This document shows, one piece after another, positions 1 through 64,000 of a DNA stretch of 64,000 nucleotides. Under the pieces are notes generated by a model that was not told where the DNA came from, did no database searches, and saw nothing but the letters and a program-made list of their open reading frames with translations. How positions within the stretch are numbered: position 1 is the stretch's first letter; every line of letters begins with the position of its first letter. The DNA lies in the NCBI GenBank assembly GCA_903932685.1, contig CAIZGX010000046.1, positions 1 to 64,000 on the forward strand, read 5' to 3'. The position numbers were made by a program, and so were the translations under genes. This DNA comes from an uncultured Bacteroidota bacterium. Lineage in GTDB: Bacteria > Bacteroidota > Bacteroidia > Flavobacteriales_D > Sanyastnellaceae.

Positions 1-1
1 A

Positions 2-682
2 ATAAAGACAGCTGCTCCTGCGAAAAAAGTAGTTGCGTCAGTAAAGAAAGCTGCTCCTGCGAAAAAACTAGTTGCGCCAGTAAAGAAAGCTGCTCCTGCG
101 AAAAAAGTAATTGCGCCAGTGAAGAAGTCCGCTCCTGCGAAAAAAGTAGTTGCGCCAGTAAAGAAAGTAGAAGTAAAGAAAGTTAAACCAGCTCCAGCAG
201 TTATCGCTAAACCAGCGACCGTGAAGAAACCCGAGGCAAAGTTTACTGCTCCCGTTTATAAACCTGCTCCAGAGATTAAAAAAGAACCCGTGAAGATGCC
301 AGCAGAACCAGTTAGAGGATTACGTTATTCAGATAAGGATTTGAAAGAATTCGAAGTCTTAATCAAAGAAAAATTAGAACAGTCTCGTTCCGATTTTGAA
401 GAGTTGAAAGAGTCTCTCTCAAGAGAAGGTGACAACAGCACCGACGATACTTCGCCTACATTCAAAATGATGGAAGACGGAAGCGATACGAACAGCCGCG
501 AAGAAGTGGCTCAACTGGCTTCACGTCAAGAAAAATTCATTAAGAACCTAGAAAACGCTCTTCTCCGTATCATGAACAAAACATACGGTGTATGTCGTGT
601 TACAGGGCAGCTTATTCCTAAAGAACGCTTGCGTTTGGTGCCTCATGCTACCCTTAGCATTGAAGCTAAAAACATGCAGTAA
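2..682 (+). CDS. TraR/DksA-family regulator with Lys/Ala/Pro-rich repeat tail (5' end outside window)
   Basis: The reading frame is open from base 2, so the start lies left of the window; 226 residues are visible. The first 95 or so residues are low-complexity Lys/Ala/Pro/Val, with a 13-residue unit (AAPAKKVVAPVKK type) in four near-identical copies, followed by a degenerate KPAPxxKK region. This resembles histone-H1-like or DNA-binding tails. The C-terminal 125 residues form a DksA/TraR-like coiled coil plus an end domain (YGVCRVTGQLIPKERL, then SIEAKNMQ). In classical DksA this region carries a four-cysteine zinc finger; only one Cys remains here, as I recall for Bacteroidota members. DksA proteins bind the RNA polymerase secondary channel, but that role for this paralogue is inference. 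The next gene, lspA, starts 11 bases after the stop, suggesting co-transcription. Confidence 0.85.
   Translation: MKTAAPAKKVVASVKKAAPAKKLVAPVKKAAPAKKVIAPVKKSAPAKKVVAPVKKVEVKKVKPAPAVIAKPATVKKPEAKFTAPVYKPAPEIKKEPVKMPAEPVRGLRYSDKDLKEFEVLIKEKLEQSRSDFEELKESLSREGDNSTDDTSPTFKMMEDGSDTNSREEVAQLASRQEKFIKNLENALLRIMNKTYGVCRVTGQLIPKERLRLVPHATLSIEAKNMQ
11..166 (+). repeat. Four tandem 39-bp coding repeats
   Basis: Units begin at 11, 50, 89 and 128, each 13 codons, differing by only a few substitutions. They encode the basic AAPAKKVVAPVKK-type repeat of the DksA-like protein. The array may continue left of the window. The high nucleotide identity suggests recent copy-number change. Confidence 0.9.
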
Positions 683-693
683 GATCGCGTATA

Positions 694-1368
694 GTGAGAA
701 AAGTACTCTTAACTATTTTAAGCGTTGTTGCGCTTGATCAACTATTAAAAATATGGATAAAGCTCAATTTTCTCTACGGAGAAAATTTCGAGCTTATTTC
801 CGGTTGGCTCGATTTACAATTCGTTGAAAATCCGGGTATGGCATTCGGTTGGATGTTCCCCGGAACAAGCGGGAAATTAGCTCTGAGCATTTTCCGAATC
901 ATTGTTGTTACGGCCATAATTATTTACATCTTCAGGCTTACAAAAAAGAAAACCCACCAAGGATACCTTTTCTGCTTAGCACTTATTGTAGCTGGTGCCT
1001 TGGGGAACATCATTGACAGCGCTGTTTACGGCATGTGCTTCGACAAAGGGTCAACCTTTGATCCTCACTATCAAGATTACTCGGCCTATTCAGATACTGC
1101 AGCATTTTCTGCAGAAGGTTATGCTCCTTTTCTCATGGGAAATGTAGTTGACATGATACACCTTACCAAGGAATTCGACTTCCCTTTGTGGTCGCCAATT
1201 CATGCAGGAGAAAGAGCTGAAATCTTCCCTCCTATTTTCAACATTGCCGATGCTTCTATTTCAATTGGAATCATTCTCATATTACTCTTTCAAAGACGTT
1301 TCTTCAAGGAAGAAGAAGAAGAGGTTTTAATTGAAGAAGCAGTCACGGAAGTCAACACTCCGAAATGA
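694..1368 (+). CDS. lspA: Lipoprotein signal peptidase (signal peptidase II)
   Basis: An inner-membrane aspartic protease that removes the signal peptide from prolipoproteins after the lipobox Cys is diacylated. It has 224 residues and starts with GTG. There are four hydrophobic segments, the conserved FVENPGMAFG region near residue 50, and the two catalytic Asp motifs NVVDMI (Asp153) and FNIADAS (Asp186). A roughly 40-residue hydrophilic insert after the third membrane segment is common in Bacteroidota LspA. The acidic C-terminus is longer than in E. coli LspA. Its stop overlaps the murF-alr start (ATGA), so the two are translationally coupled. Many lipoproteins in this window would be its substrates. 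Confidence 0.96.
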   Translation: MRKVLLTILSVVALDQLLKIWIKLNFLYGENFELISGWLDLQFVENPGMAFGWMFPGTSGKLALSIFRIIVVTAIIIYIFRLTKKKTHQGYLFCLALIVAGALGNIIDSAVYGMCFDKGSTFDPHYQDYSAYSDTAAFSAEGYAPFLMGNVVDMIHLTKEFDFPLWSPIHAGERAEIFPPIFNIADASISIGIILILLFQRRFFKEEEEEVLIEEAVTEVNTPK

Positions 1369-3809
1369 AATTAAATCTTACTCTTTCAGATCTTTCTCTG
1401 CTACTTGAGAGTAATATCTCTGACGGAGATGGCACGAAATACATACATGCGATATGTACAGACACTCGCCACACTGTTGACGCGGAAAACACTTTATTCA
1501 TTCCACTTATAGGCGAACATTTCAACGGGCATCTGTTTGTTGCAAGCGCCTATAAAAAGGGAATTCGAACTTTTATTGTCTCGGAACATGTGCATCTATC
1601 CGATGATTGCATCGTGATTCATGTTGAAAACACAACCGATGCTTTTCAAAAAATTGCTGCACATCACCGCGCACAATTCAACATTCCGGTAATCGGAATT
1701 ACAGGTAGCAATGGAAAAACCATTGTGAAGGAATGGATCAATCAATTGCTTGCCGACGATTACTGCATTGTAAGAAGTCCAAAAAGTTTCAATTCACAAA
1801 TTGGCGTTTCCCTAGCTGTACTGCAGATTGAATCCATGCACAATCTCGGGTTATTCGAAGCTGGGATTTCTCTTCCAGGAGAAATGAACGCGCTTCAACG
1901 TATCATTCAACCCACAACAGGTGTGTTCACCTTTTTAGGAAGCGCCCATGCTGAAAACTTTGCTTCACAAAGCGAATTGCTTCATGAAAAAATGAAGCTA
2001 TTCGGTTCCTGCGATACGCTCATCATTCCTTCAACCCTTGACTTAAATTTTAGTGGGAATATCATTCGAGTTGGAAATCAAACACAAGACGATTTTTCCA
2101 TTCGAGAAATAAAATCCTCTTCAACACATTCAATTATTTCTTTCAGTTGGAAAGGAAAAACCTCTTCAGCAGAGATTCCGTTTATTGACACTATATCCAT
2201 CGATAATTTCGCGCTTGCCGCTGCAACAGCCCTCCAACATGGACTTTCAATGACTCAATTGTCAGAAAAAGCGCCGCAGCTAATGGCCGTTGAAATGCGC
2301 ATGCAACAATTGAAAGGAATTGGCGGAATGCAATTGTTGAACGACAGTTACAGCAACGATTTAACCTCATTGAAACTTGCGCTTCAGCATTTCAACTTGA
2401 ACATTCAAGCAAAAAAACGAAGCGTTATCATTTCCGATATTTTACAAAGCGGAATGAACGATGAGATTTGGATCTCACGTGTTGTAGAACTCATGAATGA
2501 ATTTCAAATCGACAACATTTATGCTGTTGGTGAAGTTTTCCTTCAACATAAAAATAAATTACCAAGAAATTTCTCGTGCTTTCAAGGCACCGCAGAACTT
2601 GTCGAATTTCTGCTTTCAAATAAAATCGATTCGAATGCCCTGCTCATCAAAGGCGCTCGGAAATTTCATTTCGAAAAAATAGTGAGCGCACTGCAAGAGC
2701 AGCACCAAGAAACCATTTTCGAGGTCAACATGAACGCCCTTGCCAACAACTACTATTATTTCCGTTCGTTACTGAACCCCAATGTAAAACTCATGGGAAT
2801 GGTGAAAGCTAATGGATACGGCATTGGCGCGGTTGAAGTGGCTGTCTGCCTTGCCAATTGTGGAATTGACGCGTTGGCCGTAGCGTATGCAGACGAAGGA
2901 GTTCAACTTCGCGAAGCAGGAATTTCACTTCCCATTTTAGTTCTTGAACCGAATGTTACCGACTTCGCTCCGCTTTTCAAACATCGTTTAGAACCTGAAT
3001 TGTTTTCCATTCGATCATTCAACGCGTTCGCGAAAGCTGCTAAAGAATTCAATGCAGAAAAAACTTTCAAAGCGCATTTGAAACTCGACACCGGCATGAA
3101 CCGTCTTGGATTCAAAAGCAATGAAACCATTGAATTGCTTGAATTACTTCGAGAAAATTCAAACATTGAAATAACTAGCATCTTCACCCACTTTGCCGCA
3201 TCGGAAGATGAAAGTCATGATACCTTCACCCAAGTTCAAATCAACGATTTTGAAAATCGTTGTGCTCAAATATCAGCAGTTCTAGGTTATTCTCCCACTC
3301 TTCACGCCGCAAATACCGGCGGAATACAGCGTTGGAAAAACGCTCAGTTCAACATGGTTCGCTTGGGTATTGGTCTTTACGGAGTTTCAGCGTTCGAAGA
3401 GGAGCAAAAAATGTTGCGCACCGTCGGAAGCCTAAAGACCAGCATTGTTCAAATAAAAACAGTTCTTTCAAATGAAACGGTTGGTTACGGAAGAACATTC
3501 ACTTCCAACCAAGAAATGAAAATAGCCGTTCTTCCGATTGGCTACGCAGACGGCTTCCGCCGATCTCTTTCCAACGGAAAAGGAAAAGTGTTCGTCAACG
3601 GAAAAGCCTGTCCTGTCGTGGGGCGTGTGTGCATGGACATGACCATGGTAGACATTTCTAACCTTGAGGCAAAGGAGGGTGACGAGGCTATTATCTTCAA
3701 CGAAGAACACCCCATTACGGCTTTCGCGAACGACTGCGATACCATTGCCTATGAAGTGCTCACGAGTATTCCCCAACGCGTGAAGCGTATAATTGTAAAC
3801 GAGGCATAA
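1365..3809 (+). CDS. murF-alr: Bifunctional UDP-MurNAc-tripeptide:D-Ala-D-Ala ligase / alanine racemase
   Basis: A fusion of two cytoplasmic peptidoglycan-precursor enzymes, 814 residues. Residues 1-440 are MurF, which adds D-Ala-D-Ala to UDP-MurNAc-tripeptide; the ATP-binding loop GITGSNGKT is at 111-119. From about residue 445 it is a PLP-dependent alanine racemase with the PLP lysine in MVKANGYG (Lys481), the catalytic Tyr motif VGYGRTF, and the C-terminal RVCMDMTMVD. The fusion is well known in Bacteroidota; it joins the enzyme making D-Ala to the ligase using D-Ala-D-Ala. The MurF half is slightly divergent around the central domain but keeps the nucleotide loop. The start overlaps the lspA stop by four bases. 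Confidence 0.96.
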   Translation: MKLNLTLSDLSLLLESNISDGDGTKYIHAICTDTRHTVDAENTLFIPLIGEHFNGHLFVASAYKKGIRTFIVSEHVHLSDDCIVIHVENTTDAFQKIAAHHRAQFNIPVIGITGSNGKTIVKEWINQLLADDYCIVRSPKSFNSQIGVSLAVLQIESMHNLGLFEAGISLPGEMNALQRIIQPTTGVFTFLGSAHAENFASQSELLHEKMKLFGSCDTLIIPSTLDLNFSGNIIRVGNQTQDDFSIREIKSSSTHSIISFSWKGKTSSAEIPFIDTISIDNFALAAATALQHGLSMTQLSEKAPQLMAVEMRMQQLKGIGGMQLLNDSYSNDLTSLKLALQHFNLNIQAKKRSVIISDILQSGMNDEIWISRVVELMNEFQIDNIYAVGEVFLQHKNKLPRNFSCFQGTAELVEFLLSNKIDSNALLIKGARKFHFEKIVSALQEQHQETIFEVNMNALANNYYYFRSLLNPNVKLMGMVKANGYGIGAVEVAVCLANCGIDALAVAYADEGVQLREAGISLPILVLEPNVTDFAPLFKHRLEPELFSIRSFNAFAKAAKEFNAEKTFKAHLKLDTGMNRLGFKSNETIELLELLRENSNIEITSIFTHFAASEDESHDTFTQVQINDFENRCAQISAVLGYSPTLHAANTGGIQRWKNAQFNMVRLGIGLYGVSAFEEEQKMLRTVGSLKTSIVQIKTVLSNETVGYGRTFTSNQEMKIAVLPIGYADGFRRSLSNGKGKVFVNGKACPVVGRVCMDMTMVDISNLEAKEGDEAIIFNEEHPITAFANDCDTIAYEVLTSIPQRVKRIIVNEA

Positions 3810-3860
3810 ACTTCGTGCGGAAAAATGTCATTTCTGTGAACATGTAAGGTGCATTCATTC

Positions 3861-3879
3861 CGATATTTACACAATATCG
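3861..3879. promoter_or_regulatory. Perfect 7-bp inverted repeat before the S8 protease gene
   Basis: CGATATT and AATATCG are separated by five bases and end nine bases before the ATG at 3888. The placement suggests an operator or a leader hairpin. No U-run follows, so it is not a terminator. The role is inference. Confidence 0.35.
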
Positions 3880-3887
3880 AAATTGTT

Positions 3888-6539
3888 ATGATGCACAAAA
3901 TCTACTTCCAAAAATCTATTCTAACCTTTTTAAGCGTAATCGCTTTTTCATTTCTTTCATTCGGACAAGCTGCCAGAATGAACAATGAGTTTATCCTTCA
4001 ACTTAAAAAAGGATTTTCTCCTGCCCAGGCAGAACAAGAATTAACTCAACATTTCGGAATACTTCCTGAAATTAAAGTGAGCTACGAGGTCAGCGACATC
4101 ATGCGCGCTTGGTTGTTTACCTTCAATGAAGAATTGGTTTCGTTGAATGAAATCATTCGCTACGCTCCAACTTGCTCAAGCATTCAACTGGCGCAAGCCA
4201 ATCACAAACTTGCTGAGCGCATTGTTCCCAATGACCCTTCATATGGCCAGCAATGGTTTCATGACGACGCATCAGACAACGATATTGACACACCTGAAGC
4301 TTGGGACATCACCACCGGCGGACTAACAGCATTTGGCGACGAAATTGTTGTTTGTGTTGTTGAAGGCGGCGGTGCAAAATGGGATCAGGCAGACATCATT
4401 GAAAACCACTGGACCAATACCAATGAGATAGATGGAAATGGTATTGACGACGACAACAACGGTTATATCGATGACATTGACGGTTGGAATATGACTGCCA
4501 ACAGCGACGCTATTGCAGCTGGAAATCACGGTACGCAAGTAAGCAGCATGATTGGTGCAAAAGGTGACAACGGAATTGGAATTACAGGAGTAAACTGGAA
4601 TGTAAAAATCATGCAAGTAGACATGGGTGGTATTTCAGAAGCCAATGTCATTGCAGCATACACCTATCCCTTGAAGATGCGTCGCATGTACAACTTGTCT
4701 GGCGGAACACAAGGCGCATACGTTGTTGCAACAAATAGCAGCTGGGGAACCGACAACGGACAACCTTCTCAAGCCCCACTTTGGTGCGCTATGTACGACA
4801 CACTTGGAGTAGCTGGAATTCTTTCTTGCGGTTCAACAGCGAATAACAATGTTAACGTTGATGTTGTTGGAGATCTTCCTACCGCTTGTCCCAGCGAGTA
4901 TATGGTTGCTGTAACTGCAACAAATAGCTCCGACGTGAGAACATTCAGCGGATACGGAATTACAACCATTGACATAGGTGCTCCTGGCGAGGCGGTTTAT
5001 CTTGCGGGCAATACCAATTACGGAAACACTTCGGGAACGTCCTTTGCGGGCCCATGCGTTGCCGGTGCAATAGCACTGTTGTATTCCGCGCCTTGTAACT
5101 CTTTCATGGCAATAGCAAACTCGAATCCTTCCACGGGAGCTCAACTTATTCGAGACTATATTTTCAATGGAGTAGATATCGTAGCTAACCTTCAACCCGA
5201 ATTGGTAACAGGCGGACGATTGAATGTTAAAAACAGTCTTGATTTACTGCTGAATGAATGTTCGGCTGGCGGATGCGTGGCACCTTTTGCAATTGCGGCT
5301 TTACAGACGCCGGGCACGCTCGAATACAATATCTACTGGAACAGCACTCCGGATGTTACAAATTTCGTTTGCCAATACCAAGTTCAAGGCAGCGGAACAT
5401 GGACTCTTGTTGAAGGCATTAACGCCAATAATCTTGTGTTGAGCGGTTTGAACGCATGTACTTCCTACGAAATTCAACTTGCTTCTGTCTGTGACACTGT
5501 TCAAGGCGAATGGACAAATTCATTCTTACTTACCACCGAAGGATGTTGCGTAAACCCGAACGAATATTCGGTTCCGAATGCACAAGGTGCAACAACAGCA
5601 ACAGTTGCATGGAATGACATCTTCGCTGCAGATGGATATACCATTCAGTTAACAGGACCAAACGGAACCGATATTATTCAATCGCTTCAGCCAAATATTA
5701 CATTCTTTAACTTAGATTCTTGCACCACCTACACCATTCAAGTAGGGTCAATCTGCGTCAATCCAGAAAATCCTTTCACTTCGTTTGAATTCTCTACAAC
5801 CGGTTGCGGTTCATGTACCGACGTTGTTTATTGTGATGCCAATGGTGGAAACGCGTCGGATGAATACATAGACGCGGTTACTGTGGGTTCATTCACGAAC
5901 ATTAGCACCGCAAATGCAAACTACACCGATTACACAGATCTTAGCACGTTGACACTGGTTGCAGGAAACTCTTATCCAGTCTCACTTACACCTGGTTTCC
6001 CAGGAGGATCATACAGTGAGTATTTCAAAGTATGGATCGACTACAATGCCAATGGAACTTTCGACGAACCTGCTGAATTAGCCTACGATGCAGGCAGCGG
6101 TTCTCAAAATACAGTTACCGGAACCATCACTGTTCCTGCAGCGGCAGCCCTTGCTCCAGGCAGCACACGCATGCGCGTTGGAATGGCTTACGTTGGAATA
6201 TTCGGTGCAGGAGCTCCTCCTAGCTCATGCGGAACCTACGGTTATGGCGAAGTGGAAGACTACTGCGTTAACTTGGAAATCGTGGATGGCGTTGAAATTT
6301 TAAATGGAAACTTCAACCTACAGGTTTATCCGAACCCAGCTGCAGAATCCATTCAGCTTAATCTTCCTTCAAACATTCAAATATTCCAATTAAGAATATT
6401 ATCCACAGACGGAAAATGTGTCAAACAAATGAACACCTATTCTCGTTTTCATTCAGTTAGTGATCTTGCTCCAGGATATTACATTGTTGAAGTCGTTTCA
6501 GAAAACGGAATCGCTAGAACAAAAATTTGTGTTGAGTAA
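3888..6539 (+). CDS. Secreted S8 (subtilisin-like) peptidase homologue with GEVED and T9SS type A sorting domains
   Basis: A surface or secreted protein of 883 residues. I chose ATG 3888 because it puts a signal peptide (MMHKIYFQ, then a hydrophobic core ending SFGQA) at the N-terminus; an upstream GTG at 3849 would add a poor leader. The S8 domain spans about residues 90-460: His motif NHGTQ (His214), oxyanion region NSSWG, and Ser motif GTSFAGP (Ser385). At the usual catalytic Asp position (normally DTG or DSG) the sequence reads VVEGGG, with Glu159. After it comes a GNGIDDDNNGYIDD calcium-loop-like segment typical of these subtilases. Two fibronectin-III-like domains follow, then a GEVED domain (YGEVEDY) and a C-terminal VYPNPA sorting motif recognised by T9SS. 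Activity is uncertain because of the Asp-to-Glu change. Confidence 0.9.
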   Translation: MMHKIYFQKSILTFLSVIAFSFLSFGQAARMNNEFILQLKKGFSPAQAEQELTQHFGILPEIKVSYEVSDIMRAWLFTFNEELVSLNEIIRYAPTCSSIQLAQANHKLAERIVPNDPSYGQQWFHDDASDNDIDTPEAWDITTGGLTAFGDEIVVCVVEGGGAKWDQADIIENHWTNTNEIDGNGIDDDNNGYIDDIDGWNMTANSDAIAAGNHGTQVSSMIGAKGDNGIGITGVNWNVKIMQVDMGGISEANVIAAYTYPLKMRRMYNLSGGTQGAYVVATNSSWGTDNGQPSQAPLWCAMYDTLGVAGILSCGSTANNNVNVDVVGDLPTACPSEYMVAVTATNSSDVRTFSGYGITTIDIGAPGEAVYLAGNTNYGNTSGTSFAGPCVAGAIALLYSAPCNSFMAIANSNPSTGAQLIRDYIFNGVDIVANLQPELVTGGRLNVKNSLDLLLNECSAGGCVAPFAIAALQTPGTLEYNIYWNSTPDVTNFVCQYQVQGSGTWTLVEGINANNLVLSGLNACTSYEIQLASVCDTVQGEWTNSFLLTTEGCCVNPNEYSVPNAQGATTATVAWNDIFAADGYTIQLTGPNGTDIIQSLQPNITFFNLDSCTTYTIQVGSICVNPENPFTSFEFSTTGCGSCTDVVYCDANGGNASDEYIDAVTVGSFTNISTANANYTDYTDLSTLTLVAGNSYPVSLTPGFPGGSYSEYFKVWIDYNANGTFDEPAELAYDAGSGSQNTVTGTITVPAAAALAPGSTRMRVGMAYVGIFGAGAPPSSCGTYGYGEVEDYCVNLEIVDGVEILNGNFNLQVYPNPAAESIQLNLPSNIQIFQLRILSTDGKCVKQMNTYSRFHSVSDLAPGYYIVEVVSENGIARTKICVE

Positions 6540-6575
6540 GTAAACTAAATGACAACATAGATTGTCTAAGATAAA

Positions 6576-9236
6576 ATGAATCGAAAACTACTCCTCACCT
6601 TTTGCGCTTGGATTATAGCCCTTGCGGCTTGGGCTACGCACAATCGTGCAGGAGAAATTGTTTACGAGCATATAAGTGGATACACCTACAAAGTAACCAT
6701 TAACACGATTACAAAGGCCAGCTCCTTCGCCGCTGACCGTCCGTTTTTAAAAATCAGATGGGGCGACGAACCTTCAGGTACCACAGAAAATCAGCTCGAC
6801 AGTTTAGAAAGAAGCTCTCAAACGATTTTAGCCTCTGGTGACGCAAAGCGAAATGAGTATGTCGGATATCACACCTACTTAGGACCTGGAGTCTACTATT
6901 TAATCATGGAAGATCCCAACAGAAACGAGGGTGTGATAAACATTTTGAATTCTGTGAATCAAGTCTTCACGATTCAGACCATGCTTGTTATTTCGCCAGC
7001 AACTGGACATAACAATTCCGTACAGCTTTTAAAAATGCCCATTGAAGACGCTTGTCTGAATCAACCGTGGATACACAATCCTGTTGCGTTCGATCCGGAT
7101 GGAGATTCTTTGGTCTACTCGCTCGTGCCATGCATGGGTGCTGATGCGTTAGCTCTGGCAGGTTGGTTACTGCCGGACGCAAGCACTGTTAACGGTTCCG
7201 ATGTCTTCAGTATTGACTCTCAAACAGGTGATGTTACTTGGGTCGTTCCGCCGTTGGCAGGCGAGTTCAATATTGCCATTAAAATTGAAGAATTTCGAGA
7301 TGGATTATTAGTGGGTTATGTCATTCGTGACATGCAGATTACTGTTATAACCTGTAACAATCAACCTCCTGTTATCGCTCCGCTTCCAGACTATTGTGTG
7401 GAAGCAGGAAGCACCCTTCAGTTCGATGTCAATGCAAGTGATCCCAATGGGAACGCTGTCTTCATCAGTGCATTTGGCGGCCCATTGACCAACGTTGTTC
7501 ACGAAGCCGAATTCAATACGTTCACTGATACGTTCTATTGGAATCCGGAATGCGATGAGGTGCGCGCGACGCCATATACCGTGAGCTTTGAAGCGCTCGA
7601 CAACGGTTTCGTTCCTTTGGCTGATATAGAAACAGTAAACATTACCGTAGTAGCCCCTAAAGTGCAAAACGTTCAAGCAAATGCTGTGGGAGCAACGGTT
7701 GGAATATCTTGGAATCCTTCGCCATGTCTAAGCTCATTTTCCAACTACGAATTGGCAAATGTTCGCTATTTCATTTACAGAAAACAAAACGGATACAACT
7801 TCAATCCTTCAGATTGCGAAGTGGGGATGCCTGCCTATACAGGATTCGTTTACATTGGACAAACACTTGGCGCGAACAGTAATTTTTACCAAGATAACGC
7901 TCCTGGATTCGGTGTTCCATTTTGCTACCGCATTGTCACAGTATGGCCAGACGGCGCTTTGAGTTACGCCAGCGAAGAGGCGTGCGTTCAAATAAAAAAG
8001 GACATTCCTGTCATTACAAAAGTGAGTATTGAAACAACAGATATTTCGGTTGGAAGTGATACCGTTTGGTGGTCGCCTCCTACCCAGCTAGACACCCTCG
8101 CTTTCCTTCCTCCCTACCACTACGAACTAGAATTCGACAACAACGGGACATGGCAAACTATTTTCGCTTCCAATCCATTTACCATTCTAAATACAGGCGA
8201 TACCATTTATTATCATTCAAACATCGACACCTTCACTTCACTTAAAAAATACCGTATTAAATTTTATTCGAATGAAGACGTCGTTGGATATTCCTCCAGC
8301 GCAACTTCCCCTTGGCTTGTTGCAACGCCTCAAGACAATGCCATTCAGTTAAATTTACAAGGACAATTTCCTTGGATAAATTCTCGGTATTTCATTTATC
8401 GAAAGGCACCCGGAGAATTAATTTATTCTTTATTGAATGAAACAACTGCACCACAATACCTCGATACCGGCTTGGTAAACAATGCAAATTATTGCTACAA
8501 AATTCTTACGCTGGGATCATACGGTGCACCTAATGTTCCAGACTCCTTGTACAATTTCAGTCAGGAAGTATGCGGAAGTCCATTCGACGCAACACCACCA
8601 TGCCCACCTCTAATTTCTCAAATTAACAATTGTGAAATTCCTTCACTTCAAATTTCCTGGTACAACATTGACCCGTCATGTTCACAAGACATTACGGCTT
8701 ATAACATCTACTACGCCCAAACAGACACTAGTCAATACACATTGCTAGGAACCTTGAACGGTGCCAATAGTACCGAATTTGAATTCCTGCATCCAAATGG
8801 ATTACAGAGTATTGCCGGCTGTTTCTACATTACTGCGCTAGACTCACTGAACCTTTGGCCCGACGGAGAGCTTTATCAGAATGAAAGCTTGCCTTCGAAT
8901 GTTGTTTGCATAGACAACTGCCCAACGTATGAGCTTCCAAATATTATCACCCCAGACTTAGACGGATTGAATGATATTCTGAAGCCCTTCCCATATCGTT
9001 CAATTGAGAGCATCGACTTGAAAATTTTCAATAGATACGGAACACTTCTTTTTGAAACAACCGATCCAGATATCTTTTGGAATGCAACCGACCAAAAGAC
9101 TCAAAACCTTGTAAGCGCCGGAACCTACTATTACACTCTAATGGTCAACACCATTCGTCTTCAAGGAATTGTGCCTGTATTCAAAGAAGGGTATATTCAA
9201 ATCTTGAACGCTACACAGGCTTCACCTCAACAATAA
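6576..9236 (+). CDS. Large secreted protein with gliding-motility-associated C-terminal domain (T9SS type B)
   Basis: It has 886 residues. The N-terminal signal peptide (MNRKLLLTFCAWIIALAAWA) is followed by a THNRAGEI segment seen at the mature start of many Bacteroidota surface proteins. The middle holds Ig-like/cadherin-like and fibronectin-III-like domains. The last 90 residues are a CHU_C-type domain (NIITPDLDGLNDILKPF, then IFNRYGTLLFET), which directs export and anchoring by T9SS. There are no catalytic motifs, so it is probably an adhesin or structural surface protein. It begins 36 bases after the S8 protease and ends three bases before ribE. The protease pair may be co-transcribed; the ribE link is probably just compact packing. 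Confidence 0.88.
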   Translation: MNRKLLLTFCAWIIALAAWATHNRAGEIVYEHISGYTYKVTINTITKASSFAADRPFLKIRWGDEPSGTTENQLDSLERSSQTILASGDAKRNEYVGYHTYLGPGVYYLIMEDPNRNEGVINILNSVNQVFTIQTMLVISPATGHNNSVQLLKMPIEDACLNQPWIHNPVAFDPDGDSLVYSLVPCMGADALALAGWLLPDASTVNGSDVFSIDSQTGDVTWVVPPLAGEFNIAIKIEEFRDGLLVGYVIRDMQITVITCNNQPPVIAPLPDYCVEAGSTLQFDVNASDPNGNAVFISAFGGPLTNVVHEAEFNTFTDTFYWNPECDEVRATPYTVSFEALDNGFVPLADIETVNITVVAPKVQNVQANAVGATVGISWNPSPCLSSFSNYELANVRYFIYRKQNGYNFNPSDCEVGMPAYTGFVYIGQTLGANSNFYQDNAPGFGVPFCYRIVTVWPDGALSYASEEACVQIKKDIPVITKVSIETTDISVGSDTVWWSPPTQLDTLAFLPPYHYELEFDNNGTWQTIFASNPFTILNTGDTIYYHSNIDTFTSLKKYRIKFYSNEDVVGYSSSATSPWLVATPQDNAIQLNLQGQFPWINSRYFIYRKAPGELIYSLLNETTAPQYLDTGLVNNANYCYKILTLGSYGAPNVPDSLYNFSQEVCGSPFDATPPCPPLISQINNCEIPSLQISWYNIDPSCSQDITAYNIYYAQTDTSQYTLLGTLNGANSTEFEFLHPNGLQSIAGCFYITALDSLNLWPDGELYQNESLPSNVVCIDNCPTYELPNIITPDLDGLNDILKPFPYRSIESIDLKIFNRYGTLLFETTDPDIFWNATDQKTQNLVSAGTYYYTLMVNTIRLQGIVPVFKEGYIQILNATQASPQQ

Positions 9237-9239
9237 AAT

Positions 9240-9836
9240 ATGTTTACTGGAATTATAGAATCGCTCGGGGAAATTGTAAAAACGGAAACCGTTGGAACCA
9301 ATTTAGAACTGTGGCTTTCTTGCGATTTTACCAGTGAATTGAAGGTAGATCAGAGCCTCGCGCATAACGGAATTTGTTTAACTGTGGTTGAAATAAATTT
9401 CAACCAATACCGCGTTACAGCCATTGATGAGACCATTCAGAAAACAACCATTGGAAGTTGGAAGGAAGGAGATAAAGTTAATCTTGAAAGATGCGTGAAA
9501 GTGGGCGATCGACTTGACGGACATAACGTACAAGGGCATGTAGATGTGGTTGGAAAATGTATTTCCAATTCGGAAAATGACGGCAGTTGGAAATTCACTT
9601 TTGAATATTCACCAAACGAACTAGGTCATATTACCGTTCCGAAAGGAAGCATCTCTGTGAACGGCGTTAGTCTTACTGTTGTTGACAGTTCGAAGACTTC
9701 GTTCTCGGTGGCTATTATTCCATTCACATACGAACACACCACTTTTCAGTTCATTGAAAATGGAACAACTGTGAATTTAGAATTCGATATTATGGGGAAG
9801 TATGTGGCCGCGTATATGGCTGCACTATCTTCGTAA
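9240..9836 (+). CDS. ribE: Riboflavin synthase, alpha subunit
   Basis: Dismutates two 6,7-dimethyl-8-ribityllumazines to riboflavin plus the pyrimidine precursor. It has 198 residues, the family's usual length, and opens with the hallmark MFTGIIE. Two tandem lumazine-binding barrels are visible, residues 1-97 (NGICLTV) and 98-195 (NVQGHVDVVG, VNGVSLTVVD). No other rib gene is adjacent, so it is a dispersed pathway member. polA begins one base after its stop, suggesting they share a transcript. Confidence 0.96.
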   Translation: MFTGIIESLGEIVKTETVGTNLELWLSCDFTSELKVDQSLAHNGICLTVVEINFNQYRVTAIDETIQKTTIGSWKEGDKVNLERCVKVGDRLDGHNVQGHVDVVGKCISNSENDGSWKFTFEYSPNELGHITVPKGSISVNGVSLTVVDSSKTSFSVAIIPFTYEHTTFQFIENGTTVNLEFDIMGKYVAAYMAALSS

Positions 9837-9837
9837 C

Positions 9838-12639
9838 ATGATATCTTCAGAACACGAAAAAAAACTATTTCTTCTCGACGCTTACGCACTCATATTCCGA
9901 GCTTACTACGCATTCATTCGCACTCCGCGAATCAATAGCAAAGGCCTAAATACCGGAGCCATGTTCGGATTCACGAACACGCTTCTCGACATCTTGAAGA
10001 ACGAAAAACCTTCGCACATCGCTGTCGTATTCGATGCGCCAGAACAAACCCTGCGTGAAATCGATTACGAGGCCTACAAAGCCAATCGCTCCGAAACGCC
10101 CGAAGACATCAAGCTCGCAGTTCCTTACATCAAAAAAATTGTTGAGGCCTTTAATATTCCTATGCTCATTGCACCCGGATACGAAGCCGATGACATCATT
10201 GGAACACTTGTTAAAAAAGCTGAAGAAAAAGGCTTTCATACCTATATGATGACGCCCGATAAAGACTACGGTCAGCTCGTGAGCGACAAGTCATTTATCT
10301 ACAAGCCCGGTTACCAAGGCGGAAAAGCTGAGATTTTAGGAGAAGCGGAAGTCTGCGCAAAATTCAACATTCAAAATGTTAGTCAGGTTATAGATTTACT
10401 TGGAATGATGGGCGATGCGGTAGACAACATTCCTGGACTTCCCGGCATTGGTGAAAAAACGGCTTCTAAACTTTTAGCTGAATTCGGATCACTTGAAGGC
10501 CTGCTCGCTAACACAGATAAACTGAAAGGAAAGCAAAAAGAAAACGTTGAGAATTTCAAAGAGCAGGGAATCCTTTCGAAAAAGCTCGCAACCATCATGC
10601 TCGATGCACCCACTCCGTTCGACGAAAAGGCGTTGAAAGTGAGTGAGATAAACAAAGATGCCGTTCGTGAAGTTTTTGAAGAGCTTGAATTCCGTCAGTT
10701 AATCAAGCGTGTGTTAAACGAAGAGCCCGAAGTAATCACAACATCAAGTCCTGCTTCAAACAGCAACTCCGTTCCTGATTTATTTTCATCGGCAGGAGAA
10801 GAAGTTGAGATCCCAACCACACCGAAAAACACAATTGAAAATGTTCCTCATGAATATGTCATGGCTACAACTGAACAGGAACTTCAATCATTAATTTCAG
10901 AACTACAGCGCGCGACCATCTTTAGTTTCGATACCGAAACTTCAGATCTAGAGCCACATTCAGCGTATTTGGTTGGACTTTCTTTCAGCACGAAAACACA
11001 CACCGGTTGGTACGTTCCCATTTCTTCCAACTTTGAAGAAGCGAAAAAGCAATTGGAAATTTTCAATGAAATTTTCTCTGACTCTTCGAAAACACTTGTC
11101 GCGCAGAACTACAAGTTCGACTTCAAGATGATGAAGAAATATGGAATGAAGATTCAAAACAAAATCTTCGACACCATGCTCGCGCACTATGTCATTAATG
11201 CCGATGGAAAACATGGCATGGATGCATTGAGTGAAAAGTACCTGAACTACAAACCTGTTTCCATTGAATCGTTGATTGGTCCGAAAGGAAAAAATCAAAA
11301 TTCCATGGCGCATCTTCCTGCGGAAAGCATTAAAGATTACGCAGCGGAAGATGCCGATGTAACACTTCAACTCGCAGAAATTTTTCAACCTGAATTAGAA
11401 AAGCAAGGAACCACTTCCGTTTTAGAAGACATTGAAACACCTCTCATCGAAGTGCTTGCGAACATGGAATGGGAAGGCATTCGAGTGGATAAAGATTTCT
11501 TGAACGCATACAGCGTAGAGCTCGGCAAAGAACTCGATATTATCGAAGAAAAAATAACGGAGCTTGCTGGAGAGAAATTCAACCTAGATTCTCCGAAACA
11601 ATTGGGGGTTATTCTGTTCGAAAAACTGAAAATAACCACTGAAATGAAGAAGACCAAAACCGGACAATACAGCACCGGTGAAGATGTTCTTCAACGATAT
11701 TTACATACCCATGAAATCGTTCCACTTATTCTCGATTATCGCGAACTTCGAAAATTAAAGAGCACCTATATTGATACACTTCCGAACATGATTAATCCAA
11801 TCACCGGACGTGTGCACACAAACTTCATGCAAGCGGTCGCTGCAACTGGTCGATTGAGTAGCAACCAACCGAATTTGCAAAACATCCCTATTCGAACTTC
11901 TCGCGGAAAAGAAATTCGAAAAGCATTCGTTGCGCGCGATGAAAATCACGTCTTAGTCAGCGCCGATTATTCTCAAGTTGAACTGCGCATTATTGCAGCA
12001 TTGAGCGGAGATAAAAACATGATTGAAGCGTTTCAGCAAGGCGAAGACATTCACAAAGCCACCGCTTCGAAAGTTTTCAATGTGCCGTTAGCAGACGTAA
12101 CCAAAGACATGAGAAGCAAAGCGAAGGCCGTTAACTTCGGAATTATATACGGACAAGGTCCATTCGGTTTAGCACAGCAGTTGGGCATCTCAAGAACTGA
12201 AGCGAAGAATATCATTGAAGCGTATTACACGCAATTTGCAGCTCTTAAGACCTACCAGTATCAAGCGGTAGAAGATTGTCGCGTAAAAGGCTTCGTTGAG
12301 ACCGTGCTGGGACGCCGACGTTTCCTTCCAGACATCAACGCTTCAAATGCTATTTCAAGAAGCTTCGCTGAACGAAATGCGGTGAATGCCCCCATTCAAG
12401 GCTCGGCAGCCGATGTGATTAAGGTGGCCATGGTGAAAATTCAATCTGCCTTGAAACTTGCAAAATTGAAAACCAAAATGGTTCTTCAAGTTCACGATGA
12501 ATTACTTTTCGATACACCTAGAGAAGAAGTTGAACAAGTATTTGCGCTCGTGAAGCATGAAATGGAGAACGCTGTAAAACTTTCAGTTCCCTTGGATGTT
12601 GAGATTCAAGCGGGAAACAATTGGCTCGAGGCTCATTAA
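9838..12639 (+). CDS. polA: DNA polymerase I
   Basis: Repair and Okazaki-fragment polymerase, 933 residues from ATG 9838; a further upstream in-frame ATG at 9802 lies inside ribE and is rejected. Three domains are present. The first is an N-terminal 5'-3' exonuclease/FEN domain (LFLLDAYALIFRAYYA, then YEADDIIGTL, residues 1-300). The second is a 3'-5' proofreading exonuclease with FSFDTETSDLE holding the D-x-E metal ligands (about 355-540). The third is the polymerase, with motif A SADYSQVELR, motif B KAVNFGIIYG and motif C QVHDELLFD. All key acidic residues are intact in each domain, so it should be a full three-activity enzyme. Confidence 0.97.
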   Translation: MISSEHEKKLFLLDAYALIFRAYYAFIRTPRINSKGLNTGAMFGFTNTLLDILKNEKPSHIAVVFDAPEQTLREIDYEAYKANRSETPEDIKLAVPYIKKIVEAFNIPMLIAPGYEADDIIGTLVKKAEEKGFHTYMMTPDKDYGQLVSDKSFIYKPGYQGGKAEILGEAEVCAKFNIQNVSQVIDLLGMMGDAVDNIPGLPGIGEKTASKLLAEFGSLEGLLANTDKLKGKQKENVENFKEQGILSKKLATIMLDAPTPFDEKALKVSEINKDAVREVFEELEFRQLIKRVLNEEPEVITTSSPASNSNSVPDLFSSAGEEVEIPTTPKNTIENVPHEYVMATTEQELQSLISELQRATIFSFDTETSDLEPHSAYLVGLSFSTKTHTGWYVPISSNFEEAKKQLEIFNEIFSDSSKTLVAQNYKFDFKMMKKYGMKIQNKIFDTMLAHYVINADGKHGMDALSEKYLNYKPVSIESLIGPKGKNQNSMAHLPAESIKDYAAEDADVTLQLAEIFQPELEKQGTTSVLEDIETPLIEVLANMEWEGIRVDKDFLNAYSVELGKELDIIEEKITELAGEKFNLDSPKQLGVILFEKLKITTEMKKTKTGQYSTGEDVLQRYLHTHEIVPLILDYRELRKLKSTYIDTLPNMINPITGRVHTNFMQAVAATGRLSSNQPNLQNIPIRTSRGKEIRKAFVARDENHVLVSADYSQVELRIIAALSGDKNMIEAFQQGEDIHKATASKVFNVPLADVTKDMRSKAKAVNFGIIYGQGPFGLAQQLGISRTEAKNIIEAYYTQFAALKTYQYQAVEDCRVKGFVETVLGRRRFLPDINASNAISRSFAERNAVNAPIQGSAADVIKVAMVKIQSALKLAKLKTKMVLQVHDELLFDTPREEVEQVFALVKHEMENAVKLSVPLDVEIQAGNNWLEAH

Positions 12640-12719
12640 TAACATAATAACTAAATGAAATTGTAACTATATTCGCTTAAGGTGCGTATCAATGTGCTGT
12701 AACAATCAATTAGTATCAA

Positions 12720-13640
12720 ATGATCAAAAAATACCTCTCCCTCACTGCCATCGTCAGTGTATGCATTGGCAGCCTCGCATTGGTTGCCTGCGGCGGAAGT
12801 GAAAACAAAGCCGAAAACAAAGCTCCTCTAGAATCTGGAGCGAGCGAACTAACCAACAAAGATGAGTTCTTCAAAGACCGCGAGCAAGCGTTGAAGCAAA
12901 TCTTTTTTAGCATTCCGGCTCCCATTGAAATGGCCGATATGATTAAAGACGCTGGATTCAATTTCGATAAGTCCATGCTGAACTCGGTGGATAAAGTTGC
13001 GAAATATGTCGACGAAGAAAATCGCGCAATCAATCTTGGGATTTACGCTGCAGACTTAAGCTACAGCACAGTCTTCGAACAGAAACAAGAATCTGTAAAC
13101 TACTTAGCCGCTTCGAAAACATTAGCAAGTGCTTTAGGCATTGAAGCTGCTATGGATGAGAAATTCATGGAGCGCGTGCAAAAAAACCAGAACAACAAAG
13201 ACTCTCTTTTAAGTTACGTGACGCTTTCTTATCAAAATGTAAATGCATATTTGAAAGAAGGTAAACGCACAGACGTGAGTGCACTTATCGTTTCTGGAGC
13301 ATGGATTGAAACACTTTATTTGTCTACGCAATATGCAGGGAAGAAAGGTGAGAAAGCCATGAAGCAACGCGTTGCAGAACAAACATACTCTCTTGATCAA
13401 TTGGTGAACTACTTGAACTTATTTGCCACTAGCGATCGCGTAAATCAAATGAAAGAAGATCTTACCCGACTGCAAGCCATTTACAAAGATGTGATTGTCG
13501 TTAAGGGAGAAACTTCTGTTGAAAAAGATAACACTGGAGTAACCTCAATTGGCAGCACAGAAACTGTTACCATGAGCGATGCAACTCTTGCTAAAATAGC
13601 AGCAGAAACTGTTGTCATTCGTAACAAATACATTCAATAA
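12720..13640 (+). CDS. Lipoprotein of unknown function
   Basis: A 306-residue protein with a lipoprotein signal (basic MIKKY, hydrophobic core, lipobox LVAC with Cys23 or so). The mature part is mostly alpha-helical and charged, with segments such as NLGIYAADLSYSTVFEQ and YLNLFATSDRVNQMKEDL. I do not recognise the family with confidence; similar unannotated lipoproteins occur in marine Bacteroidota. It follows polA after 80 bases containing a weak TATATTCG box at 12668, so it probably has its own promoter. Only 17 bases separate it from the next exported protein, so the two likely form an operon and may act together in the envelope. Confidence 0.75.
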   Translation: MIKKYLSLTAIVSVCIGSLALVACGGSENKAENKAPLESGASELTNKDEFFKDREQALKQIFFSIPAPIEMADMIKDAGFNFDKSMLNSVDKVAKYVDEENRAINLGIYAADLSYSTVFEQKQESVNYLAASKTLASALGIEAAMDEKFMERVQKNQNNKDSLLSYVTLSYQNVNAYLKEGKRTDVSALIVSGAWIETLYLSTQYAGKKGEKAMKQRVAEQTYSLDQLVNYLNLFATSDRVNQMKEDLTRLQAIYKDVIVVKGETSVEKDNTGVTSIGSTETVTMSDATLAKIAAETVVIRNKYIQ

Positions 13641-13657
13641 AAAATTCAGCAGATATC

Positions 13658-14083
13658 ATGAAAGCATATAAAATTCTCCTGTTCTTATTGGTCTTTATTC
13701 CTTCATTCGCATCGGCGCAATGTAAGCCATTCACTAAAAATAAAGTCCTTCCAAAATTGAATGGGTACGTTCAAAACGACAGCTACAACTCGGCGCAAAT
13801 GGCTCCTGGCGAAGATGCTGAACTAATGGTAACCTTCTTCGGTGGTCGCGATTATCGCTTGTTGGTTGTTGCTCACCCGATCCTTGGCGAAGTTGAATTC
13901 ACAGTGAGTGATATCAACGGGAAGCAGATCTACACCAACAAAGACGCCCAAGACAAAGAGGCCTTTGAATTCAAAATGAAAAACACACAACAGCTCGTAA
14001 TTAAGATAAAAGTTCCCGAGCAAAAAGACGCGGTGGTTCAACACATCGGATGCATCAGTATTGTTTCTGGATTCAAACAATAA
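13658..14083 (+). CDS. Small exported protein of unknown function
   Basis: It has 141 residues. A clear signal peptide (MKAYKILLFLLVFIPSFASA) is cleaved before QCKPF. The mature part is predicted beta-rich (LMVTFFGGRDYRLLVVAHP, FTVSDINGKQIY, LVIKIKVPE), like a small beta-sandwich. Two cysteines (near residues 22 and 132) could form a disulfide. It is 17 bases downstream of the lipoprotein at 12720 and is followed by a strong terminator, so it closes that operon. The function is unknown. Confidence 0.75.
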   Translation: MKAYKILLFLLVFIPSFASAQCKPFTKNKVLPKLNGYVQNDSYNSAQMAPGEDAELMVTFFGGRDYRLLVVAHPILGEVEFTVSDINGKQIYTNKDAQDKEAFEFKMKNTQQLVIKIKVPEQKDAVVQHIGCISIVSGFKQ

Positions 14084-14102
14084 GAAGAAAATTCAAGCAT
14101 TT

Positions 14103-14128
14103 AAAAGCCGCATCTGCGGCTTTTTTTT
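14103..14128 (+). terminator. Rho-independent terminator
   Basis: GCCGC-ATCT-GCGGC stem-loop, flanked by A-run and T-run, with eight T after the stem. It lies between convergent genes and could work in both directions. Confidence 0.9.
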
Positions 14129-14163
14129 ATGACTTAAAATGAAGGTGTGACAAGCGGAGAACT

Positions 14164-14787
14164 CTACTTTTTCCTAGAGTCCATTTTCTTCCAAAACCAA
14201 TTGTTTATGTAGTAGGAAGCAAATGCGCTAGCTGATCCAACAATTGCCCCACCAAGAATATCGGTGGGATAGTGCACTCCTAAGTGCATGCGCGAGTATG
14301 CCATTCCGCAGGCATACATGTATGCAGGAACTGCAACATACCAATTCGGTTTTGCCAACACGCAACTCGTCGCCCATTGAAATGCTGAACTTGTATGTCC
14401 AGATGGAAACGATGAACTGCCAGCATGCGTCTTTTTATAAATCAAATCACCGTGCACCGCAAACGGACGAGGTCTTGCAATGCCGTACTTCATTGCCACT
14501 GTAATGAATCCGTTCAAAGCTAGTCCACCGGCCATACCCACAAACTGTCTTTTCAAGACTTCATCTTTTTTCAAAACACCTACAGTGCCCATCACCAAAG
14601 GGGTTCCAACAGTGACATAGGTAATGCTGTTGGTATAGGCTTCCCAAAAACAATCCGATTTTTCAGGACCACCATTGATCTTCGCTAAGAGATTCAAATC
14701 CCAAGCGGCTTGACCATTCGACTTAAAACAAAAAAGCACCAAGAGCATAATTAGCGCTTGGTGCTTCAAAGTAATTCTAATCATCAA
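14164..14787 (-). CDS. PAP2-family membrane phosphatase
   Basis: A phosphatidic-acid-phosphatase/PAP2 (acid phosphatase) protein, 207 residues. All three catalytic motifs are present: K-x6-RP (KYGIARPRP), PSGH ([10 protein letters not shown]) and SR-x5-H-x3-D ([12 protein letters not shown]). An N-terminal hydrophobic leader and membrane segments around the motifs fit an enzyme acting on lipid phosphates (undecaprenyl pyrophosphate, lipid A or phosphatidate) at the periplasmic face; the substrate cannot be chosen from sequence. Its start overlaps the sdhB stop by four bases, so it is expressed from the sdh transcript, an odd partner. Confidence 0.9.
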
Positions 14788-15551
14788 TTCTCTGGTTTCA
14801 CACTAGCAGAAAGATACTCTCTGTTCATGCGTGCTATATTTTCTATGCTAATGCTTTTCGGACATTGAACCTCGCAAGCACCAATGTTGCTGCAATTTCC
14901 AAATCCTTCTTCATCCATTTGCTTCACCATATTCAAGACACGCTCTTTGCGCTCTGGGTGTCCTTGCGGCAACAACGCAAATTGAGAAACTTTCGCACTT
15001 ACGAATAACATCGCAGAGCTGTTCGGACAAGTTGCTACGCAAGCGCCACATCCAATGCAAGTTGCCGCATCGAATGCCTTATCTGCATCGTCTTTCGGAA
15101 TTGGAATCGCATTAGCATCCATGGTTCTTCCAGATGTATTCACAGAAACGAATCCCCCGGATTGAATAATACGGTCGAACGCTGCGCGATCCACCATCAA
15201 ATCTTTCACCACTGGGAAACCTTCAGCTCTCCACGGCTCAATGTAAATAGTATCGCCGTCTTTGAACGAACGCATGTGCAATTGACACGTTGTCACACCG
15301 CGGTTCGGACCGTGTGCTTCCCCGTTGATAAACATGCTGCACATTCCACAAATACCTTCACGGCAATCGTGGTCAAACGCAATAGCATCTTCGCCCTTGC
15401 GAATAATCTGCTCGTTCAACATGTCAATCATTTCCAAGAAAGACATATCCGGAGATACACCACCCAATTGGTAATTCTCCATTTTTCCAGCAGCAGTGCT
15501 GTTGGACTGACGCCAAACTTTTAGCGTTAGGTTCATGTTTCCGTTACTCAT
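14784..15551 (-). CDS. sdhB: Succinate dehydrogenase/fumarate reductase iron-sulfur subunit
   Basis: Electron-transfer subunit of complex II, 255 residues. The [2Fe-2S] ligands are in CREGICGMC with a later TTC, the [4Fe-4S] cluster in [12 protein letters not shown], and the third cluster region in [12 protein letters not shown]. It carries electrons from the SdhA flavin to the membrane quinone site. It sits one base after sdhA in the order sdhC-A-B, the arrangement of type B complex II with a single cytochrome b subunit. Confidence 0.96.
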
Positions 15552-15552
15552 C

Positions 15553-17553
15553 TTATTTGTATGATCGTTGTTGAACTTTAATATTTTCGTAAATCAAATC
15601 TTCCTTGTTCATCTTCGGAGCTGAAGGATCGCCTGTGAACTCCCATGCAGCTACGTAACTGAACGCTTCGTCTACACGCAACGCTTCACCTTCCTCTGTT
15701 TGGAATTCTTCACGGAAGTGACCACCGCATGATTCATTTCGCTCTAATGCATCTAAACACATGAGCTCGCCTAATTCAATGAAGTCGGCAACACGAGTTG
15801 CTTTTTCCAATTCCGTATTTACTCCGTTCATTCCTCCTGGAACTTTTACATTCTTGTAGAAATCTTCACGAATCTTGCGAATCTCAGAAATTGCGAATTC
15901 CAAACCTTGTTTGTTACGCGCCATTCCACAATAGTCCCAAATGATCTTACCCAATTTCTTGTGGTAAGTATCAACTGTTTCGGTCCCTGTTGTTTTGAAT
16001 AATCCTTCCAATCTTTCTCTTACGGCCTTCTCTGCTTCTACGAATTCAGTTGTTTTGGTTGAAATAGCACCTGTGCTAATCTCATCTGCTAAGTAATTTC
16101 CTATTGTATATGGAAGTACGAAATACCCGTCTGCCAATCCTTGCATCAATGCCGATGCACCTAAACGGTTAGCACCGTGATCACTAAAGTTCGCTTCACC
16201 ACATGCATAACAACCCGTAACAGTAGTCATTAACTCATAATTTACCCAAAGACCACCCATTGTATAGTGAACAGCTGGATAAATCATCATTGGGGTCTTG
16301 TATGGATTCTCAGCAACGATTTGCTCGTACATCTGGAACAAGTTTCCGTATTTCCCTTCAACCACCTTCGTTCCTAATTCGCGAATTTGATCTTCAGTTG
16401 CGTTGTGAACACCCTGAACCGTTGCGGCTGTTTTACCGTAACGCATAATTGCCGATGCGAAATCCAAGTAAACTGCTTCTCCGGTTGCATTCACTCCGAA
16501 ACCCGCATCGCAACGCTCTTTAGCTGCACGTGACGCAACGTCACGAGGAACTAAGTTTCCGAAAGCAGGATAACGACGCTCTAGGTAATAGTCGCGACGC
16601 TCTTCTGGAAGATCGGTTGGTTTTAATTTCTTTGCACGAATGGCTTCCGCATCTTCTTTGTGAAGTGGAACCCAAATACGTCCGTCGTTACGCAACGACT
16701 CAGACATCAATGTCAATTTAGACTGGTGGTCTCCACTTACTGGAATGCACGTTGGGTGAATTTGTGTGAAGCAAGCATTCGCAAATGCAGCACCTCTGCG
16801 GTGTGCACGCCATGCCGCTGTAACATTCGACCCCATTGCATTGGTTGAAAGGAAAAACACGTTTCCGTATCCACCTGTGCACAATACAACCGCATGACCA
16901 CTGTGACTTTCTATTTCACCCGTAATCATGTTACGTGCAATAATTCCTCTAGCTTTCCCATCTACAACAACCAAATCCATCATCTCGTGGCGGTTGTACA
17001 ACTTCACACTTCCTTTACCAATCTGTCGGCTCAGTGCTGAATAAGCACCCAACAAAAGTTGTTGTCCTGTTTGTCCTTTCGCATAAAACGTACGAGAAAC
17101 TTGTGTTCCTCCGAAAGAACGGTTGTCCAATAACCCGCCATAATCGCGAGCGAATGGAACTCCTTGCGCCACACATTGGTCAATGATGCTCGCGCTTACT
17201 TCAGCCAATCGATGAACGTTTGCTTCGCGTGAACGGTAGTCACCACCTTTAATGGTATCGTAGAACAAACGGTAAGTGCTATCACCATCGTTCATGTAAT
17301 TCTTTGCAGCGTTAATACCACCTTGCGCAGCAATTGAGTGGGCACGACGTGGGCTGTCTTGAAAACAAAATGCTTTCACCTTGTAACCCATTTCCGCTAA
17401 AGAAGCTGCTGCTGAAGAACCAGCCAAACCGGTTCCAACAACAATCACTTCTATATTTCTCTTGTTCGAAGGATTCACCAAACGAACTGAGTTCTTATAC
17501 TTGGTCCACTTTTGATCAAGTGGTCCTTCTGGAATTTTACCGTCTAACTTCAT
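15553..17553 (-). CDS. sdhA: Succinate dehydrogenase/fumarate reductase flavoprotein subunit
   Basis: Catalytic subunit of complex II, oxidising succinate to fumarate on the cytoplasmic side of the inner membrane. 666 residues, the longer form usual in Bacteroidota and epsilonproteobacterial-type enzymes. The dinucleotide fold [18 protein letters not shown] is near residue 38, and the covalent FAD His motif is [12 protein letters not shown]. Also visible are the substrate loop [15 protein letters not shown] and the C-terminal NLGASAL-like motif [17 protein letters not shown]. It is 22 bases after sdhC and one base before sdhB. Confidence 0.96.
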
Positions 17554-17575
17554 TGGAAGTAATTTTTAATCCGAA

Positions 17576-18262
17576 TTATTTAACCCAACCGAGGTACATC
17601 GCAACTGGCATAGATGCGAACAATATTGAAATCACAATTGAAAATACTGAACCCGCCAATTCTATGGTAGAAGCATATTTTCTGTGGTTCAATCCCAACG
17701 ACTGAAACGCGCTTCTGAACCCATGAAACAAATGCCAGAACAAAGAGAAACATCCGAGTAAATAGATAACCACAGCCATTGGATTCTTAAACACCAACAA
17801 CATTTCTGCAAATAAATTCTCATGCATGACTCCGTCAATCTTCACGTGACTTGGCATAACAGTTAAACCTGTTACTCGCGTCTTCAACCAGAAATCCTTC
17901 AAGTGAATCACTAAGAAAATAAGAATCAAGGTTCCCAGTAGAGCCATACTTCTTGAATACCACGTGCTGCTTGCAGAAGGCTTGTTGTAGGCATACTTTA
18001 TTGGACGTGCCTTCCGGTTTTGGAAGTAAAGCATTAGTCCGTCTACGATGTGAAGAATCAACCCTAAGAACAAACCAATTTCCATGGTTCGCACGATTAG
18101 GTTGGTTCCCATGAAATGCCCCCACTCGTTGAAGGTTTCCCCTCCATCGTTGAAGAAAATCATAGCGTTAATTCCAGCGTGAACGACTAGGAATGAAACA
18201 AGGAACAAGCCTGTTGCGGCCATCCAGTATTTCTTAATGAGTGATGATGTAAAAAGACCCAT
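17576..18262 (-). CDS. sdhC: Succinate dehydrogenase cytochrome b subunit
   Basis: Membrane anchor of complex II, 228 residues from ATG 18262; a start 14 codons upstream would place the promoter's -7 box inside the gene, so it is rejected. Five hydrophobic segments are visible, with His residues in them (VVHAGIN, LILHIVDGL, IFLVIHLKDFW, LFWHLFHGFRSAF) that can ligate two b hemes, as in type B enzymes. It should pass electrons to menaquinone. It is the first gene of sdhCAB-PAP2. Confidence 0.93.
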   Translation of the reverse strand: MGLFTSSLIKKYWMAATGLFLVSFLVVHAGINAMIFFNDGGETFNEWGHFMGTNLIVRTMEIGLFLGLILHIVDGLMLYFQNRKARPIKYAYNKPSASSTWYSRSMALLGTLILIFLVIHLKDFWLKTRVTGLTVMPSHVKIDGVMHENLFAEMLLVFKNPMAVVIYLLGCFSLFWHLFHGFRSAFQSLGLNHRKYASTIELAGSVFSIVISILFASMPVAMYLGWVK

Positions 18263-18283
18263 AATGGTTTTTGTTTTGCTGTG

Positions 18284-18312
18284 CGAAAATACAATCGGAA
18301 TCACTTATACAA
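18284..18312 (-). promoter_or_regulatory. Promoter of sdhCAB
   Basis: On the minus strand TTG (18310-18312), 18 bases, then TATTTTCG (18284-18291), a close match to the Bacteroidota TTG-N17-23-TAnnTTTG promoter. The predicted transcript would begin about 16 bases before ATG 18262. Confidence 0.65.
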
Positions 18313-18461
18313 CAGACAAAATAATTTAGAATTCATTCAAATAATTGAAATTCACTTTTATCCCTCCTAACGATACTGATTAAAATCAAGCTGCTGTGTA
18401 ACATTCGCCACAATTCGCTTCAACCAAAAGTTACAAATTTGTTCTATAAAACTATTTCAAA

Positions 18462-19877
18462 ATGAAACTAGAACAAATTTATACCGGCTGTATCGCCCAT
18501 GCCGCTTATTATTTAGAGTCCAACGGTGAAGCCGCGATCTTCGATCCGCTTCGCGAAGTACAACCCTATATAGACCGAGCCCATGCCGATCACGCCAAGA
18601 TCAAATATGTCTTCGAAACACATTTTCATGCCGATTTTGTAAGTGGACATCTCGACTTAAAAAAGAAAGCGAACGCTGAAATAGTCTTCGGTCCAACAGC
18701 AAACCCCAGTTATGAAGCAACTATTGCTGAAGACAATCAAATTTTTATAGTTGGAAAATGTCAGGTTAAGGCCATTCACACACCTGGACACACCTTGGAA
18801 AGCACAACCTATCTCATTATAGATGAAGAAGGAAAAGAGCACGGATTAATAACCGGAGACACCCTATTCATAGGCGATGTAGGAAGACCCGATTTAGCAC
18901 AGCATGTGATTGCCGACTTAACACAGGATAAGCTTGCCGGTTATCTCTTCGATTCGCTTCGAAATAGAATCATGCCTCTTAGCGATGATCTAATTGTTTA
19001 TCCAAACCACGGCGCAGGCAGCGCTTGTGGGAAAATGATGAGCAAGGAAACAACAGACACCTTGGGCAATCAGAAACGATTAAACTACGCCCTCGATCCT
19101 AAATTATCGAAAGAAGAATTCAAGGAAATTCTTTTAAGCGGACTTACGCCACCTCCCGTTTACTTCCCACAAAACGTACTAATGAATATTCGCGGCTACG
19201 AGAGTTTAGACAATGTTCTTGAGCGCGCCCTACAACCTCTAACTGTTGAAGCGTTTGAAGCCGCTGCCAATGAAACAGGGGCACTTGTGTTGGACACACG
19301 CGATGCTACTGACTTTGCTAAAGCCTTCATTCCGAACAGTGTGAACATTGGAATTGATGGGAACTTCGCACAATGGGTGGGTGAGATGGTAACAGATTTG
19401 AAGCAACCCATTTTGCTTGTTACAGAGCTCGGAAGAGAAAAAGAATGCGCCATTCGCCTCTCGCGGGTGGGTTATGACAATACCCTTGGTTATTTGGAAG
19501 GAGGAATGATTACCTGGATTGAGGCGGGTAAAGAAATAGATCAATCGAGACGTATTTCTCCAGCAGATTTCGCCAACGAAATTATTTCGAAGAAAACTCT
19601 TGTCATTGATGTTCGAAAGAAAAGCGAATTTGATTCAGAGCACGTGCTCGATTCATTGAGTATTCCTTTGAATGAAATAAATGTTCACCTTTCATCCATT
19701 CCTAAAACTGAAAAGTTTCTGCTCATCTGCGCGGGCGGATACCGCAGCATGATTGCCGCTTCAATCCTTCGTCAGCGGGGCTGGAACAATTTCGTAGACG
19801 TAGAAGGAGGATTTGCTGAAATTAAAAAGACCAATGCTCCATGCTCAAACTTCGTTTGTCCTACTACCCTCTTGTAG
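18462..19877 (+). CDS. MBL-fold hydrolase with two rhodanese domains (persulfide dioxygenase-like)
   Basis: 471 residues. Residues 1-235 are a metallo-beta-lactamase fold with the metal motif THFHADFVSGH, then HTPGHT and GDTLFIGDVGRPDL, features of the ETHE1/persulfide dioxygenase group that oxidises glutathione or other persulfides to sulfite. Two rhodanese domains follow. The first (about 265-360) has VTELGREKE where the catalytic Cys loop should be, so it is probably non-catalytic. The second (about 375-470) keeps the Cys in LLICAGGYRS and can carry persulfide. The likely role is sulfide/persulfide detoxification. It is transcribed alone, divergent from sdhC, and ends in a terminator. Confidence 0.88.
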   Translation: MKLEQIYTGCIAHAAYYLESNGEAAIFDPLREVQPYIDRAHADHAKIKYVFETHFHADFVSGHLDLKKKANAEIVFGPTANPSYEATIAEDNQIFIVGKCQVKAIHTPGHTLESTTYLIIDEEGKEHGLITGDTLFIGDVGRPDLAQHVIADLTQDKLAGYLFDSLRNRIMPLSDDLIVYPNHGAGSACGKMMSKETTDTLGNQKRLNYALDPKLSKEEFKEILLSGLTPPPVYFPQNVLMNIRGYESLDNVLERALQPLTVEAFEAAANETGALVLDTRDATDFAKAFIPNSVNIGIDGNFAQWVGEMVTDLKQPILLVTELGREKECAIRLSRVGYDNTLGYLEGGMITWIEAGKEIDQSRRISPADFANEIISKKTLVIDVRKKSEFDSEHVLDSLSIPLNEINVHLSSIPKTEKFLLICAGGYRSMIAASILRQRGWNNFVDVEGGFAEIKKTNAPCSNFVCPTTLL

Positions 19878-19896
19878 TTTGAAATTAACTGTATGA

Positions 19897-19924
19897 AAAA
19901 GGGCTGTCCGAAGACAGCCCTTTT
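19897..19924. terminator. Bidirectional terminator between MBL-rhodanese gene and tsf
   Basis: Twelve-base perfect stem (AAAAGGGCTGTC with GACAGCCCTTTT) and loop CGAA. T-runs follow on both strands, so it serves both convergent genes. Confidence 0.92.
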
Positions 19925-19944
19925 CTATTCTAATTCAATTTGAA

Positions 19945-20769
19945 TTATAATCCACTGCGTAAGAAACCAGAGATAGCTAAATCTTTATCTACTGACTTCA
20001 CATATTGACCAACCGTTAATTTGCTGTCTTTAATGAACTCTTGATTCACCAAAGTAGTTTCCTTAAACCATTTGTTCAAACGACCCATTGCAATTTTCTC
20101 AGCCATATCCGCAGGTTTACCCTCGTTGATCGCTAATTCTTTTCCAATTTCGATTTCTTTTAATTTCAATTCTTCTGGAACTGAAGTCTCATCCAAAGCT
20201 ACTGGAGCCATAGCTGCAGTTTGCATAGCAACATCTTTCGCCACATCTGCAGAAGTTTCTTTATTGAAACCTACGATAGAAGCCAATTTGTTACCTGGGT
20301 GGTTGTAGCAATAAACGAATCCAGCGTTGATTTGTGACGCTGTCGACAAATCAATTTTTTCTCCGATTTTACCAATTTCCTCTGTAATTCTTTCTTCGAT
20401 AGTTAAGGAAGTTCCAGGGAAAGTTAACGCTTTAACTGCTTCAGGGCTGTTCGCATTGTTTGCGATAGCAGCATCCAAAATAGCTGTTGCGAAACTTACG
20501 AAACCTTCGTTCTTCGCTACGAAATCTGTTTCGCAGTTTAGAACGATCATGTATCCGCTGGTGTTGTCTGCGCTAGATTTAGCTAAAACAACTCCTTCCG
20601 TTGCATCGCGATCTCCGCGGCTTGCAGCCACTTTCTGACCTTTCTTGCGAAGCAATTCAACTGCCTTTTCGAAATCACCTTCCGCTTCGGTAAGTGCTTT
20701 CTTGCAATCCATCATACCCGCACCTGTCATGGTGCGAAGCTTATTTACATCTGCTGCTGTAATATTCAT
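19945..20769 (-). CDS. tsf: Elongation factor Ts
   Basis: Guanine-nucleotide exchange factor for EF-Tu, 274 residues. The N-terminal UBA-like module opens with MNITAADVNKLR and contains TGAGMMDCKKAL, the EF-Ts signature. The core follows (VVLNCETDFVAKNE, second EF-Ts signature), and the C-terminal part ends in VGQYVKSVDKDLAISGFLR. Directly downstream of rpsB (26 bases), the near-universal S2-EF-Ts pairing, at the end of the ribosomal operon and closed by a strong terminator. Confidence 0.97.
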   Translation of the reverse strand: MNITAADVNKLRTMTGAGMMDCKKALTEAEGDFEKAVELLRKKGQKVAASRGDRDATEGVVLAKSSADNTSGYMIVLNCETDFVAKNEGFVSFATAILDAAIANNANSPEAVKALTFPGTSLTIEERITEEIGKIGEKIDLSTASQINAGFVYCYNHPGNKLASIVGFNKETSADVAKDVAMQTAAMAPVALDETSVPEELKLKEIEIGKELAINEGKPADMAEKIAMGRLNKWFKETTLVNQEFIKDSKLTVGQYVKSVDKDLAISGFLRSGL

Positions 20770-20795
20770 GATTCAAAAAATTAATTCGTTAAAAA

Positions 20796-21575
20796 TTAAG
20801 CCTTCGGCGCACGCTTGCGAGTAGCCGGCTTTCTATCTTCTTTCTTTTCAGCTGTTGCTGGAATTTCTTCCCCAGTATCTTTATCAACTTTACGCTCAGC
20901 CAATCCTTCAGCGATAGCCTCGATAGCTACATCTAAAATTTTGCTGATAGACTTTGTAGCATCATCGTTTGCTGGAATAGCGAAATCGATTTTACGTGGA
21001 TCGCTATTGGTATCAACCATTGCGAATACCGGGATACCCAAACGCATAGCTTCTGCAACTGCGATATGTTCTTTCATTACATCAATAACGAATAATGCAG
21101 CAGGAACACGGTTCATGTCTGCAATAGAACCTAAGTTCTTACGCATTTTAGTAACAGTACGAGTCATTTGAAGACGCTCTCTTTTGCTCATGGTAGCAGC
21201 AGTTCCGTCAGCTTCCATTTTCTCAATAGAAGTCATTTTACGAACCGCCTTGCGAATGGTAACGAAGTTCGTTAACATTCCACCAGGCCAACGCTCTACA
21301 ACGAAAGGCATTCCAATAGCGCTTACTTTTTCAGCAACGATATCTTTAGCTTGTTTCTTGGTAGCAACGAAAAGGATTTTCTTTCCAGATTTTGCGATTT
21401 GACGCATCGCATTGCAAGCTTCTTCAAGCTTAACAATGGTCTTGTTCAAATCAATAATGTGAATTCCTTTTTTCTCTCCGAAGATATACGGAGCCATGTT
21501 TGGATTCCATTTGCGGCTAAGGTGTCCGAAGTGTACTCCGGCATCTAGCAATTCATCAAAAGTAACTTTTGCCAT
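20796..21575 (-). CDS. rpsB: 30S ribosomal protein S2
   Basis: 259 residues. S2 signatures are VHFGHLSRKWNPNMAPYIFGEK near the N-terminus (read in parts: HFGHLSRKWNP) and PVFAMVDTNSDP near residue 185. The C-terminus carries a charged extension (TAEKKEDRKPATRKRAPKA) common in Bacteroidota. Part of rplM-rpsI-rpsB-tsf, with 124 bases between it and rpsI; that gap may hold a second promoter. Confidence 0.97.
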   Translation of the reverse strand: MAKVTFDELLDAGVHFGHLSRKWNPNMAPYIFGEKKGIHIIDLNKTIVKLEEACNAMRQIAKSGKKILFVATKKQAKDIVAEKVSAIGMPFVVERWPGGMLTNFVTIRKAVRKMTSIEKMEADGTAATMSKRERLQMTRTVTKMRKNLGSIADMNRVPAALFVIDVMKEHIAVAEAMRLGIPVFAMVDTNSDPRKIDFAIPANDDATKSISKILDVAIEAIAEGLAERKVDKDTGEEIPATAEKKEDRKPATRKRAPKA

Positions 21576-21699
21576 TTTCTATTTTATTCTTGTTTACGTT
21601 CTCTAAAAGTCAACCCCAAAGTAGCCATACCTAAATACGAGTCTTTGAAGTTTGGATGCTAAACAAGCTCGGTAAGCTTTCCAAAAAGTTCCCCAGCGA

Positions 21700-22098
21700 T
21701 TAACGCTTAGAGAACTGGAAGCGTGCACGAGCCTTACGTTGACCGAACTTCTTACGTTCAACCATACGTGGATCACGAGTGGTAAGACCTTCAGCTTTTA
21801 ATGCTGGTTTCCAATCGGGATTAAGTTCTATTAATGCTTTGCTGACAGCCAAACGAACTGCTTCTGCTTGACCAGTCATTCCACCACCGTTGATGTTTGC
21901 TTTGAAATCGTACTTCCCTTCGTTTCCGGTTAGGATGAAAGGTTGGTTAACGCGGTACTGAAGTACCAATGTTGGAAAATAATGTGCGTAATCTTTTCCG
22001 TTGATTTCAAATTTACCTGTTCCTTCTGAAAGGTAAACACGTGCTACTGCGGTCTTACGACGACCTGAAGTATTGGTATATTGCGTAGTAGTTGCCAT
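21700..22098 (-). CDS. rpsI: 30S ribosomal protein S9
   Basis: 132 residues. It has GRRKTAVARVYLSEG at the start, GGGMTGQAEAVRLAVSKAL in the middle, and the conserved basic tail ending FQFSKR that reaches the P-site tRNA. Eight bases after rplM, the classic L13-S9 pair. Confidence 0.97.
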   Translation of the reverse strand: MATTTQYTNTSGRRKTAVARVYLSEGTGKFEINGKDYAHYFPTLVLQYRVNQPFILTGNEGKYDFKANINGGGMTGQAEAVRLAVSKALIELNPDWKPALKAEGLTTRDPRMVERKKFGQRKARARFQFSKR

Positions 22099-22106
22099 TG
22101 ACTAAA

Positions 22107-22556
22107 TTATCCTTTTAAAGTATAAACTGATGGTTGTTGAGCTGTTTGTTCGTGGTTAGTACCTGCATAAACATACAAGTTTCTAAATACTTCACGACCC
22201 AAACGATTCTTTGGAAGCATTCCGCGAATAGCCATCTCAACCATTGCAGTTGGATGCTTAGCCATCATTTCTTTCGGGCTAGCGAAACGTTGTCCTCCAG
22301 GATAACCTGTGTAACGGATGTAAACCTTCTCGTCCCACTTCTTTCCAGTAAGTGCGATTTTCTCTGCGTTTACAACTATCACGTAGTCTCCACAGTCTGC
22401 ATGTGGTGTAAACAATGGTTTGTGCTTACCGCGAAGCACAGCTGCTACTTCACTTGATAAACGTCCAAGATTCTTTCCTTCTGCATCAACAATCAACCAC
22501 TGCTTATTCGCAGATTCCTTGTTTGCCGATGGTGTTTTGTAACTCAACGTATCCAT
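22107..22556 (-). CDS. rplM: 50S ribosomal protein L13
   Basis: 149 residues. L13 hallmarks are WLIVDAEGKNLGRLSSEVA, LRGKHKP, YVIVVNAEKIALTGKKW and the signature MLPKNRLGR. First gene of the rplM-rpsI-rpsB-tsf cluster, with a good promoter match directly upstream. Confidence 0.97.
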   Translation of the reverse strand: MDTLSYKTPSANKESANKQWLIVDAEGKNLGRLSSEVAAVLRGKHKPLFTPHADCGDYVIVVNAEKIALTGKKWDEKVYIRYTGYPGGQRFASPKEMMAKHPTAMVEMAIRGMLPKNRLGREVFRNLYVYAGTNHEQTAQQPSVYTLKG

Positions 22557-22599
22557 TTTATCTCTATTCTTAAAGTCAGTTCCCTAAAATTTGGGGGTG

Positions 22600-22630
22600 C
22601 GAAAATACAATCTTTTTTCTTATCTGCAAA
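22600..22630 (-). promoter_or_regulatory. Promoter of the rplM ribosomal operon
   Basis: On the minus strand TTTG (22627-22630), 19 bases, then TATTTTCG (22600-22607): the spacing and boxes expected for the Bacteroidota primary sigma factor. The -7 box TATTTTCGCAC is the same as that of sdhC. The inferred leader is about 38 bases. Confidence 0.7.
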
Positions 22631-22695
22631 CACTTTTCAACATTTCTTTCATGAAAACATTAAATTTTCCTGATTCAACGTGTTTCCGAGTGTTT

Positions 22696-23745
22696 TTAGA
22701 TGATCAACATAGCATCACCATAACAGAAGAAACGATATTTCTTCTTAATGGCCTCTTTGTATGCTTCCATAACGAAATCATACCCTCCAAAGGCCGTTGT
22801 CATCATTAACAACACACTTTGCGGCTCGTGAAAATTCGTAATTAAACTATCAGCTATCTGGAAATCATGCGGCGGAAAAATAAATTTACTTGCCCATCCG
22901 TCGAACGCTTTCAATGTGTTATTCGTTCCAACGCTGCTCTCAAAAGCACGAAGCGTTGTTGTTCCAACAGCACAAACACGTTTTCCCTTTTCTCTAGCGT
23001 CATTCACTAAATCAGCAGTCACTTCAGGAATAATCAATTGCTCACTGTCTGTCTTGTGCTTCGTTAAATCTTCCACTTCAACAGTTCTGAATGTACCCAA
23101 GCCAATGTGCAAGGTCAATTCAGCCATGTGAATTCCAGCAATTTCCAAACGCTTTGAAAGCTGTTTCGAAAAGTGAAGACCCGCTGTTGGTGCGGCTACT
23201 GCGCCTTCATACTTCGCGTAAATCGTCTGATAGCGCTCAGCATCTTCTGGTTCAACCGGACGCTCAATGTATTTCGGAAGTGGCGTCTCGCCTAAGCTAT
23301 AAACCAACTTTTTGAAGTCTTCATGCGGCCCATCGTACAAGAAACGAAGAGTTCTTCCGCGAGAAGTCGTGTTATCTATAACCTCGGCTACCAACTCATC
23401 GTTTGGACCGAAATACAATTTATTTCCAATTCGAATCTTACGAGCTGGATCTACTACGGTATCCCAAAGCAAACTCTTATCGTTCAATTCACGCAACAAG
23501 AAAACTTCGATCATTGACCCAGTCTTTTCTTTATTGCCATACATACGCGCAGGGAAAACCTTCGTGTTGTTGTTCACCATTACATCGCCTTCGCTAAAAT
23601 AATCTAGCAAATCACGAAATTTCTTGTGCTCTATCTTTCCAGTCTTACGGTCCAATACCATTAATTTGGAATCGTCGCGGTGAGGCAAAGGATGCTGAGC
23701 TATTAATTCTTTAGGCAATTCATATTTGAATTGACCCAATTTCAT
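22696..23745 (-). CDS. queA: tRNA preQ1 ribosyltransferase-isomerase
   Basis: Transfers the ribosyl group of SAM to preQ1 in tRNA, making epoxyqueuosine, the penultimate queuosine step. 349 residues from ATG 23745 ([19 protein letters not shown], the standard N-terminus; an in-frame start four codons earlier is less likely). QueA motifs include [13 protein letters not shown]-like [27 protein letters not shown], and [14 protein letters not shown]. No other queuosine gene is adjacent. It follows truB in the same direction, 48 bases away. Confidence 0.95.
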
Positions 23746-23793
23746 TGTGGAAATCAAGGTGTTATTATTTAAGTGGGGGGCGAAAGTACGAAA

Positions 23794-24579
23794 TCAAAAA
23801 GCCTTTGTAAAGACCTTTTTCACCGAGTCGTCACTAAAATGTTCATTTACAGCCTCATAACTAGGGTAAAATAACTTCACCCAGTCCTTTGGAGTCTTGG
23901 CTTCTTCCACTCGAAAAGGAAAACTCTCCGTTCTTCGCAAGGCGCTTAGATATCCGCCAACGCCCAATCTATGCCCAAAATCATTCGCAATAGACCGTAT
24001 GTATGTGCCTTTCGAGCATCGAATGCAGAATGAAACTTCCTTTCCGTTAAACTCATTCAATTCAAACGTTTCAATTTCAATGAAGTTTTCGCGCATTTTA
24101 ACTTCTTCATTTTTGCGAGCCATTTCATAAGCGCGAACCCCATCGATTTGTTTTGCGCTGTAAACTGGAGGCATTTGAAGTTGCTCTCCAATAAAAGTCT
24201 TCGCAACTTCCTCCAATTTTTCAAGAGTCAAATGTTCTGTAGATTGAAAATTCTCGGGCAAGGTTTCCTTATCGAAACTGGGGGTAGTTGCACCCAAAAC
24301 AATCTTGCCTATGTATTCTTTCGTGCCGCCTTGAATGTCGGTAATGGACTTTGTCATCTTGCCCGTGCAAACAACCAACAGCCCTGTTGCCAGAGGGTCC
24401 AGCGTACCTGCATGTCCTATTTTAAACTTCGGGAATTTTCCCTCGCTGCGTAGTATCCATTTCAACTTTCCGACTACATCGAAACTCGTCCAATTCAAAG
24501 GTTTATCAACCAAAAGAATTCGGCCATCCAACAACTCATTTGCATCGGAAACTGAACAAAGTTTTTGAAAGTCGTTCAT
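23794..24579 (-). CDS. truB: tRNA pseudouridine(55) synthase
   Basis: Makes pseudouridine 55 in the T-loop of tRNAs. 261 residues; the catalytic Asp is in [13 protein letters not shown], with the family's [14 protein letters not shown] start, [16 protein letters not shown] and the C-terminal [16 protein letters not shown]. There is no long PUA tail, giving the shorter Bacteroidota form. Its ATG overlaps the recN stop by one base (TAATG), so it is coupled to recN. Confidence 0.96.
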
Positions 24580-26237
24580 TAAACGTGTTGCATTAATTCT
24601 TTGGCGGTTTGAAGCGCTGCATCGCCGGCCTGATCCCCGCCTAGCATATGGGCTAATTCCATCTCTCTATCTGCAACACTCAGCTCTTGCAAATCGCTTA
24701 TAGTTGACTCTCCGTTAACTCGCTTGGTCACTCTAAATTGCTGATGGGCCTTCGATGCAATCTGTGGTAGGTGAGTAATGACAAGTAATTGCGCGGAAAC
24801 CGACATCTCGCGGAGCAATGCGGCAATGCGATTACCAGTTTCTCCGCCAACACCCTGATCTATTTCATCAAGAATAAGCACGGGCATTTCATTTAAATGC
24901 GATGTTGCCGCTTTAATGGCTAGCATCACCCGAGAAATCTCTCCGCCTGAAGCAACCGCTTTAATATCTTCAAATGGCTGTCCCTTGTTTGCTGAAAAAG
25001 CAAAGCGTAAATTTTCGGCCCCATAAACGTGTAATTCGGGGGTTCCTGTTACTTCAATTTGAAACTGGGCATGTGTTAAATTCAATTTATGCAACGACGT
25101 AGAAATTGCTTTTTCCGCTTCCTTCACTCCCTTCATACGCAAGTGCGACAATTTCGTCGCGAGCTCTTTGCACTGATTTTCCAATTGCAAAACTTCTCTT
25201 TCTTTATGTTGAATGGACACCTCCAAAGATTCTGTCAATTGTGCATCTTGCTCAAGCTTTAATTTCAAAGCACTCAATTCTTCAATGCTGTTCACGTTGT
25301 GTTTTCTGAACATCTTGAACACAAAATTCAAACGTTCCTCGATAAAAGAAGCGCGCTCCGGATCCAGTGTAACGGAATCCGAGAATTTCTGCAAGTCAAT
25401 ATCAACCTCTCGAAGCTCAGCAATCACGGACTCCAACTGAGAAGAGAACTGTTGCAATTTCGGATGACCATTTTCCCACTTCATCAATTGCTGCTTCGCA
25501 ATTTTTAATTGTTGAAGGATATTGCTATCCCCTTCGTTCAGCAAATTCGTAATGGTATGCAACGATTCTAGAAGCTCGCCAGAGTTCTGTTGAAGATTCA
25601 ATTCACCTTCCATTTCAGGCACATCAAAGGAACTGAAATCCTCGAGTGTCAATTCATTCAATTGAAACAAGCGATAGTCTTCCGTTGCCTTCTCATTATT
25701 TAATTGAAGTCGAAGTTGCTCTAACTCATTCTGAATGTCACGCCATCTTAAAAAATTCGAGCGATAGGTATTCCAAAGGTCTTTCGATTTCGAAAAAGCA
25801 TCAACCATTTCATACCGAAAAGATTTGCGGAACAACAGGGCATTCTCGTGCTGAGAATGCAAATCGACAACCTGCTCTGTGAATTGTTTCAATACGGTTA
25901 AATTAACCGGAGTATCATTGATAAAAGCTCTGCTCTTTCCCTTGCTATTTACTTCTCTTCGAACAACCGTTTCTTCCGAAAAATCTAAATCATTTTCATG
26001 AAAAAAAGAATCGAACCGTTCTTTTGAAATTGCAAATACGGCTTCAACGGTGCATTTGTCTTGTCCCACACGAATACTCTTTACGTCGGAACGATCGCCA
26101 AGAAGTAAAGCAAAGGCATCCAACAAAATCGACTTCCCACTTCCAGTTTCACCGGTTATAGCAACGAAACCTTTGTTGAAGTTTACATGAAGCGATTCAA
26201 TGAGAACGTAATTACGAATATGAAGCGATTTTAGCAT
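24579..26237 (-). CDS. recN: DNA repair protein RecN
   Basis: SMC-like ATPase for double-strand-break repair, 552 residues. Walker A ITGETGSGKSILLDA near residue 35, coiled-coil arms in the middle (long Gln/Glu/Leu-rich stretches, about 150-360), the ABC signature VASGGEISRVMLA and Walker B VLILDEIDQGVGGE near 465. The length and the order recN-truB are usual for the family. Confidence 0.96.
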   Translation of the reverse strand: MLKSLHIRNYVLIESLHVNFNKGFVAITGETGSGKSILLDAFALLLGDRSDVKSIRVGQDKCTVEAVFAISKERFDSFFHENDLDFSEETVVRREVNSKGKSRAFINDTPVNLTVLKQFTEQVVDLHSQHENALLFRKSFRYEMVDAFSKSKDLWNTYRSNFLRWRDIQNELEQLRLQLNNEKATEDYRLFQLNELTLEDFSSFDVPEMEGELNLQQNSGELLESLHTITNLLNEGDSNILQQLKIAKQQLMKWENGHPKLQQFSSQLESVIAELREVDIDLQKFSDSVTLDPERASFIEERLNFVFKMFRKHNVNSIEELSALKLKLEQDAQLTESLEVSIQHKEREVLQLENQCKELATKLSHLRMKGVKEAEKAISTSLHKLNLTHAQFQIEVTGTPELHVYGAENLRFAFSANKGQPFEDIKAVASGGEISRVMLAIKAATSHLNEMPVLILDEIDQGVGGETGNRIAALLREMSVSAQLLVITHLPQIASKAHQQFRVTKRVNGESTISDLQELSVADREMELAHMLGGDQAGDAALQTAKELMQHV

Positions 26238-26285
26238 AAAGCGAATTTACAGCTAGGCCTTCTTGAATGAAGAAAAAAGTTATGC

Positions 26286-27188
26286 CTATTTCTGTAAAAT
26301 ACGCTCGTATTTGGCAATGTTACCCGGATCTAGACGCTTACACAATTCCGCTATCGGCGTTTTTTGTTCATCGGGTAAAGGCTTGAATATATTTACAATT
26401 TCATCGGCCTTCGCGTAATAAAAGACCTGCATGTTGTAAGATGATGGCTTAATTTTATGAATGTTATTTAAGCCGTTCAACGCATCAATAATATTGTTGG
26501 TGGCAGTCGCTCGTTCCGTGTACATTTTATCAAGGCCTTGTCGATGGTAGTTATAATTCGCTTCGCGAAGCGGACTAAATGTTTCAGTGAGAATGTTTTC
26601 AATTAACCAATATCTGTTTTGTTGTCCCTTTTCTCCACTGGCGCGCCATCCAGATTCTGGAGCATTCTGCGCATTGGTAACAATCGTCTGGCAAATCAAG
26701 AAATTATCCGTTCCCCCTTCCAATGAAAATGAATCGTAATCACTTCCAATAATATAAAGAGCATAAAATGCAAGAACACTGCTTAGGTTATCGCGGTGTT
26801 GATCCGGTGACCACTGCAATTGCGTGTTCTCCTGAAACTGAAAAGTTAAATTCCTATCGTTGATTGAAACAAGAGGCGTTTTGTAATCGGAATTGTAAAC
26901 CGGTCTACTTGAACCAATTTGAATGGTACCCTCGAAATCGCGTTGGCTGTTTTGTTTTTCAATGGTAATTTGAATCGTGCACGGTATGCGCTCTTCTTGC
27001 TGCCATTGGTCTTTCGACCATTTCCTTCCATTTAAAAACTCTTCAATGGCTCGCTCCATTGTTTGAAAAACTTCCGGGCCGGAAATCATGATTCTTGGCG
27101 GAATAATCTTCACATCGCAATTCAATTCCTGCGCTAAAGCATGGAACGAAATGAAAAATAAAATCAGATATACTATACTTTTCTTCAT
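26286..27188 (-). CDS. porD: PorD/DUF4835 family protein (type IX secretion associated)
   Basis: 300 residues with a signal peptide (MKKSIVYLILFFISFHALA) and a mature start QELNCDVKI. Family features are FQTMERAIEEFLNGRKWSKDQW, NQRDFEGTIQI and DNFLICQTIVTNAQNAPESGW-type segments. In Bacteroidota this family sits between recN and coaBC, as here, and is annotated DUF4835 or PorD, reported as linked to T9SS function. It is exported to the periplasm; its molecular role is not settled. Its start overlaps the coaBC stop by four bases. The PorD name rests on my memory of family and gene order. Confidence 0.8.
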   Translation of the reverse strand: MKKSIVYLILFFISFHALAQELNCDVKIIPPRIMISGPEVFQTMERAIEEFLNGRKWSKDQWQQEERIPCTIQITIEKQNSQRDFEGTIQIGSSRPVYNSDYKTPLVSINDRNLTFQFQENTQLQWSPDQHRDNLSSVLAFYALYIIGSDYDSFSLEGGTDNFLICQTIVTNAQNAPESGWRASGEKGQQNRYWLIENILTETFSPLREANYNYHRQGLDKMYTERATATNNIIDALNGLNNIHKIKPSSYNMQVFYYAKADEIVNIFKPLPDEQKTPIAELCKRLDPGNIAKYERILQK

Positions 27189-28384
27189 TGAAAAAGGTCG
27201 GCTATTTCATTGGAAATAATTTGAGCTATTTCCGTTTTCGATTTTAAAGATATTTCTTTTTTACTTCCGTTGGAATGAAAAAGAGTAATGGCATTGTTGT
27301 ATGAACCAAAATAAACCCCTTCAGTTCGGAGTGAATTCAAGATTAATAGATCGGCGTTCTTTCGATTCATTTTAGCAATTGCGTGGGCTTCCTCGTTCTC
27401 AGTTTCTAGGGCAAAACAAATCAATTTTTGCTTTGCATTTTTCATTTTTCCCAATGAAGCTGCAACGTCCTCGGTTTCTTCCAAGCGCAGCTCTAACGGA
27501 GAGTCTTTCTTTTTTATTTTCTCGGTGCTAACATTTACTGGACGATAATCCGCGACGGCTGCTGCCAATACAGCAAAGTCAGCATGTTGAAATTCTCGTG
27601 TGCAGGTTTCATACATTTCAAGAGCACTCTCAATGCGTATAATTTTTATCCCATCTGGAACATTCTCGTGCACGGGACCCAATACCAAGGTCACATCGGC
27701 TCCAAGTGTGCGCAACGCTTGCGCAATGGCAATGCCCATTTTTCCGCTTGAACGATTCCCGATAAATCGAACAGGATCTATTGCTTCATAGGTTGGACCG
27801 GCATTAACCAGCGCCTTCTTTCCTTTCAATGGTTGATTCGGATTAAAATGAGCAATCACCGCGCTAAGAATTTCTTCAGGTTCTGAGAGTCGTCCCTTTC
27901 CTATTAATCCGCTTGCCAACTCACCATATCCAGGGGCAAGAACAGTGCAACCCATTTCTTCAATACGTTTCAAATTCTCTTGTGTTCCCGAATGCTCCAT
28001 CATGTCGTGATCCATTGCCGGTGCAAAAAATAATGGGCACTGAGCGCTCATCAGGACGGCGAGTAAATACGAATCGCACATTCCTGAAGCGTACTTCGCA
28101 AGCGTGTTTGCCGTGCAGGGAGCAACAAGAATAAGATCAGCCCATAGCGCCATTTCAACATGATTGTTCCAAACGCCGTTCAAATTACTCTCTGTGAAAT
28201 CAGAACAAACCGCATGCTTAGAAAGGGTGCTGAAAGAAAGGGGTTGAATGAATTCATGTGCCGATTTACTCATGATAACTTTAACCTCGGCACCTTCTTT
28301 CACAAGAAGTCGCAACAAGAATAGAGACTTGTAGGCACTAATGGAACCTGTAACGGCGAGTACTATTTTTTTTTCTTTCAACAC
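27185..28384 (-). CDS. coaBC: Bifunctional phosphopantothenoylcysteine decarboxylase/phosphopantothenate-cysteine ligase
   Basis: Two consecutive steps of coenzyme A synthesis in one cytoplasmic protein, 399 residues, starting with GTG (28384). Residues 1-180 are the FMN-dependent CoaC half: VTGSISAYKSLFLLR, active-site His in NNHVEMALWAD, MDHDMM. From about 187 is the CTP-dependent CoaB half: ALVNAGPTYEAIDPVRFIGNRSSGKMG, VLAAAVADYRP, and LILNSL near the end. A terminator upstream separates it from rpoZ, so it likely has its own promoter; it overlaps porD by four bases. Confidence 0.96.
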   Translation of the reverse strand: MLKEKKIVLAVTGSISAYKSLFLLRLLVKEGAEVKVIMSKSAHEFIQPLSFSTLSKHAVCSDFTESNLNGVWNNHVEMALWADLILVAPCTANTLAKYASGMCDSYLLAVLMSAQCPLFFAPAMDHDMMEHSGTQENLKRIEEMGCTVLAPGYGELASGLIGKGRLSEPEEILSAVIAHFNPNQPLKGKKALVNAGPTYEAIDPVRFIGNRSSGKMGIAIAQALRTLGADVTLVLGPVHENVPDGIKIIRIESALEMYETCTREFQHADFAVLAAAVADYRPVNVSTEKIKKKDSPLELRLEETEDVAASLGKMKNAKQKLICFALETENEEAHAIAKMNRKNADLLILNSLRTEGVYFGSYNNAITLFHSNGSKKEISLKSKTEIAQIISNEIADLFQ

Positions 28385-28402
28385 GAGGTAAACCTAATAA
28401 AA

Positions 28403-28424
28403 AAACCCCGAAAATTCGGGGTTT
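28403..28424 (-). terminator. Terminator after bamD-rpoZ
   Basis: Ten-base perfect stem (AAACCCCGAA with TTCGGGGTTT) followed on the minus strand by a run of seven T. It lies between the rpoZ stop and the coaBC start. Confidence 0.88.
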
Positions 28425-28443
28425 CAAAGAATTCAATTCAATA

Positions 28444-28773
28444 TTATTTCTCTTCTTCTGGGTAACGGAAAAATATAGCTCCTTCCTCCAACTCTTGAAT
28501 AGCTATGCTGTGTGCCTTTGGCAATCTTTCGTAGTAACGTGAGATTTCAATTTGTTCGCGGTTTTCGAAAACCTCTTCCAAGTTGTCTTGGTTGCTACCA
28601 AATTCTTCAAGCTTTTGGCTCAACTCTTCTTTCATTTCACGAGCAATTTGAAAAGTACGTTTGTTCAATAGAACAACAGTTTCAAATAAGTTTCCTTCTA
28701 CTTTCTCGTACAACTCATTCGTATTACGCGTAATGGTTGTTTTAGCTGCCGTTGAGGCTTTATAGTTACTCAT
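28444..28773 (-). CDS. rpoZ: RNA polymerase omega subunit (Bacteroidota type)
   Basis: 109 residues. It carries the Rpb6/omega-like segment NLFETVVLLNKRTFQIAREMKEEL, and ends in the acidic EEGAIFFRYPEEEK typical of the Bacteroidota version. Assembly factor for the beta' subunit. It lies eight bases after bamD and before coaBC, the conserved order in this phylum, which supports the call more than sequence alone. Confidence 0.85.
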   Translation of the reverse strand: MSNYKASTAAKTTITRNTNELYEKVEGNLFETVVLLNKRTFQIAREMKEELSQKLEEFGSNQDNLEEVFENREQIEISRYYERLPKAHSIAIQELEEGAIFFRYPEEEK

Positions 28774-28780
28774 AATAATT

Positions 28781-29581
28781 CTATTTTGTCGTTAATTTCG
28801 TTACCATTTTATCACTCTTTAGATAGAAATCTTCAGCACTATCTAGAAAGGTACTTTTTGGAAAAGCGGATACAAATGTAATATAAGATTCCATTGTTTC
28901 TCTATAACGCTCCAATTTCTTTGTGTCAATACTGCCTTCAGCCAGCAAATATTTACTTTCGATGATCAAAAGCATGGCTTGTTCTCTGAATTTCGATTGC
29001 GGATATTTCTTTAAAAATTCTTGCAGACTGCTTGACGCCGCTTTGTATTTCATGGTTTGAACATAGAGCTCAGCTATTTCAAAATCCTTTTTTTCGATTT
29101 TAAAATTGAGATCGCGAATCATGTGATTTGCCGAATCTCGCAAAGCGCTGTTCGGGTATTGATCTAGGAAATACTGCAATTCATCTACCGCGGTCTTCGA
29201 ATCGGTCTGATCTAAGGTGTAATTAGGAGACAAGCTATAACTACAAAGCGCCGCCATGAATAAACACTCCTCTGCTTTTGGACTTGATGAAAAGGATTTT
29301 GCATAGGACTTAAAATAATAATTGCCCATGTAATAGTCCTTCAAGCAATAATGCGTCTTGGCAAAATAGTAATAGACCTCTTCTGATTGCTGAGTTCCGC
29401 GTGTTAAGCCTATTAGCTCTTCCAACATGGGTAAAGCCTTGAAACACTCACCATCCTCGTAATACTTTTTAGCATTAGCCATTTTCTTTGTAGGGTCAGT
29501 CTCTTTCAAGGCCTTGCTGTACTCAGTACAACCCGAAACTGCTATTGCTAACGCGAATAAGAGGATGATAGATCTTTTCAT
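28781..29581 (-). CDS. bamD: Outer membrane protein assembly factor BamD
   Basis: Lipoprotein of the BAM complex that inserts beta-barrel proteins, 266 residues. Lipobox VSGC (Cys18 or so). TPR-like helical repeats are visible (YYEDGECFKALPMLEEL, YYFAKTHYCLKDYYMGNYYF, LDQYPNSALRDSANHMI, FLKKYPQSKFREQAM). Length and repeat spacing match BamD/YfiO. Periplasmic face of the outer membrane. First gene of bamD-rpoZ. Confidence 0.93.
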   Translation of the reverse strand: MKRSIILLFALAIAVSGCTEYSKALKETDPTKKMANAKKYYEDGECFKALPMLEELIGLTRGTQQSEEVYYYFAKTHYCLKDYYMGNYYFKSYAKSFSSSPKAEECLFMAALCSYSLSPNYTLDQTDSKTAVDELQYFLDQYPNSALRDSANHMIRDLNFKIEKKDFEIAELYVQTMKYKAASSSLQEFLKKYPQSKFREQAMLLIIESKYLLAEGSIDTKKLERYRETMESYITFVSAFPKSTFLDSAEDFYLKSDKMVTKLTTK

Positions 29582-29589
29582 TTCCAGCG

Positions 29590-29623
29590 CAAAAATAGGG
29601 TTTTGCGGTCAAGTAACGGCAAA
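29590..29623 (-). promoter_or_regulatory. Promoter of bamD-rpoZ
   Basis: On the minus strand TTTG (29620-29623), 22 bases, then TATTTTTG (29590-29597), a perfect TAnnTTTG. The transcript would start only a few bases before the ATG, giving a very short leader. Confidence 0.6.
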
Positions 29624-29684
29624 AGAATCACAATCGTCTGTTCACAAGATGATAATTCATAGGTCACATTAGATAATTCCTCAT

Positions 29685-29692
29685 TATTTTTG
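29685..29692 (+). promoter_or_regulatory. -7 box of the alpha-oxoamine synthase gene
   Basis: TATTTTTG matches TAnnTTTG and lies 20 bases before the GTG start. No clear TTG -33 element is seen. Confidence 0.45.
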
Positions 29693-29712
29693 TAATTCTA
29701 AAAAATTTACGC

Positions 29713-30957
29713 GTGGATATATTTGAAAAAATCAAGAACAACAGAGGGCCACTTGGTCAGCACTCTAAAGAATCGCATGGCTATTTTACTTTCCCTAAAT
29801 TAGAAGGTGATATTGGCGCTCACATGACATTCCGTGGGAAACCTGTATTGACGTGGAGTTTGAACAACTACCTTGGTTTAGCAAATCATCCAGATGTTCG
29901 TAAGGCAGACGCAGATGCAGCTGCAGAATGGGGAATGGCGTATCCAATGGGTGCACGAATGATGTCTGGGCAGACCAAATATCACGAGCAACTCGAGCAA
30001 GAACTTGCTGAATTCATGCACAAAGAAGACGCTTTCTTGTTGAACTTCGGTTACCAAGGTTGTATGTCGGCTATTGAAGCCCTTGTAGGAAGACATGATG
30101 TAATTGTATATGATAGTGAGAGCCATGCGTGCATGGTAGACGGTGTTCGTTTGCACCAAGGGAAGCGTTTTGTTTTCCAGCACAACGACATGGAGAGCTT
30201 TGAAAAAATGTTGAACCAAGCGAAGCGCTTAACCGATCAGACCGGTGGTGGAATCTTGGTTATGACTGAAGGCGTATTCGGCATGGCGGGTGATCAAGGA
30301 AAACTGAAAGAAATTGCTGAATTCAAAAAAGTTATTCCTTTCCGTTTATTCGTCGACGATGCACACGGATTCGGTTCTATCGGAAAAGACGGACGTGGTG
30401 CTGGAGATTTCCAAGGGGTGCAAGATCAGATTGATGTTTACTTCGGAACATTCGCGAAAGCAATGGCTACGGTAGGTGCTTTCGTTGCTTCTGAAGAGCA
30501 CGTTATTGAATTCTTGAGATACAACATGCGTTCGCAAACATTCGCGAAGGCGCTTCCATTGCCAATCGTAATTGGCGCTTTGAAGCGCTTAGATATGATT
30601 CGCACAATGCCTGAGCTTCAAGACAACTTATGGAACGTTGCCCGTGCTTTGCAAAGCGGTTTGAAAGAGGCTGGATTCGATATCGGGCATACCAACAGCG
30701 TAGTTACCCCTGTGTTTTTAAAAGGAACTCTGGGTGAAGCCACCAATGTAACCGTTGAGCTTCGTGAAACATATGGCATCTTCTGCTCTATTGTAGTTTA
30801 TCCGGTTGTTCCAAAAGACGTCATCATGTTGCGATTAATTCCAACTACTGTTCACACGCTAGAAGACGTTCGTTACACCATCGAGTGTTTCTCAAAAGTT
30901 CGTGAAAAATTAGAAGCAGGAGAATACAAAGCCGAAAAGATTGCTTCGTGGGGATAG
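29713..30957 (+). CDS. Alpha-oxoamine synthase family PLP enzyme, probable serine palmitoyltransferase
   Basis: 414 residues, GTG start. A class II aminotransferase-fold enzyme that condenses an amino acid with an acyl-CoA. Family marks are WSLNNYLGLANHPDVRKAD, YGMAYPMG-like WGMAYPMGARMMSG, DSESHACMVDGVRLHQGKR, FVDDAHGFGSIG and the PLP Lys in GTFAKAMATVGAF. The group also holds glycine C-acetyltransferase (kbl) and 8-amino-7-oxononanoate synthase (bioF). This Bacteroidota form is usually assigned to sphingolipid synthesis (serine plus palmitoyl-CoA to 3-ketosphinganine), but specificity cannot be settled from sequence. No biotin or threonine-degradation gene is adjacent. It is monocistronic, ending in a strong terminator. 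Confidence 0.85.
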   Translation: MDIFEKIKNNRGPLGQHSKESHGYFTFPKLEGDIGAHMTFRGKPVLTWSLNNYLGLANHPDVRKADADAAAEWGMAYPMGARMMSGQTKYHEQLEQELAEFMHKEDAFLLNFGYQGCMSAIEALVGRHDVIVYDSESHACMVDGVRLHQGKRFVFQHNDMESFEKMLNQAKRLTDQTGGGILVMTEGVFGMAGDQGKLKEIAEFKKVIPFRLFVDDAHGFGSIGKDGRGAGDFQGVQDQIDVYFGTFAKAMATVGAFVASEEHVIEFLRYNMRSQTFAKALPLPIVIGALKRLDMIRTMPELQDNLWNVARALQSGLKEAGFDIGHTNSVVTPVFLKGTLGEATNVTVELRETYGIFCSIVVYPVVPKDVIMLRLIPTTVHTLEDVRYTIECFSKVREKLEAGEYKAEKIASWG

Positions 30958-30983
30958 GATTAATTCCGATTATATATTTATTA

Positions 30984-31014
30984 AAATTGGCTTCTTCGGA
31001 AGCCAATTTGTTTT
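30984..31014 (+). terminator. Terminator of the alpha-oxoamine synthase gene
   Basis: Eleven-base perfect stem (AAATTGGCTTC with GAAGCCAATTT) with TTCG tetraloop, then GTTTT. It ends 25 bases before the next ATG. Confidence 0.88.
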
Positions 31015-31039
31015 AAAGAACTCTCATTATATTTATCAC

Positions 31040-31882
31040 ATGAAAAAATTCTATCATTTAACTTTCGCATTAGGTACAGCTGGAATGCTCTTCTTTGCAG
31101 GAATAGAATCCGATAACGGCAAGGCAGGTGCTACAGGTTCTCCAGGAGAACAAACCTGCAGCCAATCGAATTGTCACACGGGAAGCACCGACAATACTAT
31201 GGGCGGTTCGGTTACACTAACCTCAACTGATTTAGTGAATTGGGAATACACTCCGGGACAAACCTATACGCTTACGGCTACCGTGTCGCAACAAGGAAGA
31301 TCTTTGTTTGGTATTGGTCTTGAGGCATTGCTTCCTTCAGGAGCTAATGCGGGCACATTAACCCCGGGCACTGGCACGACCACCAAAAACGCTACAATTT
31401 CAGGGAACTCAAGGAAAAACATTGTACACAACATGAACGCTGGAGCAACTGCTAACGCCCATTCGTTCACGTTTACGTGGACCGCTCCCGCTACAGATGT
31501 TGGAGCCATAGCCATCTATTACGCAGGTAACGCAACCAACAATAACGGTGCGAAAACCGGTGATTATATTTACAACGCCTCTCAAGTTGTTACCCCTGCG
31601 GGAGTTAGTGTTTCTGAACAAGAGAATTCACCTTTCACTTTTTCGTTTTATCCAAATCCAACTACAGAAAACATTACCGTGAATTATTCATTGGAAGAAT
31701 CTGCCAAGATTCAATATGTAATTTATGATTTAACTGGAAAGAAAGTTCAAACTGAATCTGCTACTCGCTTCCCTGGTGCTCAGCAACAAAGCATCGATGT
31801 GAACAGCCTTCAGGCGGGAACATACTTGCTAAGTTTGAATTTAAACGGAAACGTTATCACCAAGAGATTCGTGAAGAAATAA
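31040..31882 (+). CDS. Secreted choice-of-anchor V-type protein with T9SS type A sorting domain
   Basis: 280 residues from ATG 31040; the frame is open further upstream but the terminator there and the signal peptide (MKKFYHLTFALGTAGMLFFAG) fix the start. The mature N-terminus has GSPGEQTCSQSNCHTGS, the site where related proteins carry CxxCH. A beta-rich domain follows (YTPGQTYTLTATVSQ, FTFTWTAPATDVGAIAIYYAGN), like Reelin/choice-of-anchor V domains. The last 75 residues are a sorting domain (FYPNPTTENITVNY, then YDLTGKKVQ, ending KRFVKK). It is a cell-surface or secreted T9SS cargo. Here the motif is C-x4-C-H (Cys40, Cys45, His46), an altered heme-c-like site. Confidence 0.87.
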   Translation: MKKFYHLTFALGTAGMLFFAGIESDNGKAGATGSPGEQTCSQSNCHTGSTDNTMGGSVTLTSTDLVNWEYTPGQTYTLTATVSQQGRSLFGIGLEALLPSGANAGTLTPGTGTTTKNATISGNSRKNIVHNMNAGATANAHSFTFTWTAPATDVGAIAIYYAGNATNNNGAKTGDYIYNASQVVTPAGVSVSEQENSPFTFSFYPNPTTENITVNYSLEESAKIQYVIYDLTGKKVQTESATRFPGAQQQSIDVNSLQAGTYLLSLNLNGNVITKRFVKK

Positions 31883-31901
31883 AAGCTTTTTCAAAGCATA
31901 A

Positions 31902-31929
31902 AAAAAGAGCACCACTTGGTGCTCTTTTT
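31902..31929. terminator. Bidirectional terminator between T9SS cargo gene and pdhC
   Basis: AAAAAGAGCACC - ACTT - GGTGCTCTTTTT perfect stem with T-runs on both strands, between convergent genes. Confidence 0.92.
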
Positions 31930-31945
31930 ACTTTAGTATCTATTA

Positions 31946-33202
31946 TCAGATGAACATCAATACCGGTTCTTCCAACATTGCTTTTAACGTTTGAAGGAAT
32001 GCCGAACCAGATGCTCCGTCAACTACACGGTGATCACAGCTCAATGTCAATTTCATGGTGTGTCCAGGCACTACAGCACCGTCCTTCACAACAGGAACTT
32101 GACGAATGGCACCAACAGCAAGGATACATGCGTCTGGTGGATTCACAATTGCCGTGAACTCTTCAATCCCGAACATGCCCAAATTTGAAATGGTAAAGGT
32201 GTTTCCTTCCCAATCAGATGGTTGAAGTTTTTTGTTCTTTGCTTTCTCTGCGAATGTTTTCACTTCTTGATTAATCTGAGCCAATGTCTTGGTATCAGCA
32301 AATCTCACAACGGGAACCAACAACCCTTCTTCAACTGCCACCGCTATGCCCATGTGAACGTGGTGGTTGTATCGAATGGTATCTCCTTGCCATGATGAAT
32401 TTACCTTGGGGTGTTGTTTCAAAGCCAATGCTGTGGCCTTAACAACCATATCGTTGAATGATACTTTCGAACCGGTTGCTGCATTCATTGCTGCACGCGC
32501 TTCAACCGCTCTTCCCATATTAATTTCCATGGTTAGATAGAAATGCGGTGCCGTGAATTTGCTTTCAGCTAAACGACGCGCAATGGTTTTACGCATTTGC
32601 GAAACGTTCTCTTCGGTATAAGATTCAACAGCCGATGCTGATTGCACAGATGCACCCGCCATAAAGGCATCAACGTCTCTTCTCACAATACGTCCGCCAT
32701 CTCCTGAACCAGGAATGTACTGAAGCGGCAATCCTTTGTCTTCGGCTAATTTCTTTGCTAGGGGACTCACACGCATGCGTCCATCATTGAACGGAACAGG
32801 CGCTGCTGCTGGGGAATGTGCCGCAGCAACTGGTGTTTGAGAAACAACGGCCTTCGGAGCCTCAGCCACCGGCGCTTTTGGGGCAGGGGCAGCAGCAACT
32901 GGCGCTTCTTCCTTCGCTGCAGGAGCAGCGCCTTCAGCAGCAACAATAGCCGAAACGTCTTCACCTTCCTTTCCAAACACAGCAAGCAAAGCATCTACTG
33001 CAACAGTTTTTCCTTTCTCTACTCCTATGTACAGAAGAACTCCGTCTACATACGATTCAAACTCCATGGTAGCTTTGTCGGTTTCAATTTCCGCCAACAA
33101 TTCACCACTTTTTACTTTATCTCCCACCTTCTTGTGCCAAGCCGCAACGGTTCCATCCGTCATGGTGTCACTTAGTTTGGGCATACGAACTATTTCAGCC
33201 AT
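31946..33202 (-). CDS. pdhC: Pyruvate dehydrogenase complex E2, dihydrolipoamide acetyltransferase
   Basis: 418 residues. One N-terminal lipoyl domain with the lipoylated Lys in ETDKATMEFES (about residue 43). An Ala/Pro/Lys-rich flexible linker (about 85-130). A peripheral-subunit-binding domain RVSPLAKKLAEDKGL. A C-terminal acyltransferase domain with the catalytic His in CDHRVVDGASG. It transfers the acetyl group to CoA. Ten bases after pdhA. The E1 beta and E3 genes are not in the window; in many Bacteroidota E1 beta is elsewhere. Confidence 0.95.
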   Translation of the reverse strand: MAEIVRMPKLSDTMTDGTVAAWHKKVGDKVKSGELLAEIETDKATMEFESYVDGVLLYIGVEKGKTVAVDALLAVFGKEGEDVSAIVAAEGAAPAAKEEAPVAAAPAPKAPVAEAPKAVVSQTPVAAAHSPAAAPVPFNDGRMRVSPLAKKLAEDKGLPLQYIPGSGDGGRIVRRDVDAFMAGASVQSASAVESYTEENVSQMRKTIARRLAESKFTAPHFYLTMEINMGRAVEARAAMNAATGSKVSFNDMVVKATALALKQHPKVNSSWQGDTIRYNHHVHMGIAVAVEEGLLVPVVRFADTKTLAQINQEVKTFAEKAKNKKLQPSDWEGNTFTISNLGMFGIEEFTAIVNPPDACILAVGAIRQVPVVKDGAVVPGHTMKLTLSCDHRVVDGASGSAFLQTLKAMLEEPVLMFI

Positions 33203-33212
33203 AATTTTTTTA

Positions 33213-34247
33213 TTAGTCGGTTACGTAAGGGTAATCGTCGTGAGAATATACGTCTTTATAAATTTCTTCTTTTTCTGGCAGTGGCGAGTTTTCAGCGAAT
33301 TCCACTGATTCTAGAACTACTGCTTTAATCTCCTCTTCCATTGCTTCAATTTCCTTTTCGGTCATCCACTTGTTATCGCGAATCTTTCTCAAGACAAAAT
33401 CAATCGGATCTTTTTCAATATACTCTTGAACCTCTTCCTTGCTACGGTATTTCTGAGGATCACTCATACTGTGACCTTTGTAGCGATAGGTTTGAATGTC
33501 TAACAACGTTGGACCTTCGCCTGCTCTTCCTCTTGCAACCGCGCGGTCGAATGCTTCAGCAACAGCTTCCGGATTCATTCCATCTACAGACTCTGATGGC
33601 ATTTCGAAACTAGCACCCAATGTTTTCAAATCGGTTACGTTTGACGTACGTTCAACAGAAGTTCCCATAGCATATTGATTGTTTTCAATAACGAAAATGC
33701 AAGGAATCTTCCATGTCATTGCCATGTTGAACGTCTCATACAAAGCACCTTGACGTGCGGCTCCGTCTCCGAAGAAACAAACCGTCACGTGATCTTCACC
33801 TCTGTATTTATCAGCGAAAGCAATACCCGCTCCCATTGGAATCTGAGCTCCAACAATTCCGTGTCCACCAAACAAATTTCTTTCTTTGTCGAACATGTGC
33901 ATAGAGCCACCTTTTCCTTTCGAAAGTCCCGTTGACCTTCCGTAAAGTTCAGCCATTACACGGTTAGGATCTGAACCCATTACCAACGGATGAGCGTGAT
34001 CGCGATAAGCCGTAATAACCTTATCGGTTGGCTTAATCGCTTCCATCATTCCAGATAGAACGGCCTCTTGTCCAATGTACAAGTGGCAGAAACCACCGAA
34101 TTTTTGTTGGATGTACAACTGACCGCACTTCTCTTCGAACTTGCGCATCAATAGCATTTCACGATACCACTTCAAATAAGTAGCCTTTGTAAAGCGCTCT
34201 CCTGTAGGGGTTGACGCATTTTTAGTTGACTTCGACGCTGTTGCCAT
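33213..34247 (-). CDS. pdhA: Pyruvate dehydrogenase E1 component, alpha subunit
   Basis: Thiamine-diphosphate-dependent decarboxylase half, 344 residues. The ThDP motif runs from GDGAARQG to ENN (about residues 167-197). Other marks are GFCHLYIGQEAV, YRDHAHPL, GKGGSMHMF with HGIVGAQIP, and the phosphorylation-loop-like YRYKGHSMSDPQKYRSKEEV (in parts YRYKGHSMSDP). Paired with pdhC on one transcript. A strong promoter and a palindrome lie just upstream. Confidence 0.95.
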   Translation of the reverse strand: MATASKSTKNASTPTGERFTKATYLKWYREMLLMRKFEEKCGQLYIQQKFGGFCHLYIGQEAVLSGMMEAIKPTDKVITAYRDHAHPLVMGSDPNRVMAELYGRSTGLSKGKGGSMHMFDKERNLFGGHGIVGAQIPMGAGIAFADKYRGEDHVTVCFFGDGAARQGALYETFNMAMTWKIPCIFVIENNQYAMGTSVERTSNVTDLKTLGASFEMPSESVDGMNPEAVAEAFDRAVARGRAGEGPTLLDIQTYRYKGHSMSDPQKYRSKEEVQEYIEKDPIDFVLRKIRDNKWMTEKEIEAMEEEIKAVVLESVEFAENSPLPEKEEIYKDVYSHDDYPYVTD

Positions 34248-34263
34248 AATTTTTTGTTCCTTG

Positions 34264-34292
34264 CAAATATAGTTAGGAAGGCCTTGTTCAAA
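34264..34292 (-). promoter_or_regulatory. Promoter of pdhA-pdhC
   Basis: On the minus strand TTTG (34289-34292), 17 bases, then TATATTTG (34264-34271), one of the best promoter matches in the window. The transcript would start about 10 bases before ATG 34247. Confidence 0.7.
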
Positions 34293-34308
34293 AAGACTTC
34301 CTCCAAAA

Positions 34309-34325
34309 AGTGTACAATGTACACT
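34309..34325. promoter_or_regulatory. Perfect 17-bp palindrome between pheS and pdhA
   Basis: AGTGTACA-A-TGTACACT. It is also two copies of the palindrome TGTACA one base apart. It sits 17 bases upstream of the -33 box of pdhA and 19 bases after the pheS stop. As an operator it would control pdhAC; because T residues follow on the minus strand it could also be a weak pheS terminator. Which one is not decided by sequence. Confidence 0.5.
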
Positions 34326-34343
34326 ACCTTATTGTAAAAAATA

Positions 34344-35366
34344 CTATATGGTTTTCTTGAATTGGTTCAAGAAGCGCATATCGTTTTCGAAGAAATGTCT
34401 CAAATCATCAACCCCATATCGCAACATGGCAATTCGTTCGATTCCCATTCCAAATGCAAACCCGGAATATTTCTCTGAATCAATGCCTGAGGCTGATAAG
34501 ACACTTGGGTCTACCATTCCGCATCCCATAATTTCTAACCAACCTGTACCTTTCGTAATTCTATGATCAGCCGCTGTTTCCAATCCCCAGTATACATCCA
34601 TCTCAGCACTTGGCTCTGTGAATGGGAAGTAAGAAGGACGCAAACGAATCTTCGCTTTTCCGAAAAACGCTTCTGTAAACATTTGAAGCACTTGCTTCAT
34701 GTCGGCAAAAGAAACACCTTCGTCAATGTACAATCCTTCAATCTGATGGAATTGACAATGCGCGCGACTTGAGATTGCTTCATTTCGGTAAACCCTTCCT
34801 GGCATAACAATGCGAATGGGAGGCTTAGTGGTTTCCATCACTCGCACTTGCACACTGCTTGTGTGGGTGCGAAGAACAGTATCCGGTTGTCCTTCCACAA
34901 AAAACGTATCCTGCATATCGCGAGCGGGATGCTCCGGCGAGAAATTCAATCCTGAGAATACATGCCAATCGTCTTCAATCTCTGGTCCGTCTTCCACACT
35001 GAATCCCATGCGCTCAAAAATGGAAAGTATTTCTTCGCGAACCAGTTGCAAAGGATGTCTGCTTCCGTGTATCCACTCTCCGTATGGGCGAGTGAAATCC
35101 GGAACTTCAACGTCACCTTTATTCGATTTGAATTGCAAAGAACCTTCATCTATTTTTTCTTGAACGGCAGTTTTCAATCCATTCATTACTGCTCCTACCG
35201 CCTTTTTTTCTTCGTTTGGAATGGCCTTGAAGGCCTCGAACAAATCGTTCAAAATGCCCTTTCTTCCTAAATATTTCACACGAAAAGCCTCTACCTCATC
35301 AGCAGAGTTGAGTTGGGTGGAAGCAACTTCTAGTTTCAGTTGCTCTATTTGTTCAACCAAACTCAC
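34344..35366 (-). CDS. pheS: Phenylalanyl-tRNA synthetase alpha subunit
   Basis: Class II aminoacyl-tRNA synthetase catalytic subunit, 340 residues. An N-terminal coiled coil (1-90) is followed by motif 1 region HPLQLVREEILSIFERMGF, motif 2 RVYRNEAISSRAHCQFHQIEG and motif 3 GFAFGMGIERIAMLRYG. The beta subunit gene pheT is not adjacent, so the operon is split, as is common in this phylum. Its start overlaps the stop of the upstream cyclophilin by four bases. Confidence 0.96.
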   Translation of the reverse strand: MSLVEQIEQLKLEVASTQLNSADEVEAFRVKYLGRKGILNDLFEAFKAIPNEEKKAVGAVMNGLKTAVQEKIDEGSLQFKSNKGDVEVPDFTRPYGEWIHGSRHPLQLVREEILSIFERMGFSVEDGPEIEDDWHVFSGLNFSPEHPARDMQDTFFVEGQPDTVLRTHTSSVQVRVMETTKPPIRIVMPGRVYRNEAISSRAHCQFHQIEGLYIDEGVSFADMKQVLQMFTEAFFGKAKIRLRPSYFPFTEPSAEMDVYWGLETAADHRITKGTGWLEIMGCGMVDPSVLSASGIDSEKYSGFAFGMGIERIAMLRYGVDDLRHFFENDMRFLNQFKKTI

Positions 35367-36148
35367 TTGATCACCTCCATTTTCATGCTAATGTCTTGAA
35401 GTGGTCTGTCACCTGCAGCAGTTGGCATGGAAAGAATCTTGTCAAGTACATCTAATCCTTCTACAACTTCTCCGAAAACGGTGTAATCCATATCTAGCTG
35501 AGCAGTACCCCCAACGGTCTTGTATAGTTCACGCTGCTCTGGAGTGTATGCGAAATTCGCATTCTTTTGCTTCACGTATTGCTCAACTTGATTGATCTGG
35601 GCGTCTGTCATGGCTTGTCCTTGAGCAATGTAGAACTGACTTCCACTCGACGCTTTCGTTGGATTAGCAAAATCGCCTTGACGCGCAGCCGCAAGTGCTC
35701 CTTTCTTATGAATGAAGTTCGAATTGAATTCCGCTGGAACGGTGTACCCCGGACCACCCATTCCCAATTGCGTTCCTGCATCTGCTCCGCGACTGTTTGG
35801 GTCCCCTCCTTGAGCCATAAACCCACGGATACAACGGTGGAATAGCAAATCATTGTAAAAGCCTGATTCCACCAACTTAATGAAATTATCTCTGTGCTGC
35901 GGGGTTTCGTCATAAAGACGAATAACCATATCGCCTAATGACGTTGAAACCTTAATACGTGTGTTGGTGTGATCTGTTTGCATGTTGTTATTTGTTTGAT
36001 TTTCTTTATTTTCAATAGGTACAGGCTCTCCAATGGTTAAATTAGAAGTGCCATTGTTAACGGGTTCTTGCGATTTACATCCAGTTGCATTCAAGAATAA
36101 GAGGAAAGAAAAAATAGCTAAACCGCAGAAAGATAGACGTGAATTCAT
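35363..36148 (-). CDS. Lipoprotein peptidyl-prolyl cis-trans isomerase, cyclophilin type
   Basis: 261 residues. Lipobox ATGC after a hydrophobic leader (Cys24), then a Thr/Asn-rich spacer to residue 60. The cyclophilin domain follows with TSLGDMVIRLYDETPQHRDNFIKL, FHRCIRGFMAQGGDP, and SSGSQFYIAQGQ. The active-site Arg (HRCI) and Gln/Gly (MAQGGDP) are present. An insert around residues 185-215 (QINQVEQYVKQKNANF) is commonly seen in Bacteroidota paralogues. Likely a periplasmic or outer-membrane foldase. Coupled to pheS by a four-base overlap. Confidence 0.92.
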   Translation of the reverse strand: MNSRLSFCGLAIFSFLLFLNATGCKSQEPVNNGTSNLTIGEPVPIENKENQTNNNMQTDHTNTRIKVSTSLGDMVIRLYDETPQHRDNFIKLVESGFYNDLLFHRCIRGFMAQGGDPNSRGADAGTQLGMGGPGYTVPAEFNSNFIHKKGALAAARQGDFANPTKASSGSQFYIAQGQAMTDAQINQVEQYVKQKNANFAYTPEQRELYKTVGGTAQLDMDYTVFGEVVEGLDVLDKILSMPTAAGDRPLQDISMKMEVIK

Positions 36149-36210
36149 TTTTTTTTCTTTAATTTGTGATACTTAACCGATTAATCTTCGACAAAATTAA
36201 GCAAACGTCT

Positions 36211-36597
36211 ATGAAGGCTACACGAACTTTTCAATTTGTTTTAGGAATTTTATTTCTAGTGGGAACTACAATGACTTTAACTTCATGTGTTAAAGAAGAA
36301 CCAACCGTGGCGGTAGTTCATGTTGTAGATGCAAACGGCGATCCTGTGCAGGGAGCTTCAGTGCGTTTGTACGGTTCACCTTCTCAAACTCCTCCTCCTC
36401 CAAATGCTATTGCATTGGATACCACATTAACAACAGATGCCACTGGAACAGTAACAATGGATTATTCTGAAAACTACAAACTTGGTCAAGCTGGGTTTGC
36501 CGTTTTAGACATTGAAGCTTACAAGGGTGCCCTTTATGGCGTTGGCATCATTAAGATTGAAGAGCAAGAAACAACTGAGGTAACAATAGAGATTTAA
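36211..36597 (+). CDS. Small lipoprotein with transthyretin-like (carboxypeptidase-regulatory-like) fold
   Basis: 128 residues from ATG 36211, which gives the lipoprotein signal MKATRTFQFVLGILF and lipobox TSC (Cys27). The mature part has the pattern VVHVVDANGDPVQGASVRLYG, then TDATGTVTMDYSE, as in small beta-sandwich CarboxypepD_reg-like domains. Function unknown; probably an envelope-surface lipoprotein. Divergent from the cyclophilin gene; its stop is three bases from the convergent neighbour. Confidence 0.72.
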   Translation: MKATRTFQFVLGILFLVGTTMTLTSCVKEEPTVAVVHVVDANGDPVQGASVRLYGSPSQTPPPPNAIALDTTLTTDATGTVTMDYSENYKLGQAGFAVLDIEAYKGALYGVGIIKIEEQETTEVTIEI

Positions 36598-36600
36598 TCT

Positions 36601-36936
36601 CTACGCTTCGTTTCCGAAGTATTTCATCATTGCCTTTTTTAATAGAATTTCCTGATCTCCTGGACTCAACACCGGGAGATCTTCTTTTTTAACAAAGTGT
36701 GGCCATCCGTCTACGTCTCTTCCCTCAAACTCATAATACCCGTATGGTTCTAATAATGTGCATACGGCCACGTGCATGAGTTCCAACTTTTGATCTTTCT
36801 TGAATTTCAAATCGAATATCCCCAGTTCCTGCAGTCCAATTAACAGGAGAATAGCCGAGTAATCTAGGGTTTCGCCAAAATTCTTCGAGGCTGTTTCCAA
36901 CGTTTCTTTCCACTTCTTCTCGAACAAATAATCCAT
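36601..36936 (-). CDS. Conserved hypothetical protein
   Basis: 111 residues, no signal peptide or membrane segment. Mixed helical protein with LDYSAILLLIGLQELGIFDLKFKKDQKLELMHVA and GRDVDGWPHF segments (each read in part). I have the impression of a small conserved Bacteroidota protein but cannot name a family. Normal codon use and a good fit between neighbours argue it is real. Confidence 0.65.
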   Translation of the reverse strand: MDYLFEKKWKETLETASKNFGETLDYSAILLLIGLQELGIFDLKFKKDQKLELMHVAVCTLLEPYGYYEFEGRDVDGWPHFVKKEDLPVLSPGDQEILLKKAMMKYFGNEA

Positions 36937-37021
36937 TATCGTGTGTTTTTAAAAAAAAATATTTTAAAAAATGTAACCTTTTTTGGCGAAGGTAGGTATA
37001 CCCCTACATAACTATCACGTC

Positions 37022-37420
37022 ATGAAAACTAAATTATTCACTCTTATCGCGCTAATCGTTCTTACAACAAGCGCTTTCGCTCAAACAACCACTCAATTGC
37101 TAGACGCTCAATTGAATGTTACAAAGAATAAGGCAGCAGCAAAATTCACCCGATCAATTACTAAAGTAAGCGAGTCTCTTTTTGAGGTTAAAATTAACTT
37201 CCAAACAGGTGAATTAATGATGATGGGAACATACATGGATGAGTCTCTGAGTATTGCGCAGGGTGAATTCGTTTATTTCTTCGCGAACGGGATCAAAGAA
37301 TCTCAAGGTCTGTATGAAAGCGGAGTGAGAGTTGGCGCATGGCAACGTTGGAATTTCGATGGCGCACAAAAACCAGATCGCTACTACCAAGAGCCAGCAG
37401 CATTGCTTTCGGCAAAATAA
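37022..37420 (+). CDS. Small exported protein with MORN/YwqK-like repeat
   Basis: 132 residues from ATG 37022, which starts a clear signal peptide (MKTKLFTLIALIVLTTSAFAQ). The mature half contains GELMMMGTYMDESLSIAQGEFVYFFANGIKES and GLYESGVRVGAWQRWNFDG, resembling the short tyrosine/glycine repeats of YwqK/MORN-type proteins. Function unknown. It ends at a bidirectional terminator shared with the Fur-family gene. Confidence 0.7.
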   Translation: MKTKLFTLIALIVLTTSAFAQTTTQLLDAQLNVTKNKAAAKFTRSITKVSESLFEVKINFQTGELMMMGTYMDESLSIAQGEFVYFFANGIKESQGLYESGVRVGAWQRWNFDGAQKPDRYYQEPAALLSAK

Positions 37421-37441
37421 AATAGAAGATAACTTTTCAAG

Positions 37442-37469
37442 AAAGGAAATAGGAAACTATTTCCTTTTT
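37442..37469. terminator. Bidirectional terminator overlapping the fur-like stop codon
   Basis: Eleven-base perfect stem AAAGGAAATAG - GAAA - CTATTTCCTTT, T-rich on both sides. The right arm includes the stop codon (37457-37459) of the minus-strand gene, showing how tightly this locus is packed. Confidence 0.85.
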
Positions 37470-37897
37470 CTTTTTCCATAAAAATTAAGACTGTGCATGG
37501 AAATTTCAATGTCGAAAATCTCTTCCAATGTTGACTTAATGTTTTGAATTCTAGGGTCACAAAATTCGAATACCTCCCCTGTGTCTGTTAAAATAATGTG
37601 ATCATGCTGTTGATTCTGATAAGCCTTTTCGAAATGCGCTATGTTCTGTCCGAACTGATTTTTTCTTACAAGTGCGCAGTTTAGCAATAGCTCTATGGTG
37701 TTATACAACGTTGCTCTGGAAACTCGGTATTTCTTGTTCTTCATTCGAACATACAGCGCTTCAATATCGAAATGATCGTCGATGGTATATATCTCAGCGA
37801 GAATAGCATATCGCTCGGGCGTTTTGCGATGCAAATGCTTTTCTAAGTACGCCGTGAAAATTTCTTTGACCTTATCTTGAATATCTTGTTGAGACAT
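37457..37897 (-). CDS. Fur-family transcriptional regulator
   Basis: 146 residues from ATG 37897 ([10 protein letters not shown]); an upstream start at 37954 is possible but a -7 promoter box lies inside it. N-terminal winged helix ([24 protein letters not shown], recognition segment [15 protein letters not shown]). C-terminal dimer/metal domain with [17 protein letters not shown], equivalent to the HHDHxxC region of Fur. No C-terminal CxxC zinc pair is visible. The metal (iron, zinc or peroxide sensing) cannot be assigned. Divergent from ftsZ by about 185 bases. Confidence 0.9.
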
Positions 37898-37902
37898 GTG
37901 CG

Positions 37903-37910
37903 CAAAGGTA
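37903..37910 (-). promoter_or_regulatory. -7 box of the Fur-family gene
   Basis: TACCTTTG on the minus strand ends six bases before ATG 37897, implying a leaderless or near-leaderless mRNA and supporting that start. Confidence 0.5.
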
Positions 37911-38082
37911 CAACGTGAGATTTTTTCTTCCTTATAATATTTATTCATTTCCACAACAGCTCTTTACTAACATTTAGTAGTTCACTATTTTGAAAAGTCC
38001 GTTTGCAACCAAGAGCAATTGTGCGCTTACTTCGGAGGACCAAAATATTACCTGATTTACCTACCTCAAAAAGTTTTATAAG

Positions 38083-39819
38083 ATGTCAGATTTGCTCAAT
38101 TTCAACCTTCCAAAACAAGAAGAAAACGCCATTATCAAAGTTGTTGGTGTGGGTGGTGGCGGCTCGAATGCCGTTAACTACATGTTCAACAAAGGAATTA
38201 ACGGTGTAGACTTCGTAGTTTGCAACACCGATGCCCAATCGTTGGACAATAGTCCAATTCTAAACAAAATGCAATTGGGTCATACGCTTACGAAAGGTCG
38301 CGGAGCAGGGGCTCGTCCAGAAGTTGGAAGAGATGCTGCCATGGAGTCCATCGAAGAAATTCGCGCGTTGTTCAATTCTGATCTTCAAATGGTCTTCGTT
38401 ACGGCTGGAATGGGTGGTGGTACTGGAACAGGCGCTGCTCCTGTCATTGCGCAAGTTGCAAAGGAAATGGGTATTCTTACGGTAGGTATTGTTACCGTTC
38501 CTTTCGCTTTTGAAAACAAGAAAAGAACTGCTCAAGCAACTGCAGGTATTGAAGAAATGCGCAAAGCAGTTGATACGCTTTTGATTATTCGCAACGATAA
38601 GTTGCGTGAACTATACGGAAACCTTTCTTTAAGCAATGCATTCAGTCACGCAGATGACGTGCTTTGCACCGCTGCTAAAACCATTGCCGAGTTAATAACC
38701 ATTACGGGTATTGTGAATGTGGATATGAACGACGTTATCACGGTAATGCGTGGAAGCGGCGTTGCTATTATGGGTAGTGGAAGAGCTAATGGTGAAGGCC
38801 AAGCCTTACGCGCTGTGCAATTGGCTATGGAATCTCCTTTGTTGAACGACGATGATATTACAGGAGCTTCTCACATTTTGTTAAATATTACTTACGGAAA
38901 CAACGAGTTGAAAATGGACGAGATCGGAGAGATTACCGATTTCATTCAAGAACTTGCTGGTCCGGAAGCGGACATCATCTGGGGTTATGGCAAAGACGAA
39001 CAACTCGGAGAAGATATTTGCGTGAATGTTATTGCAACCGGTTTCGCAGCAAAAGAAATCGCAACACTTCTTCCACTGAACGCCGTGAAAGAAGCACCTG
39101 CTCCTGCGGCTGTATTCATTTTAGGTGATGCGCCAGCTGCGCCAGTGGCAGTTGTAGAAGAAATTCCTGCAGTAGTTGCTGAAACTGATACCTTGACAGA
39201 ATCAGCTGTTTCAGAAGTGAATGAAGAGCCTTTCAAATTGGTGTTGGCTGATGAGATTGAATTGGAAATTGAAAATTCATTCGAATCGAATCCAACTGTT
39301 GAAGAGCCTGTTAAGCAGGTGGCTTTGTTTTCATTTGCTGAATTCGAAAAAGCTGAATTGGCTAGCGAAGAAACAGTGAAAATGGAATTGGAAGAACCTG
39401 CAATTCCAGAGCTAAGCACATTCAAAATTCAAGAGATTACTGAAACTGAGGCCTCTTTCACTCCTGCATTCGAGAGTATTCGTCCTACCTCTGACCGTGA
39501 GATTCCTGAGGTACAAATGACTTTCAAACAAGAGGTCGCTATTGAAAATCGTCCACCTCGCACAGAGCTGCAAGCGCGTAACAAAGAGCGTGAGGCACGT
39601 ATTCGTGAATACACAATGCGCATGAAATCTCAAACGGGTTTAAACGAATTGGAGAGCGAGCCTGCGTTCATGAGAAGAAAAGTTACTCTTGACGAAGGAA
39701 ACCACTCAAGTGAAAACACAGTTTCTCGCACAATTTCTAGAGAAGTAACAGACGAGAATGGAAATACACGCATTGAATTGCGCACGAACAATCCATTCTT
39801 ACACGATAATGTAGACTGA
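38083..39819 (+). CDS. ftsZ: Cell division protein FtsZ
   Basis: Tubulin-like GTPase forming the Z ring, 578 residues. GTP signature [10 protein letters not shown] near residue 110, N-terminal [12 protein letters not shown], and a T7 loop NVDMNDV keeping the N-x-D-x-x-D catalytic pattern. The core ends about residue 335 ([10 protein letters not shown]). A long acidic linker of roughly 170 residues follows, then the FtsA/partner-binding type peptide EPAFMRRKV and a terminal [10 protein letters not shown], the ending familiar in Flavobacteriia. It is not beside ftsA, ftsQ or mur genes, but between a Fur-family gene and metG. The 185-base gap upstream should hold its promoter. Confidence 0.96.
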
Positions 39820-39821
39820 TC

Positions 39822-41870
39822 TTAGCGAACAGTATTTCCCGATTCAACGGGACGTTCAGGGGAGAGCAACGAAAGCTCTCCCTTGTTGTTTTCAGCCATT
39901 AATATCATACCTGAAGATTCTACACCTTTGATTTCTCTTGGAGCTAAATTCGCTAAGTACAACACTTGCTTTCCAACAACTTGTTCGGGTTCATACGACT
40001 CAGCAATTCCTGAAATTACAGTGCGTTCTTCTGTTCCAATACGCAGCTTCAATTGTAACAATTTCTTTGTCTTCGGAACACGCTGCGCTTCTATTACTTC
40101 AGCAATGCGCAAATCCATATTCTGAAAATCTTCGAACGAAACATTTGGTTTTATTGCTTCCACTTCAACCACGGGTTGAACTTTAGATGCTTCCAATTTC
40201 GCAACTTGAATCGCTACTTCCTCGTCCGTTATCTTTTGGAATAGAATGGGCATTTCACCAATGGTATGTCCTACTGGAATTAATTGTGAAACATTCACAT
40301 CATCCCACTTCACTCCTTCCCACTGCAAACCCGCTTTCAATTTCTTTGCTGTATATGGAAGAAAAGGTTCTAAAGCCACAGACAGGGCAGCAACCAGCTG
40401 AACGCATGTATTCAAAATACCCTCGGTTTTTTCAGGTTCAGTTTTTTGAAGTTTCCAAGGTTCGGTCTCGGTGAGCAACTTATTTCCGATACGTGCCAAT
40501 TGAATGGCCAAAGCCTGTGCTTCGCGGAAACGATAGGCTTCTATTTTTTCACCAATGGTATTGAAGGCCGTTTGCGCTTCTTCAAATTGAGAAGAGGCAT
40601 CGTAGGTTGGATTAGAAACTTTTCCTTCGTAATACTTGTGCGTTAAAACAAATACACGATTCACAAAATTTCCAACGATATCCGCAAGCTCATTGTTAAC
40701 ACGGTCTTTGAAATCGTTCCATGTGAACTCGCTGTCTTTTTGCTCGGGCATTATTGAAGCCAAAACATAGCGCATCTCGTCTTGACGATTCGGAAAATCT
40801 TCCAAATATTCGTGTAACCATACCGCCCAATTTCTTGAAGTTGAAATTTTATCTCCTTCCAAATTCATGAATTCGTTGGCAGGCACATTCACCGGGAGGT
40901 TAAACCCGCCGTGCGATTTCAAAATAATTGGAAAAATGATGCAGTGAAAAACGATGTTGTCTTTCCCAATGAAATGAACCAATTCCGTTTCATCGCTCTT
41001 CCAGTAATCTTCCCAATTCTTTCCGTTCTTCTCGGCCCACACTTTCGTGTTCGTGATATAACCAATAGGCGCATCGAGCCACACGTAAAGCACTTTTCCT
41101 TCTTCACCCGGCACGGGAACACCCCAATCTAAATCGCGTGTCATAGCGCGCGCTTGAAGACCGCCATCAATCCAGCTCAAGCATTGTCCAACTACATGCG
41201 ACTTCCACTTCGAAGCATCGTGGTGTTGCTCTCCGTTTAGTTTTCCATTTTCAATAAAATCGCGCACCCATTCGCTGTGGTGTTGCATAGGCAAATACCA
41301 GTGCGTGGTTTCTTTTAGAATAGGCGTGCTCCCACTTAAGGTAGAAACGGGATTGATTAATTCTGTTGGACTTAATGTTGAACCACATTTCTCACATTGA
41401 TCTCCGTATGCTTTTTCACTCGAGCACTTCGGGCAAGTCCCTGTAATATATCTGTCAGCTAAAAACTGTTGTGCCTCAGCATCGAAATACTGCTCAGACC
41501 GCTGTGTTTCGAGTATACCTTTTTCTTTCAATTCAAGAAAAATTTGCTGACTCATTTCAATGTGTTCCGGAGACGATGTTCTGTAATATTCATCGAAAGA
41601 AATTCCGAAATCGCGAAACGCGTCGCCCATGAGCTTGTGATAAAAATCTACTATTTCGCGGGGAGTCTTTCCTTCCTTCTTCGCACGCAACGTAATGGCA
41701 GCGCCATGTTCGTCGGATCCACAGATAAAAGCCACGTCCTTTCCCTTTCCTCTTAAATAGCGAACATAAATATCGGCAGGCAAATATGCACCTGCAATGT
41801 GTCCAATGTGAATGGGGCCATTCGCGTAAGGAAGAGCTGAGGTTACAAGGTGTCTTTTCGGTGACTTCAT
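39822..41870 (-). CDS. metG: Methionyl-tRNA synthetase
   Basis: Class I synthetase, 682 residues from ATG 41870 (MKSPKRHLVTSALPYANGPIHIGH, a normal start; an in-frame start at 41933 would extend into the divergent gene). HIGH motif is PIHIGHI. The zinc knuckle is CPKCSSEKAYGDQCEKCG, giving two CxxC pairs. The KMSKS loop reads KISTSRN, the usual variant in this long form. The C-terminal 110 residues are an EMAP/Trbp111-like tRNA-binding domain (DLRIAEVIEAQRVP, ISGIAESY). Convergent with ftsZ, two bases apart. Confidence 0.96.
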   Translation of the reverse strand: MKSPKRHLVTSALPYANGPIHIGHIAGAYLPADIYVRYLRGKGKDVAFICGSDEHGAAITLRAKKEGKTPREIVDFYHKLMGDAFRDFGISFDEYYRTSSPEHIEMSQQIFLELKEKGILETQRSEQYFDAEAQQFLADRYITGTCPKCSSEKAYGDQCEKCGSTLSPTELINPVSTLSGSTPILKETTHWYLPMQHHSEWVRDFIENGKLNGEQHHDASKWKSHVVGQCLSWIDGGLQARAMTRDLDWGVPVPGEEGKVLYVWLDAPIGYITNTKVWAEKNGKNWEDYWKSDETELVHFIGKDNIVFHCIIFPIILKSHGGFNLPVNVPANEFMNLEGDKISTSRNWAVWLHEYLEDFPNRQDEMRYVLASIMPEQKDSEFTWNDFKDRVNNELADIVGNFVNRVFVLTHKYYEGKVSNPTYDASSQFEEAQTAFNTIGEKIEAYRFREAQALAIQLARIGNKLLTETEPWKLQKTEPEKTEGILNTCVQLVAALSVALEPFLPYTAKKLKAGLQWEGVKWDDVNVSQLIPVGHTIGEMPILFQKITDEEVAIQVAKLEASKVQPVVEVEAIKPNVSFEDFQNMDLRIAEVIEAQRVPKTKKLLQLKLRIGTEERTVISGIAESYEPEQVVGKQVLYLANLAPREIKGVESSGMILMAENNKGELSLLSPERPVESGNTVR

Positions 41871-41914
41871 CTTTTTTGTGGTGTATTGAGCAGAAAACTG
41901 CGAATTTAGCGAAC

Positions 41915-41948
41915 CAAAGATAAAGCGATGCAACCAGCTTTTTTACAA
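41915..41948 (-). promoter_or_regulatory. Promoter of metG
   Basis: On the minus strand TTG (41946-41948), 23 bases, then TATCTTTG (41915-41922), matching TAnnTTTG. It lies partly inside the first codons of the divergent LD-carboxypeptidase gene. Confidence 0.5.
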
Positions 41949-42836
41949 CAAGGCGACACGATTGGCATTATTGCCACGGCCAGATTCATTACAAGCGAGC
42001 AATGGCAATATGCCAAAGGCGTTATTGAATCGTGGGGACTAAAAATTAAATTGGCGGAAAACGTTTTCAAGCCAAGTTTTCAGTTGGCTGGAAATGTTGA
42101 AGAACGTACCCAATCTTTCCTTTCACTTTGGAACGACAACGAGGTGAAAGCCTTGCTGGTGGCTCGAGGAGGATACGGCACCATTCACACCATCGACGAA
42201 ATTCTTCCTTACATCAACGACTCGAAATGGATTTGCGGATATTCCGATGTGACCGTTTTATTGAATGCTTGCACAAACAACGACATTGCCTGCATTCATT
42301 CTACCATGCCTATTTCCTTTGAACACGCTACCCCAGAAGCCTTAGAGAATTTAAGATGCGCGTTATTTGGCGAGTCTTTTTTAGTCAATTGGAATGAAAA
42401 TCAAATTCAAAAAGGAAACGCCGAAGGGAAAATTGTAGGTGGAAATTTATCAGTGATTTACAGCCAACTTGGATCAGCCACCCAATTGAATACGGAAGGG
42501 AAAATTCTTTTTTTGGAAGATGTAGACGAGATGCTGTATCATGTCGATCGAATGCTTACAGCGCTGAGGCGTGCAGGCTTGTTTAAGAATATTCAAGGAT
42601 TGATTTTAGGCGGATTTACGCAAATGAGGGACAATACGGAAGAATTCGGATTTTCAAGCAATAACCCTTGGGGCAAATCTCTTGTTGAAATGATTCTTGA
42701 AATTGGGTTGGACTGTAACATCCCGGTAACAATGGGATTTCCCGCAGGACATTTGAATGACAATAGGGCATTTTACATGGGTCGAAATGCCGAATTAATT
42801 GTGAATGAAAATTCCGCACAACTCACATGGAAATAA
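41928..42836 (+). CDS. LD-carboxypeptidase (peptidase S66)
   Basis: Removes the terminal D-Ala from peptidoglycan tetrapeptides during cell-wall recycling; 302 residues. Serine peptidase family with a Ser-Glu-His triad: the nucleophile is in WICGYSDVTVLL, Glu in ILFLEDVDEMLYHVDRML and His in FPAGHLNDNRAF. The N-terminal GDTIGIIATARFI and ARGGYGTIHTIDEI are further family marks. No signal peptide, so cytoplasmic, as for LdcA. Divergent from metG and separated by 57 bases. Confidence 0.93.
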   Translation: MQPAFLQQGDTIGIIATARFITSEQWQYAKGVIESWGLKIKLAENVFKPSFQLAGNVEERTQSFLSLWNDNEVKALLVARGGYGTIHTIDEILPYINDSKWICGYSDVTVLLNACTNNDIACIHSTMPISFEHATPEALENLRCALFGESFLVNWNENQIQKGNAEGKIVGGNLSVIYSQLGSATQLNTEGKILFLEDVDEMLYHVDRMLTALRRAGLFKNIQGLILGGFTQMRDNTEEFGFSSNNPWGKSLVEMILEIGLDCNIPVTMGFPAGHLNDNRAFYMGRNAELIVNENSAQLTWK

Positions 42837-42837
42837 C

Positions 42838-42845
42838 TACCTTTG
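42838..42845 (+). promoter_or_regulatory. -7 box before the IPExxxVDY-family gene
   Basis: TACCTTTG, followed by CG as in other candidate boxes here; 31 bases before ATG 42877. No TTG at the usual distance. Confidence 0.4.
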
Positions 42846-42876
42846 CGTAGTTCGTGTAAAAAATACACTAACTAAG

Positions 42877-43290
42877 ATGGGCGCTAAAAGCATTACGTTT
42901 TCAAACGACGATTACTTGAATTTCGAATTAATCGGAATTAACTCGAGAGAGAAAGATTTTCGATTGGCGTGGTTTTTAAACAAGGATATGAGATGGAGTT
43001 TGGAGCGCATGAAGCCTTACATACTCGAGACAAAAGAACAGAACTCTGAGCACGAGTTGTTCAAATTTGTTTCCGAGGAAAATCACTTTACCATACACCT
43101 CATATCGAATCGTTCACTCCAGGGTGCGCTCATTCCAGAATATGCGCAAATAGAATATCTGCTAAAAGTAGAAGGCAGAGAAGACATAGAAGAATTGGTT
43201 AAACAAATAAGAAAAATAAACAACGTACTCGCGGCGTTCCACCTTTCACAAGAAAGTTTAAAGCATGTGAGTCATTTGTTCTTCGATTGA
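42877..43290 (+). CDS. IPExxxVDY-family protein
   Basis: 137 residues from ATG 42877; the open frame further upstream lies inside the previous gene. The name motif is present as IPEYAQIEY (residue about 89), with one conservative change from IPExxxVDY. The gene lies directly before pyk, which is the conserved place of this family in Flavobacteriia. Cytoplasmic, small mixed alpha/beta. Function unknown; the pyk link suggests co-expression, not a known role. Its stop is two bases before the pyk ATG. Confidence 0.82.
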   Translation: MGAKSITFSNDDYLNFELIGINSREKDFRLAWFLNKDMRWSLERMKPYILETKEQNSEHELFKFVSEENHFTIHLISNRSLQGALIPEYAQIEYLLKVEGREDIEELVKQIRKINNVLAAFHLSQESLKHVSHLFFD

Positions 43291-43292
43291 TT

Positions 43293-44697
43293 ATGAAAAA
43301 AACGAAAATAGTTGCGACCATCGGTCCAGTATCTGCAAACAAAGAAGTCCTAAAAGGAATGATTGAAGCCGGCTTAAATGTTGTGCGTTTGAACTTTTCA
43401 CATGGCACACACGACGATCATTCGAGTGTAGTTAATTTCGTTCGTGAAATTGACAAAGAGTTGGGCACAAACACCGCTCTGTTGGCCGATTTGCAAGGTC
43501 CTAAACTGCGCGTGGGAGTTATGCAAGACAACGGTGTAATGCTGGAAGCGGGTAAGCAAATCATTATCACTACCGAAGAGCAAATAGGTACAGCCACTCA
43601 CATCTATACCAACTACAAAGAATTCGCTTCGGACGTAAAGCCCGGCGAACGCGTTTTGCTAGACGATGGAAAAATTGCGATTCGTATTCTTTCCACCGAC
43701 GGTAAAAAAGAAGTGTTGTGTGAAGTTGTTCAAGGTGGAATTCTTTCATCGAAAAAAGGATTGAATCTTCCCGAGACTAAAGTTTCTCTTCCTTCTTTAT
43801 CGAAAAAAGATTTGAACGATTTGGAATTTGCTCTTTCGATGAACATCGATTGGATTGGACTTTCATTCGTCCGCACAGCGGAAGACGTTCGCGTATTAAA
43901 AGGCATCATTGCTGAAAACGGCAAGCACGCGAAAGTGGTGGCGAAAATTGAAAAACCTGAAGCCCTTGAAGTTATCGACGATATTATTCGCGAAACCGAT
44001 GCGGTAATGGTGGCTCGTGGAGACCTTGGAGTTGAAATCCCAATTGAACAAGTACCACTCGCTCAGAAGATGATTGTAAAAAAATGCGTTGAAGCTGCAA
44101 AGCCAGTCATTGTTGCTACGCAAATGATGGAAAGCATGATCACAAGCATGACTCCAACACGCGCTGAAGTAACAGACGTTGCTAACGCTGTATTAGACGG
44201 AGCAGATGCAGTCATGCTAAGCGGAGAAACCAGTGTGGGTGCCTACCCGATTGCAGCAATAACGATGATGCACAACATCATTAACGAAGCTGAAAAATTC
44301 CCGGGGTTGTATTACCTCGAAGAGGCTCCTTATGAAATGGATGAAACGCGATTTATCACAGATAGCATTTGCTTCAGTGCTTGTCGCGTTGCGAAGCGCA
44401 TCGCAGCAACCAGTATTGCAACTATGTCGTTTTCAGGATACACAGGATATAAAATTTCAAGTTCTAGACCGAAGGCACAAGTCTTCGTTTTCACAGGAAA
44501 TAAACGAATTCTAACCCAGTTGAATTTGGTTTGGGGAGTGAAGGCATTCTACTACGACAAGATGGTAAGTACCGACCAAACGATTGCGGACATTCGCTAC
44601 ATCTTGAAGAAAAACGGATATGTTCAAGAAGGTGATTTCTTGGTTAACGTAGCCTCTATGCCTATTGCAGAGCAAGGAACTACGAACATGTTAAAGA

Positions 44698-44711
<14 letters not shown>
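43293..44711 (+). CDS. pyk: Pyruvate kinase
   Basis: Last step of glycolysis, phosphoenolpyruvate plus ADP to pyruvate plus ATP. 472 residues from ATG 43293. KTKIVATIGPVS start, VRLNFSHGTHDDH, the active-site Lys signature VAKIEKPEAL, MVARGDLGVEIP, TQMMESMI and LSGETSVGAYP. The C-terminal domain is short, with no extra PEP-utiliser-like domain. It lies two bases after the IPExxxVDY gene. Its last 14 bases overlap the convergent PLP gene. Confidence 0.96.
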
Positions 44712-45795
<1,084 letters not shown>

Positions 45796-45822
45796 CTTTC
45801 GCATCTTTGTAAAAACCACTGT

Positions 45823-46878
45823 ATGCGCCTGTTCTTTATTCTAGGACTTTTGTTCCCGCTGTCCGCTTTTTCTCAAATTAACAAAGACAGCATACATTTT
45901 TCAGGATACACCGAGATTTATTTCGCCCAAGATCAACACAATTGGAACGACCATCAGCGTCCTGATTTTTTATACAGCCACACTTCAACCAATCATGTGG
46001 CTTTAAATACAGCGGTTCTCGACTTCAAGTACAGCTCTAATCGCCTAAAAACACAGCTCTCGCTTGTTGAAGGTACCTATGCAAATAAGGTTACTTCGTC
46101 TGAACCCATTGGGTTCGGGGCACTTTATGTTGGAAATGTATCCTATAAATTGAGTCGCAAGGAAAACTTTTGGTTACTAGCAGGGGTAATTCCCTCGCAC
46201 ATTGGCCTCGAGTCTGCTATTGGATTCTCCAATTTGTCGCTAAGCAGAAGTTTAGCAGCAGAGAACTCTCCGTATTACGAAAGCGGCCTAGCCCTTCAAT
46301 ACACCTCGAAAAACAACAAGTTCTTCGGATCATTGCTTGCGCTAAATGGATGGCAAACCATGACCCTTCGCGCTCAACAATCGCGACCCGACTTTGGTTC
46401 GCAAATTCAGTACAAGCCCACTTCCAAAATAACTTTGAATCATTCCACATACTTTGGAGAGGTGGCGGTACTTGACAGTTCGCAAACAAGATTCTTTCAA
46501 AACTTTTATGCGCAAGTTCAGCTAAAGGACAAATGGACCGTTCAGTTTCAAGCAGATTACGGGATGCAGAAAACAGGAAATAAAGGGCTGGATAAACATT
46601 GGGCAACCGGCTTTATAGGAATGGCCTATCAGGCAAATGAAAAGCTTACACTAGTGGGGCGTGGGGAGTTATTAAAAGACCCAAACAACCTGGTTATTTC
46701 CGGAGTAAACAATGATTTATGGGGATACAGTTTCAACATAAATTATTTACTTGACGAGCACTTGATGTTCCGAGCTGAATGGCGAAACATCACTTCCAAC
46801 AGTTACACATTCGCTTTTCAAAACTTCAACGACAACCGCATGAACGGCTTAAATTTGTCGCTCGCTGCTCAATTTTAG
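45823..46878 (+). CDS. Outer-membrane porin, BBP2-like
   Basis: 351 residues with signal peptide MRLFFILGLLFPLSAFSQ. The mature chain is beta-barrel-like: alternating aromatic/polar strands, IHFSGYTEIYFAQDQ at the start, WLLAGVIPSHIGLESAIGFSN in the middle and a terminal Phe (SLAAQF). The pattern fits the putative beta-barrel porin-2/OmpL-like family. Substrate unknown. It lies 12 bases before hutU, so the two may be co-transcribed and it could serve uptake, but that is inference. Confidence 0.82.
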   Translation: MRLFFILGLLFPLSAFSQINKDSIHFSGYTEIYFAQDQHNWNDHQRPDFLYSHTSTNHVALNTAVLDFKYSSNRLKTQLSLVEGTYANKVTSSEPIGFGALYVGNVSYKLSRKENFWLLAGVIPSHIGLESAIGFSNLSLSRSLAAENSPYYESGLALQYTSKNNKFFGSLLALNGWQTMTLRAQQSRPDFGSQIQYKPTSKITLNHSTYFGEVAVLDSSQTRFFQNFYAQVQLKDKWTVQFQADYGMQKTGNKGLDKHWATGFIGMAYQANEKLTLVGRGELLKDPNNLVISGVNNDLWGYSFNINYLLDEHLMFRAEWRNITSNSYTFAFQNFNDNRMNGLNLSLAAQF

Positions 46879-46889
46879 CACACTCACTT

Positions 46890-48920
46890 ATGTCAACATT
46901 TCAAGATCAAATTCAAGAAGGAATTCCAACAGCATTGCCGATTTTTCCAGCTATGGACGCGGCCATTAACCGGGCTCCGAAGCGAAAGGAAATTCTTTCA
47001 AAGGAAGAAAAGGGCTTAGCCTTGCGCAATGCTCTTCGCTATTTCCCTTCGGAATTACACGAAACATTGGCAAAGGAATTTGCTGAAGAGCTGAAAGCTT
47101 ACGGACGTATTTACATGCACCGCTATCGTCCGACCTACGATATGTATGCTCGTCCAATTTCTGAATATCCTGCAAAATGTCAGCAGGCTGCTTCCATCAT
47201 GCTCATGATTCAAAATAACTTGGATCCACGCGTGGCCCAACATCCGTATGAATTGATTACTTATGGCGGAAACGGTGCAGTCTTTCAAAACTGGGCGCAG
47301 TATCGTTTGGTGATGAAGTATTTGAGTGAGATGACCGAAGAGCAAACGCTCGTGATGTACAGTGGACACCCGATGGGGCTCTTCCCTTCAAGCCCTTCTG
47401 CCCCTCGGGTTGTGGTAACGAACGGTATGATGATTCCGAATTATAGCAAGCCAGACGATTGGGAAAAATTCAATGCGTTGGGTGTAACGCAATACGGACA
47501 AATGACTGCTGGATCATACATGTACATTGGTCCGCAGGGTATTGTGCATGGGACAACCATTACGGTTATGAATGCAGCGCGCATGCTTCGAAATAAGCGC
47601 GGCGATAAGACAGTCTATGAGCGTGCTGCCGAAGGATTGCTTTTCGTCACTGCGGGATTAGGCGGGATGAGCGGAGCGCAGCCCAAAGCAGGTAACATTG
47701 CAGGCTGCGTATCTATTACAGCAGAGGTCAATCCGAAAGCTGCGACAAAGCGTTTCGAACAAGGATGGGTAGATGAGCTTATTGATAATATTGATACGCT
47801 TTGCACGCGTGTTCAAGAAGAACTTAAAATAGGAAAAGCACACAGCTTTGCGTTCATTGGAAATATTGTTGAAGTGTGGGAAGTGTTCGCTGAACGCGGC
47901 ATTCAAATTGACTTAGGAAGCGATCAAACTTCGTTGCATAACCCATGGGCGGGAGGATATTATCCGGTTGGATTGTCTTACGAAGCGAGCAATGCACTCA
48001 TGGCAGAGAACCCAAACCTGTTTAAAGAAAAAGTTGAGGAGTCTCTGATTCGTCATGCTGCTGCTGTTCAAAAACACAGTGAGAACGGCATGTATTTCTT
48101 CGATTATGGAAATGCATTTTTGTTGGAAGCTTCGCGTGCAGGAGCAAATGTTATGGCCGATGTGCCCACACTTGAACGCGAGTTCAAATATCCATCTTAT
48201 GTTCAAGATATTTTAGGCCCCCTTTGTTTCGACTACGGGTTCGGGCCTTTTAGATGGGTCTGTGCAAGCGGAAAATCTGAAGACTTGGATGCAACTGATA
48301 ACATAGCATTAGAAGTTATGTTGAAGTTGAAAGAAACGGCACCTTTGGAAATTCAACAACAATTAGCCGATAACATCCAGTGGATTCGCGAAGCGAAGAG
48401 CAACAAGTTAGTGGTGGGCTCGCAAGCACGTATTCTATACGCAGATGCGCAAGGACGAATGGAAATCGCAGCGGCGTTCAACAAAGCCATAGTTGAAGGA
48501 AAGATTGGCCCTGTGGTTTTAGGAAGAGATCACCACGATGTAAGTGGAACCGATTCTCCTTATCGCGAAACGAGTAACATCTATGACGGTTCTCGATTCA
48601 CAGCAGACATGGCGGTACAAAACTTTGTGGGCGACGCCTTCCGCGGAGCTACATGGGTGAGCATACACAACGGCGGCGGAGTTGGTTGGGGAGAAGTAAT
48701 AAACGGCGGATTCGGAATGTTCCTCGACGGCAGTGAAGCGTGCGATAAGAAGTTACGCAGCATGTTGCACTGGGACGTTAACAATGGAATCGCACGCAGA
48801 AGTTGGGCACGAAACAAAGAGGCTGTATTCGCTATTGAGCGCGCAATGGAACAAGAGCCTTTGTTGAAAGTTACTCTTCCACAAGAAGTGAAAATTTCAT
48901 TGGACTCTTTTATTCACTAG
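46890..48920 (+). CDS. hutU: Urocanate hydratase
   Basis: Second step of histidine degradation, urocanate to imidazolonepropionate, using tightly bound NAD+. 676 residues from ATG 46890 (an in-frame start at 46779 lies inside the porin gene and is rejected). About 120 residues longer than the classical 550-residue enzyme, as in the Bacteroidota-type version. Motifs: YGGNGAVFQNWAQYRL, MYSGHPMGLFPSSP, GLGGMSGAQPKAGNIAGC and DHHDVSGTDSPYRE. The other hut genes (hutH, hutI, hutG/ftcD) are not in the window. Convergent with the DUF5684 gene, overlapping by four bases. Confidence 0.94.
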   Translation: MSTFQDQIQEGIPTALPIFPAMDAAINRAPKRKEILSKEEKGLALRNALRYFPSELHETLAKEFAEELKAYGRIYMHRYRPTYDMYARPISEYPAKCQQAASIMLMIQNNLDPRVAQHPYELITYGGNGAVFQNWAQYRLVMKYLSEMTEEQTLVMYSGHPMGLFPSSPSAPRVVVTNGMMIPNYSKPDDWEKFNALGVTQYGQMTAGSYMYIGPQGIVHGTTITVMNAARMLRNKRGDKTVYERAAEGLLFVTAGLGGMSGAQPKAGNIAGCVSITAEVNPKAATKRFEQGWVDELIDNIDTLCTRVQEELKIGKAHSFAFIGNIVEVWEVFAERGIQIDLGSDQTSLHNPWAGGYYPVGLSYEASNALMAENPNLFKEKVEESLIRHAAAVQKHSENGMYFFDYGNAFLLEASRAGANVMADVPTLEREFKYPSYVQDILGPLCFDYGFGPFRWVCASGKSEDLDATDNIALEVMLKLKETAPLEIQQQLADNIQWIREAKSNKLVVGSQARILYADAQGRMEIAAAFNKAIVEGKIGPVVLGRDHHDVSGTDSPYRETSNIYDGSRFTADMAVQNFVGDAFRGATWVSIHNGGGVGWGEVINGGFGMFLDGSEACDKKLRSMLHWDVNNGIARRSWARNKEAVFAIERAMEQEPLLKVTLPQEVKISLDSFIH

Positions 48921-49342
48921 GCCGCTCTTTTCACAACAGGAACAGCCGGTTCAATGGTATCCTGGTAAACCGGACCGACATATTCTTCGTCGTAGGCAAG
49001 CGCTAAATTCAACATATAAAAAACGTTGAATAAGCAAACTAACAACGCGTCAGTATTCGTGCGCTTTCCAAACGATTGGGCCAATTGAACCAATACCTTG
49101 AACCCGAAGAAGATATTCAGAACGGGAATAGCGAAATACCAAGCATGCTTGGCCGGTCTTCCAATGATTTTCATGATAATTATCAAGTCCCAACCTGGAA
49201 CAAAGGCTGCTTCGATGGGTTGATTGGCCTTAGCAAATAGTTTCATTTTAGAAACAAATCCGACAAGTATAATAAATCCTGCGATTAGAATGAGATGGGG
49301 TTGTTTAACCCAAATCTCTTGCAAAGCGATAGTTAAGTTCAT
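48917..49342 (-). CDS. Small DUF5684-like membrane protein
   Basis: 141 residues. Hydrophobic segments near residues 17-34, 65-90 and 100-115. The stretch EAAFVPGWDLIIIMKIIGRP, then WYFAIPVLNIFFGFKVLVQLAQSFGK, matches the tandem 'Trp/Pro-Tyr/Asn' pattern of DUF5684, a domain also found at the N-terminus of some Bacteroidota signal peptidases. No peptidase catalytic residues are present. The C-terminus is Pro/Val-rich (TIEPAVPVVKRAA). Function unknown. Confidence 0.68.
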   Translation of the reverse strand: MNLTIALQEIWVKQPHLILIAGFIILVGFVSKMKLFAKANQPIEAAFVPGWDLIIIMKIIGRPAKHAWYFAIPVLNIFFGFKVLVQLAQSFGKRTNTDALLVCLFNVFYMLNLALAYDEEYVGPVYQDTIEPAVPVVKRAA

Positions 49343-49511
49343 GATCTTTTTAGTTAGGTAATTAAAAGACGTGACAATCTATTTTAAGTTGCCTCAGGCT
49401 GCTCCAATGGAAAACTGATTATAGTCAAAAATTAAGATTCTGCTTGAAGATTGCAGTGAAAGGTGCAATTGAAGAACAGCTCTGAAGAATAATTCATAAT
49501 TTCACCAACCC

Positions 49512-50546
49512 ATGAACGTCAATACCATTCATTCATTCGACGAAATAAAAAAAATTCTCACAGAAGAAGTGGGTTCGCATTCGGCAACATTTATTTTGTG
49601 TGACTCCAATACCAACGAGCACTGCGTTCGTTTCCTTTTGGAGACTATACCCGTGTTGAATGAAATTCCGATCATTGAAATTCCGGCAGGAGAAGAAAGT
49701 AAATCTCTCGAGATTGTTGGACAACTCTACGAAGAGTTGCTTCATAACAATGCCGATAGACAATCGCTTCTGCTTAATGTGGGAGGCGGAGTAATCTCAG
49801 ATATAGGCGGATTCGTAGCTTCAACATACAAAAGAGGAATAGACTTTATAAATATTCCAACGACTGTTATGGCTCAAGTAGATGCTGCCATGGGCGGAAA
49901 GTGCGGAATAGATCTAATGGATGTGAAAAACGCGGTTGGACTTTTTAGCTGGCCGAAAAGCGTTCTTGTTTTCACTGGATTCCTGAATACACTGCCCGAA
50001 AAAGAATTGAAGTCGGGATTCGCTGAAATGCTAAAACATGCGCTTATTGCCGATGCTGAGTATTGGGAAGCCTTGTCGCATGTAGATTCCAATGAAGCTT
50101 CGCACATTGCTGTGTTTGTCAAACGCTCAAATGAGATAAAGTCTGAAATTACCAGGGAGGATCCTAACGAACGTTCTGTTCGGAAGAAGTTGAATTACGG
50201 ACACACCATTGGACACGCGATTGAATCGTTTTTTCTAGCGAAATCTGAACCCATAACGCATGGTAACGCCGTGGGTTGGGGAATGATTCTTGAAAATAGA
50301 ATAGCTGTTCAATTGGAAATTCTCAGCGCTTCATTAGCACAAACCATTGAAGATCGTGTTCTCAATATTTTCAGCCCCTTGCCATCTTTCAACAAGGACG
50401 AACAAGAACAGATTTTTGAATTCATACTGAACGATAAAAAAAATAAGAACGGCGTATTTCACTTTTCACTCATCCGAGAAATTGGAGATTGTTTGATACA
50501 GGTTGAAGTAAGCGAAGAAATTGCACGGAAGGTAATTTCCGTTTAA
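49512..50546 (+). CDS. aroB: 3-dehydroquinate synthase
   Basis: Second step of the shikimate pathway, DAHP to 3-dehydroquinate, NAD- and metal-dependent. 344 residues. NAD region [22 protein letters not shown], active site [17 protein letters not shown], metal-binding His in [14 protein letters not shown], and a C-terminal [11 protein letters not shown]. Stands alone; no other aro gene adjacent. A 169-base gap before it should hold its promoter; I see only a partial -7-like TAATTTCACC. Confidence 0.95.
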
Positions 50547-50560
50547 TCGATATTTTCCCG

Positions 50561-50589
50561 TTGAAGTTGAGGGGAGGTGCTTAAATTTG
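50561..50589 (+). promoter_or_regulatory. Promoter of valS
   Basis: TTG (50561-50563), 18 bases, TAAATTTG (50582-50589), full match to the Bacteroidota promoter. The transcript would begin about 12 bases before ATG 50608, confirming that start. Confidence 0.72.
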
Positions 50590-50607
50590 CACCTTCATTC
50601 AACACAC

Positions 50608-53220
50608 ATGGAAATTCCAAGCAAATACTCTCCAACCGAGACGGAAGACCGCATTTACGCAATGTGGCTAGAGAAGAAGGTTTTTAAGTCTCTTCCCAAC
50701 GACAAGCCCGCGTACACCATTGTTATTCCTCCGCCAAACGTCACAGGAGTCTTGCACATGGGACACATGTTGAATAACACCATTCAAGATTTACTCATTC
50801 GTCGTGCACGTATGCGTGGATTCAACGCATGTTGGGTGCCGGGTACCGACCACGCCTCTATTGCTACTGAAGCGAAAGTGGTTCAGAAACTGCGCAAAGA
50901 AGGAATTAAGAAATCTGATCTTTCTCGCGATGCGTTCATGGAGCACGCATGGGAATGGACACACAAGCACGGCGGAATTATTTTAGATCAACTGAAGAAA
51001 CTCGGTGCAAGCTGCGATTGGGATCGCACGCGCTTCACCATGGATCCGAAATATTACGAAAGCGTAATCGACTGCTTCATTGACCTTTATAAAAAAGGAA
51101 AAATCTATCGCGGAGAACGCATGATCAATTGGGATCCTGCTGCACTTACCGCTTTATCAGACGAAGAAGTAATACACAAGGAAATACAATCGAAATTGTA
51201 TTTCTTGAAATATCAAATTGAAGGAACCAACGAATTCTTAACCGTTGCAACTACCCGTCCTGAAACCATTCTAGGAGACACCGCTGTGTGCGTGAATCCG
51301 AAAGACGAGCGTTACACACACCTTCACGGAAAGAAAGTTATTGTTCCTTTGGTGAACCGGGCTGTTCCTGTCATTGCAGATGAATATGTTGAAATTGAAT
51401 TCGGAACAGGTTGCTTAAAAGTAACACCTGCGCACGATCAAAATGACTTTATGTTGGGTGAAAAATACCAATTGGAAGTCATTAACATGATGAACGCAGA
51501 CGGAACCATTTCCGAAGCAGGAGGTATGTATGTGGGTCAAGAGCGCTTCGCCGTTCGTGATCAAATTGCGAAAGATTTAGATGCTGCCGGTTTATTAGCC
51601 AAGACCGAAGAGCACTTGAATAAAGTTGGATATTCAGAACGCACAGATGTGGTAATTGAACCACGCCTTTCGTTGCAGTGGTTCGTAGACATGAAAGACC
51701 TAAGCAAACCTGCTTTGGAAAACGTCATGAACGACACCATTCGCTTCTTCCCTCCGAAATTCAAGAACTCGTATCGCAACTGGATGGAGAACATCAAAGA
51801 CTGGTGTATCTCTCGTCAATTGTGGTGGGGACATCGCATTCCTGCGTTCTACGCACCTGATGGAAGTTTTGAAGTTGCTAAAAATATCGAAGATGCTGTT
51901 GCACAGTTTCAAGCCAAAGGCGCTTCATGGAGTGCAACAGATTTGAAGCAAGATGATGATGTTCTAGACACTTGGTTCAGCTCATGGTTGTGGCCAATAA
52001 GTGTATTCGATGGATTCTATTCGAAAGAAGAATTAGACTACTACTACCCTACTGCCGATTTAGTAACTGCTCCAGAGATTATGTTCTTTTGGGTGGCTAG
52101 AATGATTGTTGCGGGATATGAATACGTTGGAAACTTCCCTTTCAAAAACGTTTACTACACCGGTATCGTTCGCGACAAGCAAGGAAGAAAAATGAGCAAG
52201 TCGTTGGGTAACTCACCCGATCCGATTGAACTCATGCAACAGTTCGGAGCAGACGGTGTTCGTGTTGGAATGTTGCTTTCTTCTCCTGCTGGAAATGACC
52301 TTCCATTCGACGAGTCGTTGTGTGAGCAAGGAAGAAATTTCGCCAATAAAATTTGGAACGCTTTCCGTTTGGTGAAGAGTTGGGAAGAGAAGATCGATGC
52401 TTCGTTGGAGCAACCTGAATCTTCTGCCATTGCTGTGAAGTGGATGAACAATCGCTTCGAGCAAGTGCTTGCTGAAATGGAAGACGGTTACGACAAGTTC
52501 CGCATTAGCGAAGTGTTGATGCAGACGTACAAATTAATTTGGGACGACTTCTGTGCTTGGTACTTGGAAATGGCCAAGCCATCTTACGGTAAAGGAATCG
52601 ATTCGAAAACATACAACGATACGCTTGATATTTTCCAAAATTTATTGAAAGTGTTACATCCGTTTATGCCTTTCCTAACGGAAGAAATGTGGCAGCACAT
52701 GGACTCTTGGAAGAGCGAATCGGAAATGATTTGTATTTCGAATTGGCCTGCAGCAAAAACCTTCGATGCGAACATTCAAAAAGAATTTGAAGAGTTCGAA
52801 CAATTGGTGACTGAAGTACGTAACGTTCGCAAAAAGCAAAACCTTCCGAACAAAGAAGCCTTGGTTGTTTCATTCATGAAAACAGCAAACAGAAACTCTT
52901 CGTTTGATGCAGCGTTCACCCATTTATGTAACATCTCAGAATTGAATGAAGTGACAGAAAAGTTGAATCCGTCGTTTAGCTTCATGGTGAATGGGGTTGA
53001 ATATTTCATTCCATATACTGCATCTGTAGACGTTGAAGCCGAACAAGCGAAGATGAGAGAAGAGTTGACTTACCTCGAAGGATTCTTGAAGTCTGTAGAG
53101 GCGAAATTGACGAACGAACGATTCGTAAACAACGCACCGGCTGCCGTTTTAGACGGAGAGCGAAAAAAGCAATCGGACGCGTTGAGCAAGATCGCAGCGA
53201 TTAAAGAACAACTCGGATAA
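50608..53220 (+). CDS. valS: Valyl-tRNA synthetase
   Basis: Class I synthetase with editing domain, 870 residues. HIGH motif [15 protein letters not shown] (about residues 41-55), editing domain with [18 protein letters not shown] motif [14 protein letters not shown] (about 526-540), anticodon-binding domain, and a C-terminal coiled coil ([24 protein letters not shown] in part, VLDGERKKQ). Lone gene on its own promoter, convergent with the esterase gene six bases away. Confidence 0.97.
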
Positions 53221-53226
53221 TTGCAT

Positions 53227-53994
53227 TTATTTTTTTCGTGTTGAAATGAAATCGCGAACGATTTTCTTTTCCGCGAAAGCTCTGTTCCAACTGTCGTGTT
53301 TGACATCTGGATAAGAAATGAGGTGAACATTCGTGTTCACCTTTTTTGTTGCCATCACCATTCGAAGTGAATTCTCAAAAGGCACAACATTATCGGCTTC
53401 GCCGTGAAAGGCCCACACTGCGGTTTGCGTATTGTTCTTCGCTTGTGCAATATCTCCTCCCCCGCAAACGGGCATAGCACCTGCAAAGCGATACGGCTGA
53501 CGCGCAATGTATTCCCACGTGCCGTATCCGCCCATGCTCAATCCAACAATGTACATGCGCGTGGTATCAATCAAAGTGGTGTTCAACACGAGAGAATCGA
53601 TGCCATTCATTAACACTTGCATAGGCCACGTCGGATTTTTTCTCATGGTGTGAACAACAGCCTTCCAATCGACTTCGGTCCAGCGATGATTGCTCGGACA
53701 TTGCGGTGCCCACAAAACATAGTGTTCCAACCCGGCGGACTTTAGCGTTTCCATAAGAGTGGGCAAACCCACTTTCGTCTGAGCAAGATTGTCGCTTCCA
53801 CGTTCTCCTGCACCGTGCAAAAACAAGATAAAGGGCAATCGCGCTTCATAATCTCCATTCACAACATACTCTTTCAAGGGTAATTTCTTTCCATTTGAAA
53901 CAAGGAATTTCTCTTGCTGCGCTTGGGTTTCAGCAAGAATAAGCAAGCATAAAACTAGAAAAACACCTCGCATAGGAATGAAATTTTTGTTCAT
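53227..53994 (-). CDS. Secreted alpha/beta-hydrolase (prolyl oligopeptidase/esterase type)
   Basis: 255 residues. A signal peptide is visible best from Met8 (MRGVFLVLCLLILAETQA), so ATG 53973 is an alternative start. Serine hydrolase with nucleophile in VGLSMGGYGTW, acid in AFHGEADNVVPF, and His in PDVKHDSW. The oxyanion motif is LFLHGAGERGSDN, typical of the 'esterase-D/phospholipase-carboxylesterase' class of periplasmic dienelactone hydrolase-like enzymes. Substrate unknown. A -7 box on the minus strand lies just upstream (54005-54012). Confidence 0.86.
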   Translation of the reverse strand: MNKNFIPMRGVFLVLCLLILAETQAQQEKFLVSNGKKLPLKEYVVNGDYEARLPFILFLHGAGERGSDNLAQTKVGLPTLMETLKSAGLEHYVLWAPQCPSNHRWTEVDWKAVVHTMRKNPTWPMQVLMNGIDSLVLNTTLIDTTRMYIVGLSMGGYGTWEYIARQPYRFAGAMPVCGGGDIAQAKNNTQTAVWAFHGEADNVVPFENSLRMVMATKKVNTNVHLISYPDVKHDSWNRAFAEKKIVRDFISTRKK

Positions 53995-54004
53995 ATATGA
54001 AAAT

Positions 54005-54012
54005 CAAATATA
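54005..54012 (-). promoter_or_regulatory. -7 box of the esterase gene
   Basis: TATATTTG on the minus strand, perfect TAnnTTTG. The start point would be a few bases before ATG 53994 or about 26 before ATG 53973. -33 region poor (TTG at 14 bases). Confidence 0.4.
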
Positions 54013-54068
54013 GCACGGCCATAGACCAACTGGACTTCACCTTTCGTTTGAAAAAGAAAACAACAGTT

Positions 54069-54866
54069 ATGAAAACGACTCACACCCTTTTCAAAACACT
54101 CGATGAAGTGGTTTTTGAAACTCGAAACAAAATGTATGGAGCTTATACGCTTCGTAAGAATTACGGCCGCAGAACTTTGCTCTCTACCGCTATGGGCATT
54201 TGTATGGTCTCTGGATTTCTCTTCGCACTAACCCTTTCCAACAAGGCCATTGAGAAAAAAGCACCTGAAGTGCAATTGACGCAATTGGCGACTGTTCGAT
54301 TGGATGAAATAAAAATTCAACCTAAAAAAGAACCAAAGAAACAATCTCTCGTGCAGAAAGCACAAGGGGGTGGCGCTGAAAACCGCACGGTAACTATAGT
54401 GGATAACACCACCAAGAAAACGAACGTCTTCTCACGCTTTGGAGGAATTGGTCTTGGCGGCGACGATGATTTCTTCGGATTTCCTGAAGAACCCAATTTC
54501 GAAATTGACACCACAACTGTGAAAAAGAAAAAAAATAACAATTTCAAAACATTCGCTCAATTCATGCCCGAATATCCTGGCGGAATTTCTGAACTTTATT
54601 CATTTCTTCAAGAAAATATCTACTACCCGGAGCGAATGAAAAACCTCGGAATCGAAGGAACAGTCTATGTTTCCTTCGTTATTGAAGAAGACGGAAGCAT
54701 CTCTAGAGTGGGCATTGAACGTGGCATTGAGAATGGCGAAGATTTGAATAAAATAGCTATAAAAGCCATTCAAAAAATGCCGAATTGGATCCCTGGACGT
54801 AGCGGAAATACGTCCGTTGCTGTAAAACAAACTATTCCTATTCAATTTTCACTCGTAAACGATTAA
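54069..54866 (+). CDS. tonB: Energy transducer TonB
   Basis: 265 residues from ATG 54069 (MKTTHTLFKTLDEVVFETRNKMYG, as in other Bacteroidota TonB proteins; a start at 53997 would only add an unlike leader). One membrane segment (LLSTAMGICMVSGFLFAL, about 40-60). A Lys/Pro-poor periplasmic linker with an unusual Gly/Phe/Asp stretch (GGIGLGGDDDFFGFPEEP). C-terminal TonB domain with PEYPGGISELYSFLQENIYYPE, GTVYVSFVIEEDGSISRVGIERGI and PNWIPGR. It transmits proton-motive force to outer-membrane receptors. ExbB/ExbD genes are not adjacent; the gene before is the divergent esterase. Confidence 0.92.
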   Translation: MKTTHTLFKTLDEVVFETRNKMYGAYTLRKNYGRRTLLSTAMGICMVSGFLFALTLSNKAIEKKAPEVQLTQLATVRLDEIKIQPKKEPKKQSLVQKAQGGGAENRTVTIVDNTTKKTNVFSRFGGIGLGGDDDFFGFPEEPNFEIDTTTVKKKKNNNFKTFAQFMPEYPGGISELYSFLQENIYYPERMKNLGIEGTVYVSFVIEEDGSISRVGIERGIENGEDLNKIAIKAIQKMPNWIPGRSGNTSVAVKQTIPIQFSLVND

Positions 54867-54871
54867 ATTTG
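54864..54871 (+). promoter_or_regulatory. -7-like box at the end of tonB
   Basis: TAAATTTG followed by CACC, seven bases before ATG 54878, like the valS box. It would produce an almost leaderless message, or may be chance within coding sequence. Confidence 0.35.
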
Positions 54872-54877
54872 CACCCT

Positions 54878-55090
54878 ATGCTAAAAAAGCCGTTGCTCAT
54901 TAGTCAGATTATTATGGTAGGAGTATTCATTGGAATGGCCATCTTTTGTGCGGCCTCCAATGCGTTAGACAACACCTTGCCGGGCCAACGTAAATATTGG
55001 TTCGCGCTTGTGTTACTGCTGTATGCTGCAATGCGCGCAAGAAGAATTTTCAATGCGTGGAAAGAAATAAATTCTGAAAAAACCACATGA
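54878..55090 (+). CDS. Small two-span membrane protein
   Basis: 70 residues from ATG 54878. Two hydrophobic stretches (LLISQIIMVGVFIGMAIFCA and FALVLLLYAA) with a short loop DNTLPGQRKYW. Basic C-terminus. No family recognised. It begins 11 bases after tonB and its stop overlaps the next gene's start (ATGA), so it is part of that operon. It may help the TonB complex, which is inference from position. Confidence 0.68.
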   Translation: MLKKPLLISQIIMVGVFIGMAIFCAASNALDNTLPGQRKYWFALVLLLYAAMRARRIFNAWKEINSEKTT

Positions 55091-56019
55091 TGAAAAAACT
55101 ATTTTTTTTAGCGCTCGTAGGCGCTTTGCTTGCTAGCTGCGGCAACTACGACACAACAGCCCAAGGCATTTCATCGGGTGAGTTGAAAATTGGAGTCGAT
55201 GAGAGTTACAGTCTCATGATGCAATCACAAATTCCCGTCTATCAGCAGATTTACGATAAGGCGAAAATTAAACCGACCTATTCCACTGAAGAGGAAATCA
55301 TTCGCTTATTGTTGGCAGATAGCATTCAAGCTGCAATAATTAACCGACCACTTTCGCAAACTGAATTGGATTTCTTTGCTTCGAAGCAACGCATTCCTGA
55401 ATCTGTGAAAATTGCTACAGATGCTATTGCACTTATTATTCATCAGGACAATCAAGATTCTGTTTTAACCCTTAATCAAGCGAAGCAAGTTCTAGGCGGA
55501 CAAATCACCAATTGGAATCAGATTAACCCTTCCAACAAAAGCGGAGACATTCGAATTATTTTCGATCACAACGGATCGTGCAATGCGCGTTATGTTCAAG
55601 AGAATTTTTTGAATGGAGGTGGAATGCCTGCAAACTTCTTCGCTATGGACAGCACGGCTGCCGTGATTAATTATGTTCACGACAATCCGGGAGCCATTGG
55701 AATTATTTCAGTGAGTTGGATAACCGATCCAGAAGACAAGGTGACGAAGGCGTTCAGAGATAAAATTGATGTTGTCGGTATATTGAACAACACCCTTACG
55801 GATCATCCGGAACGCGTGAGATATCCCTTCCAAGCCTATGTGTTCGACAAGAGCTATCCGTTCACTAGAGATGTCTATGCTATCCGCACAGGATTGAAGG
55901 GAACGGTGGGAACTGGATTCATTTCTTTCTTGAACGGAGAGAAGGGACAATTGATCATTCACAAAATGGGCATGGTTGCTGCTACGTCGCCCACAAGAGT
56001 TATTCGAATTAAAGACTAA
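55087..56019 (+). CDS. PstS-like substrate-binding lipoprotein
   Basis: 310 residues, lipobox LLASC (Cys18). The fold of phosphate-type periplasmic binding proteins: VDESYSLMMQSQIPVYQQIYDK, VLGGQITNWNQINPS, and DHNGSCNARYVQENFL in the position where PstS binds anion. No permease or ATPase gene is near, so it may not serve transport. Bacteroidota often pair such a protein with tonB and a TPR gene, as here; a regulatory or sensing role is thinkable. The start overlaps the small membrane gene by four bases. Confidence 0.85.
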   Translation: MMKKLFFLALVGALLASCGNYDTTAQGISSGELKIGVDESYSLMMQSQIPVYQQIYDKAKIKPTYSTEEEIIRLLLADSIQAAIINRPLSQTELDFFASKQRIPESVKIATDAIALIIHQDNQDSVLTLNQAKQVLGGQITNWNQINPSNKSGDIRIIFDHNGSCNARYVQENFLNGGGMPANFFAMDSTAAVINYVHDNPGAIGIISVSWITDPEDKVTKAFRDKIDVVGILNNTLTDHPERVRYPFQAYVFDKSYPFTRDVYAIRTGLKGTVGTGFISFLNGEKGQLIIHKMGMVAATSPTRVIRIKD

Positions 56020-56036
56020 ACCTGAAATAAGTAAAC

Positions 56037-57833
56037 ATGAATATGAAGAACCTATTCACAATTCTAGTAGCCAACTTGCTACTTCTTTCGTGCACAGCAC
56101 AGAAAGCACCCCTGGAATTAAATCCAGCATTCGACCCTATTCGCACTTCAACATTGAATGAGCGCTATGAAAAAGCACTTCGTGATTTGGCTGGCATGTC
56201 GAATAGTGCTGAAAAATTCGCTGTAGATGGATATAATTATTTAGAGTGGGCAGTAGATGGAAAATTAATTGATCCCGTTAAAACTGCTGAGGCGAAAGAA
56301 GCTTTCTATGCAGGGTTACTAGCAGACTCCCTTTTCCCCTTGAACTACGTTGGATTGGGGCAAATTGAATTGCGTGAAGGAAACGGAGGAAAGGCCGAGA
56401 CCTATTTCGCGAAAGCACGCAGCATTGTCGACAACAAGAAATTCAAAGCAACAAAAGATTTAAAATACACCACCTACATTGCCATTGCTGCGGCAAACAT
56501 AGCTGAAACATCAAAGAATCTCAATGCTGCAAAAACCGTTTTAGACGCTTTAGCTGAAGTTGAAATCACGAATCAAAACATTGCATTGCAACTCGGATTA
56601 ACGCTTGGAGACTACAACAGTTTTAAAGAAATCAACGACCAATCGAAAGCTATTACGCAATACAACAAGTGCTTGGAAATTGATCCGAAATATGTCCCAG
56701 CGTTGTACCGCAAAGCGAAATTATACCGCGGTGCGAAAAACAATGACGAAGCGTTGAAATTCTTCAATGAAGCAATCGCAACTGATCCAACCTTCGCACC
56801 TTCATACCGCGAAAAGGCAGAACTTCTAAAAGATTACGCACGTTTTGACGAGGCTATTTCAGCCTACTCAAAATACTTAGAGTTAAACAACTCTTGTCGC
56901 GTTCAACAACGTTACGCTTCGTTTTTCTACCTGACGAAAAACTATGAGCGTGCGATTTATGAAGTTACGGCAACCATCCCTTGTAATCCAGAGAACTTCA
57001 CCTTAAACCGCGTATTGGGATATTCATACCTCGAGTTGAAAAACTTCGCTGAAGCGAAAAATTCAATGGATATTTATTTCGCAAGACAAGCTGTAAAAAA
57101 CCAAGATGCTTCTGACTATGTCAACTACAGCAAAATTTGCTTAGGCTTAGGTCAAGACAGTTTGGGAATTGTATACTTGGAAAAAGCTATTGAGCTCTTC
57201 CCGGAATACACCGAGGGTTACAACGAAATTGCAACTATCTATACCAACAAAGCCATTGCTTCTAAGGGTAAAGAAAACGAAGCACTCCGCATTAAGCTTT
57301 ACAGCCAAGCAGCGAACTGGTACGAAAAGAAAATGGTGAAATTGGGTGCCGATCCGAAGGATCAATTCATTCAAGGACAGATGTACTATTTCTCTCAACA
57401 GTATGTGTTGGCAGACACTACCTTCCGCAGAAGCTCTGTTCGCTATCCAGAAGCGTGGTTCTGGGTTGCAAAAGCTCAAAACAAAATAGACCTTGCGGCA
57501 GTAACAGAAACTAGCCCTGCACAAGGATTGGCAAAACCGTTCTACGAGAAAGGAATTATTTTGGTTGGGCAAGATCCTGCTATCATTGAAAAGAACAAAA
57601 AGAACTTAGCTGAGGCATACCAATACCTAGGATTGTACTACGGAAATATGGGCGACATCAACTGCTCTAAATCTGCCTGGAATAAAGTACTTCAATTAGA
57701 TCCAACCAACAAAATTGCGAACCAACTTTTGGTTACGCCAGAAACAATAGACCCTGAACTGGTTGCAGCTCCTGGCGATTGTCCATTGGTTGTTTACCCT
57801 GAAATTCCAAAAGAAGAAACCGAAGGAAACTAA
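56037..57833 (+). CDS. TPR-repeat lipoprotein
   Basis: 598 residues (ATG 56037, or 56043). Signal and lipobox LLLLSC (Cys20 or so). Most of the chain is helical TPR-like repeats: YNKCLEIDPKYVPALYRKAKLYRGAKNNDEALKFFNEAI in part, TDPTFAPSYREKAELLKDYARFDEAISAYSKYL in part, and IELFPEYTEGYNEIATIYTNKA. Ends with a Pro/Glu tail. Likely a scaffold in the envelope. Last gene of tonB - small membrane - PstS-like - TPR, closed by two terminators. Confidence 0.85.
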   Translation: MNMKNLFTILVANLLLLSCTAQKAPLELNPAFDPIRTSTLNERYEKALRDLAGMSNSAEKFAVDGYNYLEWAVDGKLIDPVKTAEAKEAFYAGLLADSLFPLNYVGLGQIELREGNGGKAETYFAKARSIVDNKKFKATKDLKYTTYIAIAAANIAETSKNLNAAKTVLDALAEVEITNQNIALQLGLTLGDYNSFKEINDQSKAITQYNKCLEIDPKYVPALYRKAKLYRGAKNNDEALKFFNEAIATDPTFAPSYREKAELLKDYARFDEAISAYSKYLELNNSCRVQQRYASFFYLTKNYERAIYEVTATIPCNPENFTLNRVLGYSYLELKNFAEAKNSMDIYFARQAVKNQDASDYVNYSKICLGLGQDSLGIVYLEKAIELFPEYTEGYNEIATIYTNKAIASKGKENEALRIKLYSQAANWYEKKMVKLGADPKDQFIQGQMYYFSQQYVLADTTFRRSSVRYPEAWFWVAKAQNKIDLAAVTETSPAQGLAKPFYEKGIILVGQDPAIIEKNKKNLAEAYQYLGLYYGNMGDINCSKSAWNKVLQLDPTNKIANQLLVTPETIDPELVAAPGDCPLVVYPEIPKEETEGN

Positions 57834-57846
57834 TTTCAACTTTCAG

Positions 57847-57876
57847 AAGAGGCAAGTGTTCACTTTCCTCTTTTAA
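57847..57876 (+). terminator. First terminator after the TPR gene
   Basis: AAGAGG-C-AAGTG with CACTT-T-CCTCTT, one mismatch, short loop, followed by TTTT. Confidence 0.7.
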
Positions 57877-57878
57877 TA

Positions 57879-57923
57879 ACTCCCAATACTTCCTGAAAAG
57901 GAAAGCATTGGGAGTTTATTTTT
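57879..57923 (+). terminator. Second, longer terminator after the TPR gene
   Basis: Long interrupted hairpin: ACTCCCAAT with ATTGGGAGT and inner TTCCT-GAAA-AGGAA, then TTATTTTT. Two hairpins in a row insulate the operon from the next gene. Confidence 0.8.
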
Positions 57924-57924
57924 G
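57917..57924 (+). promoter_or_regulatory. -7 box before the acidic repeat protein
   Basis: TATTTTTG, a TAnnTTTG match that uses the T-run of the terminator. ATG 57941 is 17 bases downstream. Confidence 0.4.
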
Positions 57925-57925
57925 A

Positions 57926-57940
57926 AGTACAATTTGTACT
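57926..57940. promoter_or_regulatory. Perfect 15-bp palindrome abutting the start codon
   Basis: AGTACAA-T-TTGTACT, directly before ATG 57941. In this position a bound repressor would cover the transcription start. No T-run follows, so not a terminator. Role is inference. Confidence 0.5.
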
Positions 57941-58780
57941 ATGGAAAACTCAATGCGATTGAAAGAACTTTCAGAAGAACTTCACACCAATATTAACGAG
58001 CTGCTTTCTGGCAACATGTCGCCGGAACAAACCCAGCACTTGGTTGAATTATGCAGTGAGCTTTACGAAAAACTCATTGTGCTTCGTTTCAAAGCGTTCA
58101 CGGAAACAATTACTCCGGCCGAAAAAATGCAAGCGGTGCTTGAAACTTCAGAACCGATTAAAATAGACACCACGCCTGTTTCAACACCACCAGAATTGGC
58201 GAATCAAGTGAATTTGATTGATGCGATCAAGGAGGTGGAGCAAGGTCCTGCGGAAGGTGTTACACAAGGTGCGGAGCAAGGTCCTGTGGAAGGTGTTACA
58301 CAAGGTGCGGAGCAAGGTCCTGCGGAAGAACCTTCGCAAGAGGAGTTAGAAGAAGAAGATGGTGATGATGAAGAGATTGTATTTCAGTTGATTCCGAATG
58401 AGGAGCCGGTTGCTGAAATGCCCGTAATGACAGTTGTTACAGAGGCTCCAGCGCGCGAAGAAGCAAAACCAATGGTTTCGTTGAACGATACGTTCAAAGA
58501 AAATGCGAATCAGCAGGCGACCATTGCTAAGAAGTTAGAGGGTTCGCCAATTAGCGATTTAAAAAAGAACATTTCTTTGAATCAACGTTTTCAATTCTGT
58601 AAAGATTTGTTCAAAGGAAACAACCAAGAATACGAAGTGACGTTGGAGAAACTAAACAACACGAATCGCGACGAAGCCATTCGTGTTCTTCAAACTTTGA
58701 AAGATAAGTATAGTTGGAATCCAGATTCTATGGCAGTGAAAGACTTTACCGATTTGGTGACTAGACGCTACATGGCATGA
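57941..58780 (+). CDS. Acidic protein with internal repeats, unknown function
   Basis: 279 residues, no signal peptide. N-terminal helical domain (1-65: MRLKELSEELHTNINELLSG). A middle region of low complexity (100-150) with two and a half copies of a GPAEGVTQGAEQ-type unit, then a very acidic EELEEEDGDDEEIV. A C-terminal helical domain (about 200-279: VSLNDTFKENANQQ, KKNISLNQRFQFCKDLF, RVLQTLKDKYSWNPDS). The last domain looks conserved among Bacteroidota hypothetical proteins. Coupled to rsmI by a four-base overlap. Cytoplasmic; function unknown. Confidence 0.75.
   Translation: MENSMRLKELSEELHTNINELLSGNMSPEQTQHLVELCSELYEKLIVLRFKAFTETITPAEKMQAVLETSEPIKIDTTPVSTPPELANQVNLIDAIKEVEQGPAEGVTQGAEQGPVEGVTQGAEQGPAEEPSQEELEEEDGDDEEIVFQLIPNEEPVAEMPVMTVVTEAPAREEAKPMVSLNDTFKENANQQATIAKKLEGSPISDLKKNISLNQRFQFCKDLFKGNNQEYEVTLEKLNNTNRDEAIRVLQTLKDKYSWNPDSMAVKDFTDLVTRRYMA
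58238..58326 (+). repeat. 36-bp tandem coding repeat
   Basis: Full units 58238-58273 and 58274-58309, with one base difference, plus a partial third. Encodes EQGPAEGVTQGA. Near-perfect identity means recent duplication. Confidence 0.9.
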
Positions 58781-59445
58781 GGCTATTCGTAGTCCCGACT
58801 CCTGTTGGAAACCTTGAAGACCTTACACTGCGAGCCATTCGCATTTTAAAAGAGTGTGATTTCATTTTGTGCGAAGACACCCGAGTGAGCGTTCGGTTGT
58901 TGCATCACCTTGAATTTTCAAAACAATTGGTAGCCTTCCACCAACACAACGAGCATCAAAAACTCGATCACATTATCGAGCGCATTCAACAATCGCAATC
59001 GGTAGCCCTTATCTCCGATGCAGGAACACCTGGAATTTCAGATCCTGGATTTTTATTGGTTCGGGCATGCATTCAAAACAACATTCCTGTTGAATGCCTT
59101 CCAGGCCCAACGGCTTTCGTTCCGGCACTCGTGAACAGTGGCCTTCCAACCGATAAATTTATTTTCGAAGGGTTCCTTCCACAAAAAAAAGGAAGAGAAA
59201 CACAACTCAAGCGCATAGCCGAAAACCCCTTCACTTCCGTCCTGTACGAGTCTCCTCACCGCATGGTGAAATGCCTAGAACAGTTAATAAAGTTCTGTGG
59301 TGAAGACCGCCAATGTTCTGTCTCCCGCGAAATATCGAAGAAATTCGAAGAAACGCGTCGCGGAACCCTTGTTGAACTTTTAGCGCATTTCAGCACACAC
59401 GAACCGAAGGGTGAGTTCGTAATTGTGCTAAATTCGCGTTCATGA
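58777..59445 (+). CDS. rsmI: 16S rRNA (cytidine(1402)-2'-O)-methyltransferase
   Basis: SAM-dependent tetrapyrrole-methylase-fold enzyme modifying C1402 in the ribosomal P site; 222 residues. VVPTPVGNLEDLTLRAIRIL start, CEDTRVSVRLLHHLEF, ALISDAGTPGISDPG, CLPGPTAFVPALVNSGLP, FEGFLPQKKGRE. Shorter than E. coli RsmI (lacks part of the tail). Overlaps both neighbours by ATGA, forming repeat protein - rsmI - lysS. Confidence 0.95.
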   Translation: MRLFVVPTPVGNLEDLTLRAIRILKECDFILCEDTRVSVRLLHHLEFSKQLVAFHQHNEHQKLDHIIERIQQSQSVALISDAGTPGISDPGFLLVRACIQNNIPVECLPGPTAFVPALVNSGLPTDKFIFEGFLPQKKGRETQLKRIAENPFTSVLYESPHRMVKCLEQLIKFCGEDRQCSVSREISKKFEETRRGTLVELLAHFSTHEPKGEFVIVLNSRS

Positions 59446-61151
59446 GTTTGAATCTTTCCCCTGAAGAAATTGTACGCAGAGAAGCACTCGCAAAATTGCG
59501 CGCGCTAGGCATTGATCCCTTCCCTGCTGAAGAATTTATTACCACTTCAAACGCCGAAGAAATAAAGGCGAACTACGAAGAGGGTAAACAGGTTATTGTG
59601 GCCGGACGTTTAATGAATCAGCGTATTCAAGGAAAGGCGGGGTTCGCCGATCTTTTCGATTCAACCGGAAGAGTTCAACTCTACATAAATCAAGATGCAT
59701 TGTGTCCAGGCGAAGACAAAACGCTTTACCAAGATGTAGTTCGTCACCTTTTGCATTACGGCGATTTCGTTGGTGTTGAAGGAACGTTATTCACTACGAA
59801 GTTGGGTGAAATTTCGATACACGTTTCAGGATTAAAAGTTCTTGCAAAATCGTTGAAGCCACTTCCAATGGTGAAGACAGATGCAGATGGGAATATATAT
59901 GACGCGTTCACCGATCCTGAATTGCGTTACCGCATGCGCTACGTAGACCTTGTTGTGAATCCGAAAGTGAAAGACACCTTCGTGAAGCGCACCAAGATTG
60001 TAAACGCCATGCGCAACTTCTTCAACGACAAAGGATATTTGGAAGTTGACACGCCTGTACTTCAAGCTATTCCCGGAGGAGCCTCCGCTCGTCCATTTAC
60101 TACGCACCACAACTCGCTCGACATTCCCATGTACTTGCGTATTGCGAATGAGTTGTATTTGAAAAGACTTATTGTAGGCGGATTCGATGGCGTTTACGAA
60201 TTCAGTAGAAATTTCCGCAACGAAGGAATGGATCGCACGCACAATCCGGAATTCACTGTGATGGAAATTTATGTGGCCTACAAAGACTACAACTGGATGA
60301 TGAACTTCACTGAGCAAATGTTGGAGCATGTCGCCGTTGAAGCGCTTGGAAAAACTGAAGTTCAGTTCGGAGAAAAAACATTAAGCTTTAAAGCTCCATT
60401 CGCGCGTGTTACCATGACCGATGCGATTAAGCAATACACGGGCTTCGATATTACCGGAAAGTCTGAAAACGAGCTTCGTGCGAAGTGTTTGGAGTTAGGT
60501 TTAGACGCTGGAGAAAATTTAGGAAAAGGAAAACTCATCGACACCCTTTTCGGTGAGATGTGCGAGAAGCATTACATTCAACCAACATTCATTACAGATT
60601 ATCCTGTAGAGATGTCGCCGTTGTGTAAGCGTCACCGTGAAAACCCAGAACTTACCGAACGTTTCGAATTAATGGTGAACGGAAAAGAATTGGCCAACGC
60701 TTATTCAGAGTTGAACGATCCTATTGATCAACGCGAACGCTTCGAAGAGCAAGCGAGCCTGATGGAGCGCGGCGACGATGAGGCGATGTTCATTGATTAC
60801 GATTTCTTGCGTTCATTGGAATACGGCATGCCGCCTACTTCAGGAATGGGCATTGGGGTAGATCGCTTGGTCATGATGATGACCAATAACGAAAGCATTC
60901 AAGAGGTGTTGTTCTTCCCGCAAATGCGTCCAGAGAAGAAACAAGAAGGTCCTGATGTGGCTTCTTTCGAAGCAAAAGGAATTCAAGCGCATTGGATCGA
61001 AGCAATTGTAAGCATGGGATTCCTTTCATTGGATAAATTGAAAGAAACCAAGCCAACGGCATTGCACCAAAACTTGAATCAATACCGTAAGAAAAACAAG
61101 CTCGATATTCCTGCAGCGCAGTTGGAAGAAATTATGATGTGGTTTAGTTAA
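59442..61151 (+). CDS. lysS: Lysyl-tRNA synthetase, class II
   Basis: 569 residues. N-terminal OB-fold anticodon domain (about 45-145, VAGRLMNQRIQGKAGFADL). Class II core with motif 2 NFRNEGMDRTHNPEFT and motif 3 GMGIGVDRLVMMM. About 65 residues longer than E. coli LysS at the C-terminus (AKGIQAHWIEAIVSMGFLSLDKL in part), an extension usual in Bacteroidota. Starts in the rsmI stop (ATGA). Its 3' end overlaps the convergent outer-membrane gene by eight bases. Confidence 0.95.
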   Translation: MSLNLSPEEIVRREALAKLRALGIDPFPAEEFITTSNAEEIKANYEEGKQVIVAGRLMNQRIQGKAGFADLFDSTGRVQLYINQDALCPGEDKTLYQDVVRHLLHYGDFVGVEGTLFTTKLGEISIHVSGLKVLAKSLKPLPMVKTDADGNIYDAFTDPELRYRMRYVDLVVNPKVKDTFVKRTKIVNAMRNFFNDKGYLEVDTPVLQAIPGGASARPFTTHHNSLDIPMYLRIANELYLKRLIVGGFDGVYEFSRNFRNEGMDRTHNPEFTVMEIYVAYKDYNWMMNFTEQMLEHVAVEALGKTEVQFGEKTLSFKAPFARVTMTDAIKQYTGFDITGKSENELRAKCLELGLDAGENLGKGKLIDTLFGEMCEKHYIQPTFITDYPVEMSPLCKRHRENPELTERFELMVNGKELANAYSELNDPIDQRERFEEQASLMERGDDEAMFIDYDFLRSLEYGMPPTSGMGIGVDRLVMMMTNNESIQEVLFFPQMRPEKKQEGPDVASFEAKGIQAHWIEAIVSMGFLSLDKLKETKPTALHQNLNQYRKKNKLDIPAAQLEEIMMWFS

Positions 61152-64000
61152 ACAACAAACGAACACTCATATTTCCGGCGTGAACAATATCGCGTCCGTC
61201 ACTTTTCCTTCCGTTGTAATTCAACGAAAGTTGTAAATTCTGATTGATTGTTTTTCTCCATGCGCAAGCAATTGTTAGATTGTTTCCTGCTTGCAATCCG
61301 CCTAACGCATCGTACACAACGGGTCCTGTTGCATCGCCTTCAAACTGGATGCGAATGTACTTCACTTCGCTTTTGAAGAGTTGTCCGTTCTTGGCTTCCA
61401 CTTGCCCGTCTGCGCCAAGGGAAAGACTTCGCGCGTTGAAGGTTGTTTCGCTTGCGTTTCCGCTTCTAATTGCAAGTTCTCCTAACACTGCAAATCGTTT
61501 GTTGTTTGTAGGTTGAAACGCGAGCGAAGGCGTTGCTGTGATGTAGGTTGAAGTGAAGTTTCGCGTCGTTAAAAAATCGGATGATGTTTCCTTTTTTCCT
61601 GAAGTCACTTGAAGTAAAACTTGCGTACTCGATTCGATGGACTTTCTGAAATTCAGAATTTGCGATTGCTCAACCCGTGTTTCAAATCCGGAAAGAAGAA
61701 AAGCTTTATTCATGACTTGTTGCGTGGTGAAATCGGCACTGAAGTTCGGATCAGACTTGCGATAAAACAGCGTGCCGCGCAAGACATTTCCAGCAGAAAC
61801 CAAATATGTTTCATTGTCATATAAAGGCGAAATATGTTCCAATCCTCCGAAGGTCGACTTGCGTTCAGCGCGACTCATTAACTGCGTACTCCATGACTTC
61901 AGCGTGTTATACAAAAATGTGTTTTTGTTTTTCAATTGACGTGGATTCACATTCAAAGAAGAAGTGAAAGATGTCGTGTAGATGCTTTGGTATTCTGTTG
62001 TTTGAACAGGCAGGCGCACATAGTTTGCTTCGTAGGCAAATGCAGCGACTTCAAATTCAGAAAGTTCTTTAATGCCGTTATCGTTGTAGTCGTTCCACAC
62101 ATACACACCCTGTCCCGCAGGGACTTCAGCATAAATAAAAGCTTGCTTCGCTTCCAAACCGCTTGACGTTTCATAAAACAAATTCAGCTGTGCCCATTTG
62201 TTTTGTGGTGTTCGAAATTCTATTCGTCCGAGCAAACTACTCAGCGGTTTTATCAGGGCTAAACTGTTCAACGAAACCAATTGTCGGTTGCTTGCGGTAA
62301 CTGCGAAATAACTTCCTCCCTTTGTTGTGTTTCGAAATTCAACTCCGTAATTATTAGCGGTTGAAATGGGCGTCACACCGTTAAGTATGAACGCATGATC
62401 TTTTCTATTTCGAACAAAAAATTTGAACGCGCGATGCGTAGTATCCGTTGAACGGAAGTAAGCTTCACCGTCGAAAAACTTATACGACTGTTGTGCAACA
62501 GCAAACGTGTTAAGCTCTTGCTCATCGCGAATTCCAAAAGTAAAACGCTTGCCTTCCCTGTACAGATGGGCCTTCTGGCGAATGAAGGAAGAAGCTATTG
62601 CACCGGTGGTTTCCAAAGCAGAAGCATCGATTTGAATTTTCGTGTGTTCAAAGACATTCGCATTCACTAAAACTTTTGCTTTGTTCGCTTCGAAAATATT
62701 TCCAATTTCATAATGCGCTCCACTCACGGTGATGTGCTTTCCTGCTTCAATTTGACGACTCACTTTGGCTTCGGAAATCCACTCGCTCTCGCCGTTTCTT
62801 AAAATGGTTTGCACGTTCCAGTTTCGTTCAAACTCTACTTCTCGAAAACGTTCTATGCGTGAAAACGTAGAAGACAGATTCTCTGTATTCAGCTCCCAGA
62901 GCCAAGCACGACCTTCCTTACCTCTTGAGATTTTCTCTTTCACATTGGCTTTAATTGCAAAGCCTTGATTGTTTCGATCGTTCAAAGTGGAAAATGTGTT
63001 GACATCGACATCGGAATAAGCGCCTTCCACATTCATGGTCCAAGCATTCTTTTCCGTTCCCCATTTCGCGGTGTGTCCTGCCACAACCATACGCTGTTTT
63101 CTTGGTGCGGTAAGTCGTTGAAAAGGTTCGTAGTTTCCTTGTTTTATGCCGTCTATAGGGGCCACCCACTTAAAAACTTTTCCGTAAGAAGAGAATCCGT
63201 TTTCAATGTAATTGCCGTTCCCATTTCCAACAAACGTAAAATTCGCGGTGAAGACGGCGACAGCTGCATCTGTTGAATAAACTAAAACATTTGTGAATGA
63301 AAGCGTATCTACTTGAGCGTACATAACGCGATCTGACTGGAATCCTGTGCTATCTATTCCACTTACAGTTGCAGCAGAAAATGCATCGCCAGCTTGCGCT
63401 AGGGTAACACGATCCTCGGCAGTTAGCGTTTGAAGTAAGGGTTGATTCTTCGCGTCGAGCTCCTGAAAAAACTGAACATAGGATGTTCCCTTCTTGGTTG
63501 TGTATTCGAAGTCAGCGGTAACTAGTGGACGTGCATATTGACGGTCGCTGTATTGAAATTCAACGACGATACGTTTGTCCTTTGTGATTCGATTTCGCGG
63601 AGTGAAAATAATTTCCGCTGTGTTGTAGTCTATGAGGTAATCTTGATCTTGTCCTCGAATGAGTTTCTTTCCATCGATATAAACGTCTTCGGTACCACCG
63701 AGAACAGTGATGTAGGTCTCCCCTTGCGCACCCTGAAGGCGATAAGGACCCTGACTTCCTTCCACCCCTAGAATACTCTGCCTATTGAATTTACCCTTCG
63801 AAATAGAAACGGAAGCTTCACTTTTCAAAATTCCTTCTGCTCTTATTTCACTTGTATTTTGAACGAATAATCCAAGTCCGCGCTTGGTGTATTTCATGAA
63901 GTAATGCGTGCGAAGAGGTAAGGTAAAATCTCCTGCGATAATCTTGTTTCGCTTATCGGTAAGTTGAATAAACACTTGATCGAACTCTTGAAATTGCTGT
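61144..64000 (-). CDS. Large outer-membrane beta-barrel protein (5' end outside window)
   Basis: Open to the right edge; over 950 residues are visible and the N-terminus is missing (the GTG at 63975 is an internal Val, because the frame continues QQFQEFDQ upstream). The early part has repeated beta modules, for example GPYRLQGAQGETYITVLGGTEDVYIDGK (in part) and DYLIDYNTAEIIFTPRNRI, as in large surface or invasin-like proteins. The second half is rich in alternating strand patterns and ends MSVRLLFN with a penultimate Phe, suggesting an outer-membrane barrel. A segment YVWNDYNDNGIKELSEFEVA resembles a calcium-binding surface loop. Probably a surface or export protein; family not named. Confidence 0.78.
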   Translation of the reverse strand, partial: QQFQEFDQVFIQLTDKRNKIIAGDFTLPLRTHYFMKYTKRGLGLFVQNTSEIRAEGILKSEASVSISKGKFNRQSILGVEGSQGPYRLQGAQGETYITVLGGTEDVYIDGKKLIRGQDQDYLIDYNTAEIIFTPRNRITKDKRIVVEFQYSDRQYARPLVTADFEYTTKKGTSYVQFFQELDAKNQPLLQTLTAEDRVTLAQAGDAFSAATVSGIDSTGFQSDRVMYAQVDTLSFTNVLVYSTDAAVAVFTANFTFVGNGNGNYIENGFSSYGKVFKWVAPIDGIKQGNYEPFQRLTAPRKQRMVVAGHTAKWGTEKNAWTMNVEGAYSDVDVNTFSTLNDRNNQGFAIKANVKEKISRGKEGRAWLWELNTENLSSTFSRIERFREVEFERNWNVQTILRNGESEWISEAKVSRQIEAGKHITVSGAHYEIGNIFEANKAKVLVNANVFEHTKIQIDASALETTGAIASSFIRQKAHLYREGKRFTFGIRDEQELNTFAVAQQSYKFFDGEAYFRSTDTTHRAFKFFVRNRKDHAFILNGVTPISTANNYGVEFRNTTKGGSYFAVTASNRQLVSLNSLALIKPLSSLLGRIEFRTPQNKWAQLNLFYETSSGLEAKQAFIYAEVPAGQGVYVWNDYNDNGIKELSEFEVAAFAYEANYVRLPVQTTEYQSIYTTSFTSSLNVNPRQLKNKNTFLYNTLKSWSTQLMSRAERKSTFGGLEHISPLYDNETYLVSAGNVLRGTLFYRKSDPNFSADFTTQQVMNKAFLLSGFETRVEQSQILNFRKSIESSTQVLLQVTSGKKETSSDFLTTRNFTSTYITATPSLAFQPTNNKRFAVLGELAIRSGNASETTFNARSLSLGADGQVEAKNGQLFKSEVKYIRIQFEGDATGPVVYDALGGLQAGNNLTIACAWRKTINQNLQLSLNYNGRKSDGRDIVHAGNMSVRLLFN

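Follow-up and report, generated by a model that had tools for sequence, protein, structure and literature searches.

The gene P0001, on the forward strand at 3888-6539 of the window (the whole 64,000-nucleotide stretch of DNA analysed here), encodes an 883-residue protein that is probably an active, T9SS-exported subtilase using a Ser385-His214-Glu159 triad; we infer catalysis from sequence comparison and structure models. The protein belongs to S8 by descent and fold, but it falls outside the Asp-His-Ser catalytic type, having no Asp in a DxG motif as the triad acid, and it is best read as a lineage-specific S8 variant. Textbooks treat the catalytic Asp of subtilases as invariant. No S8 enzyme with Glu as the acid appeared in the open-access titles and abstract openings listed. 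A natural Asp-to-Glu lineage with an adjusted backbone amounts to a ready experiment on the tolerance of the triad and on the compensating change that is needed, and the case warns against labelling every non-Asp S8 protein a pseudoenzyme.

Domain layout and export of P0001

The open reading frame was assigned from 3888, and a GTG start at 3849 is also possible in the same frame. The parts of the gene are:

3888..3965, forward strand: probable signal peptide, residues 1-26 (judged from the sequence)
3966..4220, forward strand: propeptide, residues ~27-111, with R111 at the junction (inferred boundaries)
4221..5273, forward strand: S8 catalytic domain, residues ~112-462 (Pfam PF00082, E 4.4e-24; AF2 model)
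5340..5762, forward strand: two fibronectin type III-like stretches (Pfam fn3 over the cut-off, two stretches)
6021..6272, forward strand: GEVED domain, residues 712-795 (Pfam)
6324..6530, forward strand: T9SS C-terminal sorting domain, residues 813-881 (PF18962 and TIGR04183 over the cut-off)

Pfam profiles matched Peptidase_S8 at 150-401 (85.7 bits against a cut-off of 21.8), GEVED at 712-795, Por_Secre_tail at 813-881, and fn3, of which the best stretch is 559-625; the second lies near 485-539, where it was placed by a sub-threshold PF25059 match. The GEVED and T9SS domains, described as intact in the original prediction, were both recovered by profiles. SprA, the T9SS translocon and the sole part of the system looked for, is encoded in the same genome, and with this and its C-terminal sorting domain P0001 qualifies as a predicted T9SS cargo.

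The upstream neighbour of P0001 is an alr/Mur-ligase fusion gene at 1365-3809, whose single protein combines Mur ligase and alanine racemase domains. Directly after the protease gene and on the same strand, 6576-9236 encodes a sizeable protein that bears a CHU_C signal (T9SS type B). A PF00082 search identified four further S8 genes in the genome, all of which, by eye, read Asp at the matching motif (IIDSG, LFDAG, VFDGG and VIDAG).

Glutamate at the position of the catalytic acid

The residues of the active site and its surroundings are:

4362..4364, forward strand: Glu159 (GAA), which replaces the catalytic Asp (alignments; last residue of the strand at model residues 126-133)
4365..4391, forward strand: loop behind the acid, residues 160-168 (GGGAKWDQA), remodelled and extended by one residue relative to Asp enzymes
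4392..4394, forward strand: Asp169, which aligns to the HPDL Asp of Asp-type subtilases and is not the triad acid
4527..4529, forward strand: His214, catalytic base (229/229 rows covering the position)
4734..4742, forward strand: Asn283-Ser284-Ser285, counterpart of the subtilisin CHO tripeptide Asn123-Ser125 (alignment)
4842..4844, forward strand: Asn319, oxyanion Asn, in TANNN (229/229 covering rows; profile alignment to deseasin)
5040..5042, forward strand: Ser385, nucleophile in GTSFAGP (230/230 rows)
5043..5045, forward strand: Phe386, directly after the nucleophile (row counts in Glu and Asp rows)

Single-sequence and profile alignments agreed in aligning Glu159 to the catalytic Asp of deseasin MCP-01 (3vv3), and the family alignment likewise confirmed the original prediction that Glu occupies the position of the catalytic Asp. 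That Ser385 and His214 are kept, as had also been claimed, was seen throughout the alignment: His was present in 229/229 covering rows, the oxyanion Asn in 229/229 and Ser in 230/230, whereas positions 160-168 vary. The assignment of the oxyanion to NSSWG (283-287) did not hold, as this motif aligns with the "CHO" peptide of subtilisin (Asn123-Ser125, so named in PMC11593635) and the real oxyanion Asn is N319.

AlphaFold models were obtained for window residues 27-470 (mean pLDDT 91.9) and for a relative with a shorter loop, L051 (92.3). The best PDB match of the window model was 3vv3, with a Z of 47.9 and an rmsd of 1.5 A over 316 residues, and the 50 PDB entries among the VIA-align matches listed all had a Z of at least 35 to this model. 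The first core strand of the window model (model residues 126-133) terminates exactly at Glu159, and in the L051 model the strand terminates one residue ahead of the Glu; both models put the Glu at the tip of this strand, the usual place of Asp. The catalytic His and Ser of subtilisin are each the second residue of a helix, and the same is true of His214 and Ser385 in the window model. A PDB profile comparison showed Asp at the acid position in the best 5 of 146 matched chains.

Relatives were collected by catalytic-region searches of 114 family genomes (94 matching at 1e-10), 249 order genomes (154 at 1e-20) and 395 phylum genomes (109 at 1e-20), tallies that pool the Glu and Asp forms; by a whole-protein search of genome_contigs, from which 80 of 167 loci were kept; and by 100 further regions picked by choice from the match listings. 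The resulting 248 loci gave 252 profile-matching open frames, which after removal of 22 duplicates and 1 short fragment left 229 sequences plus the window. Among the 230 aligned rows, the acid column held Glu in 124 and Asp in 105 and was uncovered in 1 partial row, so that column 159 is acidic in 229/229 covering rows; the gene of the window is counted twice among the 124 Glu rows, which leaves 123 distinct sequences. A set of 121/121 Glu rows had been selected by Glu and is uninformative on fixation, for which rows chosen by identity and the clade of the tree were used instead. When rows were grouped by how identical they are to the window, with the acid region excluded, Glu was found in 60/60 relatives at 60% or above, 32/45 at 55-60%, 27/50 at 50-55% and 3/72 below 50%. 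Glu is thus nearly fixed in a large clade centred on Flavobacteriales, which answers a question raised in the original prediction, while the residues right behind it vary.

The Glu form was found in Flavobacteriales (the window family f1, together with f2, f3, f4, f9, f11, Crocinitomicaceae and further records from that order). It also occurred in six records assigned to Bacteroidota only, in a single record from Saprospiraceae (L084) and in a genome that belongs to a different order of the same class (L191). The remaining rows from outside the order have Asp, and Asp rows are present inside the order too. That the Glu is a sequencing error or the decay of a single strain is hardly credible: the genome assembly is fragmented (84 contigs), but 122 further distinct sequences carry the same Glu, among them the Crocinitomix algicola strain 0182 record (L075), and this explanation is refuted by the Glu-bearing relatives. 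Because the change is common to a whole group of related bacteria, the gene appears to encode a functional alternative active site and not to be broken. Two metagenome-derived records titled Chryseobacterium gleum (L037 and L040) carry a gene 87-89% identical to that of the window; they score like genomes of the window genus (L009 and L007), so this label looks doubtful. In L151, three S8 homologues lie in tandem (stop-to-stop frames 593-3376, 3366-6080 and 6084-8801), two of Asp type and one of Glu type, and this genome offers a natural side-by-side comparison of the two forms.

An Asp of the nearby WDQAD (W165-D166-Q167-A168-D169) had been named as the residue that might occupy the catalytic position in place of Glu159. 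Neither candidate was retained as the triad acid: Asp166 is variable, with Asp in just 27/121 Glu rows, and Asp169 is common to the Asp enzymes, being present in 121/121 Glu rows and 103/105 Asp rows, the other two of which have Glu. It is also conceivable, at a very low probability, that some other carboxylate took over as the acid, for example Asp207 (4506-4508), seven residues before His214. This position is the most enriched conserved acid near the active site in the Glu rows, being acidic in 0.98 of them against 0.61 of the 56 nearest Asp rows and 0.34 of all 105, and an acid "walk" to the base peptide has been described for serine-carboxyl proteinases (PMC11593635). However, Asp207 is common in the Asp relatives and by eye corresponds to the first Asp of deseasin GDPMDDEGH, and is therefore not new; moreover, a takeover would leave the acidic column 159 in 229/229 rows unexplained. 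No new acid was found, in that each acid conserved in 80% or more of the Glu rows also occurred in no fewer than 61% of the Asp rows nearest to them.

Loop remodelling, history and selection

The spacing from the acid to Asp169 was 9 in 105/105 Asp rows; in 123 Glu rows it was 10 in 80, 8 in 37 and 9 in 6. An alternative count of the loop, which includes the acid and stops before column 168, gives 8 for Asp rows and 9, 7 and 8 for Glu rows, and lengths 7 and 9 on this count interchange inside the Glu clade. The Gly of DxG was present in 103/105 Asp rows; the Glu rows, from the acid onwards, read EGGG, ETQG, ELGG, ENAD, EGGN, ESAD and others. Canonical spacing in 6/123 Glu rows indicates that a change of length is not strictly required, and the independent pairs for a coupling of acid and loop (2 on supported branches, 4 on all) are too few for significance. 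Besides 159, the positions that distinguish the Glu rows from their 56 nearest Asp rows are 125, 221, 222, 351, 370 and 386. Residue 386 follows the nucleophile and 221-222 belong to the helix behind His214, so these residues may assist in accommodating the altered acid. Residue 386 is Phe in 118 and Tyr in 3 of 121 main Glu rows; most of the 56 nearest Asp rows have Gly, Met or Ala there. Phe386 was nonetheless rejected as a part of the switch, since Phe is also found in 15/105 Asp rows and is not diagnostic.

A mechanism can be proposed on this basis. The D-to-E exchange would have added one methylene to the side chain of the acid, and the loop that follows (the DxG turn) would have been rebuilt, in most cases by the gain or loss of a single residue, in a way that could let the Glu159 carboxylate still hydrogen-bond His214. 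After removal of the propeptide at a conserved junction around R111-P114, the secreted enzyme would cleave peptides through the usual acyl-enzyme intermediate, either at the cell surface or away from it.

A 124-row tree, built without the trait's own columns, contained a main clade of 51 Glu and 2 Asp rows (support 80) and needed 4 Asp/Glu changes. A 48-row tree also needed 4 changes; in it, the split between a Glu clade (26 rows with Glu and two with Asp) and the Asp side stood at 100/97, although the bootstrap was not fully settled. The two Asp rows inside the Glu clade, L066 (4097-5410) and L093 (550-1839), both have canonical spacing; they may be reversions or early branches, and possibly they represent two reversions in which the loop reverted as well. 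On the Asp side, the Saprospiraceae sequence L084 (4022-5380) has Glu and the same +1 loop as the window, which suggests a parallel gain of Glu outside the main clade; since Asp is the norm elsewhere in the family, Glu was probably gained at least twice, the second time with the loop insertion seen in the window. L084 has GTSG, as in the Asp sister of the Glu clade. The distant S8 protein L191, with Glu and canonical spacing, lies on a long branch among Asp rows, and its placement is unsure.

In comparisons with five close relatives, dN/dS was 0.013-0.043 for the catalytic domain, 0.037-0.122 for the signal peptide and propeptide, and 0.082-0.154 for the C-terminal part; the ratio for L039 is rough, as dS was above 2 in all three gene parts. 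In each of the five comparisons the catalytic domain gave the lowest value of the three gene parts, and these values and the clade-wide conservation uphold the earlier view that the gene is not decaying. At the propeptide junction, R111, D116, Q122 and W123 were present in 82/82 aligned rows, of Glu and Asp types alike, so that in the aligned sequences the junction is common to the Glu form and its Asp-type relatives. In the window model, the propeptide has its own strands and helices at model residues 4-80, and the deseasin chain aligns with the model from model residue 86, which is window residue 112.

These data also bear on the second option of the original prediction, a pseudoenzyme that retains the fold and the triad-like residues for binding at the cell surface, with the Glu form lacking turnover. 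The acid has indeed changed, and pseudoproteases reportedly exist among the subtilases, for instance CspC. Many pseudoproteases have lost the nucleophile or the base; P0001 has kept both His214 and Ser385. Beyond this, His, Ser and the oxyanion Asn are fixed in every covering row, the Asp relatives have the same propeptide junction and the catalytic domain is the most constrained part of the gene, although strong conservation would also be expected of a binding protein under constraint. Nothing was found in favour of the binding pseudoenzyme, and it is considered unlikely. Altogether, Glu159 as a working acid, the other option of the prediction, is well supported by its near-fixation in a clade, the loop change, the parallel case, very strong purifying selection and the intact rest of the active site.

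Comparison with known systems

P0001 resembles deseasin MCP-01 (3vv3) in its fold, the GIDxDxNGYIDD stretch, His, Ser, the oxyanion Asn and the start of the mature chain; however, deseasin has Asp in IDTG with a canonical loop. The Asp-type Bacteroidota sisters L061 and L076 are 58% and 54% identical to the window in the catalytic domain and share the R111 junction, but have Asp, canonical spacing and mostly GTSG, GTSM or GTSA in place of GTSF. Acetylcholinesterase-type alpha/beta-hydrolases are unrelated to subtilases in fold and reaction. Their Ser-His-Glu arrangement, in which Glu completes the triad alongside Ser and His (PMC9853848), is like that proposed here by analogy only. Sedolisins (S53) and other serine-carboxyl proteinases share with P0001 a subtilisin-like fold and a Glu in the triad (Ser-Glu-Asp); in these enzymes, the base is Glu instead of His and the acid has shifted to the base peptide (PMC11593635), whereas in P0001 Glu replaces Asp and His214 is kept, and because of this His P0001 is not a sedolisin. 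The putative T9SS-cargo KP-43 subtilases SpBcA and SpBcB of Bergeyella cardium likewise combine an S8 domain with a T9SS tail, and SpBcA cleaves off its own propeptide (PMC11982257); their triad, however, is Asp133-His160-Ser388.
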